Below are positions 1 to 54,819 of a DNA stretch of 54,819 nt, in pieces (within the stretch, counting starts at the first letter, position 1; every line of letters begins with the position of its first letter). A program made the translations under genes and the position numbers. The notes beneath the pieces were generated by a model. That model was given only the letters and a program-made list of their open reading frames with translations, was not told where the DNA came from and did not search any database. This DNA comes from Moraxellaceae bacterium (lineage in GTDB: Bacteria; Pseudomonadota; Gammaproteobacteria; Burkholderiales; Rhodocyclaceae): contig JAVHYF010000002.1 of NCBI GenBank assembly GCA_031119205.1, positions 179,755 to 234,573 of the forward strand, written 5' to 3'.

Positions 1-14
1 GTCCAAGGAATGTC

Positions 15-1433
15 ATGAGTTTCGCCGAGCTGGGCCTGATCCCCGAACTGCTGAAAGCCGTCGCGGATGCGGGCTACACCGAACCGACCCCCATCCAGCG
101 TCAGGCCATCCCGGTCGTGCTGGCGGGTCAGGACGTCATGGGCGGCGCCCAGACCGGTACCGGCAAGACGGCGGGCTTCACGCTGCCATTGCTGAACAAG
201 CTCGCGCCCTGGGCCAACACCAGCGCGTCGCCCGCACGCCACCCGGTGCGTGCCTTGCTGCTCGCCCCCACGCGCGAACTGGCGATGCAGGTGCATGAGT
301 CGGTGCAGACCTACAGCAAGTACCTGCCGCTGCGCTCGGCGTGCATCTACGGCGGCGTGGACATCAAGCCGCAGCTCGCCGAACTGCGCCGCGGTGTCGA
401 GATCATCGTCGCCACGCCGGGCCGCCTGCTGGATCACGTGGAGCAGAAATCCATCCAGCTCGGCCAGGTTGAAATGCTGGTGCTGGACGAAGCCGACCGC
501 ATGCTGGACATGGGCTTCATCCCGGACATCCGCCGCATCATTTCGCTGTTGCCCGCCAAGCGCCAGAGCCTGCTGTTCTCGGCCACCTTCTCGGACGAAA
601 TCAAGAAGCTGGCCGACACCATGCTGCGCAGCCCGCAGCTGATCGAAGTCGCGCGCCGCAACACCGTCAGCGAGACCATCCGCCACGTGGTGCACCCGGT
701 ATCCACCAGCGTGAAGCGCGAACTGCTGGCCCACCTGTTGGCCGGCGGCGGCGATGGCCTGGGCCAGACCCTGGTCTTCGTCAGCACCAAGTTCGGCTGT
801 TCGCGCCTGGCGCGCCACCTGGAGCGCGAAGGTATCAAGGCCGATGCGATCCACGGCGACAAGAACCAGCAGCAACGCACCGAGGCGCTGGAGAAATTCA
901 AGAACGGCGACGTCACCGTGCTGGTCGCCACCGATGTGGCCGCGCGCGGTCTCGACATCGACGACCTGCCCTACGTGGTGAACTTCGAACTGCCGCCGAA
1001 CCCGGAAGACTATGTGCACCGCATCGGCCGTACCGGCCGTGCCGGCAAGCAAGGCACGGCGGTGTCGCTGGTGGCGCCAGAAGAGCAGATCCGCCTGTCC
1101 GCGATCGAGAAGCTCATCAAGCTGAAGATTCCGCAGGAAGTCGTCGAAGGCTTCGGCCCGACGTCCTCGCCAGAAGATCTGCCACGCCGCCGCCCGCGCC
1201 GCGAATCCAGCCCTCTGCGCAGCGAGACCCGCAGCGAAGCGCGCTACACGCCGCGCCCCACGCCCAAGACCTCGATGATCGCCGCCGACGGCTTCGACTT
1301 CAGCCGGCCTTACGACGGTGCTGGCAACGCGGACGCCGCAGCGCCGGCACCTGCCAAGGCCGCCAAGCCCGATGCGGGCAAGCGCCCGGCCGCCCCCGTG
1401 GCCTTCCTGCTCGGTGGCTCGGGCCGCAAGTAA
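15..1433 (+). CDS. rhlE: DEAD-box ATP-dependent RNA helicase, RhlE type
   Basis: ATP-dependent RNA unwinding enzyme, probably acting in ribosome assembly or RNA turnover in the cytoplasm. The 472-residue product has the family motifs in order: a Q motif near residues 24-28 (PTPIQ), Walker A at 45-52 (AQTGTGKT), DEAD at about 158-161 followed by RMLDMGF, the SAT motif (LLFSATF), and the C-terminal helicase motifs [11 protein letters not shown] and [10 protein letters not shown]. After residue 385 comes a basic, low-complexity tail rich in Arg, Pro and Ala, typical of RhlE-like helicases. The start has an AAGGA ribosome-binding site at 5-9, so the gene is complete although it lies at the window edge. 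Assignment to the RhlE subgroup rather than SrmB or DbpA rests on the opening residues and general pattern. Confidence 0.93.
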
Positions 1434-1558
1434 GCGATCCGTGGCCGCCGACCGCGCGGCCGCCATTCCCGCCTCCGTCCATCACCCCGCCCTTCCAGCC
1501 GCCTGCGCGCAAGTCGCGCTGCGGCTATGCTGGCGGCCCGACTGAAAGTCCGGCCGCC

Positions 1559-2974
1559 ATGACAAACAACAAAACGCCGCAACCTTCCACGTCAGCGACA
1601 CGCCGCTCGCACGAACCGCTGGACATCTTCGCGCTGTCCTGGCCGATCTTCGTCGAGACCCTGTTGATGACCATGCTGAGCACGCTGGGCCTGTGGATGG
1701 CTAGCCAGGTCTCGGTCGGCGCGGTCGCCGTCTTCGGCATGGCGGCACAATTGCGCGGCATCTTCGATCGCGTGTTCCGCGTCGTTGGCATCGGCACCAG
1801 CGTGGTCGTTACCCAGCACCGCGGTGCCGGCGATATCGAAGGCGCTCGCGAGGTCGCCAAGGCCGGCGTTTCGGCGGCTTTCTGGATGGGCCTGGTGGTG
1901 ATGCTGGTGGTCAGCCTGCTGCCGGGGCCGGTGCTGCGTTTGCTGCAGCTGCCGGAAGAACTGTTCGATATCGCGATCCCGTTCTTCACGCTGGTCGGCA
2001 TCTCGCTGTTCGCGGACTCGCTCACCATCACGATGTTCTCGGTGCTGCGCGCATTCACCTTCACCAAGGATTCGATGCGTCTGGTGCTCATCATGAACAC
2101 CACGCAGGTATGTCTGAGCGTTCCGCTGGTGTTCGGCCTGTGGGGCCTGCCACAACTGGGCCTGATGGGCCTGGGCTGGGGCATCGTGCTGGCGCGCGTA
2201 CTGGTGCTCACCCTGCTGGCGCTGATGTGGGCGCGCCGCATCGGCACCCGGCTACGCCTGCGCGAGCTGCTTCTCCCTGCGCGCGGCCCCTTGGCGCCCA
2301 TCCTGCACATCGGCCTGCCGAGCGCTGGCGAGAAGATCGCCTTCCGCGTCTGTTTCATGATGACGGTCGCCATGGCGGCCAGCCTGGGCACGGATGCACT
2401 GGCCACTCACGCCTACGCGTGGCAGATCATCGCGCTGGTGAATCTGGTGATGATCGCGCTGGGCGCTGGCGCCGAAATCATCGTCGGCCACGACGTGGGC
2501 GCTGGCCAGTTGCGCCGTGCCCATGCAGTGCAGACCCACGCATTGCGTTGGGGCCTCGCGACGACCCTGATCGCTACCGTGCTCGCCTACTTCATCGCCC
2601 CCGGCGTGGTGCAGTCGCTGTCGGGCAATCCGCAGGTCGTGGCATTGCTGGTCAGTGTGATGCTGCTGGAGATCGTGCTGGAACCGGCCCGCTGCGTGAA
2701 CACCATCATCACCGGCGGCTTGCGCGCTGCCGGCGACGTGCGCTTTCCGGTGAAGGTCAGCGTGCTGTCCAACATCGTGTTCGGTGCCGGCCTCGCATGG
2801 CTGCTCGGCATCCATCTCGGCTATGGCTTGCCGGGCATCTGGCTGGGCTATGTCGCCGATGAATGGGCGCGCGCGCTGGCCATGAGCGCCCGCTGGTACA
2901 GCCTGGGCTGGGCGCCCTTTGCACGGCGCGCGCGACGCCGCATCCTGCGGCGGCTGGCTGCCGCTGCCGCCTGA
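1559..2974 (+). CDS. MATE family multidrug/Na+ efflux transporter
   Basis: Inner-membrane exporter of the multi-antimicrobial extrusion (NorM/DinF-like) family, which expels cationic compounds using a Na+ or H+ gradient. The 471 residues match the usual 440-480 and contain about twelve hydrophobic segments in two related halves. The N-terminal half starts with the family-like stretch LDIFALSWPIFVETLLMTML, and a helix region with QHRGAGD follows near residue 82. The C-terminal tail is Arg- and Ala-rich. It stands alone, 125 bp after the helicase and convergent with the DUF192 gene. The substrate cannot be told from sequence. Confidence 0.9.
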   Translation: MTNNKTPQPSTSATRRSHEPLDIFALSWPIFVETLLMTMLSTLGLWMASQVSVGAVAVFGMAAQLRGIFDRVFRVVGIGTSVVVTQHRGAGDIEGAREVAKAGVSAAFWMGLVVMLVVSLLPGPVLRLLQLPEELFDIAIPFFTLVGISLFADSLTITMFSVLRAFTFTKDSMRLVLIMNTTQVCLSVPLVFGLWGLPQLGLMGLGWGIVLARVLVLTLLALMWARRIGTRLRLRELLLPARGPLAPILHIGLPSAGEKIAFRVCFMMTVAMAASLGTDALATHAYAWQIIALVNLVMIALGAGAEIIVGHDVGAGQLRRAHAVQTHALRWGLATTLIATVLAYFIAPGVVQSLSGNPQVVALLVSVMLLEIVLEPARCVNTIITGGLRAAGDVRFPVKVSVLSNIVFGAGLAWLLGIHLGYGLPGIWLGYVADEWARALAMSARWYSLGWAPFARRARRRILRRLAAAAA

Positions 2975-2996
2975 GGCCTGAGGCCTCGCCCGAGGC

Positions 2997-3446
2997 TCAG
3001 CGCGGCAAGCGCTCCAGCCCCACCACGCGCGCACCGCTCTTGAGTCCGCGCTTGTCGAACCAGCCCTTGTTCATTTCCAGCGCGTAACGCACCGGCGCAG
3101 CCGCGCAATGTGACTGTTCGCTCTGCGGCTGCATGTCGGCAATATTCACGATGCCGCCCTTGTCGTCGAGGAAGGCGATCGACAACGGAAGCAAGGTGTT
3201 CTTCATCCAGAAACAATGGCGATCAGTCTGCTCGAAAACGAACAGCATGCCACTCTGCTCTGCCATTGCCTCGCGGTACATCAGCCCCTTCTGGCGCGCC
3301 GCGGGCGTGGCAGCCACTTCGGCCTGGACACGATGGATGCCCGCAGAGAGTTCCACCACCGGCAGGCCCGACGCCATCGCCACTGCCGGCAGCACTGCTG
3401 CGATCACCACGCTTCCGACTGCACGCCACGCACCACGCATCAACAT
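2997..3446 (-). CDS. DUF192 family exported protein
   Basis: Small exported protein of the DUF192 family, function not established. The product has an N-terminal hydrophobic signal segment (SVVIAAVLPAVAMAS, about residues 11-25) and then the DUF192 core. Visible family motifs are RQKGLMYRE, GMLFVFE, CFWMKNTLLPLSIAFLD, and a C-terminal region ALEMNKGWFDKRGLKSG. I chose the ATG at 3446 because a GGAG lies six bases upstream. A GTG at 3458 and another ATG at 3440 are also possible. It is convergent with the MATE gene, 22 bp away, and stands upstream of no obvious partner. Secretion to the periplasm is inferred from the signal segment. Confidence 0.85.
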   Translation of the reverse strand: MLMRGAWRAVGSVVIAAVLPAVAMASGLPVVELSAGIHRVQAEVAATPAARQKGLMYREAMAEQSGMLFVFEQTDRHCFWMKNTLLPLSIAFLDDKGGIVNIADMQPQSEQSHCAAAPVRYALEMNKGWFDKRGLKSGARVVGLERLPR

Positions 3447-3507
3447 CGCTCGCTCCACTCAGTTCGATCTACCACTGCACCGGCGCCTCCCGCGGCGCGG
3501 AACAGGA

Positions 3508-4083
3508 TCATCGCGCAAATCGGCGCGTAGTGCTTGTACCGGGCTGCGGCATTGCAACCTCGCACCACTGGCCCGGCTGTAGGGGACCGAGCCGCCAGTC
3601 GCCAATCGACTCACGCACCAGGCGCAAGGTCGGCAAGCCGACCTTCGCGGTCATCCGCCGCACCTGACGGTTCTTGCCTTCACGCAACACGATGCGCAGC
3701 CAGCTGGTCGGTACGGTCTTGCGGAAGCGGATCGGCGGGTCGCGCGGCCACAACCAGTCAGGCTCCGTCACCACACTGGCTTCACAAGGCTGGGCGACGA
3801 AGTCACCGAGGTCGAGCCCGTCACACAGACGTGCCAGCGCGTCGTCCGCCGGCGTGCCTTCGACCTGCGCGAAGTAGACCTTCGCCTCCTTGTGGCGCGG
3901 GTTCGCCAAGCGGTGCTGCAGGCTACCGTCGTCAGTCAGCACGAGCAGGCCTTCGCTGTCCGCATCCAGCCTGCCAGCTGCATAGATACGCGGCGGCAGA
4001 CCGAAGCCCGCCAGCGTGCGGCTCGGGTCATCGCCACTGAACTGCGTGAGTACATTGAAGGGTTTGTTGAACAGCACCAGCAT
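3508..4083 (-). CDS. rluE: 23S rRNA pseudouridine synthase, RluE type (RsuA/RluB/E/F family)
   Basis: Isomerises a uridine in 23S rRNA (position 2457 in E. coli for RluE). The 191-residue protein lacks an N-terminal S4 domain, as RluE does. The catalytic motif AAGRLDADSEGLLVLTDDG (residues about 36-54) carries the nucleophilic Asp. Later motifs KVYFAQVEG and LREGKNRQVRRMTAKVGLPTLRLVRESIG are standard for the family. Start ATG opens directly on the LVLFNKPFNVLTQF segment that normally begins the catalytic domain. The gene follows cspA, with a terminator between them, so it is probably transcribed from its own promoter or by read-through. RluF or RluB are less likely because they are longer. 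Confidence 0.88.
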   Translation of the reverse strand: MLVLFNKPFNVLTQFSGDDPSRTLAGFGLPPRIYAAGRLDADSEGLLVLTDDGSLQHRLANPRHKEAKVYFAQVEGTPADDALARLCDGLDLGDFVAQPCEASVVTEPDWLWPRDPPIRFRKTVPTSWLRIVLREGKNRQVRRMTAKVGLPTLRLVRESIGDWRLGPLQPGQWCEVAMPQPGTSTTRRFAR

Positions 4084-4096
4084 GGGGAACCGCCAA

Positions 4097-4126
4097 TGAA
4101 AAAGGCCCGTCGAAGTGACGGGCCTT
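4097..4126 (-). terminator. Rho-independent terminator after cspA
   Basis: A perfect 10-bp stem (4102-4111 pairs with 4117-4126) with a 5-nt loop is followed on the minus strand by a run of T (4097-4103). It lies 32 bp after the cspA stop codon and just before the pseudouridine synthase gene, so it should end the cspA transcript. Confidence 0.85.
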
Positions 4127-4157
4127 CAAGAATCGGAGCGCCTGCGCGCTCAGATCA

Positions 4158-4364
4158 TCAGGAGGCGCGCTGGATGTTCGACGCTTGCTTGCCCTTCGGG
4201 CCTTGCAGCACGTCGAACTGAACCTTCTCGCCTTCTTTCAGGGATTTGAAGCCCGACATCGTAATCGCCGAAAAATGGGCGAAGAGATCTTCGCTACCAT
4301 CGTCCGGCGTGATGAAGCCGAAACCCTTTGCATCGTTGAACCACTTAACGGTACCAGTTGCCAT
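4158..4364 (-). CDS. cspA: Cold-shock protein CspA family
   Basis: Single-domain RNA/ssDNA chaperone of 68 residues, the normal size. The RNA-binding motifs RNP1 (KGFGFI) and RNP2 (DLFAHF) are both intact, and the sequence opens with the canonical [17 protein letters not shown]. The start is fixed by homology and by AAGGA seven bases upstream; the longer reading frame upstream is leader RNA, not protein. It is divergent from clpS-clpA. A long structured 5' leader, as in other csp genes, is indicated by a strong hairpin at 4401-4418. Whether it is cold-inducible or constitutive cannot be read from the sequence. Confidence 0.95.
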
Positions 4365-4400
4365 CACTTTATCCTTCGCTTCCTTCGGTTGCAGTGCCAG

Positions 4401-4418
4401 ACCTGCCAGAAGGCAGGT
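4401..4418 (-). promoter_or_regulatory. Hairpin in the cspA 5' leader; rest of 4365-4753 gene-free
   Basis: A perfect 7-bp stem with a 4-nt loop (ACCTGCC/GGCAGGT) lies about 37 bases before the cspA start codon. No T-run follows on either strand, so it is not a terminator. Leaders of csp mRNAs often carry structures that control translation, which is the inferred role. Further upstream a TTGACG hexamer (minus strand, 4518-4523) could be a -35 box, but the -10 at 17 bp is poor. In the remaining part of the cspA-clpS gap I see no gene. A TACAAT at 4750-4755, next to the clpS start, may be part of the clpS promoter. Confidence 0.45.
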
Positions 4419-4762
4419 GTGCTTCTTGGGGTAGTTGTCAGAGCAGTACGGCTGAAACAGTGCCGATCCCGCCCTTTGTTGGAGCACAGCGGGCTTTTAC
4501 GACATGCGCTACTGCGCCGTCAAGGGTCTATGCCCTGCCATTCATGCTGCAGCCCAGCAGAAGGTGCTACGCAAAGTCACATGAAAAGTATCGGCATGAA
4601 GCTTGCTGCGGGTTCTACACTGGGATTGAAAAGCTCCCGACGGGACCGCATATGAAGCGTGCAATGCATCATGCAGCGCGCGACGGATGTGCCGTAAATT
4701 GAATATGAAAAGACGCCGACTCTGCGTGTTGAAGTCGGGTTCGAGCGAATACAATGGGTCGC

Positions 4763-5071
4763 ATGGCTACCCGCAGGCAACAGGACGCGGTGCTCGAGGC
4801 AGAGCGCAGCAAAACGAAACCACCGCACCTGTACAAGGTTCTATTGTTGAACGACGACTTCACCCCGATGGATTTCGTCGTTCAGGTGTTGCAGCGTTTC
4901 TTCGCCATGGACCGCGAACGCGCCACGGCAGTGATGCTGCAGGTACATCGGGAAGGATCCGGAGTGTGTGGCGTGTTTCCGCGCGACATTGCCGCCACGA
5001 AGGTCGAGCAGGTGAGTAGCTTTGCGCGCCAGCATCAGCATCCGCTGGCGTGCGTGATGGAGGAAGAGTGA
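4763..5071 (+). CDS. clpS: ATP-dependent Clp protease adaptor ClpS
   Basis: Adaptor that binds N-degron substrates and delivers them to ClpAP. The core motifs are clear: [17 protein letters not shown], the helix [41 protein letters not shown], and the end ACVMEEE. The family tripeptide NDD and the residues lining the N-degron pocket (Asp, Met, His of HREG) are present. An ATG at 4754 would add three residues. I prefer 4763 because family members usually begin MATR/MATK. The stop overlaps the clpA start by one base (TGATG), so translation is probably coupled. Confidence 0.93.
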
Positions 5072-7353
5072 TGATTGCCCAGGAACTGGAAGTAAGCCTG
5101 CACATGGCTTTTGTCGAAGCGCGGCAGAAGCGGCACGAGTTCATTACGGTTGAACACCTGCTGCTGGCCCTCCTCGATAACCCTTCGGCCGCTGAGGTCT
5201 TGCGTGCCTGCGCGGTGAATCTCGAAGAGTTGCGCCGCGAACTCACCAACTTCATCAACGAACACACGCCCACCGTGTCCGGCTCCGACGAGATCGACAC
5301 GCAGCCGACGCTGGGCTTCCAGCGCGTCATCCAGCGCGCGATCCTGCATGTGCAGTCGTCCGGCAAGAAGGAAGTGACCGGCGCAAACGTGCTGGTGGCG
5401 ATCTTCGGCGAGAAGGATTCGCACGCGGTGTACTTCCTGCAACGCCAGGGCATCACCCGCCTGGACGTAGTGAACTTCATCTCCCACGGCATCACCAAGG
5501 CCCCGCAGGCCAAGAGCGGTGCCGAGCCCAGCCGTCAGGGCGAAGGCGAACAGGGTGAGTCGGAAGCCGACAGCCCGAATGCCGGTGGGGCACTGGAGAG
5601 CTACACCCAGAACCTCAACCAGCAGGCGCTGGTGGGCAAGATCGACCCCCTCATCGGCCGTGACAAGGAGTTGGAGCGCGTCATCCAGACCCTGTGCCGC
5701 CGCCGCAAGAACAACCCGCTTCTGGTCGGCGAAGCCGGCGTCGGCAAGACTGCCATCGCCGAAGGCTTGGCACGTCGCATCGTCGAAGGCCGCGTGCCGG
5801 AGATCCTCGAAGGTGCGCAGGTCTACTCGCTGGACATGGGCGCCCTGCTCGCCGGCACCAAGTACCGCGGCGATTTCGAGCAACGCCTCAAGGCCGTGCT
5901 GAAACAACTGGTCGAGAACCAGAACGCGATCCTGTTCATCGACGAGATCCACACCCTGATCGGCGCAGGTGCCGCATCGGGTGGCACGCTGGACGCCAGC
6001 AACCTGCTGAAGCCGGCGCTGTCCTCCGGCCAGTTGAAGTGCATCGGCGCGACGACTTACACCGAGTTCCGCAACATCTTCGAAAAGGACCACGCGCTGT
6101 CGCGTCGCTTCCAGAAGGTGGACGTGCATGAGCCCTCGGTGCCGGAAACCATCGAGATCCTCAAGGGCCTCAAGTCGCGCTTTGAGGAACATCACGGCGT
6201 GAAGTACTCCACCGCAGCGATCACCAGTGCGGCCGAGCTGTCGGCGCGCTACATCAACGACCGCCACCTGCCGGACAAGGCCATCGACGTCATCGACGAA
6301 GCCGGTGCTGCGCAGCGCATCCTGCCGAAGTCGAAGCAGAAGAAGACCATCGGCAAGGGCGAGATCGAAGAGATCGTCGCCAAGATCGCGCGCATCCCGC
6401 CGCGCAGCGTGTCGACGGACGACCGTGCCGCGCTGGCCAACCTCGACCGCGACCTGAAGAACATGGTCTACGGTCAGGACAACGCCATCGAGGCGCTGGC
6501 CCGCGCCATCAAGATGAGCCGCTCCGGCCTCGGCAATCCGCAAAAGCCGATAGGCTGCTTCCTGTTCAGCGGCCCGACCGGTGTCGGCAAGACCGAAGTC
6601 GCGCGCCAGCTCGCCTACACGCTGGGCATCGAGCTGACCCGCTTCGACATGTCGGAATACATGGAGCGCCACGCGGTCAGTCGCCTCATCGGCGCGCCGC
6701 CGGGCTATGTTGGTTTCGACCAGGGCGGCCTGCTGACCGAGGCCGTCACCAAGAAGCCGCATTGCGTGCTGCTGCTGGATGAAATCGAGAAGGCACACCC
6801 GGATATCTACAACATCCTGTTGCAGGTGATGGACCACGGCAAGCTGACCGACAACAACGGTCGCGAGGCGGACTTCCGCAACGTCATCCTCATCATGACG
6901 ACCAACGCCGGCCAGGAGACCATCCAGAAGACCACGATGGGCTTCACCGCCAAGCGTGAGATCGGCGACGAGATGGTGGAGATCAAGCGCTTGTTCACAC
7001 CGGAGTTCCGCAACCGGCTGGATGGCGTCATCTCCTTCAAGCCGCTGGACCGCGAAGTCATCATGCGCGTGGTGGAGAAGTTCCTGATGCAGCTGGAAGG
7101 TCAGTTGCAGGAGAAGAAGGTGGAAGCCAGCTTCTCGGATCGCCTGAAGAACTGGCTGGGCGACAAGGGCTTCGATCCGCTGATGGGCGCACGTCCGATG
7201 TCCCGCCTCATCCAGGACACGTTGCGTGCCGCGCTGGCCGACGAGTTGCTGTTCGGTCGCCTGGTCAATGGCGGCAAGGTCAGCCTGGATGTGGACGACG
7301 AAGGCAAGGTGCAACTGGTATTCGACGAGCAGGAAGAAGCTGCCGCCGTGTAG
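5071..7353 (+). CDS. clpA: ATP-dependent Clp protease ATP-binding subunit ClpA
   Basis: Hexameric AAA+ unfoldase that feeds ClpP. The 760-residue protein is close to E. coli ClpA (758). It has the N-terminal repeat domain that binds ClpS, an acidic linker near residues 145-175, a first AAA domain (Walker [10 protein letters not shown], Walker [14 protein letters not shown]) and a second (Walker [10 protein letters not shown], Walker [13 protein letters not shown]), then the C-terminal D2-small region ending [14 protein letters not shown]. The ClpP-docking tripeptide appears as MGF (in TTMGFTAKR) instead of IGL. I chose ATG 5071 because it opens on the family start MIAQELE and overlaps the clpS stop. 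A terminator follows. Confidence 0.97.
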
Positions 7354-7374
7354 GCCACCCTGCTCCGCCAGATG

Positions 7375-7400
7375 AAAGGGCCGCTGATGCGGCCCTTTTT
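7375..7400 (+). terminator. Rho-independent terminator after clpA
   Basis: A 10-bp stem (7375-7384 with 7389-7398) with a TGAT loop runs into a T-stretch. It sits 21 bp after the clpA stop and closes the clpS-clpA transcript. Confidence 0.88.
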
Positions 7401-7516
7401 GTTTGCTGCAAACGCACATGCGGATTTCACCTAGCGCTATCGCGCTGCAACAACGCTTTTTGCATCGCAAAACAGCGGCCGTAGATGGCTGTTTTTATTG
7501 TTTTTATTTTTAGTTA

Positions 7517-7563
7517 TGTCATATAAATGACAGTTTGTTGCCTCGCAGCACGGTTCCTATACT
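7517..7563 (+). promoter_or_regulatory. Sigma-70-like promoter and 16-bp palindrome upstream of isocitrate lyase
   Basis: TTGTTG at 7535-7540 and TATACT at 7558-7563, spaced 17 bp, form a good promoter 69 bp before the aceA start. Directly upstream, at 7517-7532, lies the perfect palindrome TGTCAT-N4-ATGACA within unusually AT-rich DNA (7490-7530). Its place just above the -35 box suits an activator, or a repressor blocking polymerase entry. The regulator is not identified. Confidence 0.6.
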
Positions 7564-7632
7564 GCCTCCACGGATGAGCCGGCAGCCCACAGCCTGCCCC
7601 GGACCGCATGAACCGATAGCCAGGAGAGCAAC

Positions 7633-8934
<1,302 letters not shown>

Positions 8935-8971
8935 GCCACGCGGGCCGTTGTCCTTGGCAGCAGAAACGTGA

Positions 8972-9847
8972 TCAGCGGCGCGACAGCCACACCCCCAGCG
9001 CCGCCACCGCCATGCCCAGCCATGCCAGCGGCTGCAGGCTTTCGTCGAAGACCAGCCAGGCAATGACGGCCGTGGTCGGCGGCGTCAGATAGAACAGGCG
9101 CGTCACGTTCACCGCGGTGCCACGACGGATCAACACGTTCAGCAGTGAGATCGCGCCGAGCGACAGCATGAGCACCAGCCAGCCGAGCGCGAAGACCAGC
9201 TCCAGCGCCCAGTCCACCTGCATGCTTTCGGTCGTGACCGCCAGCGGCAGCGTGACCATCAGGCTGGCCGCGAACTGGATGACGCCACCACTGCGCAGGT
9301 CGAAGGCCGGGCAGAAGCGCTTCTGGTAGAGCGTGCCGGCCGTGATGCCGATCAACGCCAGCACGGCCGGCCACATCGCAGTGGCTTGCCAGGTAGCCGG
9401 CAGGCCGGGCGTCCGGCTGTGCAGCACCACCAGCGCCACACCGACGAACCCAAGCGCCAGCCCCGCCCACTGCGCGCGTGTCACACGCTCACCCAGCAGG
9501 AAGCCGGCCAGCAGCGCGGTGAGGATGGGTTGCAGGCTCACCACCAGGGCCGTCAGCACGGCGCTCAGGCCCTGCCCGATAGCGACGAACACACCGCCGA
9601 GATACACCGCCTGCATCAGCACGCCGGCCACCGCGATGTGCGCGACGCTGCGCCAGTCGCGAGGCCAGGGCGCGCGGAACGCCATCACCGCAGCAAGAAG
9701 CAGCAGCACGACGAACGCGTAGCGAAGAGAGAGGAAAGTCAGCGCCTCGACATGCGGGAGGCCCAGCTTGGCGCCGATGAATCCGGTGCTCCACAGGAAG
9801 ACGAAAAGAGGGGCCAACGCGGGAGCGAGTGCGCGATCGAACTGCAT
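8972..9847 (-). CDS. DMT superfamily (EamA) transporter
   Basis: Inner-membrane carrier of the drug/metabolite transporter superfamily with two EamA repeats and about ten membrane segments. The first segment contains the family-like FLWSTGFIGAKLGLPHVEALTFLSLRYAFV, and the second repeat has the matching GERVTRAQWAGLALGFVGVALVV. The start at 9847 (MQFDRALAPALAPLF) gives 291 residues, normal for the family. A longer form from 9922 would add an N-terminal stretch that is unlike other members. Substrate unknown. It is convergent with isocitrate lyase and shares no operon. Confidence 0.85.
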   Translation of the reverse strand: MQFDRALAPALAPLFVFLWSTGFIGAKLGLPHVEALTFLSLRYAFVVLLLLAAVMAFRAPWPRDWRSVAHIAVAGVLMQAVYLGGVFVAIGQGLSAVLTALVVSLQPILTALLAGFLLGERVTRAQWAGLALGFVGVALVVLHSRTPGLPATWQATAMWPAVLALIGITAGTLYQKRFCPAFDLRSGGVIQFAASLMVTLPLAVTTESMQVDWALELVFALGWLVLMLSLGAISLLNVLIRRGTAVNVTRLFYLTPPTTAVIAWLVFDESLQPLAWLGMAVAALGVWLSRR

Positions 9848-10050
9848 CGTGAATGACGACGAATAAAGGAGAGCCGGAGGGAGACGAAGAAAGGGAACAA
9901 AGAAACGGGCTGGTGCAGGCATCGTATTGTGCCGCAGGCGGATGCCGGCTGACCTGCGTCATACGCGGTCACCGCGATCGTGGAAGCCCCGATGGCGGCT
10001 CCCGACGCAGCTGGCTATAACGGGAGCGTCCGTGCCGCATGGAGATCTCG

Positions 10051-10443
10051 ATGATCACCACTGATGTGATGAGCGACCGCGTGGAGTTACGCGCCTTCGG
10101 AGCCTTCACGCTGGAAGACTGCCTGCAGTTCGAGGAGCAGTCCGACTACCGCATCCGCTTCAACGGCCCCATCGACCTGCTGGTCGACCTGCGCAACATG
10201 ACTGATTACAGCCTCGATGTCGTGGTGGAGGAGCTGCGCTACGCGCGCCGCCATGCGCACGACTTCCGGCGCATCGCGGTGCTGACCGATGACCAGTGGG
10301 TCACTTGGGGAATGATGCTGACACAGGCGTTCGTCGATGCAGAAATCCGCATCTTCGATGAAGACGACAGCGCCAACGCCTGGCTGCAGGAAGGCCGGCG
10401 CGGCAGCGGTATCGAAGCAACCATCGCTGACGACGTGCACTGA
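10051..10443 (+). CDS. SpoIIAA-like (STAS-fold) protein
   Basis: Small cytoplasmic protein of about 130 residues resembling the SpoIIAA-like/DUF3478 family. The pattern is GAFTLEDCLQFEEQ, then a LLVDLRNMTDYSLD strand-helix, then RIAVLTDDQWVTWGMML and AEIRIFDEDDSANAWLQEG. These match the family's usual 'defence of a strand by W..W and final AWL.E' layout. True anti-anti-sigma factors carry a phosphorylated Ser or Thr after a DL strand; here that region reads VDLRNMTDY, so phospho-switching is uncertain. I chose ATG 10051 because GGAG lies six bases before it; ATG 10039 is possible. It converges on the SpoIIE-type phosphatase gene, 55 bp away. Confidence 0.65.
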   Translation: MITTDVMSDRVELRAFGAFTLEDCLQFEEQSDYRIRFNGPIDLLVDLRNMTDYSLDVVVEELRYARRHAHDFRRIAVLTDDQWVTWGMMLTQAFVDAEIRIFDEDDSANAWLQEGRRGSGIEATIADDVH

Positions 10444-10498
10444 ATCCGCCGCCACATTCCAGCCCCGCCGCCGCAGCGGCTAAGGACTGCGCGGTGAC

Positions 10499-12037
10499 TC
10501 AGGTCGTCAGATCCAGCAGCAGGATCGACACGTCGTCGTGCGCGCCCTCGCCGCGCAGGTGTGCGTCGAGACCATCGTTGATGGCTGCAATGCGTGCCGC
10601 TGGCGAAACGCCGTCCAGCGCCCTCGCAAGGCCTTCGTAGCCGAAGGCCTCCCCATCGCCACGGTCCGCCTCCAGCACACCATCCGAGAACAGCAGCAAC
10701 TGGCCGGGCACACTCCATCCGAAGGCCTCGCAGACGCAATCGTCCGGCGTCATCTCCGAAATACCCATTGGCAGTTGCGACGAGCCGAAACGACGCAGGA
10801 AGCGACCGGTCTCGTCCAGCAGCACCACATCGGGCACGCCGCCCACCCAGACCTGACCATTCCGACCGGCCAGATCGAGGCACACCAGCGCCGCCGACAT
10901 GAAGCGTCCGCTCGGTAACAGCGAGCACAGGGAGTTGTTGATGTCGCCTACCATGCGCGCAAGCGGCATGTCCTGCGCCACTGCCTGGTAGAAGTAGGTA
11001 ACCGTCGACAGACCACTCATCGCGGCAGCAAGGCCATGGCCGGTCGCATCTGCCAGCAGGGCATACAGACGCCCGGCAGGTGAGCGTGCCGCCAGCACGA
11101 TGTCGCCGGAGAAGCGCGCCGTCGGCTGCACCCAGTGATGCACGCCGGGGCCGGCGAGATCGTCCCGGCGCACGTGGCGCTCCATGATCTCCTTGGCCAG
11201 CTCGGCCTCGTCCTCAGCCTCGTCGTGATATTGCTGCAGACGCGATGCGTTGTCGCCCAGTTGCTGCTCCACGCGCTTGCGTTCGGAGATGTCGCGCACC
11301 ACGGCGATGAACAGTGGCCGGTCAGTCACCGGCAGTTCAGTGACGCACAGCTCCATCGGGAAGGACTGACCACCGCCGCGCAGACCACGAACCTCGGCCA
11401 GGCGGCCGATGAAACTCTCCCCTTCCGCATCGAGGTGGCGGCGCATGGACTGCGCGAACGGCAATCGATGCGGTTCGTCGAGCAGCGCCGCAAAGTGTTT
11501 GCCCGTCATCGCCTCCACCGGCTCACCGAACAGGGCCACCGCCGCGCTGTTGCAATTGACGATGGTGCACATCGCGTCGAAGGTGATGATGCCGTCCATC
11601 ACCGCGTCGGACACGGCGCTGATGCGCTGCATGGCCTCCTCGCGGCTGCGCTGGAGCTCCAGCGTGCGCACCAGATTGCGCATGCGCGCCGAGAACACCT
11701 GGTATGACAGCGGCTTGGTCAGGTAATCGTCCGCACCGGCTTCCAGTCCACGCACGATGTCGTATTCCGCGTCCAGTGCCGACACGATGAGGATCGGCAC
11801 CCACTGTGCCGTCGGCAAGGCACGGATGCGGCGTGTCGCCTCGCAGCCATCCATGTTCGGCATCATCACGTCCATCAGCACGATGTCCGGGCGCTCTGCC
11901 TCGAACACGGCAACGGCCTGCACGCCGTCCTCCGCCTGGATGGTGTCGAACCCCAGCCTGCCCAGGTAGGCGCGCAGCAAGGTGCGGTTGGCCTGGGTGT
12001 CATCGGCAACGAGGACCTTGAAGGAGCGCTGGGCCAT
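10499..12037 (-). CDS. Response regulator with PAS and SpoIIE-type PP2C phosphatase domains
   Basis: Signal-output protein of 512 residues. Receiver domain at about 6-122 with the acidic pair D12-D13 and phospho-acceptor D56 (LMDVMMPNMDG) and the switch Lys in LTKPLSY. A PAS domain follows at about 130-255, then a short coiled coil, then the PPM/SpoIIE serine phosphatase domain. Its metal-binding motifs FSGDIVLA, LADATGHGLAA, LFSDGVLEAD and HDDVSILLLD are all present, so it should be active on a phosphoserine protein. The start at 12037 has GAGGAG nine bases upstream. It is the last gene of a three-gene operon, 13 bp after the receiver-HATPase gene. Its target is probably an anti-sigma-antagonist-like protein, not identified here. 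Confidence 0.87.
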   Translation of the reverse strand: MAQRSFKVLVADDTQANRTLLRAYLGRLGFDTIQAEDGVQAVAVFEAERPDIVLMDVMMPNMDGCEATRRIRALPTAQWVPILIVSALDAEYDIVRGLEAGADDYLTKPLSYQVFSARMRNLVRTLELQRSREEAMQRISAVSDAVMDGIITFDAMCTIVNCNSAAVALFGEPVEAMTGKHFAALLDEPHRLPFAQSMRRHLDAEGESFIGRLAEVRGLRGGGQSFPMELCVTELPVTDRPLFIAVVRDISERKRVEQQLGDNASRLQQYHDEAEDEAELAKEIMERHVRRDDLAGPGVHHWVQPTARFSGDIVLAARSPAGRLYALLADATGHGLAAAMSGLSTVTYFYQAVAQDMPLARMVGDINNSLCSLLPSGRFMSAALVCLDLAGRNGQVWVGGVPDVVLLDETGRFLRRFGSSQLPMGISEMTPDDCVCEAFGWSVPGQLLLFSDGVLEADRGDGEAFGYEGLARALDGVSPAARIAAINDGLDAHLRGEGAHDDVSILLLDLTT

Positions 12038-12050
12038 CGCGCGTCGCTCC

Positions 12051-12971
12051 TCAGTCCTGCCCACGCAGGGCGTCGGCAGCAGCGGCCGCGCCGATGCGCA
12101 GCTCCACCCGGTTGCCGCAACCCTGGTAGTTCATTTCGCGGAAGGACATGCGCCGCGACAGGGCGATGCCACGCCCGTTCGGCGCAAAGGCCCGCTCCGG
12201 CGACAACTCAAGGAAGGGCTCCCAGTCGAAGCCCGTACCTTCGTCACTGATCAGCACCCGCCAGCCTGTGCCCTCGCGCTGGATGTCCAGGCGCACACGC
12301 TTGTCGCGGTTCTCCGGCAAGGCGAGGCGACGTTCGATCTCGGCATTCCAGCGCTCTTCGTTCTTCAACGCGGATTTCTCGGCGAAGTCGATGCCGAGGT
12401 TGCCGTGCTCCACGCCGTTGACCAGCAGCTCCGCGAGCCCCATCGCTACCTCTTCCGGGCGGTCGGACATCAGGGCCACGAGACCCGCGAGCGCTTCTGC
12501 CTCGGTCAGGGTCTGGATCGAGAAGCTGGCCGCATCCACCAGGCTCAGGGCCGTGGTGTGCGAGGCAATGCGCTCGGTGAGCGCCACCCAGCGCGCCCGA
12601 TCGCCGAGCGCGGCGCGCACGATGGCGGTCAGCGTTTCGGGCTCGAAGGGCTTGATGAGGTAGTAGTAGGCGCCGGCCTCCAGACCTTCACTGATCTGCT
12701 CGGCACTGGCTGCCGCGGTCTGCATCACCACCGGCAGGTGGCGCAGGCGCTCGTCGTCCTTGATACGACGCAGCAGCGCCATGCCGTCCAGCACCGGCAT
12801 CATGCGGTCGAGCAGCACGAGGTCGTAACCGTACGGGTCGCTATCCAGGCGCGCCCAGGCCTCTTCGCCACCGCCAGTCAGCGTAAGGGAGTGCCCGCTG
12901 TCAGCCAGGTACTCCGCAATGATCTCGAGGTTCAGCGGTTCGTCGTCGACGACCAGCACCGATGCGCTCAT
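12051..12971 (-). CDS. Response regulator fused to an anti-sigma-kinase-like HATPase domain
   Basis: Protein of 306 residues. The N-terminal receiver (about 3-120) has D9, D10 and phospho-acceptor D55 (LLDRMMPVLDG) with Lys in LIKPFEP. After a linker, the C-terminal HATPase domain shows the N-box (ELLVNGVEHGN), the G1 box (DEGTGFDWEPF) and G2 box (NGRGIALSRRM). There is no His-containing dimerisation box. This is the layout of SpoIIAB/RsbW-type serine kinases or anti-sigma factors placed under a receiver. With the neighbouring PP2C protein it makes an opposing kinase-phosphatase pair. The start overlaps the upstream kinase stop by four bases (ATGA). Confidence 0.85.
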   Translation of the reverse strand: MSASVLVVDDEPLNLEIIAEYLADSGHSLTLTGGGEEAWARLDSDPYGYDLVLLDRMMPVLDGMALLRRIKDDERLRHLPVVMQTAAASAEQISEGLEAGAYYYLIKPFEPETLTAIVRAALGDRARWVALTERIASHTTALSLVDAASFSIQTLTEAEALAGLVALMSDRPEEVAMGLAELLVNGVEHGNLGIDFAEKSALKNEERWNAEIERRLALPENRDKRVRLDIQREGTGWRVLISDEGTGFDWEPFLELSPERAFAPNGRGIALSRRMSFREMNYQGCGNRVELRIGAAAAADALRGQD

Positions 12972-15900
12972 CCAGGTTCCCCCGTGTCGGCCGGATGCGC
13001 CTGCGGCGCTGCAGCCGGAATGCGTACCACGAATTCAGCACCACCCCCGACGCGGTTGCGCGCAAAGATCTGGCCGCGATGGGCAAGGACGATCTCACGG
13101 CAGATCGCCAGGCCCAGCCCCGTTCCTCCGGAGCCATCACGCGTCGCGCTGCTTTGCACGAACTTGTCGAAGATGGATGCCAGCTCGGCTTCAGGTACAC
13201 CGGGGCCACTGTCGGATACACAGAGCTCCACGGCAGACACGTCGCCGGAATCTCCCGCCCTGCGTCCCGCAGGCAGCACGGAAGCCGCGAGCGAAACGTG
13301 GATGCGACCGCCATCGGGCGAGAACTTGATGGCGTTTGACAACAGGTTGCGCAGCACCTGGCCCATGCGGACGGGGTCGGCCAACGCAAGCAGACCGCCT
13401 TGCTCGTCCACCACCACCGCCAGTTGCTTGGCTGCCAGCCAGGCCTCGCATTCGTGCAGCACTTCGTCAACGATGCGACGCAGGTCCAGCGGGCGCAATT
13501 CTACAGGCATGTGCCCGGCCTCCAGCTTGGAGAGGTCGAGCAGGTTGTTGAGCAGGTTCATCAGGCGCTCGCCACTGCTGCGGATGCGCGAGAAATAGTC
13601 ACGCAGCTTGTCGCTGCCACCAGCCTGCCCGCCGCCCGCGGCGAGCTCTTCGCCGCGGGTTTCCCCGAGCCGGGCGAAACTCAGGATGGCGTGCATCGGC
13701 GTGCGCAGCTCGTGCGACATGTTGGCGAGGAACAGGGACTTCGCCTCACTGGCCCGTTCCGCCGCGTCCTTCGCATGCAACAGGCCGGCGGTCTGTTCGG
13801 CCACCAGTTCCTGCAGACGATCGCGATGTCCGGTCAGGGCCAGCTCTGCATCCAGGCGACGTTGCTCTGCGCGGTGCGCGATGATCATCGTCGCGTAGCC
13901 GGCCAGCAAAGGCTCCAGGCTCGCTGCCACGCTCTCGTCGTAACCGCCATCCCGGTTCGCCAGACCGGCCATGCCGACCAGTTGATCGCCATGGAAGATC
14001 GGGATGCCAAGGAAGCAGCGCAGCGGCGGATGGCCACGCGGCGTGCCACCACGCCGAGGGTCCTGCGGCGGATCGTTGGCGATCACCAGCGCACGGCTGC
14101 TCATCACCCTGCCCAGCAGGGTGTCGGCACGGCGGAACTCCAGCCCTTCGTCCACGTTGAGCGCGTAGAGGCGTCGCGTCTCCTCGCTCCAGGCGATATT
14201 GCTGATGGCGTGTGTCCTGAGCCACGGCTGGTCACCGTCATAGCGCACCTCGCCGATGAAACCGTACTCACTGCCGGTGAAACCGATCAGCGCGTCCAGC
14301 AGACCTTCGAAAGCGGTGCGAGCCTGGGGCGCACGCAGGTACAGCGCCAGCAGCCGGCTGATTGCCGCCAGCTGGTCGCGGTTACGTCGCAACTCATCCT
14401 GCACGTTGCGCGCATCGTCGATATCGGCGTGCGTGCCGATGACCCGCGAGGCACGGCCGGTGGAGTCCGTTTCCACGATCTTGCCGCGTGCCAGGAACCA
14501 CCTGTAACTACCGTCGTGGCAGCGCAGGCGATGCTCGCTGACGAACACCGGTGCATGCCCGCGCAAATGGGCCTGCAGGGCCGCATCGACGTGGCTCCGG
14601 TCGTCGTCGTGAATGCGGCCCAGCCAGGCGTCGATATGCGGCGCGATCCCCTCGCCCTCGCCCTCGCTCCCGGCCTCGTCCGTCCCGGAGTAGCCCAGCA
14701 AGGCACGCCAGCGCAGCGCGTAGTGACAACGGTTGTCGCGCGGGTCCCAGTCCCACACGCCGTCGCCCGCGCCTTCCAGTGCGAAGGCCCAGCGCGCCTC
14801 GCTGCGCCGGAGCGCCTCCTCGGCCTCCTCGCGCGCGCTCAGGTCCTGGATCAGCGCCCAGTTGCGGATCTGGCCATCCTCCTCCAGCAGACGCACGCCG
14901 GTCACCATGACCGGTACCTCGCGACCATCCTTGCGCAGGTAGTGCTTCTCGAACGGACGGCAGCGCCCCTCCTCCAGCATCTGCCGGTACATCGGTTCGT
15001 CGACGGTGCGGTAGCGCGTGGGGGTGATGTCCTGGAAGCTGCGGGCCTGCAGCTCCTGCTCCGTGTAGCCGACCAGCGCGCACAGCGCCGGATTTGCCAT
15101 GACGAAGTGGGCGTTCGGTCCCAGCAGGCCAATGCCCAGCGGCGCCTCGTCGACCAGCGCCGTGTAGCGTGCAAGGGTGCTGCGCAGATCGCGCTCCACT
15201 TCGCGCAGCGCGGTGATATCGGTATTGATGCCGATCAGCACCGCAGCGCCATCCGGGTCGCGGCCCAGCGTCTTGCGCACGACGATGATGCGCGTGCGCC
15301 CGGCGCCATCGGTCACCGGATACTCCTCCTCCCAGTTGTCCATGCGCCCGCTGGCGAAGACCTCGCGCTCGGCGGCCTCGATCTCCTGCGTCAGACCAGC
15401 AGGCAGGAAGTCGCCGGCCCGCTTGCCGATCACCTCGTCGGACGGCCGCCCGAGCAACAGCCCGTGCGCCCGGTTGGTCATCACGTAGCGATGGTTCTCG
15501 TCCTTCACGAAAAGCGGGTGCGGCAGGGCATCGAACACAGCCTGCAGGAAGGCCCGCATACGGGTCTCTCGCTCCTCGCGGCGACGCAACTCGGTGAGGT
15601 TTTCGTAACAGCTCACGACTACCATCTGCCCGGCGGTGTCGCGGCAGGGCGTCCTGGTGGCACGGACAAAGGCCGGTTCGTCGTGACTGCGTTCGATCCA
15701 GTCGGTCAGCACCTGGCGCTCGCCGGTCGCCAGGGCCGCCGCATCCAGCGCTTCCAGGCGGCGTGCCGACTCCGACGAGACCAGGTCCCACACACGGCGG
15801 CCGATCAGGCTGGCCACGTCGCGCTTCACGCTGCGGCAGTAGGCCACGTTGACCGCCACCATCTGGTAGGCCGCGTTCTTCACCACCACCGGCACCGGCA

Positions 15901-17266
15901 ACGCGTCGAGCACCCGCTGCATGAAGGCGTGCTGCTCCTCTGCCACGCGGGCGCTCTCCACCTGCTCGGACACGTCGGTCAGCGCACCACTGACCAGCAG
16001 CGGAATGCCGGAAGACGACTGCATCACCCGCGCGCGCAGACGCAGCCAGCGCTCCTCACCATCGGGCCCCCATACGCGCAGTTCCTCGTCGATCGGTGAG
16101 GCCGTTCCCAACGCTGCGCGGATCGCACTGACCAGCCGGCGGCGGTGCGGTGCATCCACCCGTGACAACATGCGGCGGAAGCCGGGTCGCGCCGGCAGGT
16201 CGAGCAAAGCCAGCAGGCGGTCGGAACAATAGAGCTTGCGCACCGCGATGTCGTATTCCCAGATGCCGTCTTCGGTCACCGCGAGCGCCCGCTCCAGCCG
16301 CGCCTGGCTGAGGCGCTGGGCGTCGGCCGCCTCCTCCGCGCGGCCTTCTGCCCAACGACGCCGGCCGCTGAGGAAACCTACCAGGGTCGCGAGCAGGACG
16401 CTGGCCAGCACACCCAGGCTCGTGCGGGCCCAGGAACCCTCGGAAAGCAGGCGTTGTGCATCCGGCCCAACTGCGACCTCGATGCGCCAGGAGGCCGTGG
16501 TGTCCGCGAACAGATGCTTGTGCAGCGGCTGGTCGGCAGGAAAATCTGCGAAGGGGCCATACACCGGCTCCGCTCCCTGGCCTGCCGCGGTGTCGACGAT
16601 GCGCAAGCGTACCCACCCGGCATGCTGACGCATCACCGCCGTCATCCAGGCATCGAGGTCGACCAGGGCCACGGCAGCGCCACCCTGGCTATCCGGCACG
16701 GCAAAAGCCAGCATGCGGCCGGACGCCGACAGACGCTGCGGCCCGACGATGGCAGCGCGGCGGGCCTTGAAGGCCTGCAAGGCAGCCGCCTTCAGCAAGC
16801 GGTCGCGCTCGGCCACCGACAGCGCGCCTTCCGCCCCGCCGCCCGGCAATTCACGGGTCAGCGGCAAGGCCAGGCTGAGGTCATCGTGCCACACCACGTA
16901 GGACAGGCTGCGCACCGGCAGGGCCAGACCGACGCGGGCGACATCGTCGACCAGTGCCGCAAAGTCCGATGCCTGTCCCGGTCGGCCGTGAGACGCTGCG
17001 ATGCCCAGCGCCTTGAGAACCGACAAGGTCTCGCGGCTGTCACGGTGCACCCGCCCGAATATGTCTTCCGCATGACGCTGGACCTGCTCGTCGCGCATCG
17101 CGCGAAGCTGGCGCTCGCGCGCATGCCAATCCAGCGCCACTGCGACAAGACACGCCGTCAGCACCACCAGCGCTGCGACCCAGCCCGCACGGCGGCGGCC
17201 AGCCTGGAGCGGCCCGTGCAAGGGCCGGGAGATTCGCAGAAGCAGGGAATTCGCGCCGAGGTTCAT
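12968..17266 (-). CDS. Membrane multi-PAS/GAF sensor histidine kinase
   Basis: Sensor kinase of 1432 residues. N-terminal membrane helix at about 27-47 and a second at about 285-305 enclose a periplasmic sensor region without recognisable family. Then come about five PAS-type domains (roughly 320-430, 450-570, 580-700, 705-820, 835-985), a GAF-like domain (about 1000-1140), a HisKA box (MSHELRTPMHAIL, His1185) and a full HATPase with N-box NAIKFS, DSGPGVPE and GGTGLGLAI. No receiver domain is attached, so phosphotransfer should go to separate receivers. The two overlapping downstream genes supply exactly two. The ligand or stimulus is unknown. No clear ribosome-binding site precedes the ATG. 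Confidence 0.9.
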   Translation of the reverse strand: MNLGANSLLLRISRPLHGPLQAGRRRAGWVAALVVLTACLVAVALDWHARERQLRAMRDEQVQRHAEDIFGRVHRDSRETLSVLKALGIAASHGRPGQASDFAALVDDVARVGLALPVRSLSYVVWHDDLSLALPLTRELPGGGAEGALSVAERDRLLKAAALQAFKARRAAIVGPQRLSASGRMLAFAVPDSQGGAAVALVDLDAWMTAVMRQHAGWVRLRIVDTAAGQGAEPVYGPFADFPADQPLHKHLFADTTASWRIEVAVGPDAQRLLSEGSWARTSLGVLASVLLATLVGFLSGRRRWAEGRAEEAADAQRLSQARLERALAVTEDGIWEYDIAVRKLYCSDRLLALLDLPARPGFRRMLSRVDAPHRRRLVSAIRAALGTASPIDEELRVWGPDGEERWLRLRARVMQSSSGIPLLVSGALTDVSEQVESARVAEEQHAFMQRVLDALPVPVVVKNAAYQMVAVNVAYCRSVKRDVASLIGRRVWDLVSSESARRLEALDAAALATGERQVLTDWIERSHDEPAFVRATRTPCRDTAGQMVVVSCYENLTELRRREERETRMRAFLQAVFDALPHPLFVKDENHRYVMTNRAHGLLLGRPSDEVIGKRAGDFLPAGLTQEIEAAEREVFASGRMDNWEEEYPVTDGAGRTRIIVVRKTLGRDPDGAAVLIGINTDITALREVERDLRSTLARYTALVDEAPLGIGLLGPNAHFVMANPALCALVGYTEQELQARSFQDITPTRYRTVDEPMYRQMLEEGRCRPFEKHYLRKDGREVPVMVTGVRLLEEDGQIRNWALIQDLSAREEAEEALRRSEARWAFALEGAGDGVWDWDPRDNRCHYALRWRALLGYSGTDEAGSEGEGEGIAPHIDAWLGRIHDDDRSHVDAALQAHLRGHAPVFVSEHRLRCHDGSYRWFLARGKIVETDSTGRASRVIGTHADIDDARNVQDELRRNRDQLAAISRLLALYLRAPQARTAFEGLLDALIGFTGSEYGFIGEVRYDGDQPWLRTHAISNIAWSEETRRLYALNVDEGLEFRRADTLLGRVMSSRALVIANDPPQDPRRGGTPRGHPPLRCFLGIPIFHGDQLVGMAGLANRDGGYDESVAASLEPLLAGYATMIIAHRAEQRRLDAELALTGHRDRLQELVAEQTAGLLHAKDAAERASEAKSLFLANMSHELRTPMHAILSFARLGETRGEELAAGGGQAGGSDKLRDYFSRIRSSGERLMNLLNNLLDLSKLEAGHMPVELRPLDLRRIVDEVLHECEAWLAAKQLAVVVDEQGGLLALADPVRMGQVLRNLLSNAIKFSPDGGRIHVSLAASVLPAGRRAGDSGDVSAVELCVSDSGPGVPEAELASIFDKFVQSSATRDGSGGTGLGLAICREIVLAHRGQIFARNRVGGGAEFVVRIPAAAPQAHPADTGEPG

Positions 17267-17307
17267 GGAGGAGTCGGGTGAGTCATCGACGCGTAGGGTC
17301 AGCGAGT

Positions 17308-17700
17308 CTAGCGGCCCGTGACGACATCATGCGCCACACCAAGTCCGGTCAGCGCCGCCTGGGCCAGCGCCTCCACCACCGCCTGGTTCTCTCCCAGCGA
17401 CGGCTGCACGGCCAGGCGCAGCGCCGGATGACGCGCTGCCGCTTCGGCCAGCATGACCGGCAGGTCGCGTTTGACGTGCCCCCCTTGTGCCAGGAAGACG
17501 GGCGCTATGGTGATCTCGGCTGCGCCAGCCGCCGCCACCGCGTCGATGGCCTCCGGCAAGGTCGGTGCCATGAACTCCAGAAAGGCGAGGCGCACGTCCA
17601 GATCCGGACGACTTGCCAGCACAGCCTCACGCAGACGCTCCAGCGGGCGTGCCCACTCCGGGTCGCGGGCACCATGGGCAAACAGGATCAGGCCGGCCAT
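17308..17700 (-). CDS. cbiX: Short CbiX-type sirohydrochlorin chelatase
   Basis: Metal-inserting chelatase of 130 residues, the size of the short CbiX form that works as a dimer. It has the family opening LILFAHGARDPEWA, whose His is an active-site residue, and the second motif ITIAPVFLAQGGHVKRDLP, which carries the second metal-binding His. The start was set at MAGLILFAHG. It overlaps the tcdA stop by one base (TGATG) and so is the last gene of the trio MBL-tcdA-cbiX. It may insert cobalt (cobalamin) or iron (siroheme), which cannot be separated from sequence. The cobalamin genes 13 kb away make cobalt possible. Confidence 0.83.
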   Translation of the reverse strand: MAGLILFAHGARDPEWARPLERLREAVLASRPDLDVRLAFLEFMAPTLPEAIDAVAAAGAAEITIAPVFLAQGGHVKRDLPVMLAEAAARHPALRLAVQPSLGENQAVVEALAQAALTGLGVAHDVVTGR

Positions 17701-18521
17701 CAGGCACCCACCGTCGCGCGCTGGCGACGCGCCACAGCCGCAGGCAACACCGCCAGTACCCGCGCTGCCGCCACGAAACCGAAGGGGGCGGTCATGCATA
17801 CGCCGGATCCGTAGCCGGCACAGGACAAACCCTGAGGGCCTGCGTCACCCGCCTCGTCGAGGCCATCAGTGTCGCAACGCTGCGGCATGCGCACCGGCTC
17901 TTCGGCAAACACAGCCTCGATGCCGAAGCGCTTCTTCAGGTCGCGTGGAAACCCGTGCGCCTTGCGCAGCTGGGCACGCACGCGCGACAGCAAGGGGTCC
18001 TGCACCGTGCGTGACAGGTCATCGACGCGGATGCGCGACGGATCGCTCTTGCCACCTGCGCCGCCACACATCACCAATGGCTGGCCAGCGCGGCGGCAGT
18101 ACGCCGCCATCGCCACCTTGACGCGCGCCTGATCGATTGCGTCGAGCACCACGTCGCAGCCGGACAACATGGTCACCAGATTCTCTTCGGTGACGAAATC
18201 CTCCACGGCGTTCACGCGACACCCGGGGTTGATCGCGAGGATGCGCGCGCGCATCGCATCCACCTTGGCCATGCCATAGGCATCGCCAAGGGCATGGATC
18301 TGGCGGTTGGTATTGGACTCGGCCACCATGTCCAGATCGATGAGAGTGAGCGTACCGACGGCGCTGCGGGCCAGGGCTTCCGCCGCCCACGAGCCCACGC
18401 CGCCAATCCCGACGACGCACACGTGCGCCTGTGCGAAAGCATCTGCGCCGTCCTGTCCGTACAAACGCGCTACGCCGCCAAAGCGGCGGGCGATATCCGC
18501 ATCACCAGCGGTTCCACTCAT
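17700..18521 (-). CDS. tcdA: tRNA threonylcarbamoyladenosine dehydratase TcdA
   Basis: E1-like enzyme that cyclises t6A to ct6A at position 37 of ANN-decoding tRNAs. The 273 residues fit the family. Visible are the ATP-binding GIGGVGSWAAEALARSAVG near residues 36-54, the strand TLIDLDMVAESNTNRQIHALG that binds the nucleotide, the motif CDVVLDAIDQARVK, and the central GGAGGKSDPSRIRVDDLSRTVQDPLL region. Start codon overlaps the stop of the upstream MBL-fold gene by four bases... the order on the minus strand is tcdA, overlapped at its start by the MBL gene's neighbour frame at 18518-18521 and at its end by cbiX. Molybdopterin or thiamine E1 enzymes are less likely given the C-terminal region. 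Confidence 0.93.
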   Translation of the reverse strand: MSGTAGDADIARRFGGVARLYGQDGADAFAQAHVCVVGIGGVGSWAAEALARSAVGTLTLIDLDMVAESNTNRQIHALGDAYGMAKVDAMRARILAINPGCRVNAVEDFVTEENLVTMLSGCDVVLDAIDQARVKVAMAAYCRRAGQPLVMCGGAGGKSDPSRIRVDDLSRTVQDPLLSRVRAQLRKAHGFPRDLKKRFGIEAVFAEEPVRMPQRCDTDGLDEAGDAGPQGLSCAGYGSGVCMTAPFGFVAAARVLAVLPAAVARRQRATVGA

Positions 18522-19480
18522 GCGTCAGCCTTCTTCCTCTGGTGGCTGATCCACACTACCAGCCCCTGGGCATTCAACTCGATGTCATCAGCCAGCAGCT
18601 CTACTGCGGCATCTCCACGCAGCGCCCAACCGGAATGCACAGACTCCTCGCGCACCAGCTCACACAAGCCCGCGCGCAGGGCCGACAGGCAGGCATGTTC
18701 CGGCAGGTCCTGCGCCGCCCGCGCAATCACCACGATCGCATCTATCAGCCGATGCAGGTCCGCGGCAAGGCGAGGTACATCCTCGACTCGGCCATAGTGG
18801 GTGAGGAACATGCACTGCGGATTGCGCGCGCACATCCTGTCGATGGAGGCATGCAGCGCTACCGGATCGAACTGGACCGGCGTGGTGGTGGGAAACACGA
18901 AGGCGCGCTTGCCCGCATCCAGCTCGCGGTAGGACAGGCCGAAGGTGTCGCCGGTAAACCAGCCGCGCGACGATTCGTCGTAGTAGCAGACATGGTGGCG
19001 GGCATGGCCGGGCGTGTCGGCGACCTCCAGGATGCGGCCGCCCAGATCGATGCGCAGGCCGTCGGTGGCCTCGACCACGCGCTCGGCCGGCACTGGCAAC
19101 ACTTCCCCGTAGGCACGCCGCGCGAAGGCCTCGCCATACACCTCGACGGTGCCAGCCCACAATTTCGCTGGATCGACCATATGCCGCGCACCGTGCGGAT
19201 GCACCACCAGACGGGCATCCGGCAGTTCGCGCATCAGCGCTCCAGCCCCACCCGCGTGGTCCAGATGCACGTGGGTGAGGAGGATCCAGTCCACCGCGTC
19301 GGCCGCAAAGCCCAGTTCGGCAAGGGTCGACAGGATGCGCGGCACGCTGTGCACGGTTGCGGTATCGATCAGGGCAACACGGCCGGCATGCTCCACGATG
19401 TGGATGGCGTCGAAACGCGGTCGGACGTAGCCTGAATCGAGGGTGTAGATGCCCGGCCCGGCGTGCTGGAGTATCTGCAT
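18518..19480 (-). CDS. MBL-fold metallo-hydrolase
   Basis: Metallo-beta-lactamase-fold hydrolase of 320 residues. The di-metal motif LTHVHLDHAGG (HxHxDH) lies near residue 75, followed by HPHGARHM, the DTPGHARHHVCYYDE motif and the FTGDTFGL strand that carries the bridging Asp. A late His is seen in FLTHYGRVED. The pattern resembles glyoxalase II-like and alkyl hydrolases of broad substrate range, so the substrate is not called. Start was taken at MQILQHAGPG; the reading frame upstream of it is not protein-like. It is the first gene of an overlapping trio, its last four bases coinciding with the tcdA start (ATGA). Confidence 0.87.
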   Translation of the reverse strand: MQILQHAGPGIYTLDSGYVRPRFDAIHIVEHAGRVALIDTATVHSVPRILSTLAELGFAADAVDWILLTHVHLDHAGGAGALMRELPDARLVVHPHGARHMVDPAKLWAGTVEVYGEAFARRAYGEVLPVPAERVVEATDGLRIDLGGRILEVADTPGHARHHVCYYDESSRGWFTGDTFGLSYRELDAGKRAFVFPTTTPVQFDPVALHASIDRMCARNPQCMFLTHYGRVEDVPRLAADLHRLIDAIVVIARAAQDLPEHACLSALRAGLCELVREESVHSGWALRGDAAVELLADDIELNAQGLVVWISHQRKKADA

Positions 19481-19822
19481 GGCTGCTGGTGCGCACGGCC
19501 TGCTGCGGCCGGTTCGACGGAGGAATGCTGCGAGTGTAATGCTTTGCACCTCGCTGCATTCACAAGCTTTCCGCAAACCGGATTCCGCCCGTTGGTGATC
19601 CCGGCTGAGGCAACCGCCTCCCTGCGACACGGACGCACACGCCCCTCCCCGCATGCCGCCGGAATGACGTCGGCAAACGCGGCGAGCTCGCCCAACGCAT
19701 GCTGCGATTCTCGCGGGCCGATGAAGTGTTGCAGTTCGTTGCAAGCCGCATCGGGCACGCTCTGCGGAAACTACCTACGACAGCGCGCAGACCTCGGTCT
19801 GGCGCGGCATTCCGGGGATTCT

Positions 19823-19871
19823 CACGGGCAATCCCTTATCACCAAGGTATAGAGACTAGGGAAATCCCGTG
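19823..19871. promoter_or_regulatory. Symmetric dyad of two GGG-N4-CCC boxes around a -10-like hexamer
   Basis: Two similar boxes, GGGCAATCCC at 19826-19835 and GGGAAATCCC at 19859-19868, are 33 bp apart centre to centre. With their flanks they form one perfect dyad: CACGGG-N4-CCCT and AGGG-N4-CCCGTG about centre 19847. A TATAGA hexamer at 19848-19853 lies in the middle. No -35 hexamer is evident at the usual distance. This looks like a paired operator over a promoter for the RNA candidate downstream. The region 19481-19822 holds no gene that I can support. Confidence 0.45.
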
Positions 19872-20098
19872 GTTGTTGTCAGACATGCCCTTCCTAGAAT
19901 CGAATCGATTGCAGGGGTTGCAGGAATTGACGGGGGGCACCTGCCAAGTGCTCCACGCCACCAGGTGGGACGGGTTGGCCGCTTGCGGCAACACGCTCCG
20001 CTGACCGGACAGGCTTTTACAGAGGTTTGTCCGGAGAGTTGTCTCCTATCTGTCCTCCGTTATGGCCGTCGTCGCTAAGCGTACGACGGCCATTTTTT
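19855..20098 (+). ncRNA. Candidate small RNA (unassigned)
   Basis: About 240 nt that end in a strong terminator but match no protein gene on this strand. Hairpins can be drawn at 19938-19967 (CACCTG/CAGGTG), near 19975-19992 (TTG-CCG/CGG-CAA) and at 20005-20034 (CCGGACA/TGTCCGG, extended by wobble pairs). The 5' end is only guessed from the TATAGA at 19848. I compared it by eye with 6S, tmRNA, RNase P, SRP RNA and riboswitch cores and saw no match. A 39-codon frame (ATG 19885, stop 20002-20004) has no convincing ribosome-binding site. Antisense or leader roles are not indicated because the next gene is on the opposite strand and convergent. Confidence 0.5.
20062..20098 (+). terminator. Rho-independent terminator of the small-RNA candidate
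   Basis: An 11-bp perfect stem (20062-20072 with 20083-20093), with three more inner pairs, is followed by six T. There is no T-run on the minus side, so it works only for plus-strand transcription. It lies 580 bp from the nearest plus-strand-readable gene boundary and belongs to no coding gene. Confidence 0.88.
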
Positions 20099-20120
20099 CT
20101 CTGCAGCCCTGCCAGAATGA

Positions 20121-20153
20121 GAAAAGCCGCGAAGGGCATGGCCCCTCGCGGCT
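20121..20153 (-). terminator. Rho-independent terminator after the RND efflux operon
   Basis: On the minus strand a GC-rich stem (AGCCGCGA at 20146-20153 pairing with 20125-20132, with more pairs inside) is followed by TTTTC. It lies 18 bp after the stop codon of the outer-membrane factor gene and faces the plus-strand terminator at 20062-20098. Confidence 0.8.
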
Positions 20154-20171
20154 GATGACACGGCAAAACGC

Positions 20172-21590
20172 TCAGCGCGATGCAGCGGTCTGGTTGTCGA
20201 TGGACCAGCCACCACCCAGCGCCCGGAACACATCGACCGTGGCACTCATACGGTCCTGGCGGGTCGTGATCTCCTCGGTCTGGGCTTCCAGCAATGCACG
20301 TTCCGCATCCAGCACCTGCAGGAAGGGCACGCTGCCGGAGCGGTAGCTCACACGTGCGATACGCAGCGCCTCGTTCAACGCCGTGACGCGGTCGGACAGC
20401 GGCTTCAGCGTGGCATTGGCCGCCTCCAGGGAGCCCAGCGCGTCATACACCTCCTTGAAGGCGTTCTGCACCGTACCGACATAACCGGCTTCGACCTGCT
20501 GCTGACGGGCCTTTGCAGCCTCCACCTGGGCATCGATCTGGTTCAGCCCGAAGATGGGCTGCACCAGCCCGGCAGCCAGACGCCACACCACGGCCGGACC
20601 GGAGAACAAGTCCGACAGATCGGCACTTGAACTGCCGTAGTTGCCGGTCAGCACGATGGAGGGGTAATAGCGTGCACGCGCAGACTTCACGTCAGCCTGT
20701 GCCGCGGCCAGCCGCGCCTCGGCTTCGCGGATGTCCGGACGACGGGTCAGCAGATCGGAGGGCAGACCGGCTGGTACTTCCGGCGGCGCCGGGAACACGG
20801 CCGTATCGTTCGCTGCGATACGCGACTCGACGATGGCGCGCGGCGAATCCCCTGCCAGCAGCGCCAGGGCGCGCTCGGTGCGGGCACGTGCCGAACGCAG
20901 GCCCGGCAGGCGCGAGGCCACGACATCACGCTGGGCCTCCGCTTGACGCAGGTCGAGGTCACCACGCAAACCGGCGTCCACCGCCTTGCGCAACAGACCC
21001 ACCGCGTCCTCGCGGGTGGCCACTGTGCGCTCGGCCAGCAGGATGGTCTGGTCCAGCGCGCGCAGGTTGAAGTAGGTCTGTGCGACCTGGGCTGCCAGCG
21101 CTGACCGCAGCGCGTTGGCCGCCTCACGATCGGCGACCAGACGCGCGAGGGCTGCACTGTTGGCGTTGCGCACACGTCCCCACAGGTCGACCTCGTAAGC
21201 AACCTCCAGGCCCAGATCGAAGCTGTTGCTGACATGCGGTGGCGGTTGCTGCTGAGCCCCGGCTGCACTGACGCGTGAGCGCGAGGCATTGGCCGTGACA
21301 TCCAGCGACGGCGCCGCAGCGCCACGTGCATAACGCAACAGGGCGGCCGCTTCGTCGACGCGCGCGACGGCCACGCGCAAGTCGGTGTTGTGTTGCAAGG
21401 ACCGCTCGATCAAGGCCGTGAGGGCCGGGTCATCGAAACGCTGCCACCAGCGCGACAGGTCGGTGGCCGGCGCAGCCGTGGCCTGCTCAGGCAGGGCCAG
21501 CTTAGGCACTTCGGCCAGCTTGTAGGTGCTGGCGCAGGCGCTCAGCAACAACGCGAGGGGCAGCGCGGCCAGCAGGGTTTTACGAGACAT
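20172..21590 (-). CDS. RND efflux outer-membrane channel lipoprotein (OprM/NodT family)
   Basis: TolC-like channel that joins the RND pump to the outside. The 472-residue product has a lipoprotein signal with lipobox LLSAC (Cys19). Two repeats of the outer-membrane-efflux domain follow, with typical pieces SRWWQRFDDPALTALIERSLQHNTDLRVA, LDLRQAEAQRDVVASRLPGLR, LLTRRPDIREAEARLAAAQADVKSARARYYPSI and VSYRSGSVPFLQVLDAERALLEAQ. The start at 21590 is supported by AAGGAGGT five bases upstream and it overlaps the pump gene by 11 bp. It is the third gene of the adaptor-pump-channel operon and ends at a terminator. Confidence 0.93.
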   Translation of the reverse strand: MSRKTLLAALPLALLLSACASTYKLAEVPKLALPEQATAAPATDLSRWWQRFDDPALTALIERSLQHNTDLRVAVARVDEAAALLRYARGAAAPSLDVTANASRSRVSAAGAQQQPPPHVSNSFDLGLEVAYEVDLWGRVRNANSAALARLVADREAANALRSALAAQVAQTYFNLRALDQTILLAERTVATREDAVGLLRKAVDAGLRGDLDLRQAEAQRDVVASRLPGLRSARARTERALALLAGDSPRAIVESRIAANDTAVFPAPPEVPAGLPSDLLTRRPDIREAEARLAAAQADVKSARARYYPSIVLTGNYGSSSADLSDLFSGPAVVWRLAAGLVQPIFGLNQIDAQVEAAKARQQQVEAGYVGTVQNAFKEVYDALGSLEAANATLKPLSDRVTALNEALRIARVSYRSGSVPFLQVLDAERALLEAQTEEITTRQDRMSATVDVFRALGGGWSIDNQTAASR

Positions 21591-24500
21591 GGCTGACCTC
21601 CTTTCCTTCTTGGTCTGCATTGTGGTCGTGTTTATCGCGCACCTTGGTGCGATCCGCGATCAGCTTGAAGAACAGCGGCACGAAGAAGATGGCGAGGAAG
21701 GTCGCCGCGATCATGCCACCCATGACACCGGTGCCCACCGACTGACGCGCACCTGCACCGGCGCCACTGGAGAAAGCCAGCGGCACCACGCCGAGGATGA
21801 AGGCCAGCGAGGTCATCAGGATCGGACGGAAACGCAGGCGCGCAGCTTCCAGTGCGGCATCGAAGGTGGACATGCCCTCCTGGCGTTTCAGCATGGCGAA
21901 CTCCACGATCAGGATCGCGTTCTTTGCCGCGAGACCGATCAGGGTCACCAGACCGATCTGGAAGTAGACGTCATTGGTGAAATTGCGCAGCCATACCGCC
22001 AGCAAGGCGCCGAAGATACCGAAGGGCACCGCCAGCAGGATCGACAGCGGAATCGACCAGCGCTCGTACTGGGCGGCGAGAATCAGGAACACCATCACCG
22101 CAGCCATGCCCAGCGCGAGGCCGGACGTGCCCGCGGAACGCTTCTCCTGATAGGCACTGCCTGTCCAGTCGAGGCTGAAGTCCGGCGGCAGGGTTTCGCG
22201 TGCGATGCGCTCCACGGCCGCGATGGCCTGGCCCGAGCTCACGCCCGGCACGCCCTGGCCGAAGAACTTCACGGCCGGCAGGTTGTTGTAGCGGTCCAGC
22301 GAATCCGGGCCGGAGCTGTACTTCACCGTGGCGAAGGACGACAGCGGCACCATGCGGCCATTGCTGGAACGCACGTACATCGACCCCACGTCCTCCGGCT
22401 TGGTACGGTAGGCCTGCTCTGCCGACATCAGCACCTGCCAGCTACGCCCGTACTTGCTGAAGTCGTTGACGTAGTAGGTACCCAGGGTGGCCGACAAGGT
22501 GTTGAAGGCGTCATCGAGGTTGATACCGAGCGCCGATGCCTTTTCGCGATCCACGTCGACGTACAGCTGCGGCGTGGAAGCACGCCACAAGGTCTGCATG
22601 AAGGCGAGGTTCTTGTCCTGCATCGCAGCGCCCATGAAGGCATTTGCCACCTCTTCCAGACGCTTCGCGCCACCTTCACCGCGGTTCTGGATGTACACCT
22701 CGAAACCACCGGCCGCACCCAGACCGAAGATCGCCGGAGGGTTGAAGGCCAGCACCAGCGCGTCACGGATGCCCGCGGTCTTCATGAACAGCTCACCCAC
22801 CAGCGCCGAAGTCGGTACGTCACGTTCGCTCCACGGCTTCTGCGTGACGAAGATGGTAGCCGCGCTGTTCTTGTAGCCGCCACCCAGGAAGTCGAAACCG
22901 GTAAAGGCGATGACGTCCTCGTTGGCAGGGTTGGACTTGATGGCTTCCGTCACTTGCGCCACGACCTTGTCGGTACGCTCCAGCGATGCGCCATCCGGCA
23001 GGAACACCGCCGAGATGTAGAAGCCCTGGTCTTCGTCCGGCACCAGCGAGCCCGGCACCATGCGCCACATCTGCATGGTCAGCACCACCATGCCGGCGAA
23101 CAGCAGCAACGAGATCCAGGCGCGACGCGTCATCCAGCCCACACCGCCGGTGTAGTGGCGTGTCACCCAGCCGAAGCCGTCGTTGAAGGCGCGGAAGAAA
23201 GCGTTGGGCGGACGATGCTCCGAGCTTTCACGCAGGATCATCACGCACAGCGCCGGCGTCAGCGTCAGCGCCACCAGACCGGAGATGCTCACCGCGATGG
23301 CGATGGTCACCGCGAACTGGCGGAACAGCTCACCCGTCAGACCGCCGAGGAAGGCGATCGGTACGAACACCGCCACCAGCACCAGCACAATGGCGATGAC
23401 CGGACCGGTCACCTCGTGCATCGCCTCGATGGCCGCGCGCCGCACGTTCACATGCTTCTCGTGGATGATCCGCTCGACGTTCTCCAGCACCACGATGGCG
23501 TCATCCACCACGATACCGATGGCCAGCACCATGCCGAACAAGGTCAGCGTGTTGATGGAGTAACCCAGCATCTGCAGGCCGGCCATGGTGCCGATCAGCG
23601 ACACCGGCACGGCGAGAATCGGGATGATGGTCGCGCGCCAGTTCTGCAGGAACAGGTAGACGACGATGAACACCAGCAGCATCGCTTCGCCCAGCGTCTT
23701 CAGCACCTCGTTAATCGACACCTCGACGAAACGGGTCGTGTCATACACGGTGCGGTAGGCGAAGCCTTCCGGGAAAGCCTCGGACATCGACTTCACCGTC
23801 GTATTGACCTCCTGGGCCACCGCCAGTGCGTTCGCGCCCGGTTGCAGGAAGATACCGACCAGGGTGGCCTGCTTGCCGTTCACGCGACCGACAAAGTCAT
23901 AGTCCTTGGAACCCAGTTCGACGCGCGCCACATCCTTGAGGCGGATCAGCGAACCGTCCGGGCGGGCGCGCACGATGATTTCCTCGAAGGCCGGTGCATC
24001 ACTCAGACGACCTTGCGTGGTGATCGAATACACCAGCTCCTGACCGTTCTGCACAGGAGCCTGGCCGATCTTGCCCGGTGCGAACTGGGCGTTCTGCGAA
24101 TTGATCGCGGCAGCGATGTCGCTCGCCGCCACATTCAGCTGCGCCATGCGGTCCGGCTTCAGCCATATCCGCATTGCATAGTCCTTGGCGCCGAAGATCT
24201 GCACGTTGGTCGTGCCGGGAATCCGCTTGAGGCGGTCCAGCACGTTCAGCGTCACATAGTTGCTGGTGTAGAGGTTGTCGTAGCGATCATCCGGCGAGTA
24301 GAAGGCGATGACCTGGAGAAAGCTGGACGAGCCCTTCTCCACCGTCACCCCCTGCCGACGGACTTCCTGTGGCAGACGGGCCTCAACCTGCTTGACGCGG
24401 TTGTTGACGTTCAGCGCTGCGGTGTCGACATCCGTGCCGATCTCGAAGGTCACGGTAATCGTGACCACCCCGTTCGAAGACGACGTCGAGCTCATGTACA

Positions 24501-24729
24501 TCATGTTCTCGACGCCGTTGATCTGGTTCTCGATCGGCGCGGCGACGGTCTGCTCCAGCACTTCGGCGGAAGCACCCGGGTAGGTGGCGATGACCTGCAC
24601 GGTAGGCGGAGCGATTTCCGGATACTGCGCGATCGGCAGCACCCGCATCGCCGCGAGGCCCGCGAGGATGATGAAGATTGAAATGACCGCCGCAAAGATC
24701 GGCCGGTCTATGAAAAAGCGGGAGAACAT
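21580..24729 (-). CDS. RND multidrug efflux pump, inner-membrane subunit (AcrB/MexB, HAE1)
   Basis: Proton-driven trimeric exporter of hydrophobic drugs, dyes and detergents. The 1049 residues match AcrB (1049). The N-terminus MFSRFFIDRPIFAAVISIFI is standard, and the proton-relay pair Asp-Asp is present in the fourth helix (GIVVDDAIVVLENVER). The matching Lys of the tenth helix is in LIGLAAKNAILIVEF. Large periplasmic loops with PDGASLERTDKVV and VFLPDGAS-type segments follow both first helices. It lies between the adaptor, 24 bp upstream, and the channel, which it overlaps. The substrate range cannot be read from the sequence, though AdeB/MexB-like pumps are the closest type. Confidence 0.97.
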   Translation of the reverse strand: MFSRFFIDRPIFAAVISIFIILAGLAAMRVLPIAQYPEIAPPTVQVIATYPGASAEVLEQTVAAPIENQINGVENMMYMSSTSSSNGVVTITVTFEIGTDVDTAALNVNNRVKQVEARLPQEVRRQGVTVEKGSSSFLQVIAFYSPDDRYDNLYTSNYVTLNVLDRLKRIPGTTNVQIFGAKDYAMRIWLKPDRMAQLNVAASDIAAAINSQNAQFAPGKIGQAPVQNGQELVYSITTQGRLSDAPAFEEIIVRARPDGSLIRLKDVARVELGSKDYDFVGRVNGKQATLVGIFLQPGANALAVAQEVNTTVKSMSEAFPEGFAYRTVYDTTRFVEVSINEVLKTLGEAMLLVFIVVYLFLQNWRATIIPILAVPVSLIGTMAGLQMLGYSINTLTLFGMVLAIGIVVDDAIVVLENVERIIHEKHVNVRRAAIEAMHEVTGPVIAIVLVLVAVFVPIAFLGGLTGELFRQFAVTIAIAVSISGLVALTLTPALCVMILRESSEHRPPNAFFRAFNDGFGWVTRHYTGGVGWMTRRAWISLLLFAGMVVLTMQMWRMVPGSLVPDEDQGFYISAVFLPDGASLERTDKVVAQVTEAIKSNPANEDVIAFTGFDFLGGGYKNSAATIFVTQKPWSERDVPTSALVGELFMKTAGIRDALVLAFNPPAIFGLGAAGGFEVYIQNRGEGGAKRLEEVANAFMGAAMQDKNLAFMQTLWRASTPQLYVDVDREKASALGINLDDAFNTLSATLGTYYVNDFSKYGRSWQVLMSAEQAYRTKPEDVGSMYVRSSNGRMVPLSSFATVKYSSGPDSLDRYNNLPAVKFFGQGVPGVSSGQAIAAVERIARETLPPDFSLDWTGSAYQEKRSAGTSGLALGMAAVMVFLILAAQYERWSIPLSILLAVPFGIFGALLAVWLRNFTNDVYFQIGLVTLIGLAAKNAILIVEFAMLKRQEGMSTFDAALEAARLRFRPILMTSLAFILGVVPLAFSSGAGAGARQSVGTGVMGGMIAATFLAIFFVPLFFKLIADRTKVRDKHDHNADQEGKEVSHVS

Positions 24730-24753
24730 GGCGTCTGCGCTTCCTTCCTTCTG

Positions 24754-25998
24754 TTATTGCTTTGCCGGCGCAGAAGCTGCGGCGGGGGCGCTTTGCTGGG
24801 CCTGTGCAGCTGCAGCGGCGGCATCGACCGGCGACACCGGGGCGCCGGGGCGCAGCTTGGCCAGGTTGTCGACGATCACCTGATCGCCCGCGTTGAGACC
24901 CTTGCGCACGACCCAGGATTTCTCGCGGCCTTCACCATTGACCCATTCGCCGACTTCGATCGGGCGCGGTTGTGCCACCGGTGATCCGTCCTGGGCCTTG
25001 CCCACGACCATCACCGCCTTGCCACCAGGGCCGTCGACCACGGCCTTCTGCGGCACGACGAAGGCATTCGGACGGCTCGCGCCGTTGAGCACCACGCGCA
25101 CGAACTGGCCGGCGCGCAACTTGCCATCGGCATTCGGCAGTTCGGCACGCGTATCGACGGTCCCCGTCTGCAGGTTCACGCGCGGCTCGCGGAACAGCAC
25201 GCGGCCTCCCTGACCCAGCACGCGGCCGTCGTTGCTGCGCAGCTGCACGACGAAACCAGCCTTGGGCACCACCAGCGAGCCCTCGGCGACCTCGCGATCC
25301 ACGCGTGCCTGCTCAGCTTCGGCCACGCCGAAATTCACCTGCATCGGGTTCACCTGGACGATGGTCGTCAGCAGACTGTCGCCACTGGCTGGCGACACGA
25401 GGCTGCCTTCGGACTTGACGCCGCGACCGGCCACGCCGGCGATCGGCGCGGTGACCGTGGTGTAGCCGAGGTTCAGCTTCGCTTCGGTCAGCCGGGCCTG
25501 CGCAGCCTTCAGCGCGGCGGCACTGATCTGCTCGGCCGATGCAGCGTCGTCGTAATCCTTCTGGCTGGCCACCCGCTCGGCCACGAGCGGCTTCAGGCGC
25601 GCGGCTTCACGCTGGGCCTGGGCCTGGCGCGCCTGCGCCGTCGCCACTTCAGCTTCAGCGGCAGCGACCTGCGCTTCGTAGGGCTTGCGGTCGATCTCGA
25701 ACAGCAGCTGGCCGGCGCGCACGGACGCGCCCTCCTCATAGGCACGGCGCTCCAGGATGCCCTGCACGCGGCCGCGCACTTCCACCTCCTTGGCGCCCAC
25801 GGTCTGGCCGACGAACTCGAAACTCACCGGCACGGTAGCCGGCTGCATGCTCACGACGGTGACCTGCGGCGGCGGCATGGCGCCGTGGCCGCCGCCCTCT
25901 TGCCCTCCCCCCTTGTTACAGGCCGCCAGCGCCAGAACGAGGGCCAACGGCGATACACGAAGGAACAGGCGCGAGGCCTGGGAACTGGGCAATCTCAT
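24754..25998 (-). CDS. RND efflux periplasmic adaptor lipoprotein (AcrA/MexA type)
   Basis: Membrane-fusion protein that bridges the pump and the channel. The 414-residue product has a lipobox LALAAC (Cys27), a Gly-rich linker, then the barrel-sandwich half GQTVGAKEVEVRGRVQGILERRAYEEGASVRAGQLLFEID, an Ala- and Gln-rich coiled-coil hairpin, the returning half YTTVTAPIAGVAGRGVKSEGSLVS, the beta-barrel, and a membrane-proximal domain. The C-terminal tail is Ala-rich. The start at 25998 is supported by GGAGAAG just upstream and by the lipoprotein signal. It is the first gene of the efflux operon, controlled from the 26097-26126 promoter. Confidence 0.95.
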   Translation of the reverse strand: MRLPSSQASRLFLRVSPLALVLALAACNKGGGQEGGGHGAMPPPQVTVVSMQPATVPVSFEFVGQTVGAKEVEVRGRVQGILERRAYEEGASVRAGQLLFEIDRKPYEAQVAAAEAEVATAQARQAQAQREAARLKPLVAERVASQKDYDDAASAEQISAAALKAAQARLTEAKLNLGYTTVTAPIAGVAGRGVKSEGSLVSPASGDSLLTTIVQVNPMQVNFGVAEAEQARVDREVAEGSLVVPKAGFVVQLRSNDGRVLGQGGRVLFREPRVNLQTGTVDTRAELPNADGKLRAGQFVRVVLNGASRPNAFVVPQKAVVDGPGGKAVMVVGKAQDGSPVAQPRPIEVGEWVNGEGREKSWVVRKGLNAGDQVIVDNLAKLRPGAPVSPVDAAAAAAQAQQSAPAAASAPAKQ

Positions 25999-26096
25999 GA
26001 TTTCTTCTCCGGCAAGGGCAATAGCAAAGGCTCTAAGGAATCTCTTCAGCAGTGCAAGGGGCCACTCCCGCCATGTTGCACTGCGACGCGGCCACA

Positions 26097-26140
26097 AATT
26101 TACATACATCCTTGTATGTATGTCAATCGTGACGTAGAAT
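26097..26140. promoter_or_regulatory. Divergent efflux/repressor promoters with TetR-type operator
   Basis: For the adaptor gene (minus strand) TTGACA (26121-26126) and TAAATT (26097-26102) lie 18 bp apart. For the repressor (plus strand) TTGTAT (26112-26117) and TAGAAT (26135-26140) lie 17 bp apart. Between and over them are two overlapping perfect palindromes: ACATACAT-N6-ATGTATGT (26102-26123) and TACATACA-N4-TGTATGTA (26101-26120). The TACATAC half-site is the known operator type of AcrR/TtgR/MtrR-like repressors. Binding there would block both promoters, giving repression of the pump and autoregulation. Confidence 0.8.
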
Positions 26141-26170
26141 TTCAGCAGACGAAATCACCCTGAGAGCTTC

Positions 26171-26791
26171 ATGGTCAGGAAAACCAAAGAGGACGCCCTG
26201 GCGACCCGCAACCTGCTGCTCGATGCCGCCAGCCGCGTATTCAGCGAAGGCGGCGTCGGCCACACCACGCTCAACGACATCGCGGCGGAAGCCGGGCTGA
26301 CGCGCGGTGCGGTGTACTGGCACTTCCAGAACAAGTCCGACCTCATCAATGCCCTGTGGGAAAGAGTGGCCCTGCCCATGCAGCAGGCACTCGACCAGAT
26401 CCGCAGTGAGTTCGCGCATGATGTCCTGGCAATGACGCGTGCCAAGTCGCGCTGGGTGCTGCGCCAGGTGGTGCATGACGAGTCGACCCGTCAGTTCATG
26501 AGCATCCTGCTGCTGCGTTGCGAGTTCGTTGCTGAACTGGCCAGCGCACGCGACTACATGCTGGCCCAGCGCGACCAGTGCATCGGCCAGCTGGCTGATG
26601 AATTCGCCCTGGCGATCACCCGCGGCCAGCTCCCCGACACGGTACGCGCCCAGGGCGCAGCGATCAGCCTCCTTGCCCTCATGGACGGGCTGTGCATGCA
26701 CTGGCTGCTCAATCCGCAGGCCTTCGATCTCGAACAGGTAGGAGGGGTCGCGCTCGATGCCTATCTGGATGGTCTGGCGATACCGCGCTGA
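26171..26791 (+). CDS. TetR family repressor of the RND pump (AcrR/TtgR-like)
   Basis: One-component regulator of 206 residues. The helix-turn-helix lies at about 10-55 (LLDAASRVFSEGGVGHTTLNDIAAEAGLTRGAVYWHFQNKSDL), close to AcrR and TtgR. The C-terminal ligand-binding domain also follows the AcrR pattern, with a conserved-looking stretch VVHDESTRQFMSILLLRCEF. It is divergent from the pump operon with the operator between. Inferred role: local repressor that releases DNA on drug binding. The drug ligand is not predictable. Confidence 0.93.
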   Translation: MVRKTKEDALATRNLLLDAASRVFSEGGVGHTTLNDIAAEAGLTRGAVYWHFQNKSDLINALWERVALPMQQALDQIRSEFAHDVLAMTRAKSRWVLRQVVHDESTRQFMSILLLRCEFVAELASARDYMLAQRDQCIGQLADEFALAITRGQLPDTVRAQGAAISLLALMDGLCMHWLLNPQAFDLEQVGGVALDAYLDGLAIPR

Positions 26792-26844
26792 GCATCGCGT
26801 CGCCTCGCCATTAAAGTCAGGGACCCAACGATTTCCGGGGTCGA

Positions 26845-27672
26845 TCAGCCACCCCGCCAGACGCCCCACAGCATCCTGGCGGCGAGCAGCACGAGCAGTG
26901 CCGCGAAGGCGCGCTTCAGGGTCACCACCGGCAAACGGTGCGCCATGCGCGCCCCCAGCGGCGCAGTCAGAACGCTGGCGACCATGAGGCACACCAGCGC
27001 TGGAATGAAGAGGTAACCGGCGCTACCGACCGGCAAACCCTCTGCATGGGTGCCGTTCCACAGATATCCGAGGCTGCCGAACACGGCGATTGGAAACCCC
27101 ATCGCGGCCGATGTGCCGATGGCCCGCTGCAGGGGCACGTTGCACCAGGACAACCATGGCACCGTCATTGCGCCGCCGCCGATCGCCACCAGCGCGGACA
27201 CGGCACCGATACCTGTGCCAACGCCGGCGACGCCCAGTGGTCCCGGCAGGCTTCGACTCGGCTTGGGTTTCAGATTTGCTGCCATCTGCGCGGCGACCAG
27301 CAACACGAAGACGCCGAAGAACAAGGCCAGCGCGCGCGTGGAAATACGCGCCGCGATCAAGGTGCCGACGAAAGTGCCGGCGATCACGCCCGGGGTGAGC
27401 TGGCGCACCAGCGGCCATTCGACGGCACCATGCGCGTGATGCGCCCGCAAGCTGGACAGCGAGGTGAATACGATGGTCGCCATCGATGTGCCCAGCGCCA
27501 GGTGCAGGATATGTTCGTGCGGAAAGCCCTGGGCGTTGAACATCATCGCCAGCAGCGACACGATCACCACACCGCCGCCGATGCCGAACAGGCCCGCCAT
27601 GAAGCCCGAGAACAACCCAAGCGCCAGGTAGCCCATCAGCCACGGCGACAACCATCCAGCCACATCGGACAT
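26845..27672 (-). CDS. TSUP family permease (TauE/SafE)
   Basis: Inner-membrane transporter of 275 residues in the TSUP family, which moves sulfite, sulfonates or other small organosulfur anions. It has about eight hydrophobic segments and both family repeats: FSGFMAGLFGIGGGVVIVSLL near the N-terminus and IGAVSALVAIGGGAMTVPWLSWCNVPLQRAIGTSAAMGFPIA in the second half. The start overlaps the stop of the upstream oxidoreductase gene by one base (TGATG), so it belongs to that operon. Substrate unknown. Confidence 0.87.
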   Translation of the reverse strand: MSDVAGWLSPWLMGYLALGLFSGFMAGLFGIGGGVVIVSLLAMMFNAQGFPHEHILHLALGTSMATIVFTSLSSLRAHHAHGAVEWPLVRQLTPGVIAGTFVGTLIAARISTRALALFFGVFVLLVAAQMAANLKPKPSRSLPGPLGVAGVGTGIGAVSALVAIGGGAMTVPWLSWCNVPLQRAIGTSAAMGFPIAVFGSLGYLWNGTHAEGLPVGSAGYLFIPALVCLMVASVLTAPLGARMAHRLPVVTLKRAFAALLVLLAARMLWGVWRGG

Positions 27673-28675
27673 CAGTCACCCAACCTCTGTGATGAGAAAG
27701 ACGCCGTGCCACCCGCGTCGGCAGCCTGGCGTGCCAGCAGCGAAGCTTCGGTCACGGCGAATGCATCCTCCGCGCTGACCAGGCAACCCTGCCCACGCAG
27801 ACCGGCGACGAAATCGGCGAAGCACTGCGGCGGCGACTCAAGCTGAAGCTGCACCGCTTCCGCCGCGCCCTCGCGCCACATGGTGACCTGCCCGTCACGC
27901 ACTTCCAGCACGCCCTCTGTCCCCACCACACGTACCCGGTCGTCGTCATGACGACGCTGGCTGTCCGGGCGCAGGTAGTCGAGATTCACGTGGCCGATCA
28001 CACCGCCCGCCATCGCGAAGAGGCAGGCCGCCGTCACCTCCACCTCGCCCTGCCCGCGATTCCCCTGCGTCGAGTGCAGCGCAGTGACCCGCTCGAACTC
28101 CGCGCCGGCAAACCAGCGGACCCAATCAACCGCATGTGCGCCCACCCAGGGAATCGTGCCGCCGTAGCTGTCACGCGTGTGATAGAAGACCTCCCTGCGG
28201 CCGAGGCGATAGGATTTCTGCGCACCGACCATGCGCACAGCCCCGATGCCGCCAGCACGCACGAACCGCCAGGCGCTGTACATCGCCGGCACGTAGCGCA
28301 GGCCGAACATCGCTCCCAGCTGCGCACCCAGTCCTTCGAGGTACACGGCGCGCAAGGCATGCAGGTCGTCCAGCGTGGTTGCCAACGGCTTTTCCGCATA
28401 CACGTGATGACCGCGGCGCAGGCATTCCATGCTGATCGCTGCACAGGCCCCGAACCAGGTGTTCACGACCACGATGTCCGGGCGCAATTCGTCCAGCATG
28501 TCCTGCCATCGTGCGAAGCGCGGCGCCTCGACACCAGCAGCCTTCAATGCGGATTCGAGTTTCTCAAGCTTCTCGTCCGCCACTCCGGGCGCATAGCCGA
28601 CCAACGACACCTGCGCTCCCGCGAGACCGTCCAGCACGTACTGGTAGTGGCCGGAGCCACCGATGATGCAGACCT

Positions 28676-28679
<4 letters not shown>
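27672..28679 (-). CDS. Gfo/Idh/MocA family oxidoreductase
   Basis: NAD(P)-dependent dehydrogenase-like protein of 335 residues. The N-terminal Rossmann start is KVCIIGGSGHYQYVLDGL, an atypical glycine pattern, and is followed by IVVNTWFGACAAISMECLRRGHHVYAEKPLATTLDDLHAL with the EKP motif of the family. The C-terminal half has the substrate domain with GGTIPWVGAHAVDWVRWF. Substrate unknown. The ATG at 28679 overlaps the EVE gene stop by four bases (ATGA); its end overlaps the TSUP start. The pairing of an EVE protein, a dehydrogenase and a permease downstream of 6S RNA looks like a conserved neighbourhood, but I cannot verify this. Confidence 0.85.
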
Positions 28680-29143
<464 letters not shown>

Positions 29144-29192
29144 GGGCGTTTCCTCGCTTGGTCTGGAAGAACTTCAGGAGAAACCTCTTGAG

Positions 29193-29288
29193 ACGCGACC
29201 ACAAGGGTTCTGGCTAGGCGCGCCGACGAAGACAGTACGACCGGTACGGCAAGGAGGCGCAACAACGCCAGAACCCTTGTGGTCGCGT
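29193..29288. repeat. Long inverted repeat (hairpin element A)
   Basis: A perfect 22-bp inverted repeat (29193-29214 and 29267-29288) encloses 52 nt. Inside are GCGCC/GGCGC (29220-29224 with 29256-29260) and a central GTAC-N5-GTAC hairpin (29235-29247). The arm ends carry TTCTGGC/GCCAGAA. There is no T-run after either arm and no short flanking direct repeat. It lies between the 6S RNA terminator and the EVE gene. It shares its plan with element B at 37121-37246, so it is probably a dispersed repeat, though the copy number in the genome is unknown. Confidence 0.75.
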
Positions 29289-29293
29289 ATCCA

Positions 29294-29329
29294 AAAACAA
29301 AGGGCGCGAAGCCTGTCGCTCCGCGCCCT
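29294..29329 (-). terminator. Rho-independent terminator after 6S RNA
   Basis: On the minus strand the stem AGGGCGCG/CGCGCCCT (29322-29329 with 29301-29308) is followed by TTTGTTTTT. It starts about 10 bp beyond the predicted 3' end of 6S RNA and would end the zapB-zapA-6S primary transcript. Confidence 0.85.
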
Positions 29330-29335
29330 GTATGG

Positions 29336-29518
29336 GGATCCCCCGCCTGTGCCGTGTGTGCCGTCATCCTGAACCGGTGGTTCAGGGGGTCGCGACCGGC
29401 CCGCCTCAGGTGCGCCCGGCAAAGGGGCGCTCACAACAGCGGGTTGTTCGGCCAGCAACCATGTCGCGTAGACATTGGTTCAAGGAGTATGTGGCCCACA
29501 CGAACACCGCAGGGGAAA
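29336..29518 (-). ncRNA. ssrS: 6S RNA
   Basis: Structured RNA of about 183 nt, the length of E. coli 6S (184). The ends form the closing stem: CCCCUGCGGUG...GGCC at 29493-29515 pairs with GGCACACACGGCACAGGCGGGG at 29341-29361. The 3' half has a CCUGAACC...GGUUCAGG hairpin (about 29367-29385) followed by GAUGACGGC, equivalent to the E. coli CCUUGAACC/GGUUCAAGG. The gene lies downstream of zapA, the canonical place of ssrS. It binds sigma-70 RNA polymerase in stationary phase and acts as a template for pRNA. Ends are placed by the stem and are good to a few bases. Confidence 0.88.
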
Positions 29519-29653
29519 ACTGTTGGTCCCGCCATCAAACTGCGCGACCGTTGAAATCACTTGGTTGCAACAACTTAATTGCAATTATCGACTCGGCTAT
29601 CGCGGTATGAATGCCGGAAAGCTCTCATTACCGTGTAGTCGATCACTGCTTGC

Positions 29654-29950
29654 TCAGAACAACTTTTCCTGCTTGGCCAGCGCTTCGTCGATGCGCTCGG
29701 CCATGGAAGAAATTCTACGCCTGCTGCCAGCGAGATCAACCCCGCCGCCGGCCCGACTTTGTATGAATTCGTGAGCGATGTTGAGAGCGGTCATCACTGC
29801 CAGCAATTCCCCGCCGCTGGTCGTCTTGCCGGCGAGCTGCTGCATCTTTTCGTCTACGAGGGCGACGGCCGCCTGCAGGCTCTCGCGCTCCTCAGGCTTC
29901 ACATTGACGCTGTACTCGCGCCCCATCAGGTGGATGTCCAGGCGCTCCAT
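29654..29950 (-). CDS. zapA: Cell division protein ZapA
   Basis: FtsZ-binding protein of 98 residues that stabilises the Z ring. The N-terminal domain carries LDIHLMGREYSVNVKPEERESLQAAVALVDEKMQQLAGKT, the family pattern, and a coiled-coil C-terminus SRAGGGVDLAGSRRRISSMAERIDEALAKQEKLF follows. The ATG at 29950 overlaps the zapB stop by one base (TGATG); a GTG at 29953 would add one Met. It is followed by the 6S RNA gene, a neighbourhood known from other Proteobacteria. Confidence 0.93.
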   Translation of the reverse strand: MERLDIHLMGREYSVNVKPEERESLQAAVALVDEKMQQLAGKTTSGGELLAVMTALNIAHEFIQSRAGGGVDLAGSRRRISSMAERIDEALAKQEKLF

Positions 29951-30153
29951 CACGCGTCCTCCGATTCGGGCAGGCTGGCCAGCACCTCTTCCACCTTGCG
30001 GATGGCGTGCTGGACCTTGTCCGCCAGCTGGCGATTCTCGGCTTCCAGCGCGGCAATGCGTTCGAGCAGCACGCGCTTGTCGGCACGCAGCTGGCCATGT
30101 TCCTCGATCAGCGTCGCGACGCGCGCTTCGAGTTGCGAGAGTTCGGCATCCAT
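29950..30153 (-). CDS. zapB: Cell division protein ZapB-like (coiled coil)
   Basis: Coiled-coil protein of 67 residues. Heptad repeats run over nearly the whole length (LSQLEARVATLIEEHGQLRADKRVLLERIAALEAENRQLADKVQ). The family here is the short ZapB/DUF904 type that lies upstream of zapA in Betaproteobacteria. It probably works with ZapA on the Z ring. Start ATG is the only clear one, and the stop overlaps zapA. It lies 57 bp after the btuF stop, so it may be read from its own promoter. Confidence 0.8.
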   Translation of the reverse strand: MDAELSQLEARVATLIEEHGQLRADKRVLLERIAALEAENRQLADKVQHAIRKVEEVLASLPESEDA

Positions 30154-30210
30154 GACGGGGATGCTACGGCGCCAGCATGGCGAGGGTCAAGAATGGCGCC
30201 GGACGACCGA

Positions 30211-31140
30211 TCAACGTGCCGCCCGCACGGCATCCAGCGCCGTACATACGGCATCGGCCGCATCCAGGATACGCGGGCCATGGCGGGCGATGAGGTCACC
30301 CGGGATGGTCCACATCTGGCCGTTCTTCACGGCCTGCATGCCGGTGTAGCGCTGCCAGTGCGCAAGACTCTGCGCCTGTGGGTCGCGCAGGGGCGCCAGA
30401 TCGGCATCGTCGCGGCTGCGATGGGCAGCAAGGATGACCTCGGGGTTGGCCGCGACCACACTTTCGGTGGAGAGTCGCGGGACCAGCATCGGCTGGTCGG
30501 CAAACACGTTCTCGCCACCGCACAGGGCCATGACATCGGAGATCAGGTGAGTGCCATTGATGGTCATCAGCGGCTGCGACCAGATCTGGTAGAAGGTCCG
30601 TACTTTCGGCACACCGGCGTGGCGTGCGCGCTGGCTCGCCAGACGCGTGCGATAGCGCGTCGCGGCGCCAGTAGCCACCGCCTCGGTGCCAAAGAGCCGC
30701 CCCAGCCGCTCGAATACCGCAGGCAGGTCGTCGAGGTGCTTGGGCTCCAGGTAGAACATCGGGATTCCCATGGCACGCAGCCGTTCGATCTCTCGCTGAC
30801 CATTGCCGTGGTACCACACGAAGATCATGTCGGGCTTCAGCGTGGCGATTCGTTCGAGGTCCAGCTTCTGGTTGCTGCCGACGCGTGGCAAGTTGCGCGC
30901 AGCCGCCGGGTAGTCGCTGTACTCCACCACGCCCAGCAGTCGCTCGCCGCCGCCGGCGGCGAAGATCAGTTCGGTAAGGCTGGGGGCCAGCGCGATCGCC
31001 CGCTGCACGGGCCGCGCCAGCGTGTGCTCGCGACCGGCATCGTCACGCACCACGAATGCCTGCGCCTGGCCTTGCACGGGGAACACCACGGCCAACGCCA
31101 GCAACCACGGCGTCAACATCTTCACTACGAATCTGTTCAT
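30211..31140 (-). CDS. btuF: Cobalamin-binding periplasmic protein BtuF
   Basis: Substrate-binding protein of a vitamin B12 ABC importer. The 309-residue product has a signal peptide (to about residue 28, AQA). The PerBP-type domain follows: RPVQRAIALAPSLTELIFAAGGGERLLGVVEYSDYPAAARNLPRVGS, the central linker helix, and IWSQPLMTINGTHLISDVMALCGGENVFAD, both typical of BtuF/FecB. It is last in the riboswitch-controlled operon, 38 bp after btuD, and is followed by zapB. Confidence 0.9.
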   Translation of the reverse strand: MNRFVVKMLTPWLLALAVVFPVQGQAQAFVVRDDAGREHTLARPVQRAIALAPSLTELIFAAGGGERLLGVVEYSDYPAAARNLPRVGSNQKLDLERIATLKPDMIFVWYHGNGQREIERLRAMGIPMFYLEPKHLDDLPAVFERLGRLFGTEAVATGAATRYRTRLASQRARHAGVPKVRTFYQIWSQPLMTINGTHLISDVMALCGGENVFADQPMLVPRLSTESVVAANPEVILAAHRSRDDADLAPLRDPQAQSLAHWQRYTGMQAVKNGQMWTIPGDLIARHGPRILDAADAVCTALDAVRAAR

Positions 31141-31178
31141 TGCATTCTCATTGCAGTCTCATTGCACTCATCACCGAT

Positions 31179-31994
31179 TCAATCCCTGCGCGCCGACAGG
31201 TCCACCCGGAACCAGCGCGCGTCACCCTCTTCCAGCACACTGACCGGTACCGCATAAGCATGCGACAAGGGGGCGGCCTGCAAGACCTCCTCGCGCGTGC
31301 CGGCTACGAAGCCGCCCTGCCCGTCCAGCAACAGGGCGTGCGTCGCGAAGTTCCATGCCATGTTGAGGTCATGCACGGCCGCAAACACGGTGCCGCCGGC
31401 AGCCGACCATGCGCTTAGCAAGGGCTGCAACAGTACCTGGTGAGCCCAGTCCAGGTGTGCGGTGGGTTCGTCCAGCAACAGCAAGGGCGCGCCCTGTGCG
31501 CAGGCTGTGGCCAGGGCCACGCGCTGGCGCTCACCACCGGACAGGGTGCGCACGTCGTTGTCGGCCAGCGCACCGACGTCGAAGCCTTTCAGCCAGTCAC
31601 GTGCCAGCAGTTCGGCCTGCGCAGCACTCAGGTCCGGCTGCGTCGCCACCACCGCACACGCCACGGTCTCCCAGCCACTGGCCGGGAAAGGGTCCAGCCA
31701 GAACTGCGGACACCAGGCGCGCTGGCGCGCCAGCTCGCGCGCCGGCCATTGTGACAACGCGCGTTCGCCGAGCCGGATCTCGCCGGCCGCGGTGGTCGAC
31801 AACCCCGCCACCGCTGACAGCAGCGTGGACTTGCCGGCGCCATTCGGACCCAGCAGCGCCCAGCGCTGGCCCGGCTCGATGGACAGCGACAGCGCGGACA
31901 CGAGCTGGCGCCCTGCATTGCCGGCGCGCAGCGCCACATCGCGCAGATGCAGCGGCACGGGTGACGCGTTCAGGCGGATGGGGGCAGCGCTCAT
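31179..31994 (-). CDS. btuD: Cobalamin ABC transporter ATP-binding protein BtuD
   Basis: ATPase of the B12 importer, 271 residues. Walker A GPNGAGKST is near residue 41, the Q-loop is in RAWCPQFWLDPFPASGW, the signature is LSGGERQRV, and Walker B is LLLLDEPTAHLD, followed by the His switch in FAAVHDLNM. The start at 31994 overlaps the btuC stop by four bases (ATGA). The FecE/BtuD class is inferred from pairing with BtuC and BtuF; substrate assignment to B12 rests on the cobalamin operon and its riboswitch. Confidence 0.92.
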   Translation of the reverse strand: MSAAPIRLNASPVPLHLRDVALRAGNAGRQLVSALSLSIEPGQRWALLGPNGAGKSTLLSAVAGLSTTAAGEIRLGERALSQWPARELARQRAWCPQFWLDPFPASGWETVACAVVATQPDLSAAQAELLARDWLKGFDVGALADNDVRTLSGGERQRVALATACAQGAPLLLLDEPTAHLDWAHQVLLQPLLSAWSAAGGTVFAAVHDLNMAWNFATHALLLDGQGGFVAGTREEVLQAAPLSHAYAVPVSVLEEGDARWFRVDLSARRD

Positions 31995-32977
31995 CGGGCC
32001 TGGCTCCGTCGCAGCAACAGGAACAGGAAAAGCGGCACGCCAACCGCGGCCGACACCACGCCTACCGGCAACTGCGCCGGGGCGATCAGCGTGCGCGCCA
32101 CGGTATCCGCCAGCACCAGGAAGACGCCGCCGAACACTACCGAGAACGGCAGCAAGGCGCGCGCATGGCGCAGGCCGACCAGGCGCACGATGTGCGGCGC
32201 GACCAGGCCCACGAAGCCGATGCTGCCAGCGGTGGCCACCGCGGCACCGGTCGCGATGCAGGCTGCGAGAATCGCCAGGCGGCGGCGTTTCGCCACCGGC
32301 ACACCCAGCGTCCACGCCCAGGCATCGCCACGGGTCAGCCAGTCCAGCTCGCGCGCACGCGGCCAGGCGAGCAGCAGGGCGATGCCGACCGCTGCCCACA
32401 ACGGCCACCACAGCGATGCGCCGTTGAGATCTCCCAGCAACCAGAACACCAGGCTGCGCAATTGCTGGTCATTGGCGATCGCCAGCATGAAGGACACCGC
32501 CGCGCCGCACGCCGCGCCGATCATCACACCCACCAGCAACACCACCACCGTGCCGGGCTGGTTGCCGATGCGACCATCGCCGCTCTTGCCCATCGCGCGC
32601 CAGGTGAACAGGAAGGCGAGGCTGGTTGCCGCCAGCGCCCCCAGCACCGCGCCGAGTTCCGGCGCCAGGAACAGTCCGGCAGGCAGCAGCATGAGCGCCA
32701 GCAAGGCGCCCACCGACGCGCCGCTGCTCACGCCCAGCACATAGGGATCAGCCAGTGGATTCCGGGTGACGAGTTGTATCAAGGCACCAGCAAGTGCCAG
32801 CCCGGCACCGGTGCCGAAGGCGGACAGCACGCGCGGCAGGCGGATCAGCCACAGGATGTCGCCCTGCGGCCAACCCCAGCCGGACGAGCCCGCCATCAGC
32901 CCGATGAAGAGCGCCGCCGGCACACACACGCCGGCGAGCAGCAGCGCGGCAGCAAGCGGTGGTGGCTTGAGTATCAT
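31991..32977 (-). CDS. btuC: Cobalamin ABC transporter permease BtuC
   Basis: FecCD-family permease of 328 residues with about ten membrane helices. Family motifs seen are RLPRVLSAFGTGAGLALAGALIQLVTRNPLADPYVLGVSSGASVGA near residue 45, LRSLVFWLLGDLNGASL, and the late AGSIGFVGLVAPHIVRLVGLRHARALLP that contains the coupling helix for BtuD. The ATG at 32977 overlaps the upstream HAD gene stop by four bases. Start ends at [16 protein letters not shown], which is the first membrane helix. Confidence 0.93.
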   Translation of the reverse strand: MILKPPPLAAALLLAGVCVPAALFIGLMAGSSGWGWPQGDILWLIRLPRVLSAFGTGAGLALAGALIQLVTRNPLADPYVLGVSSGASVGALLALMLLPAGLFLAPELGAVLGALAATSLAFLFTWRAMGKSGDGRIGNQPGTVVVLLVGVMIGAACGAAVSFMLAIANDQQLRSLVFWLLGDLNGASLWWPLWAAVGIALLLAWPRARELDWLTRGDAWAWTLGVPVAKRRRLAILAACIATGAAVATAGSIGFVGLVAPHIVRLVGLRHARALLPFSVVFGGVFLVLADTVARTLIAPAQLPVGVVSAAVGVPLFLFLLLRRSQAR

Positions 32978-33639
32978 GCGGCCCCCACCACGCCGGGCAC
33001 TTCGGCCAGCGCGAGAACGCGGGCGTGATAGTCGGCTTCGATGTCGTCCGGCCACGGCAGGTGGCGCTGCAGCCAGATCGCGCGCATGCCCGCAGCCGTA
33101 GCGCCCTGCACGTCCGCGCGCGGATCGTCGCCGACGAACCACGCCTGATCCGGCGCGACGCCGAGTTGATCGAGGACATGCCTGAAGACGCGCGCATCCG
33201 GCTTGTCCACGCCGAGCTCGCCGGAGATCGTCACTGCATCGACCAGACCAGCCAGCGCGCTGTTGTCGATCTTGGCGCGCTGCGTGCGCGACTGGCCGTT
33301 GCTCACGATACCGATGGCGTAACCACGTCGCCGGAGTTCGCCCAGTACCGGCACCGCATCGTCGAACAACGGCGGAGCTATCCAGGCCGTGGCGATGAAA
33401 GCCTCGGCGGCCTCGGCCGCATTGGCGTGCGGCAGGCATTCTGCGCACAGTCGCTCGAAGAACACCGGGCGCTTCACGCGGCCATTGCCGTCCAGTTCCA
33501 TGAAGCGCGCCACGAACACGGCAGCATCTGCCACGCTCGTCTGGCCGCTTGCCCACAGCTGCTGCGCATAGCGCTGCAGGCCGGCACGTCGGTCCACCAG
33601 GGTTTCGTCCAGATCGAAGATCACGGCCTGCCGGCTCAT
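32974..33639 (-). CDS. HAD superfamily hydrolase in the cobalamin operon
   Basis: Phosphatase-like protein of 221 residues. The nucleophile motif is [10 protein letters not shown] (first Asp at about residue 9), motif II is the Ser/Thr after IGIVSNGQ, and motif IV is [19 protein letters not shown]. The cap is the small helical type (C1). It lies between cbiP and btuC with four-base overlaps at both ends, so it is translated with them. The substrate is not known. An obvious role would be dephosphorylation of a cobamide precursor, but a CobC-like alpha-ribazole phosphatase is already encoded nearby, so this stays open. Confidence 0.85.
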
Positions 33640-35117
33640 GCAGCCCCCTGCTCCGCGTGCAGTATCCGCATCAGCGCGGCGGTATCCATGTGCGCGGCCA
33701 CGGTATCTGCGAGGCGTTCGATACTGGCTTCGCGCAATGCGGCCAGATCCGGCGCCCGCGGTGCCACCAGGCCAGCCCATGCCAGCAAGGCGTCACAGGC
33801 TGCCGGTTCGTCGAAGAGGCCATGTACGTAGCTGCCCAGCACCTGGCCGCCGGAGTCGATCGCACCATCGGCCACGGTCTCGCCATCCTGCGCGAGCCGA
33901 CTGGCGGGTCGCGCCAGCGCAGGGCCATCGCTCACGCCGGCATGGATCTCGTAGCCGCGCACCGGAGCATCCTGCAGGCACAGGCGCCCGCTCACGCTGC
34001 GCAACTGTTTCTGCGGCTGCAGCACGGTACGCATGTCCAGCCAGCCGAGGCCATCGCTGGCACCGGCCTCGCCTTCCAGCCCGTGCGGATCATCGATGCC
34101 CTGGCCCAGCATCTGGAAGCCGCCGCAGATGCCGATGAGTTTTCCGCCGTAACGCAGGTGCCGGGCGATGGCCGCATCCCAGCCCTGCGCGCGCAGCCAG
34201 GCGAGGTCTGCGCGCACGGATTTCGAGCCGGGCAGGATGATCAGGTCCGCGGGCGGGATCGCTTCGTCGGGACCGATGAAGCGGAAGTCGAGCTGCGGAT
34301 GAATGCGCAGCACGTCGAAATCCGTGTGGTTGGAGATGCGCGGCGTCACCGGCACGATCACCCGCAGACGGGGGGCGTCGGTCTGCGCGGCAGGCACCAA
34401 ATCGCGCGCGATCGCATCTTCGGCTTCCAGCTGCAGGCCATGCAGGTAGGGCAGCACGCCGAGCACGGGTTTTCCGGTGCGCGCTTCCAGCCAGTCGAGC
34501 CCGGATTGCAACAGCGCGATGTCGCCACGGAAGCGGTTGATGACGAAACCTTTCACGCGCGCCTGCTCGCTCTCCGACAACAGGGCCAGCGTGCCGACGA
34601 GGTGGGCGAACACGCCACCACGGTCGATATCCGCCACGAGAATCACCGGGCAGTCCACCGCCTCGGCGAAGCCCATGTTGGCGATGTCATTCGCACGCAG
34701 GTTGATTTCGGCCGGCGAACCGGCGCCCTCGACGATCACGCAGGCATGGCGGGCACGCAAACGCGCGAAGGACTCCAGCACGGCCGAACGCGCCGTCTGC
34801 TTGTAGGCGTGATAGTCCAGTGCGTTCATGTTGCCGATGGCATGGCCCTGGATGATGACCTGCGCACCGACGTCGGTATTCGGCTTCAGCAACACCGGGT
34901 TCATGTCGGTGTGCGCGGGAATGCGGCAAGCGGCCGCCTGCGCGGCCTGGGCGCGACCGATCTCGCCGCCATCCTCCGTCACGGCCGCATTCAGCGCCAT
35001 GTTTTGCGGCTTGAAGGGCGCCACATCCACGCCCTGACGCACCAGCCAGCGGCAGATCGCCGCCACCAGCGTGCTCTTGCCGGCGTCCGAGGTGCAGCCC
35101 TGCACCATCAGCATCAT
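33636..35117 (-). CDS. cbiP: Cobyric acid synthase CbiP/CobQ
   Basis: Glutamine-dependent enzyme that amidates adenosylcobyrinate a,c-diamide at four positions to cobyric acid. The 493 residues match the family (about 485-510). The N-terminal dethiobiotin-synthetase-like domain has the P-loop [13 protein letters not shown] and [10 protein letters not shown]. The C-terminal type I glutamine amidotransferase domain carries the nucleophile Cys in [11 protein letters not shown] and the His of GSYVHGLFD. The start at 35117 opens on [11 protein letters not shown] and overlaps the cobD stop by four bases; the longer upstream frame is not protein-like. Confidence 0.95.
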
Positions 35118-36130
35118 GGCTGCCACCCTTGCAGGACGGCAGCCAGCTTGTCCCAGCCGGCTTCGTCCGGCGGCAGGCCGATGCGAACACCGGTATGCGG
35201 CAGCTCCGGGAAATGCCGCACGAGTATCGCGTGCTGTGCGCAATGGGCGTGGAATTCACGCGCCCGGCTCGATGGCAACCAGCGGAACAGCGCGCAGCCA
35301 CTCGGCGATGCCAGTCCGTTTGCAACCAGCAGATCAGCCAGTCGGGCGCTGTCGCGCTGCAGGCGCTCGCGCGTGGCGGCCTGCCAGGCGACATCGGCCA
35401 GGGCACGCTGTGCGATCCAGCGCGCCGGATGGCTGAGCGCCCACGGCCCGATCTCCTCACCCAGCGCCGTGATGATGGTCTGTGGCCCCAGCACGAAGCC
35501 GCAGCGCACGCCCGCCAGGCCCCAGAACTTGCCGAGCGAACGCAACAACACCAGCCCCGGTCGGCCAGCATCGGCAAGCAGGCTGTGCCCGGGCGTGGCG
35601 TCGATGAAAGCCTCGTCGACGATCAGGCAGCCGCCACGTGCCGCCAGCGTCTCGCGCCAGGCCTCGAGCTGTACGCGGGGCCTCAGGGAACCGGTAGGGT
35701 TGTCGGGATTCACGACCAGCAGCACATCCAGCACCGGCAGGTGGCGGTCGACATCTTCGAAGGCAATCTCACGCACGACGTGGCCGGCGCGCTGCCAGGC
35801 CCGTGCATGCTCCGCATAGGTCGGCGACACGATGCCGATGCGGCTGGTGGCCCACAGGCGCGGCAGGCTCTGGATGGCCGCTTGTGAACCGGGCACCGGC
35901 AGGATGGGTGCCGTGCCGAAATACGATGTCATGGCCATGACGAGGCCGTCCTCGTCCTCGGGCAGGCGCTGCCACACGGCAGCCGGCAGCTCCGGTACCG
36001 GCCAGCCCTGCGGGTTGATACCGGTGGACAGGTCCAGCCAGTGCTGCAACGGGATGCGCCAGTGGTGCGCGGCGGCGCGCAGGCGCCCGCCATGGGGCAC
36101 GGCACGCCGGGGCTGGGGTATGTCAGCCAT
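35114..36130 (-). CDS. cobD: L-threonine-O-3-phosphate decarboxylase CobD-like (PLP)
   Basis: PLP-dependent enzyme that makes (R)-1-amino-2-propanol phosphate, the linker of the nucleotide loop. The 338 residues resemble the fold I aminotransferase family (CobD or the shorter CobC of aerobes). Seen: [20 protein letters not shown], the [13 protein letters not shown] helix, [19 protein letters not shown] with the PLP-binding Asp, and [20 protein letters not shown] with the Schiff-base Lys. The start at 36130 overlaps the cbiB stop by eight bases. The choice between the Salmonella-type name cobD and the Pseudomonas-type name cobC is one of nomenclature. Confidence 0.92.
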
Positions 36131-37040
36131 GCAGGCGGCCCACCAGCCACAGCAGCGCGGCCAGCACTGCACACCACAGCCACGCGGTGCGCCGCACCAG
36201 CAACACCGCACGCCAGATGTCACCCGCCATGGGGGTCACGCCGATGCCGAACACCGGCCGTTCCTCGAGCTGTCCATGGTAGATCGCTGCGCCACCGATG
36301 CGCAGACCGAGCGCACCGGCGCCCGCTGCCATCACCGGACCGGCGTTCGGGCTGTCATGCGCCGGCGCCTGGGTACGCCAGCAGTTGATCGCCTCGGTGA
36401 AGCGCCCGAGCAGCGCGTAGCTCACCGCCGTGAGGCGCGCCGGCAGGTAGTTGAGGACATCGTCGATGCGCGCCGCCGCCCAGCCGAAATACAGGAAGCG
36501 CGGCGTGCGGTAGCCCCACATGGCATCCAGCGTGTTGGCCAGGCGGAACAGCACTGCCCCCGGTCCGCCCAGCAGCGCGAACCAGAACAAGGTACCGAAC
36601 ACCGCATCGTTGCCGTTCTCGAGCACCGACTCGATAGTGGCTGCTGCCACGCCGGATTCGTCGAGCGTGGCCGTATCGCGGCTGACCATGCGCGACAAGG
36701 CATCGCGCGCGGCGACCAGATCTCCCGCCGCCAGCGGCTGCATCACCGCCCGGGCGTGCTCCGACAAGCTGCGCCCACCGAGTGCCAGGAACAGCAACAC
36801 CGCATCCAGCCACCAGGCTGTGTGCAGGCACAGCCACATGCTGAGCGCGACAACCGGCAACACGACCAGCACCCAGGCCAGCACGCCGCCACCACGCTGC
36901 ACGGCCGGGGTGGCACCATCGACATTCAGCTTCGCCTCCATCATCGCCGCCCAGCGCCCGAAGCCCACTAGCGGATGCCAGCGCTTCGGCTCGCCGAGCA
37001 GGACGTCGAGGAGATAACCGAGGATCAGGGCGAAGCTCAT
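36123..37040 (-). CDS. cbiB: Adenosylcobinamide-phosphate synthase CbiB (membrane)
   Basis: Inner-membrane enzyme that joins the aminopropanol (phosphate) to adenosylcobyric acid. The 305 residues match the family. Motifs: the opening LILGYLLDVLLGEPKRWHPLVGFGRW (the GEP-HP motif), DTATLDESGVAAATIESVLENGNDAVFGTLFWF, and DAMWGYRTPRFLYFGWAAARIDDVLNYLPARLTA. Four to five membrane helices are visible. Also named cobD in Pseudomonas nomenclature. Its start lies 208 bp after the cobO stop, an unusual gap in this otherwise overlapping operon; this gap contains repeat element B. Confidence 0.93.
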   Translation of the reverse strand: MSFALILGYLLDVLLGEPKRWHPLVGFGRWAAMMEAKLNVDGATPAVQRGGGVLAWVLVVLPVVALSMWLCLHTAWWLDAVLLFLALGGRSLSEHARAVMQPLAAGDLVAARDALSRMVSRDTATLDESGVAAATIESVLENGNDAVFGTLFWFALLGGPGAVLFRLANTLDAMWGYRTPRFLYFGWAAARIDDVLNYLPARLTAVSYALLGRFTEAINCWRTQAPAHDSPNAGPVMAAGAGALGLRIGGAAIYHGQLEERPVFGIGVTPMAGDIWRAVLLVRRTAWLWCAVLAALLWLVGRLHG

Positions 37041-37120
37041 GCGCTGGTGCGAAAGAAAGTCACTGGATTCCTGCGTTCACTGAAGACAAACAACAGATTT
37101 CCAACAGCATCACATCGAGC

Positions 37121-37246
37121 GGTTTCTGGCGGAGGAAGCGCAGCGAGCGCGTCGAGGTCGCGACGAGGCGCGGAGCTGTACGAGAAGTACAGCGAGCACC
37201 GGAATCGCGAGATCGACGCGCGCAGTAGCTTCATCCGCCAGAAACC
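37121..37246. repeat. Long inverted repeat (hairpin element B)
   Basis: A 126-bp imperfect palindrome. Outer arms of 13 bp are perfect (37121-37133 with 37234-37246) and extend by five more pairs after one mismatch. Inside, GCGCGTCGA/TCGACGCGC and TCGCGA/TCGCGA pair again, and the centre is CTGTAC-N5-GTACAG. It has the same plan as element A: TTCTGGC/GCCAGAA at the arms and a GTAC hairpin with a 5-nt loop. It lies between cobO (its stop codon is two bases away) and cbiB. Short open frames through it look like chance translation. Confidence 0.78.
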
Positions 37247-37248
37247 CC

Positions 37249-37875
37249 TCACCATTCGATGCCGGGCATTGCTTTGACGCCTGCGTGGAAAGCATGCTTC
37301 TCCAGCCGCATCTCCGTCACCGTGTCCGCAACCGCCACCAGGCCGTCCGGCGCCGCGCGGCCGGTGATGATGACGTGCTGCATGACGGGGCGCGCCTGCA
37401 CGGCAGCCAGCACTTCATCCAGCGTCACCCAGCCGAACTTCAGTGCGTAGGTGAATTCGTCCAGGATCAGCAGGTCGACCTCGTCGTCGGCCAGGTAGGC
37501 CTTTACCTGCTCCCAGGCTGCACGCGCGGTTTTCAGGTCCTTCTCCGCGTCCTGCGTCTCCCAGGTGAAGCCGTCCCCCATGACGTGCCACTTCACGTCG
37601 GAGTGCTTCGTGAAGAAGGCCTCTTCACCGGTGTCGGTACGGCTCTTGATGAACTGCACGACGGCGCAGCGCATGCCGTGGCCGAGTGCGCGGGCCAGCA
37701 CGCCGAAGGCGGCGCTGCTCTTGCCCTTGCCGGTACCGGTGTTCACCAGCAGCAGGCCGCGCTCGATCTCGGCACGCTCGATGGCAGCGTCGACCACTTC
37801 CTTCTTGCGCTGCATGCGCTGGCGGTAGCGGGCGTCCTTGCCGTTGTCAGATGGGTTATCCGTTGTCATCGTCAT
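37249..37875 (-). CDS. cobO: Cob(I)alamin adenosyltransferase CobO/BtuR
   Basis: ATP:corrinoid adenosyltransferase of 208 residues. The P-loop is VNTGTGKGKSSAAFG near residue 44, and family motifs VVQFIKSRTDTGEE, LLILDEFTYALKFGW and VIITGRAAPDGLVAVADTVTEMRLEKHAF are present. It adenosylates cobyrinate diamide or imported corrinoid. The N-terminal extension with two candidate Met (37875 and 37869) leaves the exact start open. It follows btuB by 52 bp and is followed by element B and then cbiB. Confidence 0.95.
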   Translation of the reverse strand: MTMTTDNPSDNGKDARYRQRMQRKKEVVDAAIERAEIERGLLLVNTGTGKGKSSAAFGVLARALGHGMRCAVVQFIKSRTDTGEEAFFTKHSDVKWHVMGDGFTWETQDAEKDLKTARAAWEQVKAYLADDEVDLLILDEFTYALKFGWVTLDEVLAAVQARPVMQHVIITGRAAPDGLVAVADTVTEMRLEKHAFHAGVKAMPGIEW

Positions 37876-37927
37876 CTCGCGGAATGTCCGCAGGCCCGCG
37901 TCCGTACGCGAGCCTGCGGGTTGCGCG

Positions 37928-39778
37928 TTACTTCGGCTGGTAGCGCAGGGTCAGCAGCCAGTTGATGCCGGGCTGGTTGTACCACTGCACCGTCTCGTAC
38001 TGCTTGTCGAGCACGTTGCCCACCTTGCCCTGCACGCGCCAGTCACGGGCCAGCTGGTATTCGCCACGCAGGTCCAGCAGTGCGAAGCCGCCCAGCTTCT
38101 TGCTGTTGGCGAGGTCATCGTAACGCTTGCCTTCGCCAGACAGGGTGGTGCCGAAACGCCAGGCGCCCCAGATGTAGTCGAAGTCTACGCGACCGGTCAC
38201 TTGCGAGCGACGCGGCAGCACGTTGCCCTCGTTGGCACCACTGCTGCGGTTCTCCGGATCCAGCCAGGTCAGGCTGCCACCGAGCTCGGCATTGCCGAAG
38301 CGGGTGGACGCAGTGGTCTCGATACCGACGATGCGTGCCTTGTCGATGTTGGCCGGCATGAAGCTGGCATCGTTGCCGATCAGATCCTTGATATCGGTGC
38401 GGAACACATGTGCGCCCCAGCGCGTCTGCTCCAGCTTGCCGTCCAGACCCAGCTCGAAACTCTTCGACGATTCCGGCCGCAGGTTTGCGTTGCCGAAACC
38501 GGGGAAGTACAGCTCGTTGAAGGTCGGCGCCTTGAAAGCGGTTCCGTAGCTGGCGGTCACGCGCAGCGACTCCAGCAGGCCCCAACCCCAGGCGAGACCA
38601 CCGGTGTTCTTCGCCCCATACTGGGAGTTGTCATCCCGGCGCAAGCTGGCTTGCAGACCGTGGCGGCCGTAGTCCCCCTGCCATTGGCCGAATACACCGG
38701 TGTTGTCGCGTGACTGCACTGCATATGCGGTGGTGCTACCCACGTTGTCACGCTGGTTGTCGAGCCCCAGGGTCAGTACGCTGTGCTTGCCAAGGGTGAA
38801 ATCGTTCTGAAGCGTCGAGGTCGCGCGCCGGGTATCGAAGCGGGTGCGATACGCACCGTTGTAGTAATTGCGGTTGTTGGTCTCGGTAGAGCCCGTGCTG
38901 GCAGACAACTTCCAGTAATCCGTAAACGCACTACTGAATCGGGCTCCCATTGCCGTTTCGCGGTTCTCGGCAGAGTTCTGGGAGCTGCCATCGAATTCGG
39001 TCGTCCCCTCTCCACTCAGGATGTTCGCCTCCAGCTCGAAACGCTCGGCGAACCGCACGCCACCGCGCGCGCTCACCGAAGTGTTGCGGTACGCGTCTTC
39101 GTCCGGCTCGGTCACAAAGCACCCGGCACCCGGTCGCCCCTTGCAGGCATTGAAACCGGACGTGTGCTGCTTGGCCACGTTGAGGCTGAACCATTTGTCA
39201 GCATCGCCACCGGAGACGCCAGCACTGGCCTGATAGGTGTTGTCGTTGCCGCCGGCCAGCGCCGCATTGAAGCGGGGCTCACCATTGCCGCGACGGGTAA
39301 ATATCTGGATCACGCCGCCGATGGCCTCGGAGCCGTACAGGCTGGAACGCGGGCCGCGCACGATCTCGATACGGTCGATCTGTTCCACCGGCAGATCCTG
39401 CCAGTTGAAGCCACCGCTGGTGGCCGAACCCGCCTTCAAACCGTCGATCAACACCAGGGTGTGGTCGGATTCGGTACCGCGCAGGAACAACGAGGTGTTC
39501 TTGCCAGCGCCACCGTTTGCCGCGAAGGAAACGCCGGGCAGGCCGCGCAGCAGTTCCGGCACCGACGTGGCCTGGCTGCGCTCGATGTCCGCGCGGCGCA
39601 GCACCGTCACCGGCGCTAGGGTGTCATCCACAGTGCGGGCGGTGCGGGTGGCGGTCACCACCACCGGGGCAAGTTGTTGCTCGCCGGCTGCCTGGGCGGC
39701 GGGTTGCGACTGTGCATGGACGAGTGGAGACAGGGCCGCAGCAATGGCGGCCGCGAGAGCGGTCTTGGAAATGGACAT
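37928..39778 (-). CDS. btuB: TonB-dependent vitamin B12 outer-membrane receptor BtuB
   Basis: Outer-membrane porin-like receptor of 616 residues that imports cobalamin with TonB energy. It has a signal peptide (to about residue 22, ALSPLVHAQ), a TonB-box region APVVVTATR, and a plug domain with VPELLRGLPGVSFAANGGAGKNTSLFLRGTESDHTLVLIDGLKAG and IEIVRGPRSSLYGSEAIGGVIQIFTRRG. The rest is beta-barrel ending WLLTLRYQPK with a C-terminal aromatic/Lys end. The start at 39778 matches the signal peptide. It is the first gene of the operon, under the cobalamin riboswitch. Confidence 0.95.
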   Translation of the reverse strand: MSISKTALAAAIAAALSPLVHAQSQPAAQAAGEQQLAPVVVTATRTARTVDDTLAPVTVLRRADIERSQATSVPELLRGLPGVSFAANGGAGKNTSLFLRGTESDHTLVLIDGLKAGSATSGGFNWQDLPVEQIDRIEIVRGPRSSLYGSEAIGGVIQIFTRRGNGEPRFNAALAGGNDNTYQASAGVSGGDADKWFSLNVAKQHTSGFNACKGRPGAGCFVTEPDEDAYRNTSVSARGGVRFAERFELEANILSGEGTTEFDGSSQNSAENRETAMGARFSSAFTDYWKLSASTGSTETNNRNYYNGAYRTRFDTRRATSTLQNDFTLGKHSVLTLGLDNQRDNVGSTTAYAVQSRDNTGVFGQWQGDYGRHGLQASLRRDDNSQYGAKNTGGLAWGWGLLESLRVTASYGTAFKAPTFNELYFPGFGNANLRPESSKSFELGLDGKLEQTRWGAHVFRTDIKDLIGNDASFMPANIDKARIVGIETTASTRFGNAELGGSLTWLDPENRSSGANEGNVLPRRSQVTGRVDFDYIWGAWRFGTTLSGEGKRYDDLANSKKLGGFALLDLRGEYQLARDWRVQGKVGNVLDKQYETVQWYNQPGINWLLTLRYQPK

Positions 39779-39917
39779 GAGAGAGGACTTCCCGTCAGCC
39801 TCCGCAGCGTCCCCGCAGCGGAAGCGGTTTCTAATACCAGTCGGGAGGTATGGACGGAACGGTCGCCGGCAGGACGGGATCGTCCGGCCGCACACCCCGC
39901 AGCCTGATCACTTGTGT

Positions 39918-40185
39918 CCCGGGCCGGTATCCGGGCTCACGAGTCGATGCGGCATGCAGACATGCCAGCACCAGCCGACCACCGCCTTCCCGAAGCAATG
40001 CTTCAGTGGCATCGAGCGCAGTGCGGTCGCGGCACCCGATGGGGTGTCGCAGACATTGCGCCGGGGTCGGCCCTCGCTTACCGTTGCGGGGGCAGCACAG
40101 GCTTTGCGGCGTCCGGACAGCCCGGACCATACGCGCACCTGTTTCCCGTTTAACCCTGACTGTCATCAACAGGCAGGGCACCTGG
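39918..40185 (-). promoter_or_regulatory. Cobalamin riboswitch upstream of btuB
   Basis: Read on the minus strand, the conserved parts come in the right order: GGTGCC at 40177-40182, GTTAAACGGGAAAC at 40141-40154, CTGTGCTGCCCCCGCAACGGTAA around 40075-40100, GCCACTG (about 40006-40012), GGGAAGG (about 39987-39993), and the B12 box GAGCCCGGATACCGGCC at 39922-39938. After it, 140 bp lead to btuB, with a hairpin (about 39795-39825) near the ribosome-binding region, so translational control is plausible. No terminator run is seen. It should turn down btuB and the uptake and salvage genes when adenosylcobalamin is high. Confidence 0.95.
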
Positions 40186-40297
40186 AACGCGCTTCGGCAA
40201 GAGTGTCGGAACTGAATCTTGACCTTGCCGGAGCGGGCTGCGATGGTATCACGCCCTCTTCCCTGCCCCACCGTGGCACCGACCTCCCGGAAGCTTC

Positions 40298-40834
40298 ATG
40301 AACCCTACTTCCCAAGCCCGGCGAACCCTTGTCCTCGGCGGTGCCCGTTCCGGCAAAAGCAGCCATGCCCAGGCAGCGGTGATTGCCAGCGGCCTGCCGG
40401 TTACCCTCATCGTCACGGCCGAGATCCGCGACGCCGAGATGCAGGCGCGCGTCGACCGTCATCGTGCCGAACGCCCCGCCGACTGGACCGTCGTTGAGGC
40501 GTCCGACAGCCTGCCCGCTGCCCTGCGCGAGCATGTACAACCCGGCCGCGCAGTGCTCGTAGACTGCGTCACCCTGTGGCTGTCGCGCCTGCTCTGCGAT
40601 GCACCCGGCGAGCTGGAGGCGGGCTGCGAGGCGCTGCTCGGCGCCGTGCGTGAAACGCAAGGCATGCTGTGGCTGGTGTCCAATGAAGTAGGCTGGAGCC
40701 TGGTGCCGGAGCATCCACTGGGGCGCCGATTCCGCGACGAGCAGGGCCGCCTGAACCAGGGTCTCGCCAGCGTCTGCGACAGCGTTGTCCTGGTGGCAGC
40801 CGGCCTGCCGCTGTCGCTCAAGCAACCGGCATAA
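40298..40834 (+). CDS. cobU: Adenosylcobinamide kinase/guanylyltransferase CobU
   Basis: Bifunctional enzyme (CobU/CobP) that phosphorylates adenosylcobinamide and converts it to GDP-cobinamide. The 178 residues match the family. The P-loop is [14 protein letters not shown] near residue 14, with the [13 protein letters not shown] segment and the catalytic-region [11 protein letters not shown] and [31 protein letters not shown] at the C-terminal half. It is divergent from the btuB operon, 113 bp from the riboswitch start, and begins a plus-strand set cobU-cobT. No own riboswitch is visible on this strand. Confidence 0.94.
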
Positions 40835-40884
40835 TCCCCTGCCTTGAAGCAGCTCGCCTCCGCTCCCCGTCTCCACACAACAAT

Positions 40885-41937
40885 ATGGACCTGAACATCC
40901 TCCCGCTCGACCGCAGCCTCGCAGCAGCATTGCAAGCACGGATCGATTCGCGCACCAAGCCGACTGGCAGCCTCGGCCAGCTGGAAGCCATCGCCCTGCA
41001 AGCGGGGCTAATCTTCAGCACCATGACGCCGCAGCTGCGTGCTCCACGGGTGGTCGTGTTCGCAGGTGATCACGGCGCCGCGCTCGCCGGCGTGTCGGCG
41101 TACCCGCAGGCGGTCACGCAGCAGATGGTCATGAATTTCCTGCGCGGCGGCGCCGCCATCAACGTGCTTGCCCACCAGGCGGCGCTCGCGATGACGGTGG
41201 TGGACGCCGGCGTGGTCGGAGACTTCCCGGCGCCTCCGCGCGGCAGCGATGTCGAATGGGTCTCCGCCAAGATCGCGCCAGGTACCGAGAACTTCGTGGA
41301 GCGTGCTGCCATGAGCCGCAGCCAGTGCATCGCTGCCGTGGTGCGTGGTGCGGGACTCGTGCGCGGCTGGCATGCGGCGGGCTGTAACGCCATCGCTTTC
41401 GGCGAGATGGGCATCGGCAACACCGCCTCGGCCAGCCTGCTGACCCAGGCCATCACCGGCGCTCCGCTGGCCGACGTGGTGGGGCGCGGCACCGGCCTGG
41501 ACGACGCCGGCCTCGCCCGCAAGCGCGCCCTGCTGGCGAAAGCCCAGGCCCGCGTCGCCGGCCGCCAGATGGCGCCACTGGACCTGCTGGCCGAGTTCGG
41601 CGGCTATGAGATCGCCATGATGGTTGGCGGCTTCATCGCCGCCGCCCAGTCGCGCATGCTGGTCGTCGTCGACGGTTTCATCGTGACCGCCGCCCTGCTG
41701 GTCGCGCACGCCCTGTCGCCCAACGTGCGCGACTACTGCGTATTCGCACACCGCTCCGGCGAACCCGGCCACGCCGTGCAGCTGCGCCACCTCGGCGCAC
41801 CGGTACTGCTGGACGCCGGCATGCGCCTGGGTGAAGGCAGCGGCGCGGCCCTCGCTTTCCCCATCGTGCGGGCAGCGCTGGCGCTGATGAACGACATGGC
41901 CGGCTTCGCCGACGCCGGCGTCAGCGACCGCCTGTGA
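40885..41937 (+). CDS. cobT: Nicotinate-nucleotide-dimethylbenzimidazole phosphoribosyltransferase CobT
   Basis: Activates the lower ligand by making alpha-ribazole phosphate. The 350 residues match E. coli CobT (359). Motifs: [77 protein letters not shown], and the C-terminal [11 protein letters not shown] with the catalytic Glu. It lies 50 bp after cobU and converges on a membrane-protein gene 8 bp away. Which lower ligand is used is not encoded here; a DMB synthase gene (bluB) is not in the window. Confidence 0.95.
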
Positions 41938-41945
41938 GCGCTGCT

Positions 41946-42602
41946 TCAGGCTGGACGCGACTGCCGCGAAGTGAAGTAATAGGCCGCCATGATGAGGAAC
42001 ACGAACGGGATACCCAGTTCGAACGTTTCCTCGAAAACGACAGCCTCGGAGGCCGGCCCCTGACTGATATGGATGCCGATATCGCCAAGCTTGCGGTCTA
42101 GGCCATCCAGCGATTGCGACAGCACGATCAACAGCAACGCAAGGCCCGTACCCGCGGACAAAGGCTCGGAGCGTTGCCGCAGACCAGTGACAAAAGCGCG
42201 CCAGTGATACCGGCAGAGGCGCCAGATCACATAGAGCGCTGCGGCAATCACGCAGCCACCGAGCAACTTCTGGTAGACCGGCACGATCGGGCTGAACAGG
42301 AACTTGCTGCTGAAGATGCCAAGCTGGGTGAAGCGCCGGTCGAAATCCAGCTCACGCAGGCCGAAGGCTATCGGTACCACGACCAGGTGGTGGTATCGAG
42401 ACAGGAAGGAGTTGTCGGCCTCCAGGAGCATGTAGAGGGTGCACGTGGTATAGGCCGCACAGGTCAGCAATTCGACCGGACCGTCCTCGCGGAGGAGGAC
42501 CTGCAGCAGGTCAGAATCGGCCAGCGACAACCCCAAGGCAAGCACCAGCATTGCGAATATCAAGGCCCCGTAACTCATCATGGCCTGTCTGGACGTGATC
42601 AT
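41946..42602 (-). CDS. Conserved membrane protein, function unknown
   Basis: Membrane protein of 218 residues with about five or six hydrophobic segments: one at about 10-27, a pair around 40-80, one near 108-122 (LLGGCVIAAALYVIWRL), one near 150-164 and one at 195-210. A soluble-looking stretch RELDFDRRFTQLGIFSSKFLFSPIVPVYQKLLG and the late EAVVFEETFELGIPFVFLIMAAYYF might hold functional residues. I do not recognise a named family with certainty. The start at 42602 is supported by AAAGGAG four bases upstream. It sits between cobT and cobS on the opposite strand and looks unrelated to cobalamin. Confidence 0.75.
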   Translation of the reverse strand: MITSRQAMMSYGALIFAMLVLALGLSLADSDLLQVLLREDGPVELLTCAAYTTCTLYMLLEADNSFLSRYHHLVVVPIAFGLRELDFDRRFTQLGIFSSKFLFSPIVPVYQKLLGGCVIAAALYVIWRLCRYHWRAFVTGLRQRSEPLSAGTGLALLLIVLSQSLDGLDRKLGDIGIHISQGPASEAVVFEETFELGIPFVFLIMAAYYFTSRQSRPA

Positions 42603-42774
42603 GCTGCTCCTTTCACCAACCGCTGCGCGCCGCTGATTCGACGTCACGGAACTGAAATGTTGGCCGGGAATATACTCCCGAAACGGGTTAAGGGCCGGCC
42701 ACCTTGACCGCGGCCCTGTCTGCTCCCGGCGCCGGTTTTCTTGACCCTTGGCAAGCGCGACCCATCTTCTCCGC

Positions 42775-43539
42775 ATGACCGAGCTCCACCGCTTCTTTCT
42801 CGCCCTCGGCTATTTCACCCGCTTGCCGATTCCCGCATCGACAGGCTGGCAACCCGAGGAACTCAACCGCGCGGCACGCTACTTCCCCTTGGTCGGCCTG
42901 CTGATCGGCGCCTTCGGGGCCGCCGTGCTCTGGCTCGGCGCACAACTGCTGCCATGGACGCTGGCCGTGCTGCTGTCGATGACAGCCACCATCCTGATGA
43001 CCGGCGCGTTCCATGAGGACGGGCTGGCGGACAGCGCAGATGGCTTCGGCGGCGGCTACACGCCGGAGCGCGTGCTGGCGATCATGAAGGATTCGCGCAT
43101 CGGCAGTTTCGGTGCCATTGCCCTGGTGCTCGCCCTGATCGGCAAGCATCAGACCCTCCTCGGCCTGGGACCGGCCGGAGCCTGTACGACGCTGCTCCTC
43201 ATGCACCCGGCATCGCGCTGGGTTGCCCTGCTCGTCATGACATGGCTGCCCTACCTGCGCAGCGATGACGCTGGCGCCCGGGCCAAGCCCGTCGCCGAGG
43301 GCATGGGGCGGACCGAACTCATCATCGGCAGCATCTGCGGCCTGTTGCCGCTGGCGATCTTCGGAATATGGGCACCGCTTGTGGCCGCCGGCGTCCTGGT
43401 CACCCTGCTGATAGTCACCTGGCTTGCCGTGCGCTACTTCCGCAGACGCATCGGCGGATACACGGGCGACTGCCTGGGCGCCACCCAGCAGGTGGCGGAA
43501 CTGGCCGGCTATCTCGCCTTGCTGGTGCTGAGCGGATGA
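42775..43539 (+). CDS. cobS: Adenosylcobinamide-GDP ribazoletransferase CobS
   Basis: Inner-membrane enzyme that joins GDP-cobinamide to alpha-ribazole, the last assembly step. The 254 residues match the family, and the diagnostic motif FHEDGLADSADGFGGG (an Asp-rich metal site) is near residue 80. Six or seven membrane helices follow, among them LLPWTLAVLLSMTATILMTG and CTTLLLMHPASRWVALLVMTWLPYL. I chose ATG 42775 (MTELHRFFLALGYFTRLPIP) because this is the family start; a TTG at 42748 is possible. Its stop overlaps the cobC start by four bases (ATGA). Confidence 0.94.
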   Translation: MTELHRFFLALGYFTRLPIPASTGWQPEELNRAARYFPLVGLLIGAFGAAVLWLGAQLLPWTLAVLLSMTATILMTGAFHEDGLADSADGFGGGYTPERVLAIMKDSRIGSFGAIALVLALIGKHQTLLGLGPAGACTTLLLMHPASRWVALLVMTWLPYLRSDDAGARAKPVAEGMGRTELIIGSICGLLPLAIFGIWAPLVAAGVLVTLLIVTWLAVRYFRRRIGGYTGDCLGATQQVAELAGYLALLVLSG

Positions 43540-44084
43540 CCCGCATACTGCAATTCGTCCGGCACCCTCCCACCGTGCCCCCCGTCGGCGTCTGCTATGG
43601 CCGGAGCGATGTCGCGCTGGCCGACGACGTAAACGCCCATGCCGAGCGGCTACGCCCTTCGCTGCACCCCGGCACACGCATCCTCAGCAGTCCGCTCTCG
43701 CGGTGCCGGCAGCTCGCTGAAGCCATCGGCCCACACGCCTGTGACGACCGCCTGATGGAGATCGACTTCGGCGACTGGGAACTGCTCCGGTTCGATGCCA
43801 TCGGTCGCGACGCGCTCGACACCTGGGCGGCCGATCCACTGCATTTCCGCCCTCCTGGCGGGGAGAGCGTGTCCGACATGAGCAAGCGCGTCATCGCCGC
43901 GCTGCAGGACGCCCTTCACGTCGGCAGTGGGCCATTGCTGATCGTCACCCATGGCGGTCCCCTGCGTGCAAGCCTGGGCCACCTCCTGACACTCTCCGCC
44001 GGTGCATGGACGCAGCTTCCCGTCCCGTACGCAACGCTCATACGCCTACAGCGCGATGGCTCCAGTTGGCGACGGCTTGATTGA
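43536..44084 (+). CDS. cobC: Alpha-ribazole phosphatase-like, histidine phosphatase family (CobC)
   Basis: Removes the phosphate from alpha-ribazole phosphate or cobalamin 5'-phosphate. The 182-residue protein belongs to the histidine phosphatase superfamily. The catalytic His is in LQFVRHPPTV, where the usual RHG is RHP. The second half of the active site is MEIDFGDWE and THGGPLRASLG with the second His. The CYGRSDVAL segment is typical of CobC homologues. Overlap with cobS supports the role. In E. coli the matching gene name is cobC; in Pseudomonas that name means another enzyme. Confidence 0.88.
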   Translation: MTRILQFVRHPPTVPPVGVCYGRSDVALADDVNAHAERLRPSLHPGTRILSSPLSRCRQLAEAIGPHACDDRLMEIDFGDWELLRFDAIGRDALDTWAADPLHFRPPGGESVSDMSKRVIAALQDALHVGSGPLLIVTHGGPLRASLGHLLTLSAGAWTQLPVPYATLIRLQRDGSSWRRLD

Positions 44085-44177
44085 TCGCCGCGGCTCCCGC
44101 GACGCCGCCGGCTCTGCCCGCTCGACACCCTGCGCCCCGCCCCTCACAATACCGGCCTCTCCGCTCCAGCGTTCGCC

Positions 44178-45047
44178 ATGAAAATCAGTGGTTTCACCTT
44201 CCTGCGCAATGGCAGCCTGCTCGGTTATCCCTACATCGAGAGCCTGAAAAGCCTGCTGCAGGTAGCCGACGAAGTGATCGTCGCAGTCGGCGAGAGCGTC
44301 GACGACACGCTTGAGCAAGTGCGCGCCATCGGTGACCCGCGCATCCGCATCATCGAGACGGTGTGGAACGAGTCCATGCAGGACCGCGGCTATGTCTATG
44401 CCCAGCAGAAGATGAGCGCACAGTTCTCCTGCACCGGCGACTGGGCTTTCTACCTGGAAGGCGACGAGGTGATCCACGAGGATGACGCGCCAAAGATCCG
44501 CGCCGCGCTGGAGCGTCACCTGAACAACCCGAAGGTCGAGGCGCTCGCCTTCGACTACCACCATTTCTACGGCGCGCCCAGCAAGGTGGCGCGCTCACCC
44601 GCCTGGTACCGCAAGGCCGTGCGCGTGATCCGCAACAGCGTGCGCAACTACTCGCCGGACGGGCTGTTTTTCGTCGTCATGGAGCACAACAAGATCGGCC
44701 GCTACCCGCGCGCCGCGCTGGCCGGCGTACCGATCTACCACTACGGCCACGTGCGCAAATCCGCCGCCATGCAGGAGAAGATCAATCAGGTGTCGCGCTA
44801 CTGGAAGCACACGCCCAAGCAACACAACTACGGTGCGATCGATCCGCAGACCGTGGTGCCGTTCGACGGCAGCCACCCGCAGGTGGTACAGGCCTGGCTG
44901 GCCGAAAATGCCGAGCCGCACTTCGAGCCCGACCCCGACCACACCCTGACTCGACGGGAACGCAAGCACCGCTGGGTCATGAAAGCGGAGCGCCTGCTGG
45001 GCGGCGCGGACTTCACGCGCAAGCACTACACCCTGGTACGCGACTGA
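44178..45047 (+). CDS. Glycosyltransferase, GT2-like
   Basis: Protein of 289 residues with a GT-A-like N-terminal half: KISGFTFLRNG, ADEVIVAVGESVDDTLEQVRAIGDPRIRIIETVWNESMQDRG, and the acidic motif FYLEGDEVIHEDD that may bind the nucleotide-sugar metal. The C-terminal half carries basic and His-rich stretches (YHYGHVRKSAAMQEKINQVSRYWKHTPKQH). No membrane segment is evident. It precedes an O-antigen-ligase-like gene by 23 bp, so it probably takes part in lipopolysaccharide core or O-antigen sugar transfer. Donor and acceptor are unknown. Confidence 0.75.
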   Translation: MKISGFTFLRNGSLLGYPYIESLKSLLQVADEVIVAVGESVDDTLEQVRAIGDPRIRIIETVWNESMQDRGYVYAQQKMSAQFSCTGDWAFYLEGDEVIHEDDAPKIRAALERHLNNPKVEALAFDYHHFYGAPSKVARSPAWYRKAVRVIRNSVRNYSPDGLFFVVMEHNKIGRYPRAALAGVPIYHYGHVRKSAAMQEKINQVSRYWKHTPKQHNYGAIDPQTVVPFDGSHPQVVQAWLAENAEPHFEPDPDHTLTRRERKHRWVMKAERLLGGADFTRKHYTLVRD

Positions 45048-45070
45048 GTCCCCGATCCGAGCCCCACTAC

Positions 45071-46357
45071 ATGCAAGCTGCCCACCCCGTCGAAGCCGCC
45101 CCCGAAAACATCGCATTGAGCAGAACCCAGCAAGCCGTTCTGGGATTCTGTGCAGCGGTAGCGGGCTTCGGCATCCCGGTCTCCACTGCGATGCAGAACA
45201 TCGGCACTGGACTGCTGCTCATGTGCCTGATCTGCATGGCGCCCCTGCGTCGCGAACTGCCACGCGTCCTTCGCGAGCCTTTTCCGATAGCCTGCCTGCT
45301 GCTCTATGCCTGGCTATGCCTCGCTACCTCCTGGGCCGACGTGCCCTGGGCGAACCGCCTGGAGATGCTGGAGAGAATGCGCATCTACCTTGTCGCTCCG
45401 GTCTTCATCGCTGCGTTGCGCAACCAGGCGGCCAGACAGATCGTGATTGCCAGCTTTGGCGTTGCCGCTCTGCTTTCAGCGTTGATTTCGCTGGGCCTGG
45501 GACTGACTGGCACACCGTGGCTGAACACCCAGCCTACGCTGGACAACTGGCCGGTGTTCCGTTCCCACACGTACCACGACCTTTTCATCGCCTGGACTGT
45601 GACGGGTCTCGTGGCGGCCTTGCTGTTCGACCACATCACCAAACCGAGGCATCGCTGGCTGACGATCCTGGTGATCGTGGTGGCGCTTATCGATGTTTAC
45701 TTCTTCGTGCGCGGACGCAGTGCGCAGGCGCTTTTCCCGCTCATGCTAGTCTGGGTTGGCCTGCGATGGCAGGCGCGCAAGGCGGTCCTGCCTGCCCTGT
45801 TACTGCTGTTCATTGCACTGCCGGGACTCTACTTCGGCTCCCATCAGATCCGGGGAGGCATCGATCGGGTCCAGGAAAACCTAGCTGACTACCGGCAGAA
45901 CAGGATCGACGGCAACAGCGTCGGCCTGCGCATCGAGTTCGCGACCAATACGCTGAAGATCATCGACCAGGCACCTTGGTTGGGACATGGCACAGGAAGT
46001 TTCCGGGCCAACTACGAGAACCTGACCGGCTTCACGAAGGAAACCAATCAGGAACGTGCCTCACACAATCCGCATAACGACTACCTGTGGCTCTGGAGCG
46101 AGGGCGGGCCGATGGCAGCCCTTCTGCTGGTCGGTGTGGGTGCAGCCTTCCTGTTCCAGATCCAGCGCCTGCCCAAATGGCAACGCCTGACCGGAGAGGC
46201 TGCGGTCCTCTCCATGCTGGCGGGAACCCTGTTCAATTCCTTCTTCACCGACAACGTCTCCGGCGTCGGCTTCATGGTCCTCGCCTGCGCCCTGCTCGGC
46301 GGACCGCTATGGCCCCGCACCCGCGAGCTGGCACCCGAGGGAGAGGCCCGCGCATGA
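45071..46357 (+). CDS. O-antigen ligase family protein (WaaL/Wzy_C)
   Basis: Polytopic membrane protein of 428 residues. About ten to twelve membrane helices are visible, with a large periplasmic loop between helices in the second half. The loop and the following segment hold WLGHGTGSFRANYENL and ASHNPHNDYLWLWSEGGPMAALLL, the Wzy_C hallmark with two nearby His (HNPHNDY). It probably joins O-antigen or another glycan to a lipid or core acceptor. Wzy polymerase or a glycan ligase for proteins is equally possible. It sits between two glycosyltransferases; the next gene overlaps it by four bases. Confidence 0.82.
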   Translation: MQAAHPVEAAPENIALSRTQQAVLGFCAAVAGFGIPVSTAMQNIGTGLLLMCLICMAPLRRELPRVLREPFPIACLLLYAWLCLATSWADVPWANRLEMLERMRIYLVAPVFIAALRNQAARQIVIASFGVAALLSALISLGLGLTGTPWLNTQPTLDNWPVFRSHTYHDLFIAWTVTGLVAALLFDHITKPRHRWLTILVIVVALIDVYFFVRGRSAQALFPLMLVWVGLRWQARKAVLPALLLLFIALPGLYFGSHQIRGGIDRVQENLADYRQNRIDGNSVGLRIEFATNTLKIIDQAPWLGHGTGSFRANYENLTGFTKETNQERASHNPHNDYLWLWSEGGPMAALLLVGVGAAFLFQIQRLPKWQRLTGEAAVLSMLAGTLFNSFFTDNVSGVGFMVLACALLGGPLWPRTRELAPEGEARA

Positions 46358-47169
46358 TCAGTGTCATCACCGCCGTTCACAATCAACTCGCGGTCAACCG
46401 CATCTTCTGGGAAAACCTGAAGCGCAACACCCGCTCACCCTTCGAGCTGATCATTGTCGACAACGCTTCGACCGATGACTCGGCCGCGTTCTTCGAATCC
46501 GTGGGTGCAACAGTAATCCGCAACAGGGAGAACTGGTCCTATCCGGTCAGCCAGAACCAGGGCATCGCGATTGCACGCCATGACTGGCTGGGTTTCCTGA
46601 ACAACGACATCATCGTATCGCCAGGCTGGGACGAACGACTGATGGCGAGCATGCAGGCCAACGAGCTGGAAGCGGCTACGGTGTGCGGCATCGAGCAGAT
46701 CGAGACAGCGGCCGCTACGCGACGCCTCAAGAAGCGCTGGAACGCCATCAAGAACACGCTTTCGCTGTTCTCGAAAAGCGAGGACAACCTGCGGCGCATG
46801 CACCGCTGGATGTATCCGGATTGGGCGGGCTTCTGCGCCGATCGTGCCGAGCGCTTCAAGGGACAGGTGAAGGAAGGCTTCGTCGGCAACACGGTGATGC
46901 TGCGTCGCTCCAGCTTCGACAAGATCGGACTGTGGGACGAACGCGTGCAGGCAGCGGACTTCGACCTGTACCTGCGCAGCAAGGCACGCAGCCTGTCGCA
47001 CAGAGACATCCGGCCCGTACACATCGCGCTGGACAGCTTCGTACATCACTACATCCGGCTGACCCTGAACGCGGGCTACCCACCCTTTGCCGATCTCGAC
47101 CAGCTGATCAGCCTGGAAGAGAAATGGCCCGCCGAGCAGCGGGCCTGGCTCAACGCACTCAACAAGTAG
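46354..47169 (+). CDS. GT2 family glycosyltransferase
   Basis: Glycosyltransferase of 271 residues. The GT-A start is MISVITAVHNQLAVNRIFWENL, followed by FELIIVDNASTDDSAAFFESVGATVIRNRENWSYPVSQNQGIAIARHDWLGFLNNDIIVSPGWDERL, with the NND motif for the divalent metal. A later segment VGNTVMLRRSSFDKIGLWDERVQAADFDLYLRSKA is the acceptor-binding end typical of rhamnosyltransferase-like GT2 enzymes. The start overlaps the ligase stop by four bases. It completes a three-gene glycan operon. Confidence 0.85.
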   Translation: MISVITAVHNQLAVNRIFWENLKRNTRSPFELIIVDNASTDDSAAFFESVGATVIRNRENWSYPVSQNQGIAIARHDWLGFLNNDIIVSPGWDERLMASMQANELEAATVCGIEQIETAAATRRLKKRWNAIKNTLSLFSKSEDNLRRMHRWMYPDWAGFCADRAERFKGQVKEGFVGNTVMLRRSSFDKIGLWDERVQAADFDLYLRSKARSLSHRDIRPVHIALDSFVHHYIRLTLNAGYPPFADLDQLISLEEKWPAEQRAWLNALNK

Positions 47170-47186
47170 GCGCCCGGCGCACGGTC

Positions 47187-47885
47187 CTACTCTGGCGTCC
47201 CCACCGCGACGGCAAGACGCCCCAGCCCGGCAATCTCGCCCACCATCGCATCCCCCGCCACGACCGGCCCTACGCCATGCGGGGTCCCGGTGAGGATCAG
47301 GTCACCGGCCTGCAGGCGGTAATGCAGCGACAGGTTGGCAATGATTTCCGGCAGCTTCCAGATCAGGTGTGAAATATCTGAATCCTGCTTCGTCTCACCA
47401 TTCACAGTGAGATGAATACGCCCGCTTTCGATGTGGCCGACCTGCTCCACCGGATACACCGGCCCGCAAGGGGTGGCGTGTTCGAAAGCCTTGCCCAGCT
47501 CCCAGGGCTGGCTTTTTCCCGCCAGTGTTTTCTGCACGTCACGCTTGGTCATGTCCAGCCCGATGGCATAACCGAAAACATGGTCCAGCGCCTGCTCCGG
47601 GCTGATACGGTAGCCCCCTGACTTCAGCGCCATGACCAGCTCCAGCTCGTAGTGCAGGTTCTGCGTGCCCGGCGGATAGGGCACGATGCCGCCGTCCTGC
47701 ACGATGCTGTCGGTCGGCTTCATGAAGAACACCGGCGGCTCGCGCTCGTCGTTACCCAACTCGCGGATATGTTCCAGGTAATTGCGGCCCACGCAGAAAA
47801 TGCGGCGCACGGGATAGCGTCCACCGCCCGCCACCGGAAGGCTGACGACGGCTGGCGGGGCAATGACGTACTCGGTGCTGCTCAT
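47187..47885 (-). CDS. Fumarylacetoacetate hydrolase family protein (fumarylpyruvate hydrolase-like)
   Basis: Metal-dependent C-C hydrolase of 232 residues, the size of fumarylpyruvate hydrolase (NagK) of the gentisate route. Motifs are IFCVGRNYLEHIRELG, FFMKPTDSIV, the metal-binding ELELVMAL and IGLDMTKRD region, and LTGTPHGVGPV at the end. Start set at MSSTEYVIAP with GGAG upstream. No other aromatic-ring degradation genes adjoin it, so the exact substrate is open. It is convergent with the glycosyltransferase gene, 17 bp away. Confidence 0.87.
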   Translation of the reverse strand: MSSTEYVIAPPAVVSLPVAGGGRYPVRRIFCVGRNYLEHIRELGNDEREPPVFFMKPTDSIVQDGGIVPYPPGTQNLHYELELVMALKSGGYRISPEQALDHVFGYAIGLDMTKRDVQKTLAGKSQPWELGKAFEHATPCGPVYPVEQVGHIESGRIHLTVNGETKQDSDISHLIWKLPEIIANLSLHYRLQAGDLILTGTPHGVGPVVAGDAMVGEIAGLGRLAVAVGTPE

Positions 47886-48171
47886 GGCTGTTGCTCCGGC
47901 GGAAAGGAGGACCATTCTCGCACCGCCACCGATGACAGAACCACCGGCTACAGCGGGCAAACGCAACTTGGCGCGGGTGACAAGATGTGGCGCGGCCGTG
48001 CGGGCAGCTCAAGGCGGCATGGGCTGCTGCCGTCAATACCGTTGTCCCCCGCGAAGCGGCGGGAGAACTACTACGCCGGAGATTTGTCACGCAACAAACG
48101 ATTGTGGCCGGTCGGGGCACCATCTGCGCGAGACGATTGGTAAAGTAGCCACCACTCGAAAGGCTTGTGCC

Positions 48172-48507
48172 ATGCCATTTGTCAGACGTTCTGCCGGAGG
48201 GAGCATCGTCGCCCTGCTTGATCAGGCCAGCGCGGATGCCAGTGAGGAACTGCCGGCCAGTCATCCGGAGGTGCGCAGCTTCCTCGGCCTGCCGCCGGAG
48301 GCTGAGCCAGCGGAACGCGGTTTCTCCGACCTCGATGCTGACTTCATCCGGGTCATGGAAGACCTCATCGATGTGTTGATCGAAAAAGGACTGCTGCGCC
48401 TGACCGACCTGCCGCCGCAGGCACAACGCAAGTTGCTGGCCCGCAAGGACAAACGCCGTCGCCTGCGGGGGGCGCTCAACCTGCTTGGCGGCGGCGACGT
48501 GATCTGA
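48172..48507 (+). CDS. Small conserved protein, 'tryptophan synthase beta-like' family of unknown function
   Basis: Cytoplasmic protein of 111 residues. It opens MPFVRRSAGGSIVALLDQ and has HPEVRSFLGLPPEAEPAERGF, then DFIRVMEDLIDVLIEKGLLRLTDLPPQAQRKLLARKD. This agrees with a family often labelled 'tryptophan synthase subunit beta like' in Betaproteobacteria; it is much too short to be a real TrpB and has no PLP Lys motif. The real function is unknown. It lies 47 bp before the type I secretion ATPase gene on the same strand, so it may share a transcript. The stretch 47886-48171 before it contains no gene that I see. Confidence 0.72.
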   Translation: MPFVRRSAGGSIVALLDQASADASEELPASHPEVRSFLGLPPEAEPAERGFSDLDADFIRVMEDLIDVLIEKGLLRLTDLPPQAQRKLLARKDKRRRLRGALNLLGGGDVI

Positions 48508-48554
48508 CCCGACTGACCTGATCTGGCCACGTGACCGGAAACCATCACAGCACG

Positions 48555-50744
48555 ATGAACGATCCCGCCACTGCACCGTTGCAAGGCACCACTGCCGGTC
48601 CCGCCGCCTGGCGCGCCGATCCACATGCCACCCATGTGGACCCGCTGCTGGACTGCCTGGTTTTCCTGACCAGGATACATGGCAACCCATGGACGGCAGA
48701 GGCGCTGTCCGCCGGGCTGCCACGTGCCGAGAACCTGCTGCCGCCGTCGCAGGTGCCGCGTGCCGCCGCACGCGCCGGCCTGTCGGCCCGCCTGATCAAG
48801 GAGTCGCTGCTCGACATCCCGCGCCACCTGCTGCCGGTAATCCTCGTGCTGAAGGACCGGCGCGCCTGCGTGCTCACCGAGCGTCTGCCCAACGGCCTGC
48901 TGCGCGTCCACGACCCCGAGTCGCCGGAGTCGGTCAGCGAGATGGCGCCCGAGCATCTCATCGAGCTCTACACCGGCACCGCCATCACCGTGCGGCCGCG
49001 CTTCCGCTTCGATGCCCGCACCCAGCAGCTGGCCAAGCTGCGTGGCAAGCACTGGTTCTGGAGCGCCATCTTCGCCAACTGGCGGCTGTACCGTGACGCC
49101 CTGCTGGCCGCCCTCGTGGTGAACATCTTCTCGGTGGTGTTCCCCATGTACTCAATGAATGTCTATGACCGCGTCGTGCCGAACAACGCGGTGGAGACGT
49201 TGTGGGTCCTGTCCATCGGCGCCATGCTGATGCTCGCCTTCGACTTCGCGTTGCGCACGATCCGCGCCCACATCATCGATAGCGCCAGCAAGCGGGTGGA
49301 TGTCGTGCTGTCGGCCCGCATCATGGAGCGGGTGCTGGGCGTGAAACTGGCCGCGCGACCGGCCTCGGTAGGCTCTTTCGCAGCCAACCTGAAGGCCTTC
49401 GAGAGCGTGCGCGACTTCATTGCCTCGGCCACCGTCACCACGCTGATCGACCTGCCCTTCACCCTGTTGTTCCTGCTGGTACTGGCGTGGATCTCGCCCT
49501 GGCTGATCCTGCCACCACTGGTAGGCATGTGCCTGGTCGTGCTGGGCGCCGCGCTCACCCAGCAGAAGATGCACGAGCTGACGGAGACCAGCTACCGTGC
49601 CAGCGCCCAGCGCAATGCCACCCTGATCGAAAGCCTGGTCGGCCTTGAAACGGTGAAGACCCTGTCGGCGGAGGGCGAGATCCAGCGCCGCTGGGAGCGT
49701 GCCACGCAGTTCATGGCCCAGGTATCCACCCGCGTCCGCCTGCTGTCTTCCTCCACCGTCAACTTCGCGCAGTTCATCCAGCAACTGGTGTCGGTCGCCA
49801 TCATCATGGTGGGCGTCTACCTGTTGTCGGAAGGCAAGATCAGCATGGGCGGCATCATTGCCGCCGGCATGCTGTCGGGCCGCGCCATGGCGCCGCTGGG
49901 TGCGGTGGCGGGCCTGATGATGCAGTTCCAGGGAGCACGCACCGGCCTGACCGCGGTGGAGAACCAGATGGAACTGCCGGTAGAGCGGCCGGAGGAGGCC
50001 CCCTTCGTGCACCGTTCCGCCTTCCGCGGCGACATCGAGTTCAAGGAGGTCAGCTTCGCCTACCCGGGGCGCGATCAGAACGCCCTGCGCCGGGTCAGCT
50101 TCCGCATCAAGTCCGGCGAGAAAGTCGGCATCATCGGCCGCGTCGGTTCCGGCAAGACCACCATCGAGAAGCTGGTGCTGGGCCTCTACCATCCCACCGA
50201 GGGCGCCGTGCTGGTCGACGGTGTGGATGCCCGCCAGATCGACCCGGCCGAGCTGCGCCGCGCCATCGGTTTCGTGTCTCAGGACGTCACCCTGTTCTTC
50301 GGCTCGCTGCGCCAGAACATCGCCCTTGGCTCACCGTTCGCCGACGACCACTCGATCCTGACGGCCGCCGAGATCGCCGGCGTCACCGAGTTCGCCAACG
50401 CCCATCCGCAAGGCTTCGACATGCCGATCGGCGAGCGTGGTGAATCGCTGTCGGGCGGCCAGCGCCAGGCAGTCGGCATCGCCCGCGCACTGATCAACGA
50501 TCCGCCCATCCTGCTGCTGGACGAGCCCTCCAGCAGCATGGACCACCAGAGCGAAGAACAGCTGCGCCAGCGCCTGCGCAGCTACGCAGCCTCCAAGACG
50601 GTATTGCTGGTCACCCACCGCACGTCGCTGCTGGATCTCGTCGAGCGCCTCATCGTCATCGACGCCGGCACTGTGGTGGCCGACGGTCCCAAGGCCCAGG
50701 TCATCGAGGCCCTGCAGCACGGCCGCGTCGGGAGGGCGAACTGA
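48555..50744 (+). CDS. Type I secretion ABC transporter with degenerate C39 domain (LapB-like)
   Basis: Inner-membrane exporter ATPase of 729 residues. The N-terminal domain (about 20-150) resembles the C39 peptidase fold but the catalytic Cys position reads Pro (DPLLDCL) and the catalytic His is lost (DRRACVLT), as in LapB/HlyB-type proteins that bind but do not cut the substrate. Membrane domain follows with about six helices (170-440). The ATPase domain has Walker A GRVGSGKTT, signature LSGGQRQAVG, Walker B ILLLDEPSSSMD and His switch VTHRTS. GTG 48531 is an alternative start. It overlaps the adaptor gene by one base. Typical cargo would be a large RTX adhesin, not found in the window. Confidence 0.92.
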   Translation: MNDPATAPLQGTTAGPAAWRADPHATHVDPLLDCLVFLTRIHGNPWTAEALSAGLPRAENLLPPSQVPRAAARAGLSARLIKESLLDIPRHLLPVILVLKDRRACVLTERLPNGLLRVHDPESPESVSEMAPEHLIELYTGTAITVRPRFRFDARTQQLAKLRGKHWFWSAIFANWRLYRDALLAALVVNIFSVVFPMYSMNVYDRVVPNNAVETLWVLSIGAMLMLAFDFALRTIRAHIIDSASKRVDVVLSARIMERVLGVKLAARPASVGSFAANLKAFESVRDFIASATVTTLIDLPFTLLFLLVLAWISPWLILPPLVGMCLVVLGAALTQQKMHELTETSYRASAQRNATLIESLVGLETVKTLSAEGEIQRRWERATQFMAQVSTRVRLLSSSTVNFAQFIQQLVSVAIIMVGVYLLSEGKISMGGIIAAGMLSGRAMAPLGAVAGLMMQFQGARTGLTAVENQMELPVERPEEAPFVHRSAFRGDIEFKEVSFAYPGRDQNALRRVSFRIKSGEKVGIIGRVGSGKTTIEKLVLGLYHPTEGAVLVDGVDARQIDPAELRRAIGFVSQDVTLFFGSLRQNIALGSPFADDHSILTAAEIAGVTEFANAHPQGFDMPIGERGESLSGGQRQAVGIARALINDPPILLLDEPSSSMDHQSEEQLRQRLRSYAASKTVLLVTHRTSLLDLVERLIVIDAGTVVADGPKAQVIEALQHGRVGRAN

Positions 50745-52141
50745 TGAAGGCGCATTTCGACCGTTTCTTCGATCGCCTCTACGCCCGCTTCTCGCCGGCC
50801 TTCGACCGCCTCATGGACGGGGTGGAGAAAAGCGAGCTGCACGACGACACCGACTTCGAGCGCGACGCGGACTGGGCGATGCACGAGCAGCGCCAGCGCG
50901 GCGCCCGCGCAGCGGTGTGGATCACGGCACTGGCATTGCTGGTGTTTTTCATCTGGGCGGCATTCGCCGAACTGGATGAAGTCACCCGCGGCGAAGGCAA
51001 GGTCATCCCCTCGCGCCAGATTCAGGTCATCCAGAGCCTGGATGGCGGCATCGTGTCCGAGATCCTGGTGCGCGAAGGCCAGTCGGTGCAGGCCGGCCAG
51101 CTGCTCGCAAAGATCGACCCCACGCGTTTCGTCTCCAGCCTGAAGGAAAACCGTGCGGAGTACCTGGCTCTCCTTGCCAAGGCCGCCCGCCTGCAGGCAG
51201 TAGCCGATGGCTCCGCCTTCGTCGCACCGGAAGAAGCCTTGAAGGAAGTGCCCCAGCTCGTCGAGCAGGAACGCATGCTGTACGAATCCAAGCGTGCCGA
51301 ACTGGCGGCCAACGTGTCCATCGCCGAGCAACAGCTGGCCCAGCGCAACCAGGAACTCAACGAAGTACGCGCCAAGCGCGAATCGGCCACGCGCAGCTTC
51401 GAACTGACCCAGCAGGAACTGGAGAAGACCCGCCCGCTGCTGCGCACCGGCGCTGTGTCCGACGTGGAGTTGCTGCGCCTGGAACGCGACGTCGCGCGCT
51501 ACCGCGGCGAGCGGGATTCGGCCAACGCGACCATCCCGCGCATCGAGGCCTCGATCACTGAAGCGCGCCGCAAGATCCAGGAAGTGGAGCTGAATTTCCG
51601 CAACCTCGCGCGTTCCGAACTCTCCGAGATCAACGCCAAGGTCGGTCGCCTGTCCGAAGGCAGCGTGGGCCTGGCCGACCGCGTGAAGCAATCGGAGATC
51701 CGTTCGCCGGTACGCGGCACGGTCAACCAGTTGCTGGTCAACACGGTGGGCGGCGTCGTGCAACCCGGCAAGGAAGTCATGGAGATTGTGCCGACCGACG
51801 ACACCCTGCTGCTGGAAGCCCGCGTGTCGCCGCGCGACATCGCCTTTCTGCGGCCGGGCCAGCCCGCGCTGGTGAAATTCACGGCCTATGATTTCGCGAC
51901 GTACGGCGGCATGGACGCCGAGCTGGTGCACATCGGCGCCGACACCGTCACCGATGACAAGGGCAATGCCTTCTACATCGTGCGTGTGCGCACCAGGGAA
52001 AGCACGCTGGGCCAGCGCCACCTGCCGATCATTCCCGGCATGGTGGCGGAGGTCGATATCCTCACCGGCAAGAAATCCATCCTGGCCTACCTGTTCAAAC
52101 CCGTCCTGCGCGCCCAGCAACGCGCGCTGACCGAACGCTGA
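50744..52141 (+). CDS. Type I secretion membrane-fusion protein (HlyD/LapC-like)
   Basis: Adaptor of 465 residues that spans the periplasm. One membrane helix lies at about 62-80 (AAVWITALALLVFFIWAAF) after a cytoplasmic tail. A lipoyl-like half (GEGKVIPSRQIQVIQSLDGGIVSEILVREGQSVQAGQLLAKIDP), a long coiled coil (about 120-300) and the returning half (SEIRSPVRGTVNQLLVNTVGGVV) follow, with a C-terminal barrel domain ending PGMVAEVDILTGKKSILAYLFKPVLRAQQRALTER. Start overlaps the ATPase stop (TGATG). No TolC/LapE-type channel gene adjoins. It works with the preceding ATPase. Confidence 0.93.
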   Translation: MKAHFDRFFDRLYARFSPAFDRLMDGVEKSELHDDTDFERDADWAMHEQRQRGARAAVWITALALLVFFIWAAFAELDEVTRGEGKVIPSRQIQVIQSLDGGIVSEILVREGQSVQAGQLLAKIDPTRFVSSLKENRAEYLALLAKAARLQAVADGSAFVAPEEALKEVPQLVEQERMLYESKRAELAANVSIAEQQLAQRNQELNEVRAKRESATRSFELTQQELEKTRPLLRTGAVSDVELLRLERDVARYRGERDSANATIPRIEASITEARRKIQEVELNFRNLARSELSEINAKVGRLSEGSVGLADRVKQSEIRSPVRGTVNQLLVNTVGGVVQPGKEVMEIVPTDDTLLLEARVSPRDIAFLRPGQPALVKFTAYDFATYGGMDAELVHIGADTVTDDKGNAFYIVRVRTRESTLGQRHLPIIPGMVAEVDILTGKKSILAYLFKPVLRAQQRALTER

Positions 52142-52159
52142 AAGACGACTCCGGGACCA

Positions 52160-52783
52160 ATGGCTGTTACCTCCCTCTGTCTGCTGAGCCGCGACGAAAC
52201 CCTGTTTGCCCGCCTGCGTAGCGCCGCTGGCGGGCGCCCCGTGCACCGGCTCTCCTCACCTGCCGCGCTGGACAGCCTGGCCGCCGGCTCGATGGTGATG
52301 GTGGACAGCGCACTGCCCGGGCTACCGGCGTTCACCGATACGCGTTGGCGCCACTGGTGCGGACACCTGAGCCTCATCCTCGCGAGCAGCACGCCCAGCG
52401 ATGCCGAAGGCCTGGCCGTGCTGGAGTGCGGCGCCGCCGGCTACTGCCACGCCTACGCAGCCGCAGGCACACTGCAGCAAGTGATCGAGGTCGTCGCCAG
52501 TGGCGAGCTGTGGGTGGGACGCAGCCTGCTGGGCCGCCTCATCGGCGGTATCAGCCGCAGCGCGGAAGCCCGTCAGCCCGCTCCTGCCGACTGGTCTGCC
52601 GCATTGACCGAACGCGAGCGCGAAGTCGCCCGCATGGCGGCGATGGGTGAGGCCAATGCCCGCATCGCCACCCAACTGGGCATCACTGAGCGCACCGTCA
52701 AGGCTCACCTCAGTGCGATTTTCGACAAGCTGCAAGTCGAAGATCGCCTGCAGCTGGCGCTGAAGGTGCACGGCATCCGCTGA
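52160..52783 (+). CDS. LuxR-type transcriptional regulator with receiver-like N-terminus
   Basis: Regulator of 207 residues. The C-terminal GerE/LuxR helix-turn-helix (about 145-205) is clear: LTEREREVARMAAMGEANARIATQLGITERTVKAHLSAIFDKLQVEDRLQLAL. The N-terminal 120 residues resemble a receiver but some signature residues are weak: the acidic pocket is SRDE, the phospho-acceptor would be the Asp of MVDSALPG, and the conserved Lys is replaced (GYCHAYAAAG). It could therefore be unphosphorylated or atypical. It follows the secretion pair by 18 bp, so it probably controls that system or its adhesin. Confidence 0.85.
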   Translation: MAVTSLCLLSRDETLFARLRSAAGGRPVHRLSSPAALDSLAAGSMVMVDSALPGLPAFTDTRWRHWCGHLSLILASSTPSDAEGLAVLECGAAGYCHAYAAAGTLQQVIEVVASGELWVGRSLLGRLIGGISRSAEARQPAPADWSAALTEREREVARMAAMGEANARIATQLGITERTVKAHLSAIFDKLQVEDRLQLALKVHGIR

Positions 52784-52875
52784 GCTGGCGCAGGCACGGG
52801 GCACGCAAGCCGTCTGGCGGCGCGGGTTACAATCGCCGCGAACCGAGTCAGCCTCCATCCAGCCAGCCCTTTCCC

Positions 52876-53415
52876 ATGTCCGCATCCACCGTCCTGCGCA
52901 GCCTCCTGCTGGCGCTCATGCTTTCCCTCGCAGCCTGCGGCTTCAAATTGCGTGGCGTGCAGCAACTGCCGTTCGACAGCATCTACCTGGACATGAATGC
53001 CTACTCGGAGTTTGCTGCCAGCATCAAGCGGCAGATCCAGGCCAATGGCAGCCGTGTCACCGATCGCCGCGAGGACGCGCAGGTCCGCCTCGTCGTTGTG
53101 CAGGATGCGCGCGAGAAACACATCCTGACCCTGAACACCTCCGGCACCGTGCGCGAGTACCAGCTGCGCCAGCGCTTCGGCTTCCGCCTGCTGGACGCCA
53201 GGGGGCGTGAGCTGATGCCGCTGAACGAGATCTACGTGTTCCGCGACATGAGCTTCAGCGACAACCAGACCCTCGCCAAGGAGCAGGAGGAAGTGCTGCT
53301 CTACCGGGATATGGAAAACGACGTGGTGAACCAGTTGTTGCGTCGGCTCGGCAAAGCCCCGGCTCCCCAACCGGCCGCAGCGGACGCTGCCTCGGCGCCC
53401 GCCGCCACGAAGTAG
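52876..53415 (+). CDS. lptE: LPS-assembly lipoprotein LptE
   Basis: Outer-membrane lipoprotein that plugs LptD for lipopolysaccharide insertion. The 179-residue product has the lipobox LSLAAC (Cys21) followed by the family opening GFKLRGVQQLPFDSIYL. The core pattern KRQIQANGSRVTDRREDAQVRLVVVQDAREKHILTLNTSGTVREYQLRQRFGFRLLD and the late FRDMSFSDNQTLAKEQEEVLLYRDMENDVVNQLLRRL are standard. It has an Ala-rich tail. The gene lies 9 bp before holA, the usual pairing in Proteobacteria. Confidence 0.95.
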   Translation: MSASTVLRSLLLALMLSLAACGFKLRGVQQLPFDSIYLDMNAYSEFAASIKRQIQANGSRVTDRREDAQVRLVVVQDAREKHILTLNTSGTVREYQLRQRFGFRLLDARGRELMPLNEIYVFRDMSFSDNQTLAKEQEEVLLYRDMENDVVNQLLRRLGKAPAPQPAAADAASAPAATK

Positions 53416-53424
53416 GCAGCACGC

Positions 53425-54429
53425 ATGAGTCCCGACCAGCTCGGCGCCCAGCTCAGCCGCGGCCTGTCGCCGCTGTATGTGCTGCATGGTGACGAACCGC
53501 TGCTGGTCATCGAGGCAGCCGACACCATCCGCGCCGCCGCGCGCTCGCTGGGCGTGCTGGAGCGGGAAGTGCTGGTGGTCACCACCGGCTTCAAATGGCG
53601 CGAGCTGGAGCTCACCGCTGGCAATCTCTCCCTGTTCGGCGACCGCAAGCTGGTGGACCTGCGCATCCCCACCGGCAAGCCGGGCCGGGAAGGCGGGGAG
53701 GTACTGCAACGCTATGCGAAGAACCTCGACCCCAGCGGCGGCACCATCACCCTGGTGACCCTGCCGCAACTGGACTGGGCGGCAAAGAAGAGCGCCTGGG
53801 TCGTCGCCTTGCTCGAAGCGGGTACCGAAGTGGAATGCAACGCCCCGCCACTGGCGGAGCTGCCACGCTGGATCGCAGGGCGCCTCGCCCGTCAGGGCCA
53901 GCGCGCACCTCAGGACGCCCTGCAGTTCATCGCCGAACACGTCGAAGGCAACCTGCTCGCCGCGCACCAGGAGATCCAGAAGCTCGGCCTGCTGCACGGC
54001 GAAGGCGAACTGGGCCTGGAGCAGGTTCAGGACGCGGTTTTGCGCGTCGCCCGCTACGACACCGAGAAACTGCGCACCGCTCTGCTGGACGGCGATGCCG
54101 CGCGCTGCGCACGCCTGCTCGAAGGCCTGAAAGGCGAAGGTGCAGCGACCCCGCTGGTGTTGTGGACCATGGCCAACGAGATCCGCACGCTGGCCCGCCT
54201 GCGCAACGCCGTGGATGGTGGCGCGGCGCCGGACGCGGCACTGAAGGCCGAGCGCGTGTTCGGCCCCCGCCAGGCGCAATGCCGCCGCGCCCTCCAGCGC
54301 CTGCGCGGCGCCACCCTGCGCAGCGCGCTGATGCATGCCGCCCGCATCGACCGTATGGTCAAGGGACTGGTACAGGGCGACGTCTGGGACGAATTCCTGC
54401 AGCTGGCTCTGCGGGTATCCGTGCGCTGA
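53425..54429 (+). CDS. holA: DNA polymerase III delta subunit HolA
   Basis: Clamp-loader subunit that opens the beta clamp. The 334 residues match the family (about 340). The N-terminal AAA-like region has LSPLYVLHGDEPLLVIEAADTIRAAARS and NLSLFGDRKLVDLRIPTGKPG. Further motifs are ITLVTLPQLDWAAKKSAWV, LPRWIAGRLARQGQRAPQDALQFIAEHVEGNLLAAHQEIQKLGLL and LWTMANEIRTLARL. No ATP site, as expected for delta. Translation is probably coupled with lptE. A convergent gene starts 59 bp after the stop. Confidence 0.95.
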   Translation: MSPDQLGAQLSRGLSPLYVLHGDEPLLVIEAADTIRAAARSLGVLEREVLVVTTGFKWRELELTAGNLSLFGDRKLVDLRIPTGKPGREGGEVLQRYAKNLDPSGGTITLVTLPQLDWAAKKSAWVVALLEAGTEVECNAPPLAELPRWIAGRLARQGQRAPQDALQFIAEHVEGNLLAAHQEIQKLGLLHGEGELGLEQVQDAVLRVARYDTEKLRTALLDGDAARCARLLEGLKGEGAATPLVLWTMANEIRTLARLRNAVDGGAAPDAALKAERVFGPRQAQCRRALQRLRGATLRSALMHAARIDRMVKGLVQGDVWDEFLQLALRVSVR

Positions 54430-54488
54430 CCATCACGCCGGCTCACGGTCTCCCTGGCCGTACGGACCACCGCCAGACGCCTGCGCGA

Positions 54489-54819
54489 TCAACGCGCCCT
54501 GCATTGCCCGAACTCGCAACGGATCGTCAGGCTGCGCGTCCCGCAGTCCGCCCGGAATTCCTCCAGCCCGCTTGATTGTTCGATCAACTGCACGGCTGCC
54601 GGTGCGCCATTGGCATCGCGGCAGCCCTCTGCCACGGCAACGCGTTCGGCCGCGTACTCCAGACGTCCGCGTGGCAAGGCAGTTGCCGGGCTGGCCACGG
54701 CCTCCTTCGCAGTCGCGGCCGGCGCAGTGACAGGTGTTGGCGCCACCGGCGTGACCACTGCGGGTGCGGGTGCGGGTGCGGGTGCGGGTGCGGGTGCGGG
54801 TGCGGGTGCGGGTGCGGGT
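54489..54819 (-). CDS. Partial CDS: Ala-Pro-repeat protein with Cys-rich C-terminus
   Basis: The C-terminal part of a protein whose N-terminal part lies beyond the window. In this frame the repeated hexamer gives at least ten Ala-Pro pairs, then PVAPTPVTAPAATAKEAVASPA, a linker, and a small domain with four Cys (EGC, ADC, RC, QCR) ending FGQCRAR. A GTG at 54758 is an internal codon, not the start. The tether-plus-domain layout suggests a periplasmic or membrane-anchored protein, but I do not recognise the domain. It is convergent with holA. Confidence 0.55.
   Translation of the reverse strand, partial: PAPAPAPAPAPAPAPAPAPAVVTPVAPTPVTAPAATAKEAVASPATALPRGRLEYAAERVAVAEGCRDANGAPAAVQLIEQSSGLEEFRADCGTRSLTIRCEFGQCRAR
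54760..54819. repeat. Perfect (GCGGGT) tandem repeat at the window end
   Basis: Ten exact copies of the six-base unit GCGGGT fill the last 60 bases and run to the edge. Because the unit is six bases long, changes in copy number keep the reading frame and only change the length of the Ala-Pro linker of the gene that contains it. The true repeat length lies outside the window. Confidence 0.95.

Follow-up and report, generated by a model that had tools for sequence, protein, structure and literature searches.

The hairpin element A, located at positions 29190-29291 on the − strand of the 54,819-nt stretch of DNA analysed here (the window), is by its sequence a relative of the Correia elements of the gonococcus and the meningococcus, and belongs to a family whose copies outside Neisseria often lie directly behind stop codons. 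With a probability of about 0.7 we read these elements as Correia-type miniature transposons with a structured core, for which IS5-type transposases would be the movers and which would be retained as mRNA hairpins behind the stop.

Two long hairpins, A and B, had been proposed in an earlier note, and both were confirmed at essentially the coordinates given there. They are the top inverted repeats of the window (within 200 nt), with arms of 25 nt and 96% complementarity in A (29190-29214/29267-29291) and of 23 nt and 91% complementarity in B (37117-37139/37228-37250). The fold z-score was −10.3 for A (29193-29288, + strand) and −9.8 for B, none of 200 shuffles folding equally well in either case, and −8.9 for the A hairpin on the − strand. 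The motifs TTCTGGC/GCCAGAA, GGCGC and GTAC-N5-GTAC are, as the note had it, literally present in both.

Element A as a whole was delimited by arm complementarity and folding, and its mRNA sense was taken from the strand of the preceding 6S RNA gene. On the + strand, the conserved 66-nt core occupies positions 29208-29273 in R1 orientation (R1 match G000:C77:208962-209027, E = 3.6e-19) and is framed by outer arms found by inverted-repeat search, the TIR-like left arm GAGACGCGACCACAAGGG (29190-29207) and the right arm CCCTTGTGGTCGCGTATC (29274-29291). Within the core, the conserved internal loop 1 has TAGGC on its left side (29215-29219) and AACAAC on its right side (29261-29266), and the likewise conserved apical module (29228-29252) consists of the loop GAAGACA, the hairpin GTAC-GACCG-GTAC and the loop GGCAA. 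The window copy is unusual in its arms, the left one differing from the arm common in its own genome, and in following an RNA gene rather than a stop codon; it is 102 nt long, other copies in the same genome reaching about 120 nt. The 6S RNA gene (29336-29518, − strand; Rfam RF00013, 59.3 bits) precedes A at a short distance in the direction of transcription, with a terminator-like hairpin and T-run, read directly from the sequence, between the two (29302-29328, − strand), and the gene of an EVE-domain protein (28676-29143, − strand; Pfam PF01878, E = 3.4e-54) lies on the opposite side of A. In the window only the 6S RNA and a cobalamin riboswitch were matched by Rfam, and over the elements themselves the best score was 27.6 bits against a gathering cut-off of 54 (six loci carrying copies of A or B).

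The A family is defined by the 66-nt core, which ends in a near-invariant GTAC-N5-GTAC tip and has two stems that covary and two asymmetric internal loops that are conserved for the most part; around this core the terminal inverted repeats vary among lineages; the loops and stems of the core are conserved although the arms differ. The exact full A pattern gave seven matches in the window's own genome and none in the reversed control, the core with up to three mismatches gave 20 and none, and the covariance model of the core gave 30 at E ≤ 0.001. The core was matched in 51 of the 121 sampled genomes, own genome included; the dispersed, non-autonomous hairpin element of the earlier note has many more copies than the two from which it was described. 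The compensating stem changes on which that note relied are borne out in further copies. In alignment A1, double-changed cells numbered 212 against 49 in shuffled controls; it was built from a scan for exact core bases limited to 80 stretches and comprises 73 of 96 listed references after thinning of near-duplicates, six matches without a TAGGCGC-like word being left out, and the invariance of the scanned bases in it is by construction. In alignment A5, consisting of the model matches in 77 selected loci and including gonococcal rows, the corresponding numbers were 209 and 53, a figure that leans towards the model since A5 was aligned to it. The A5 columns of loop 1 are conserved at 88-100% for AGGC, at 98-100% for the first AAC and at 60-85% for the latter half of the right side. 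The A core was also found in 10 viral contigs, and phage records searched with two A-family queries gave no match.

Empty sites in relatives, for which the earlier note had suggested a search, were found next to the 6S RNA gene, where the element is absent in all seven congeners searched. In two of these (G002 and G006) only 80 and 59 bp separate the aligned EVE and 6S parts, and in the five others, in which EVE was unmatched there, no element match was seen next to 6S. No target duplication is visible at site A itself. Among 86 copies with recognisable ends, however, 33 have identical 3-nt flanks, as compared with a mean of 11.2 and a maximum of 21 in 2000 shuffles, the duplication being missing in the other 53. 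The identical triplets are 17 TTA/TTA and 16 TAA/TAA with no mixed pair, all 33 informative pairs agreeing, which establishes a 3-bp TWA target duplication in many A-family copies. In having terminal inverted repeats and a target duplication, the family as a whole has the marks of a MITE.

A candidate source of the transposase was found in one species only, the Neisseriaceae strain JH1-16, which carries two copies of an 864-bp IS with the ends GAGCCGCTAACAAAAC. The terminal 16 bp of this IS are identical to those of the A elements in the same strain, and the copy scanned contains DUF4096, DDE_Tnp_1 and transpos_IS5_3 (NCBIfam). The triplets flanking the two copies are not identical, and a search of the window's genome and of its seven congeners gave no IS whose ends match. 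The A core is missing from the first and last 120 bases of the IS, and A is therefore no simple internal deletion of it. An IS5-family enzyme is most likely the mover of the copies outside Neisseria. The distribution of the core across the Betaproteobacteria, the TWA duplications in many relatives and the same-ended IS5-family element of one genome together point to a concrete candidate mechanism for the movement of such elements.

The relation to the Correia/NEMIS elements rests on the model R1. No locus from the genus Neisseria went into it, and it nevertheless matched the N. gonorrhoeae record NZ_CP119142.1 in 70 places (E ≤ 0.01), placing A in a family that includes the neisserial elements. 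The locus L180 matched two gonococcal records at 98-100%, in at least 40 places each, and carries the core end TCAGGACAA and the arm AAATTTAAA, as described for CREE in PMC2649163. The 26-bp Correia repeat (TATAGTGGATTAA...) was present in G115 and gonococcal copies among those inspected and is absent as a terminal repeat at site A, where the arms are GAGACGCGACCACAAGGG and CCCTTGTGGTCGCGTATC; A is thus a relative in the wider family and no CREE in the strict sense. Among the matches listed from openly licensed PMC papers, no title or abstract described Correia-type elements outside Neisseria, and a literature search by sequence words returned nothing relevant by title among its listed matches.

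The position at gene ends of the copies outside the neisserial type is newly described here. Gene ends were taken from open frames and codon use, a few being checked by HMM, and a copy entered the bin count if it was flanked by 420 nt or more on each side, in 13-nt bins on a scale whose zero lies 4 nt inside the core, so that bin 17-29 corresponds to 13-25 nt past the core end. A stop codon fell in this bin, and thus on one side of the oriented core, in 85 of the 154 copies outside the gonococcal and G115 loci, viral-contig copies included, as opposed to one of 28 neisserial-type copies abutting a stop codon; the gonococcal tests were made on the best-scoring 30 of the 70 matches. This right-hand bin held 88 stops, compared with 4-15 in the other right bins and 6-20 in the left bins, and the commonest position was 17-19 nt past the end of the core (21-23 in raw-scale offsets). 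At boundaries defined by the terminal inverted repeats, stops were found in 25 of 82 copies on the right and 7 of 82 on the left, where 60 control offsets gave 0.5 on average. The habit was not seen in two small subsets, G098 with no right and one left stop among five copies and C. metallidurans with none and two among three. A copy of A lies behind groEL in orthologous position in two congeners, the right flank being 86% identical, and the ends of groEL and aspS bear A copies recurrently in different genomes. That copies often lie directly behind stop codons suggests a role for the repeats at the ends of messenger RNAs, and the mRNA-processing hairpin that the earlier note offered as one possibility is plausible, favoured by the position after the stop and by the orientation bias.

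The same bias could also come from the insertion mechanism. If transposition itself were aimed at stop codons in one orientation, for instance through a target motif reaching the 3′ end of the gene, no selection on RNA would be needed, and the precise distance from core to stop as well as the nearly equal overall numbers of TTA- and TAA-type duplications speak for it. We hold this to be unlikely given the recurrence at the groEL and aspS ends in different genomes, one copy being orthologous in two congeners, which suggests that retention also plays a part. Unlikely too, though slightly less so than aimed insertion, is a purely selfish Correia-type MITE with no host function. Its stop habit would merely be what purifying selection has left over, since a gene survives an insertion into its TAA stop. 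A TAA stop is indeed a TWA site, and the neisserial-type relatives lack the preference. However, TAA stops make up only 5 of the 42 intergenic-or-stop TWA sites in the window, and a right-hand stop accompanies 13 of 18 TTA-type copies while a left-hand stop accompanies 3 of 17 TAA-type copies (Fisher p = 0.002), two orientations that neutral loss should treat alike; the conservation of core loops and stems across different arms speaks against it as well.

Two readings without a Correia-type transposon fared worse. Intrinsic terminators or attenuators evolved in place would be expected as long GC-rich hairpins at gene ends, but they would not account for target duplications, for the absence next to 6S in congeners or for a common core in unrelated places, and on the mRNA strand the element is not followed by a T-run, either at site A or in L030 (one copy, by eye), which makes this reading very improbable. 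More improbable still is the REP/RAYT-like mobilisation that the earlier note had considered, in which a Y1 transposase would move A and B as single-stranded hairpins. Their hairpin form and sites outside genes would suit it, but a length of about 100-130 nt with long terminal inverted repeats, the many duplicated 3-bp targets and the one genome with a matching IS5-type (DDE) IS all disfavour it. Relations to attC sites and group II intron targets were also considered and set aside. The earlier interpretation as a whole is partly supported.

Element B extends over positions 37117-37250 (− strand; inverted repeat and folding), starting at the stop codon of the cobO/btuR gene (37249-37875, − strand; PF02572, E = 2.6e-63), whose stop at 37249-37251 (...GIEW*) abuts it, and is followed downstream in the same direction by cobD/cbiB (36123-37040, − strand; PF03186, E = 6.2e-94). 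Its conserved core (37134-37232, + strand, R2 orientation) gave the R2 match G000:C77:216888-216986 at E = 1.1e-25, the window copy being one of the seven used to build R2, and includes the apical hairpin GCTGTAC-GAGAA-GTACAGC (37175-37193, + strand). The window's genome holds at least 10 B copies, per-genome counts being lower bounds from at most 10 scored candidates each, and tandem arrays occur in G220 and G256; the B core was found in no viral contig, and three B-family queries found no match in plasmid records. In 33 B copies, 16 right-hand and 5 left-hand stops lay no more than 6 nt from the end of the arm (binomial p = 0.03). The earlier note had joined A and B in one family. They are two separate families, B probably being a distant relative of A, to judge by the apical part and by a weak resemblance between the whole models. 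The common TTCTGGC arm looks coincidental and non-homologous because it is differently placed, lying in A inside the AGCGNAGCG bulge present in most own-genome copies and in B outside the GCGNAGCGAGCG motif, within an arm that varies between copies. Family B is possibly the published beta-proteobacterial repeat element (BRE) of about 90 bp (Hot et al. 2011, PMC3110155), which it resembles by description in its length (about 90 nt between conserved ends), tandem arrays, intergenic sites and hosts among the Betaproteobacteria. A BRE-bearing region is reported to yield a small RNA of about 70-80 nt.

In the reading we prefer, that of a transposon kept as an mRNA hairpin, a TWA-duplicating transposase, likeliest an IS5-family enzyme, would have inserted many copies outside Neisseria. 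Over half of the measured copies lie at a stop codon, and relative to the gene their cores point one way; the mRNA would therefore bear a long hairpin right after the stop, and this hairpin may be what selection keeps. Its likeliest function would be to protect the mRNA or to process its 3′ end, as when RNase III cuts the arms, while RNA polymerase, a ribonuclease or an RNA-binding protein would read the core loops. B would represent another family, probably akin to the first, that shares this habit. The orientation bias at stops allows a direct test of a mobile element kept as an mRNA 3′-end element. More tentatively, and with rather less than even confidence, the 66-nt core may be an RNA module that changes vehicles, being joined to various IS5-type ends across the Betaproteobacteria, spread by whichever transposase fits and kept behind stops as a transplantable mRNA 3′-end device, with the neisserial Correia elements as a derived branch of other habit and A and B as two classes of device.

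Among known systems, ERIC/IRU elements form a hairpin of about 127 nt. By description they resemble A and B in the long hairpin and in occurring also at gene 3′ ends, the latter stated for ERIC in PMC10969869. REP/RAYT (TnpAREP) elements are likewise dispersed extragenic palindromes and carry a GTAG or CGTC end tag according to PMC3733652, whereas A and B are longer, framed by terminal repeats and often target-duplicated. The closest likeness is to CREE/NEMIS, which have in common with A the homologous core, terminal inverted repeats, a reported target duplication and a long RNA hairpin. Correia elements duplicate TA at the target, unlike the TWA of the A family. CREE fall into length classes of 104-108 or 153-157 bp, A at 102 nt lying just below the former and other own-genome copies reaching about 120 nt, whereas 28 of the best-scoring 30 of the 70 gonococcal copies were 104-107 long. 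CREE number more than 100, as opposed to about 30 for A in its own genome, and neisserial-type copies lack the stop-codon habit, other copies often lying at stops in one orientation. PMC2649163 reports that most gonococcal CREE lie on the 5′ side of genes, one strain having 76 of its 123 there, and both this paper and PMC10969869 report that RNase III cleaves transcripts of the neisserial relatives.

Hairpin A (window positions 29190-29291, core 29208-29273) belongs to a mobile family whose core is structured and covaries, whose copies are in many cases flanked by a duplicated TWA triplet, and which occurs behind stop codons with an orientation bias. Both A and hairpin B (37117-37250), singled out in the earlier note, proved real, with folding z scores of -10.3 and -9.8, none of 200 shuffles being equally stable, and the two head the list of inverted repeats with arms within 200 nt in the whole window. 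Neither has an Rfam match at gathering score. Element A follows the terminator of the 6S RNA gene (29336-29518, minus strand), which stands directly before it, and B follows the stop codon of cobO, both in the orientation usual for their families. According to PMC5039591, Correia elements in Neisseria tend to be near non-coding RNAs.

The dispersed copies that had been predicted are numerous for A in the window's own genome (GCA_031119205.1), where the full pattern occurs 7 times, the core 20 times at up to 3 mismatches (controls 0), and R1, a covariance model of the 66-nt A core, gave 30 matches at E<=0.001. R1 matches were found in 51 of 121 genomes, own genome counted, and a scan of genome contigs for the core returned at least 80 stretches, many of them from few genomes. 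By title, the stretches among the matches listed are from Betaproteobacteria, except one from Pseudomonas and four from three MAGs labelled no more precisely than Proteobacteria or Pseudomonadota; judging by genus names, we take the families to be Chromobacteriaceae/Neisseriaceae, Rhodocyclaceae, Methylophilaceae, Comamonadaceae, Burkholderiaceae and Oxalobacteraceae. The covariation proposed for the stems was borne out by 212 double-changed cells versus 49 in shuffled data in a pattern-selected alignment. The set chosen by model match, which includes gonococcal rows and is aligned to fit the structure, gave counts of 209 versus 53 and a covariation score of 0.41, slid partners reaching no more than 0.10. 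There is almost no variation in the GTAC tip and at most loop positions of the core, and more in the second half of the AACAAC side, where conservation is 60-85%. The outer arms differ strongly among copies and genomes, yet pair with each other, the median arm duplex energy of 100 copies being -29.7 kcal/mol versus -16.9 kcal/mol for arms of different loci. Nothing points more strongly to a function of the core itself than the conservation of its internal loops across differing terminal repeats. In C. metallidurans, two A copies (L318, L319) carry one and the same unrelated GC-rich repeat in place of their left half.

Among A copies with recognisable ends, flanking triplets were identical in 33 of 86 (mean of 2000 shuffles 11.2, maximum 21), the duplication being absent from the other 53. 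Where both flanks were TTA or TAA, 17 pairs were TTA/TTA, 16 TAA/TAA and none mixed, and the duplication is therefore a 3-bp TWA. An empty site, as the earlier note had sought in relatives, exists at the place of A between an EVE-domain gene and the 6S RNA: in two of seven congeners the aligned parts of the two genes are 80 bp (G002) and 59 bp (G006) apart with no element. In the five remaining congeners no element match adjoins the 6S RNA, the EVE gene being unmatched there. Element A of the window shows no target duplication. The end sequence GAGCCGCTAACAAAAC of A copies in Neisseriaceae bacterium JH1-16 is found there again at the borders of an 864-bp IS5-family element, present twice in opposite orientations (L239, 555-1418; L240, 557-1420). 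Frames in one of the two match DUF4096, DDE_Tnp_1 and the NCBIfam model transpos_IS5_3. In L239 the transposase occupies two overlapping frames. Insertion sequences of this group duplicate a TNA target. The core is absent from the ends of the 864-bp element, the flanking triplets of its two copies are not equal, and neither the window's genome nor its seven congeners yielded an IS with such ends.

With gene ends called from codon use, 21 of the 30 A copies in the own genome had a right-hand gene (right and left referring to the core in R1 orientation) that faced the element and ended no more than 10 nt from the estimated boundary. When gonococcal and G115 copies were left out, 85 of 154 copies had a stop codon 13-25 nt beyond the core, closing an open frame that faced the element and ran for 100 codons or more; stops numbered 88 in the 13-25 nt bin, compared with 4-15 in each of the remaining right-hand bins and 6-20 per bin on the left. 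Neisserial-type copies, the gonococcal ones being the best 30 of 70 matches, had a stop in this interval in 1 of 28. Boundaries set from terminal repeats touched a right-hand stop codon in 25 of 82 copies and a left-hand one in 7 of 82, control offsets (n=60) giving means of 0.52 and 0.48 and maxima of 3 and 2, respectively. Right-hand stops were found at 13 of 18 TTA-type insertions versus left-hand stops at 3 of 17 TAA-type insertions (Fisher p 0.002); in the window, 5 of the 42 TWA sites lying between genes or at stop codons are TAA stops, so that the left-hand rate comes close to the neutral expectation, unlike the right-hand rate. The right-hand bias is absent from the sampled genome G098 (0 right, 1 left, n=5) and from C. 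metallidurans (0 right, 2 left, n=3).

Certain gene ends recur. groEL precedes A copies in three genomes (L056, L144, L204), GroEL models matching in 3 of 3, and between the own genome and G002 the right flanks of the groEL-linked copies are 86% identical over 1,373 nt. Stem 2 of L144 and L204, groEL copies sharing the right flank, differs by a paired change. In Methylotenera-type genomes, aspS precedes A copies at L068 and L097, as tested by model match, and a C-terminus nearly the same as that of this aspS is found at L076 and L091; the position is perhaps an old conserved one. The outer arms of these aspS-type copies (L068, L076, L091, L097) are weaker.

We give a probability of roughly 0.7 to the full reading that A is a Correia-type element, moved by IS5-type transposases and kept as an mRNA hairpin behind stop codons; the G098 and C. 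metallidurans subsets, which run against the bias, take a little off this figure. Retention as an mRNA 3'-end hairpin would agree with the RNase III cleavage of neisserial members described in passages of PMC2649163 and PMC10969869.

Element B is placed between cobO and cobD, downstream of a cobalamin riboswitch (39905-40200, minus strand) that lies upstream of a TonB-dependent receptor gene and these two genes. R2, a covariance model of the B core, was built from seven of eight aligned sequences. With up to 10 candidates scored per genome, it recovered 10 or more copies in the own genome; of 399 genomes of the order, 65 had matches, this genome included. Among 33 B copies, a stop codon was no more than 6 nt from the end of the arm at 16 right-hand and 5 left-hand sides, the expectation from more distant offsets being about 1 and 1.7. 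Near-identical copies in three genomes of one family (L252-L261, L270), mostly with GGGAACTTCTAAAAA/TTTTTAGAAGTTCCC ends, probably reflect recent amplification, and three tandem copies with a 125-bp period were seen in G220 (L268, 1039-1380). Of 48 B loci, 18, representing 16 distinct copies, were matched by R1 at E<=1 in B orientation, with a best E of 0.004 and about one match expected by chance, and an intermediate copy of the own genome (L148, 1484-1582, minus strand) was matched by both models (R1 E 1.1e-4, R2 60 bits). For these reasons A and B are probably distant relatives; the single family first supposed becomes two families, each with a model of its own and probably distant kin.

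Family A is homologous to the Correia elements of Neisseria. The arm TATAGTGGATTAAATTTAAA is present in A copies of one small genome, G115, one of which is 98-100% identical to at least 40 places in each of two N. gonorrhoeae chromosome records. In one of these two chromosomes, NZ_CP119142.1, R1, trained without loci of the genus Neisseria, gave 70 matches at E<=0.01, and the megaplasmid of C. metallidurans had 16. The gonococcal records NZ_CP119140.1 and NZ_CP119142.1 are chromosome-sized (about 2.17 Mb), yet filed as plasmids in PLSDB. Titles and abstracts of openly licensed literature, among the matches listed, held no account of Correia-type elements outside Neisseria. Passages of PMC2649163 describe CREE with the core end TCAGGACAA and the arms AACAAAAA or AAATTTAAA, a description which fits the G115 copy that matches the gonococcal records. 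Family B, compared by description only with the BRE as portrayed in parts of PMC3110155, is alike in length, tandem arrays and host range.
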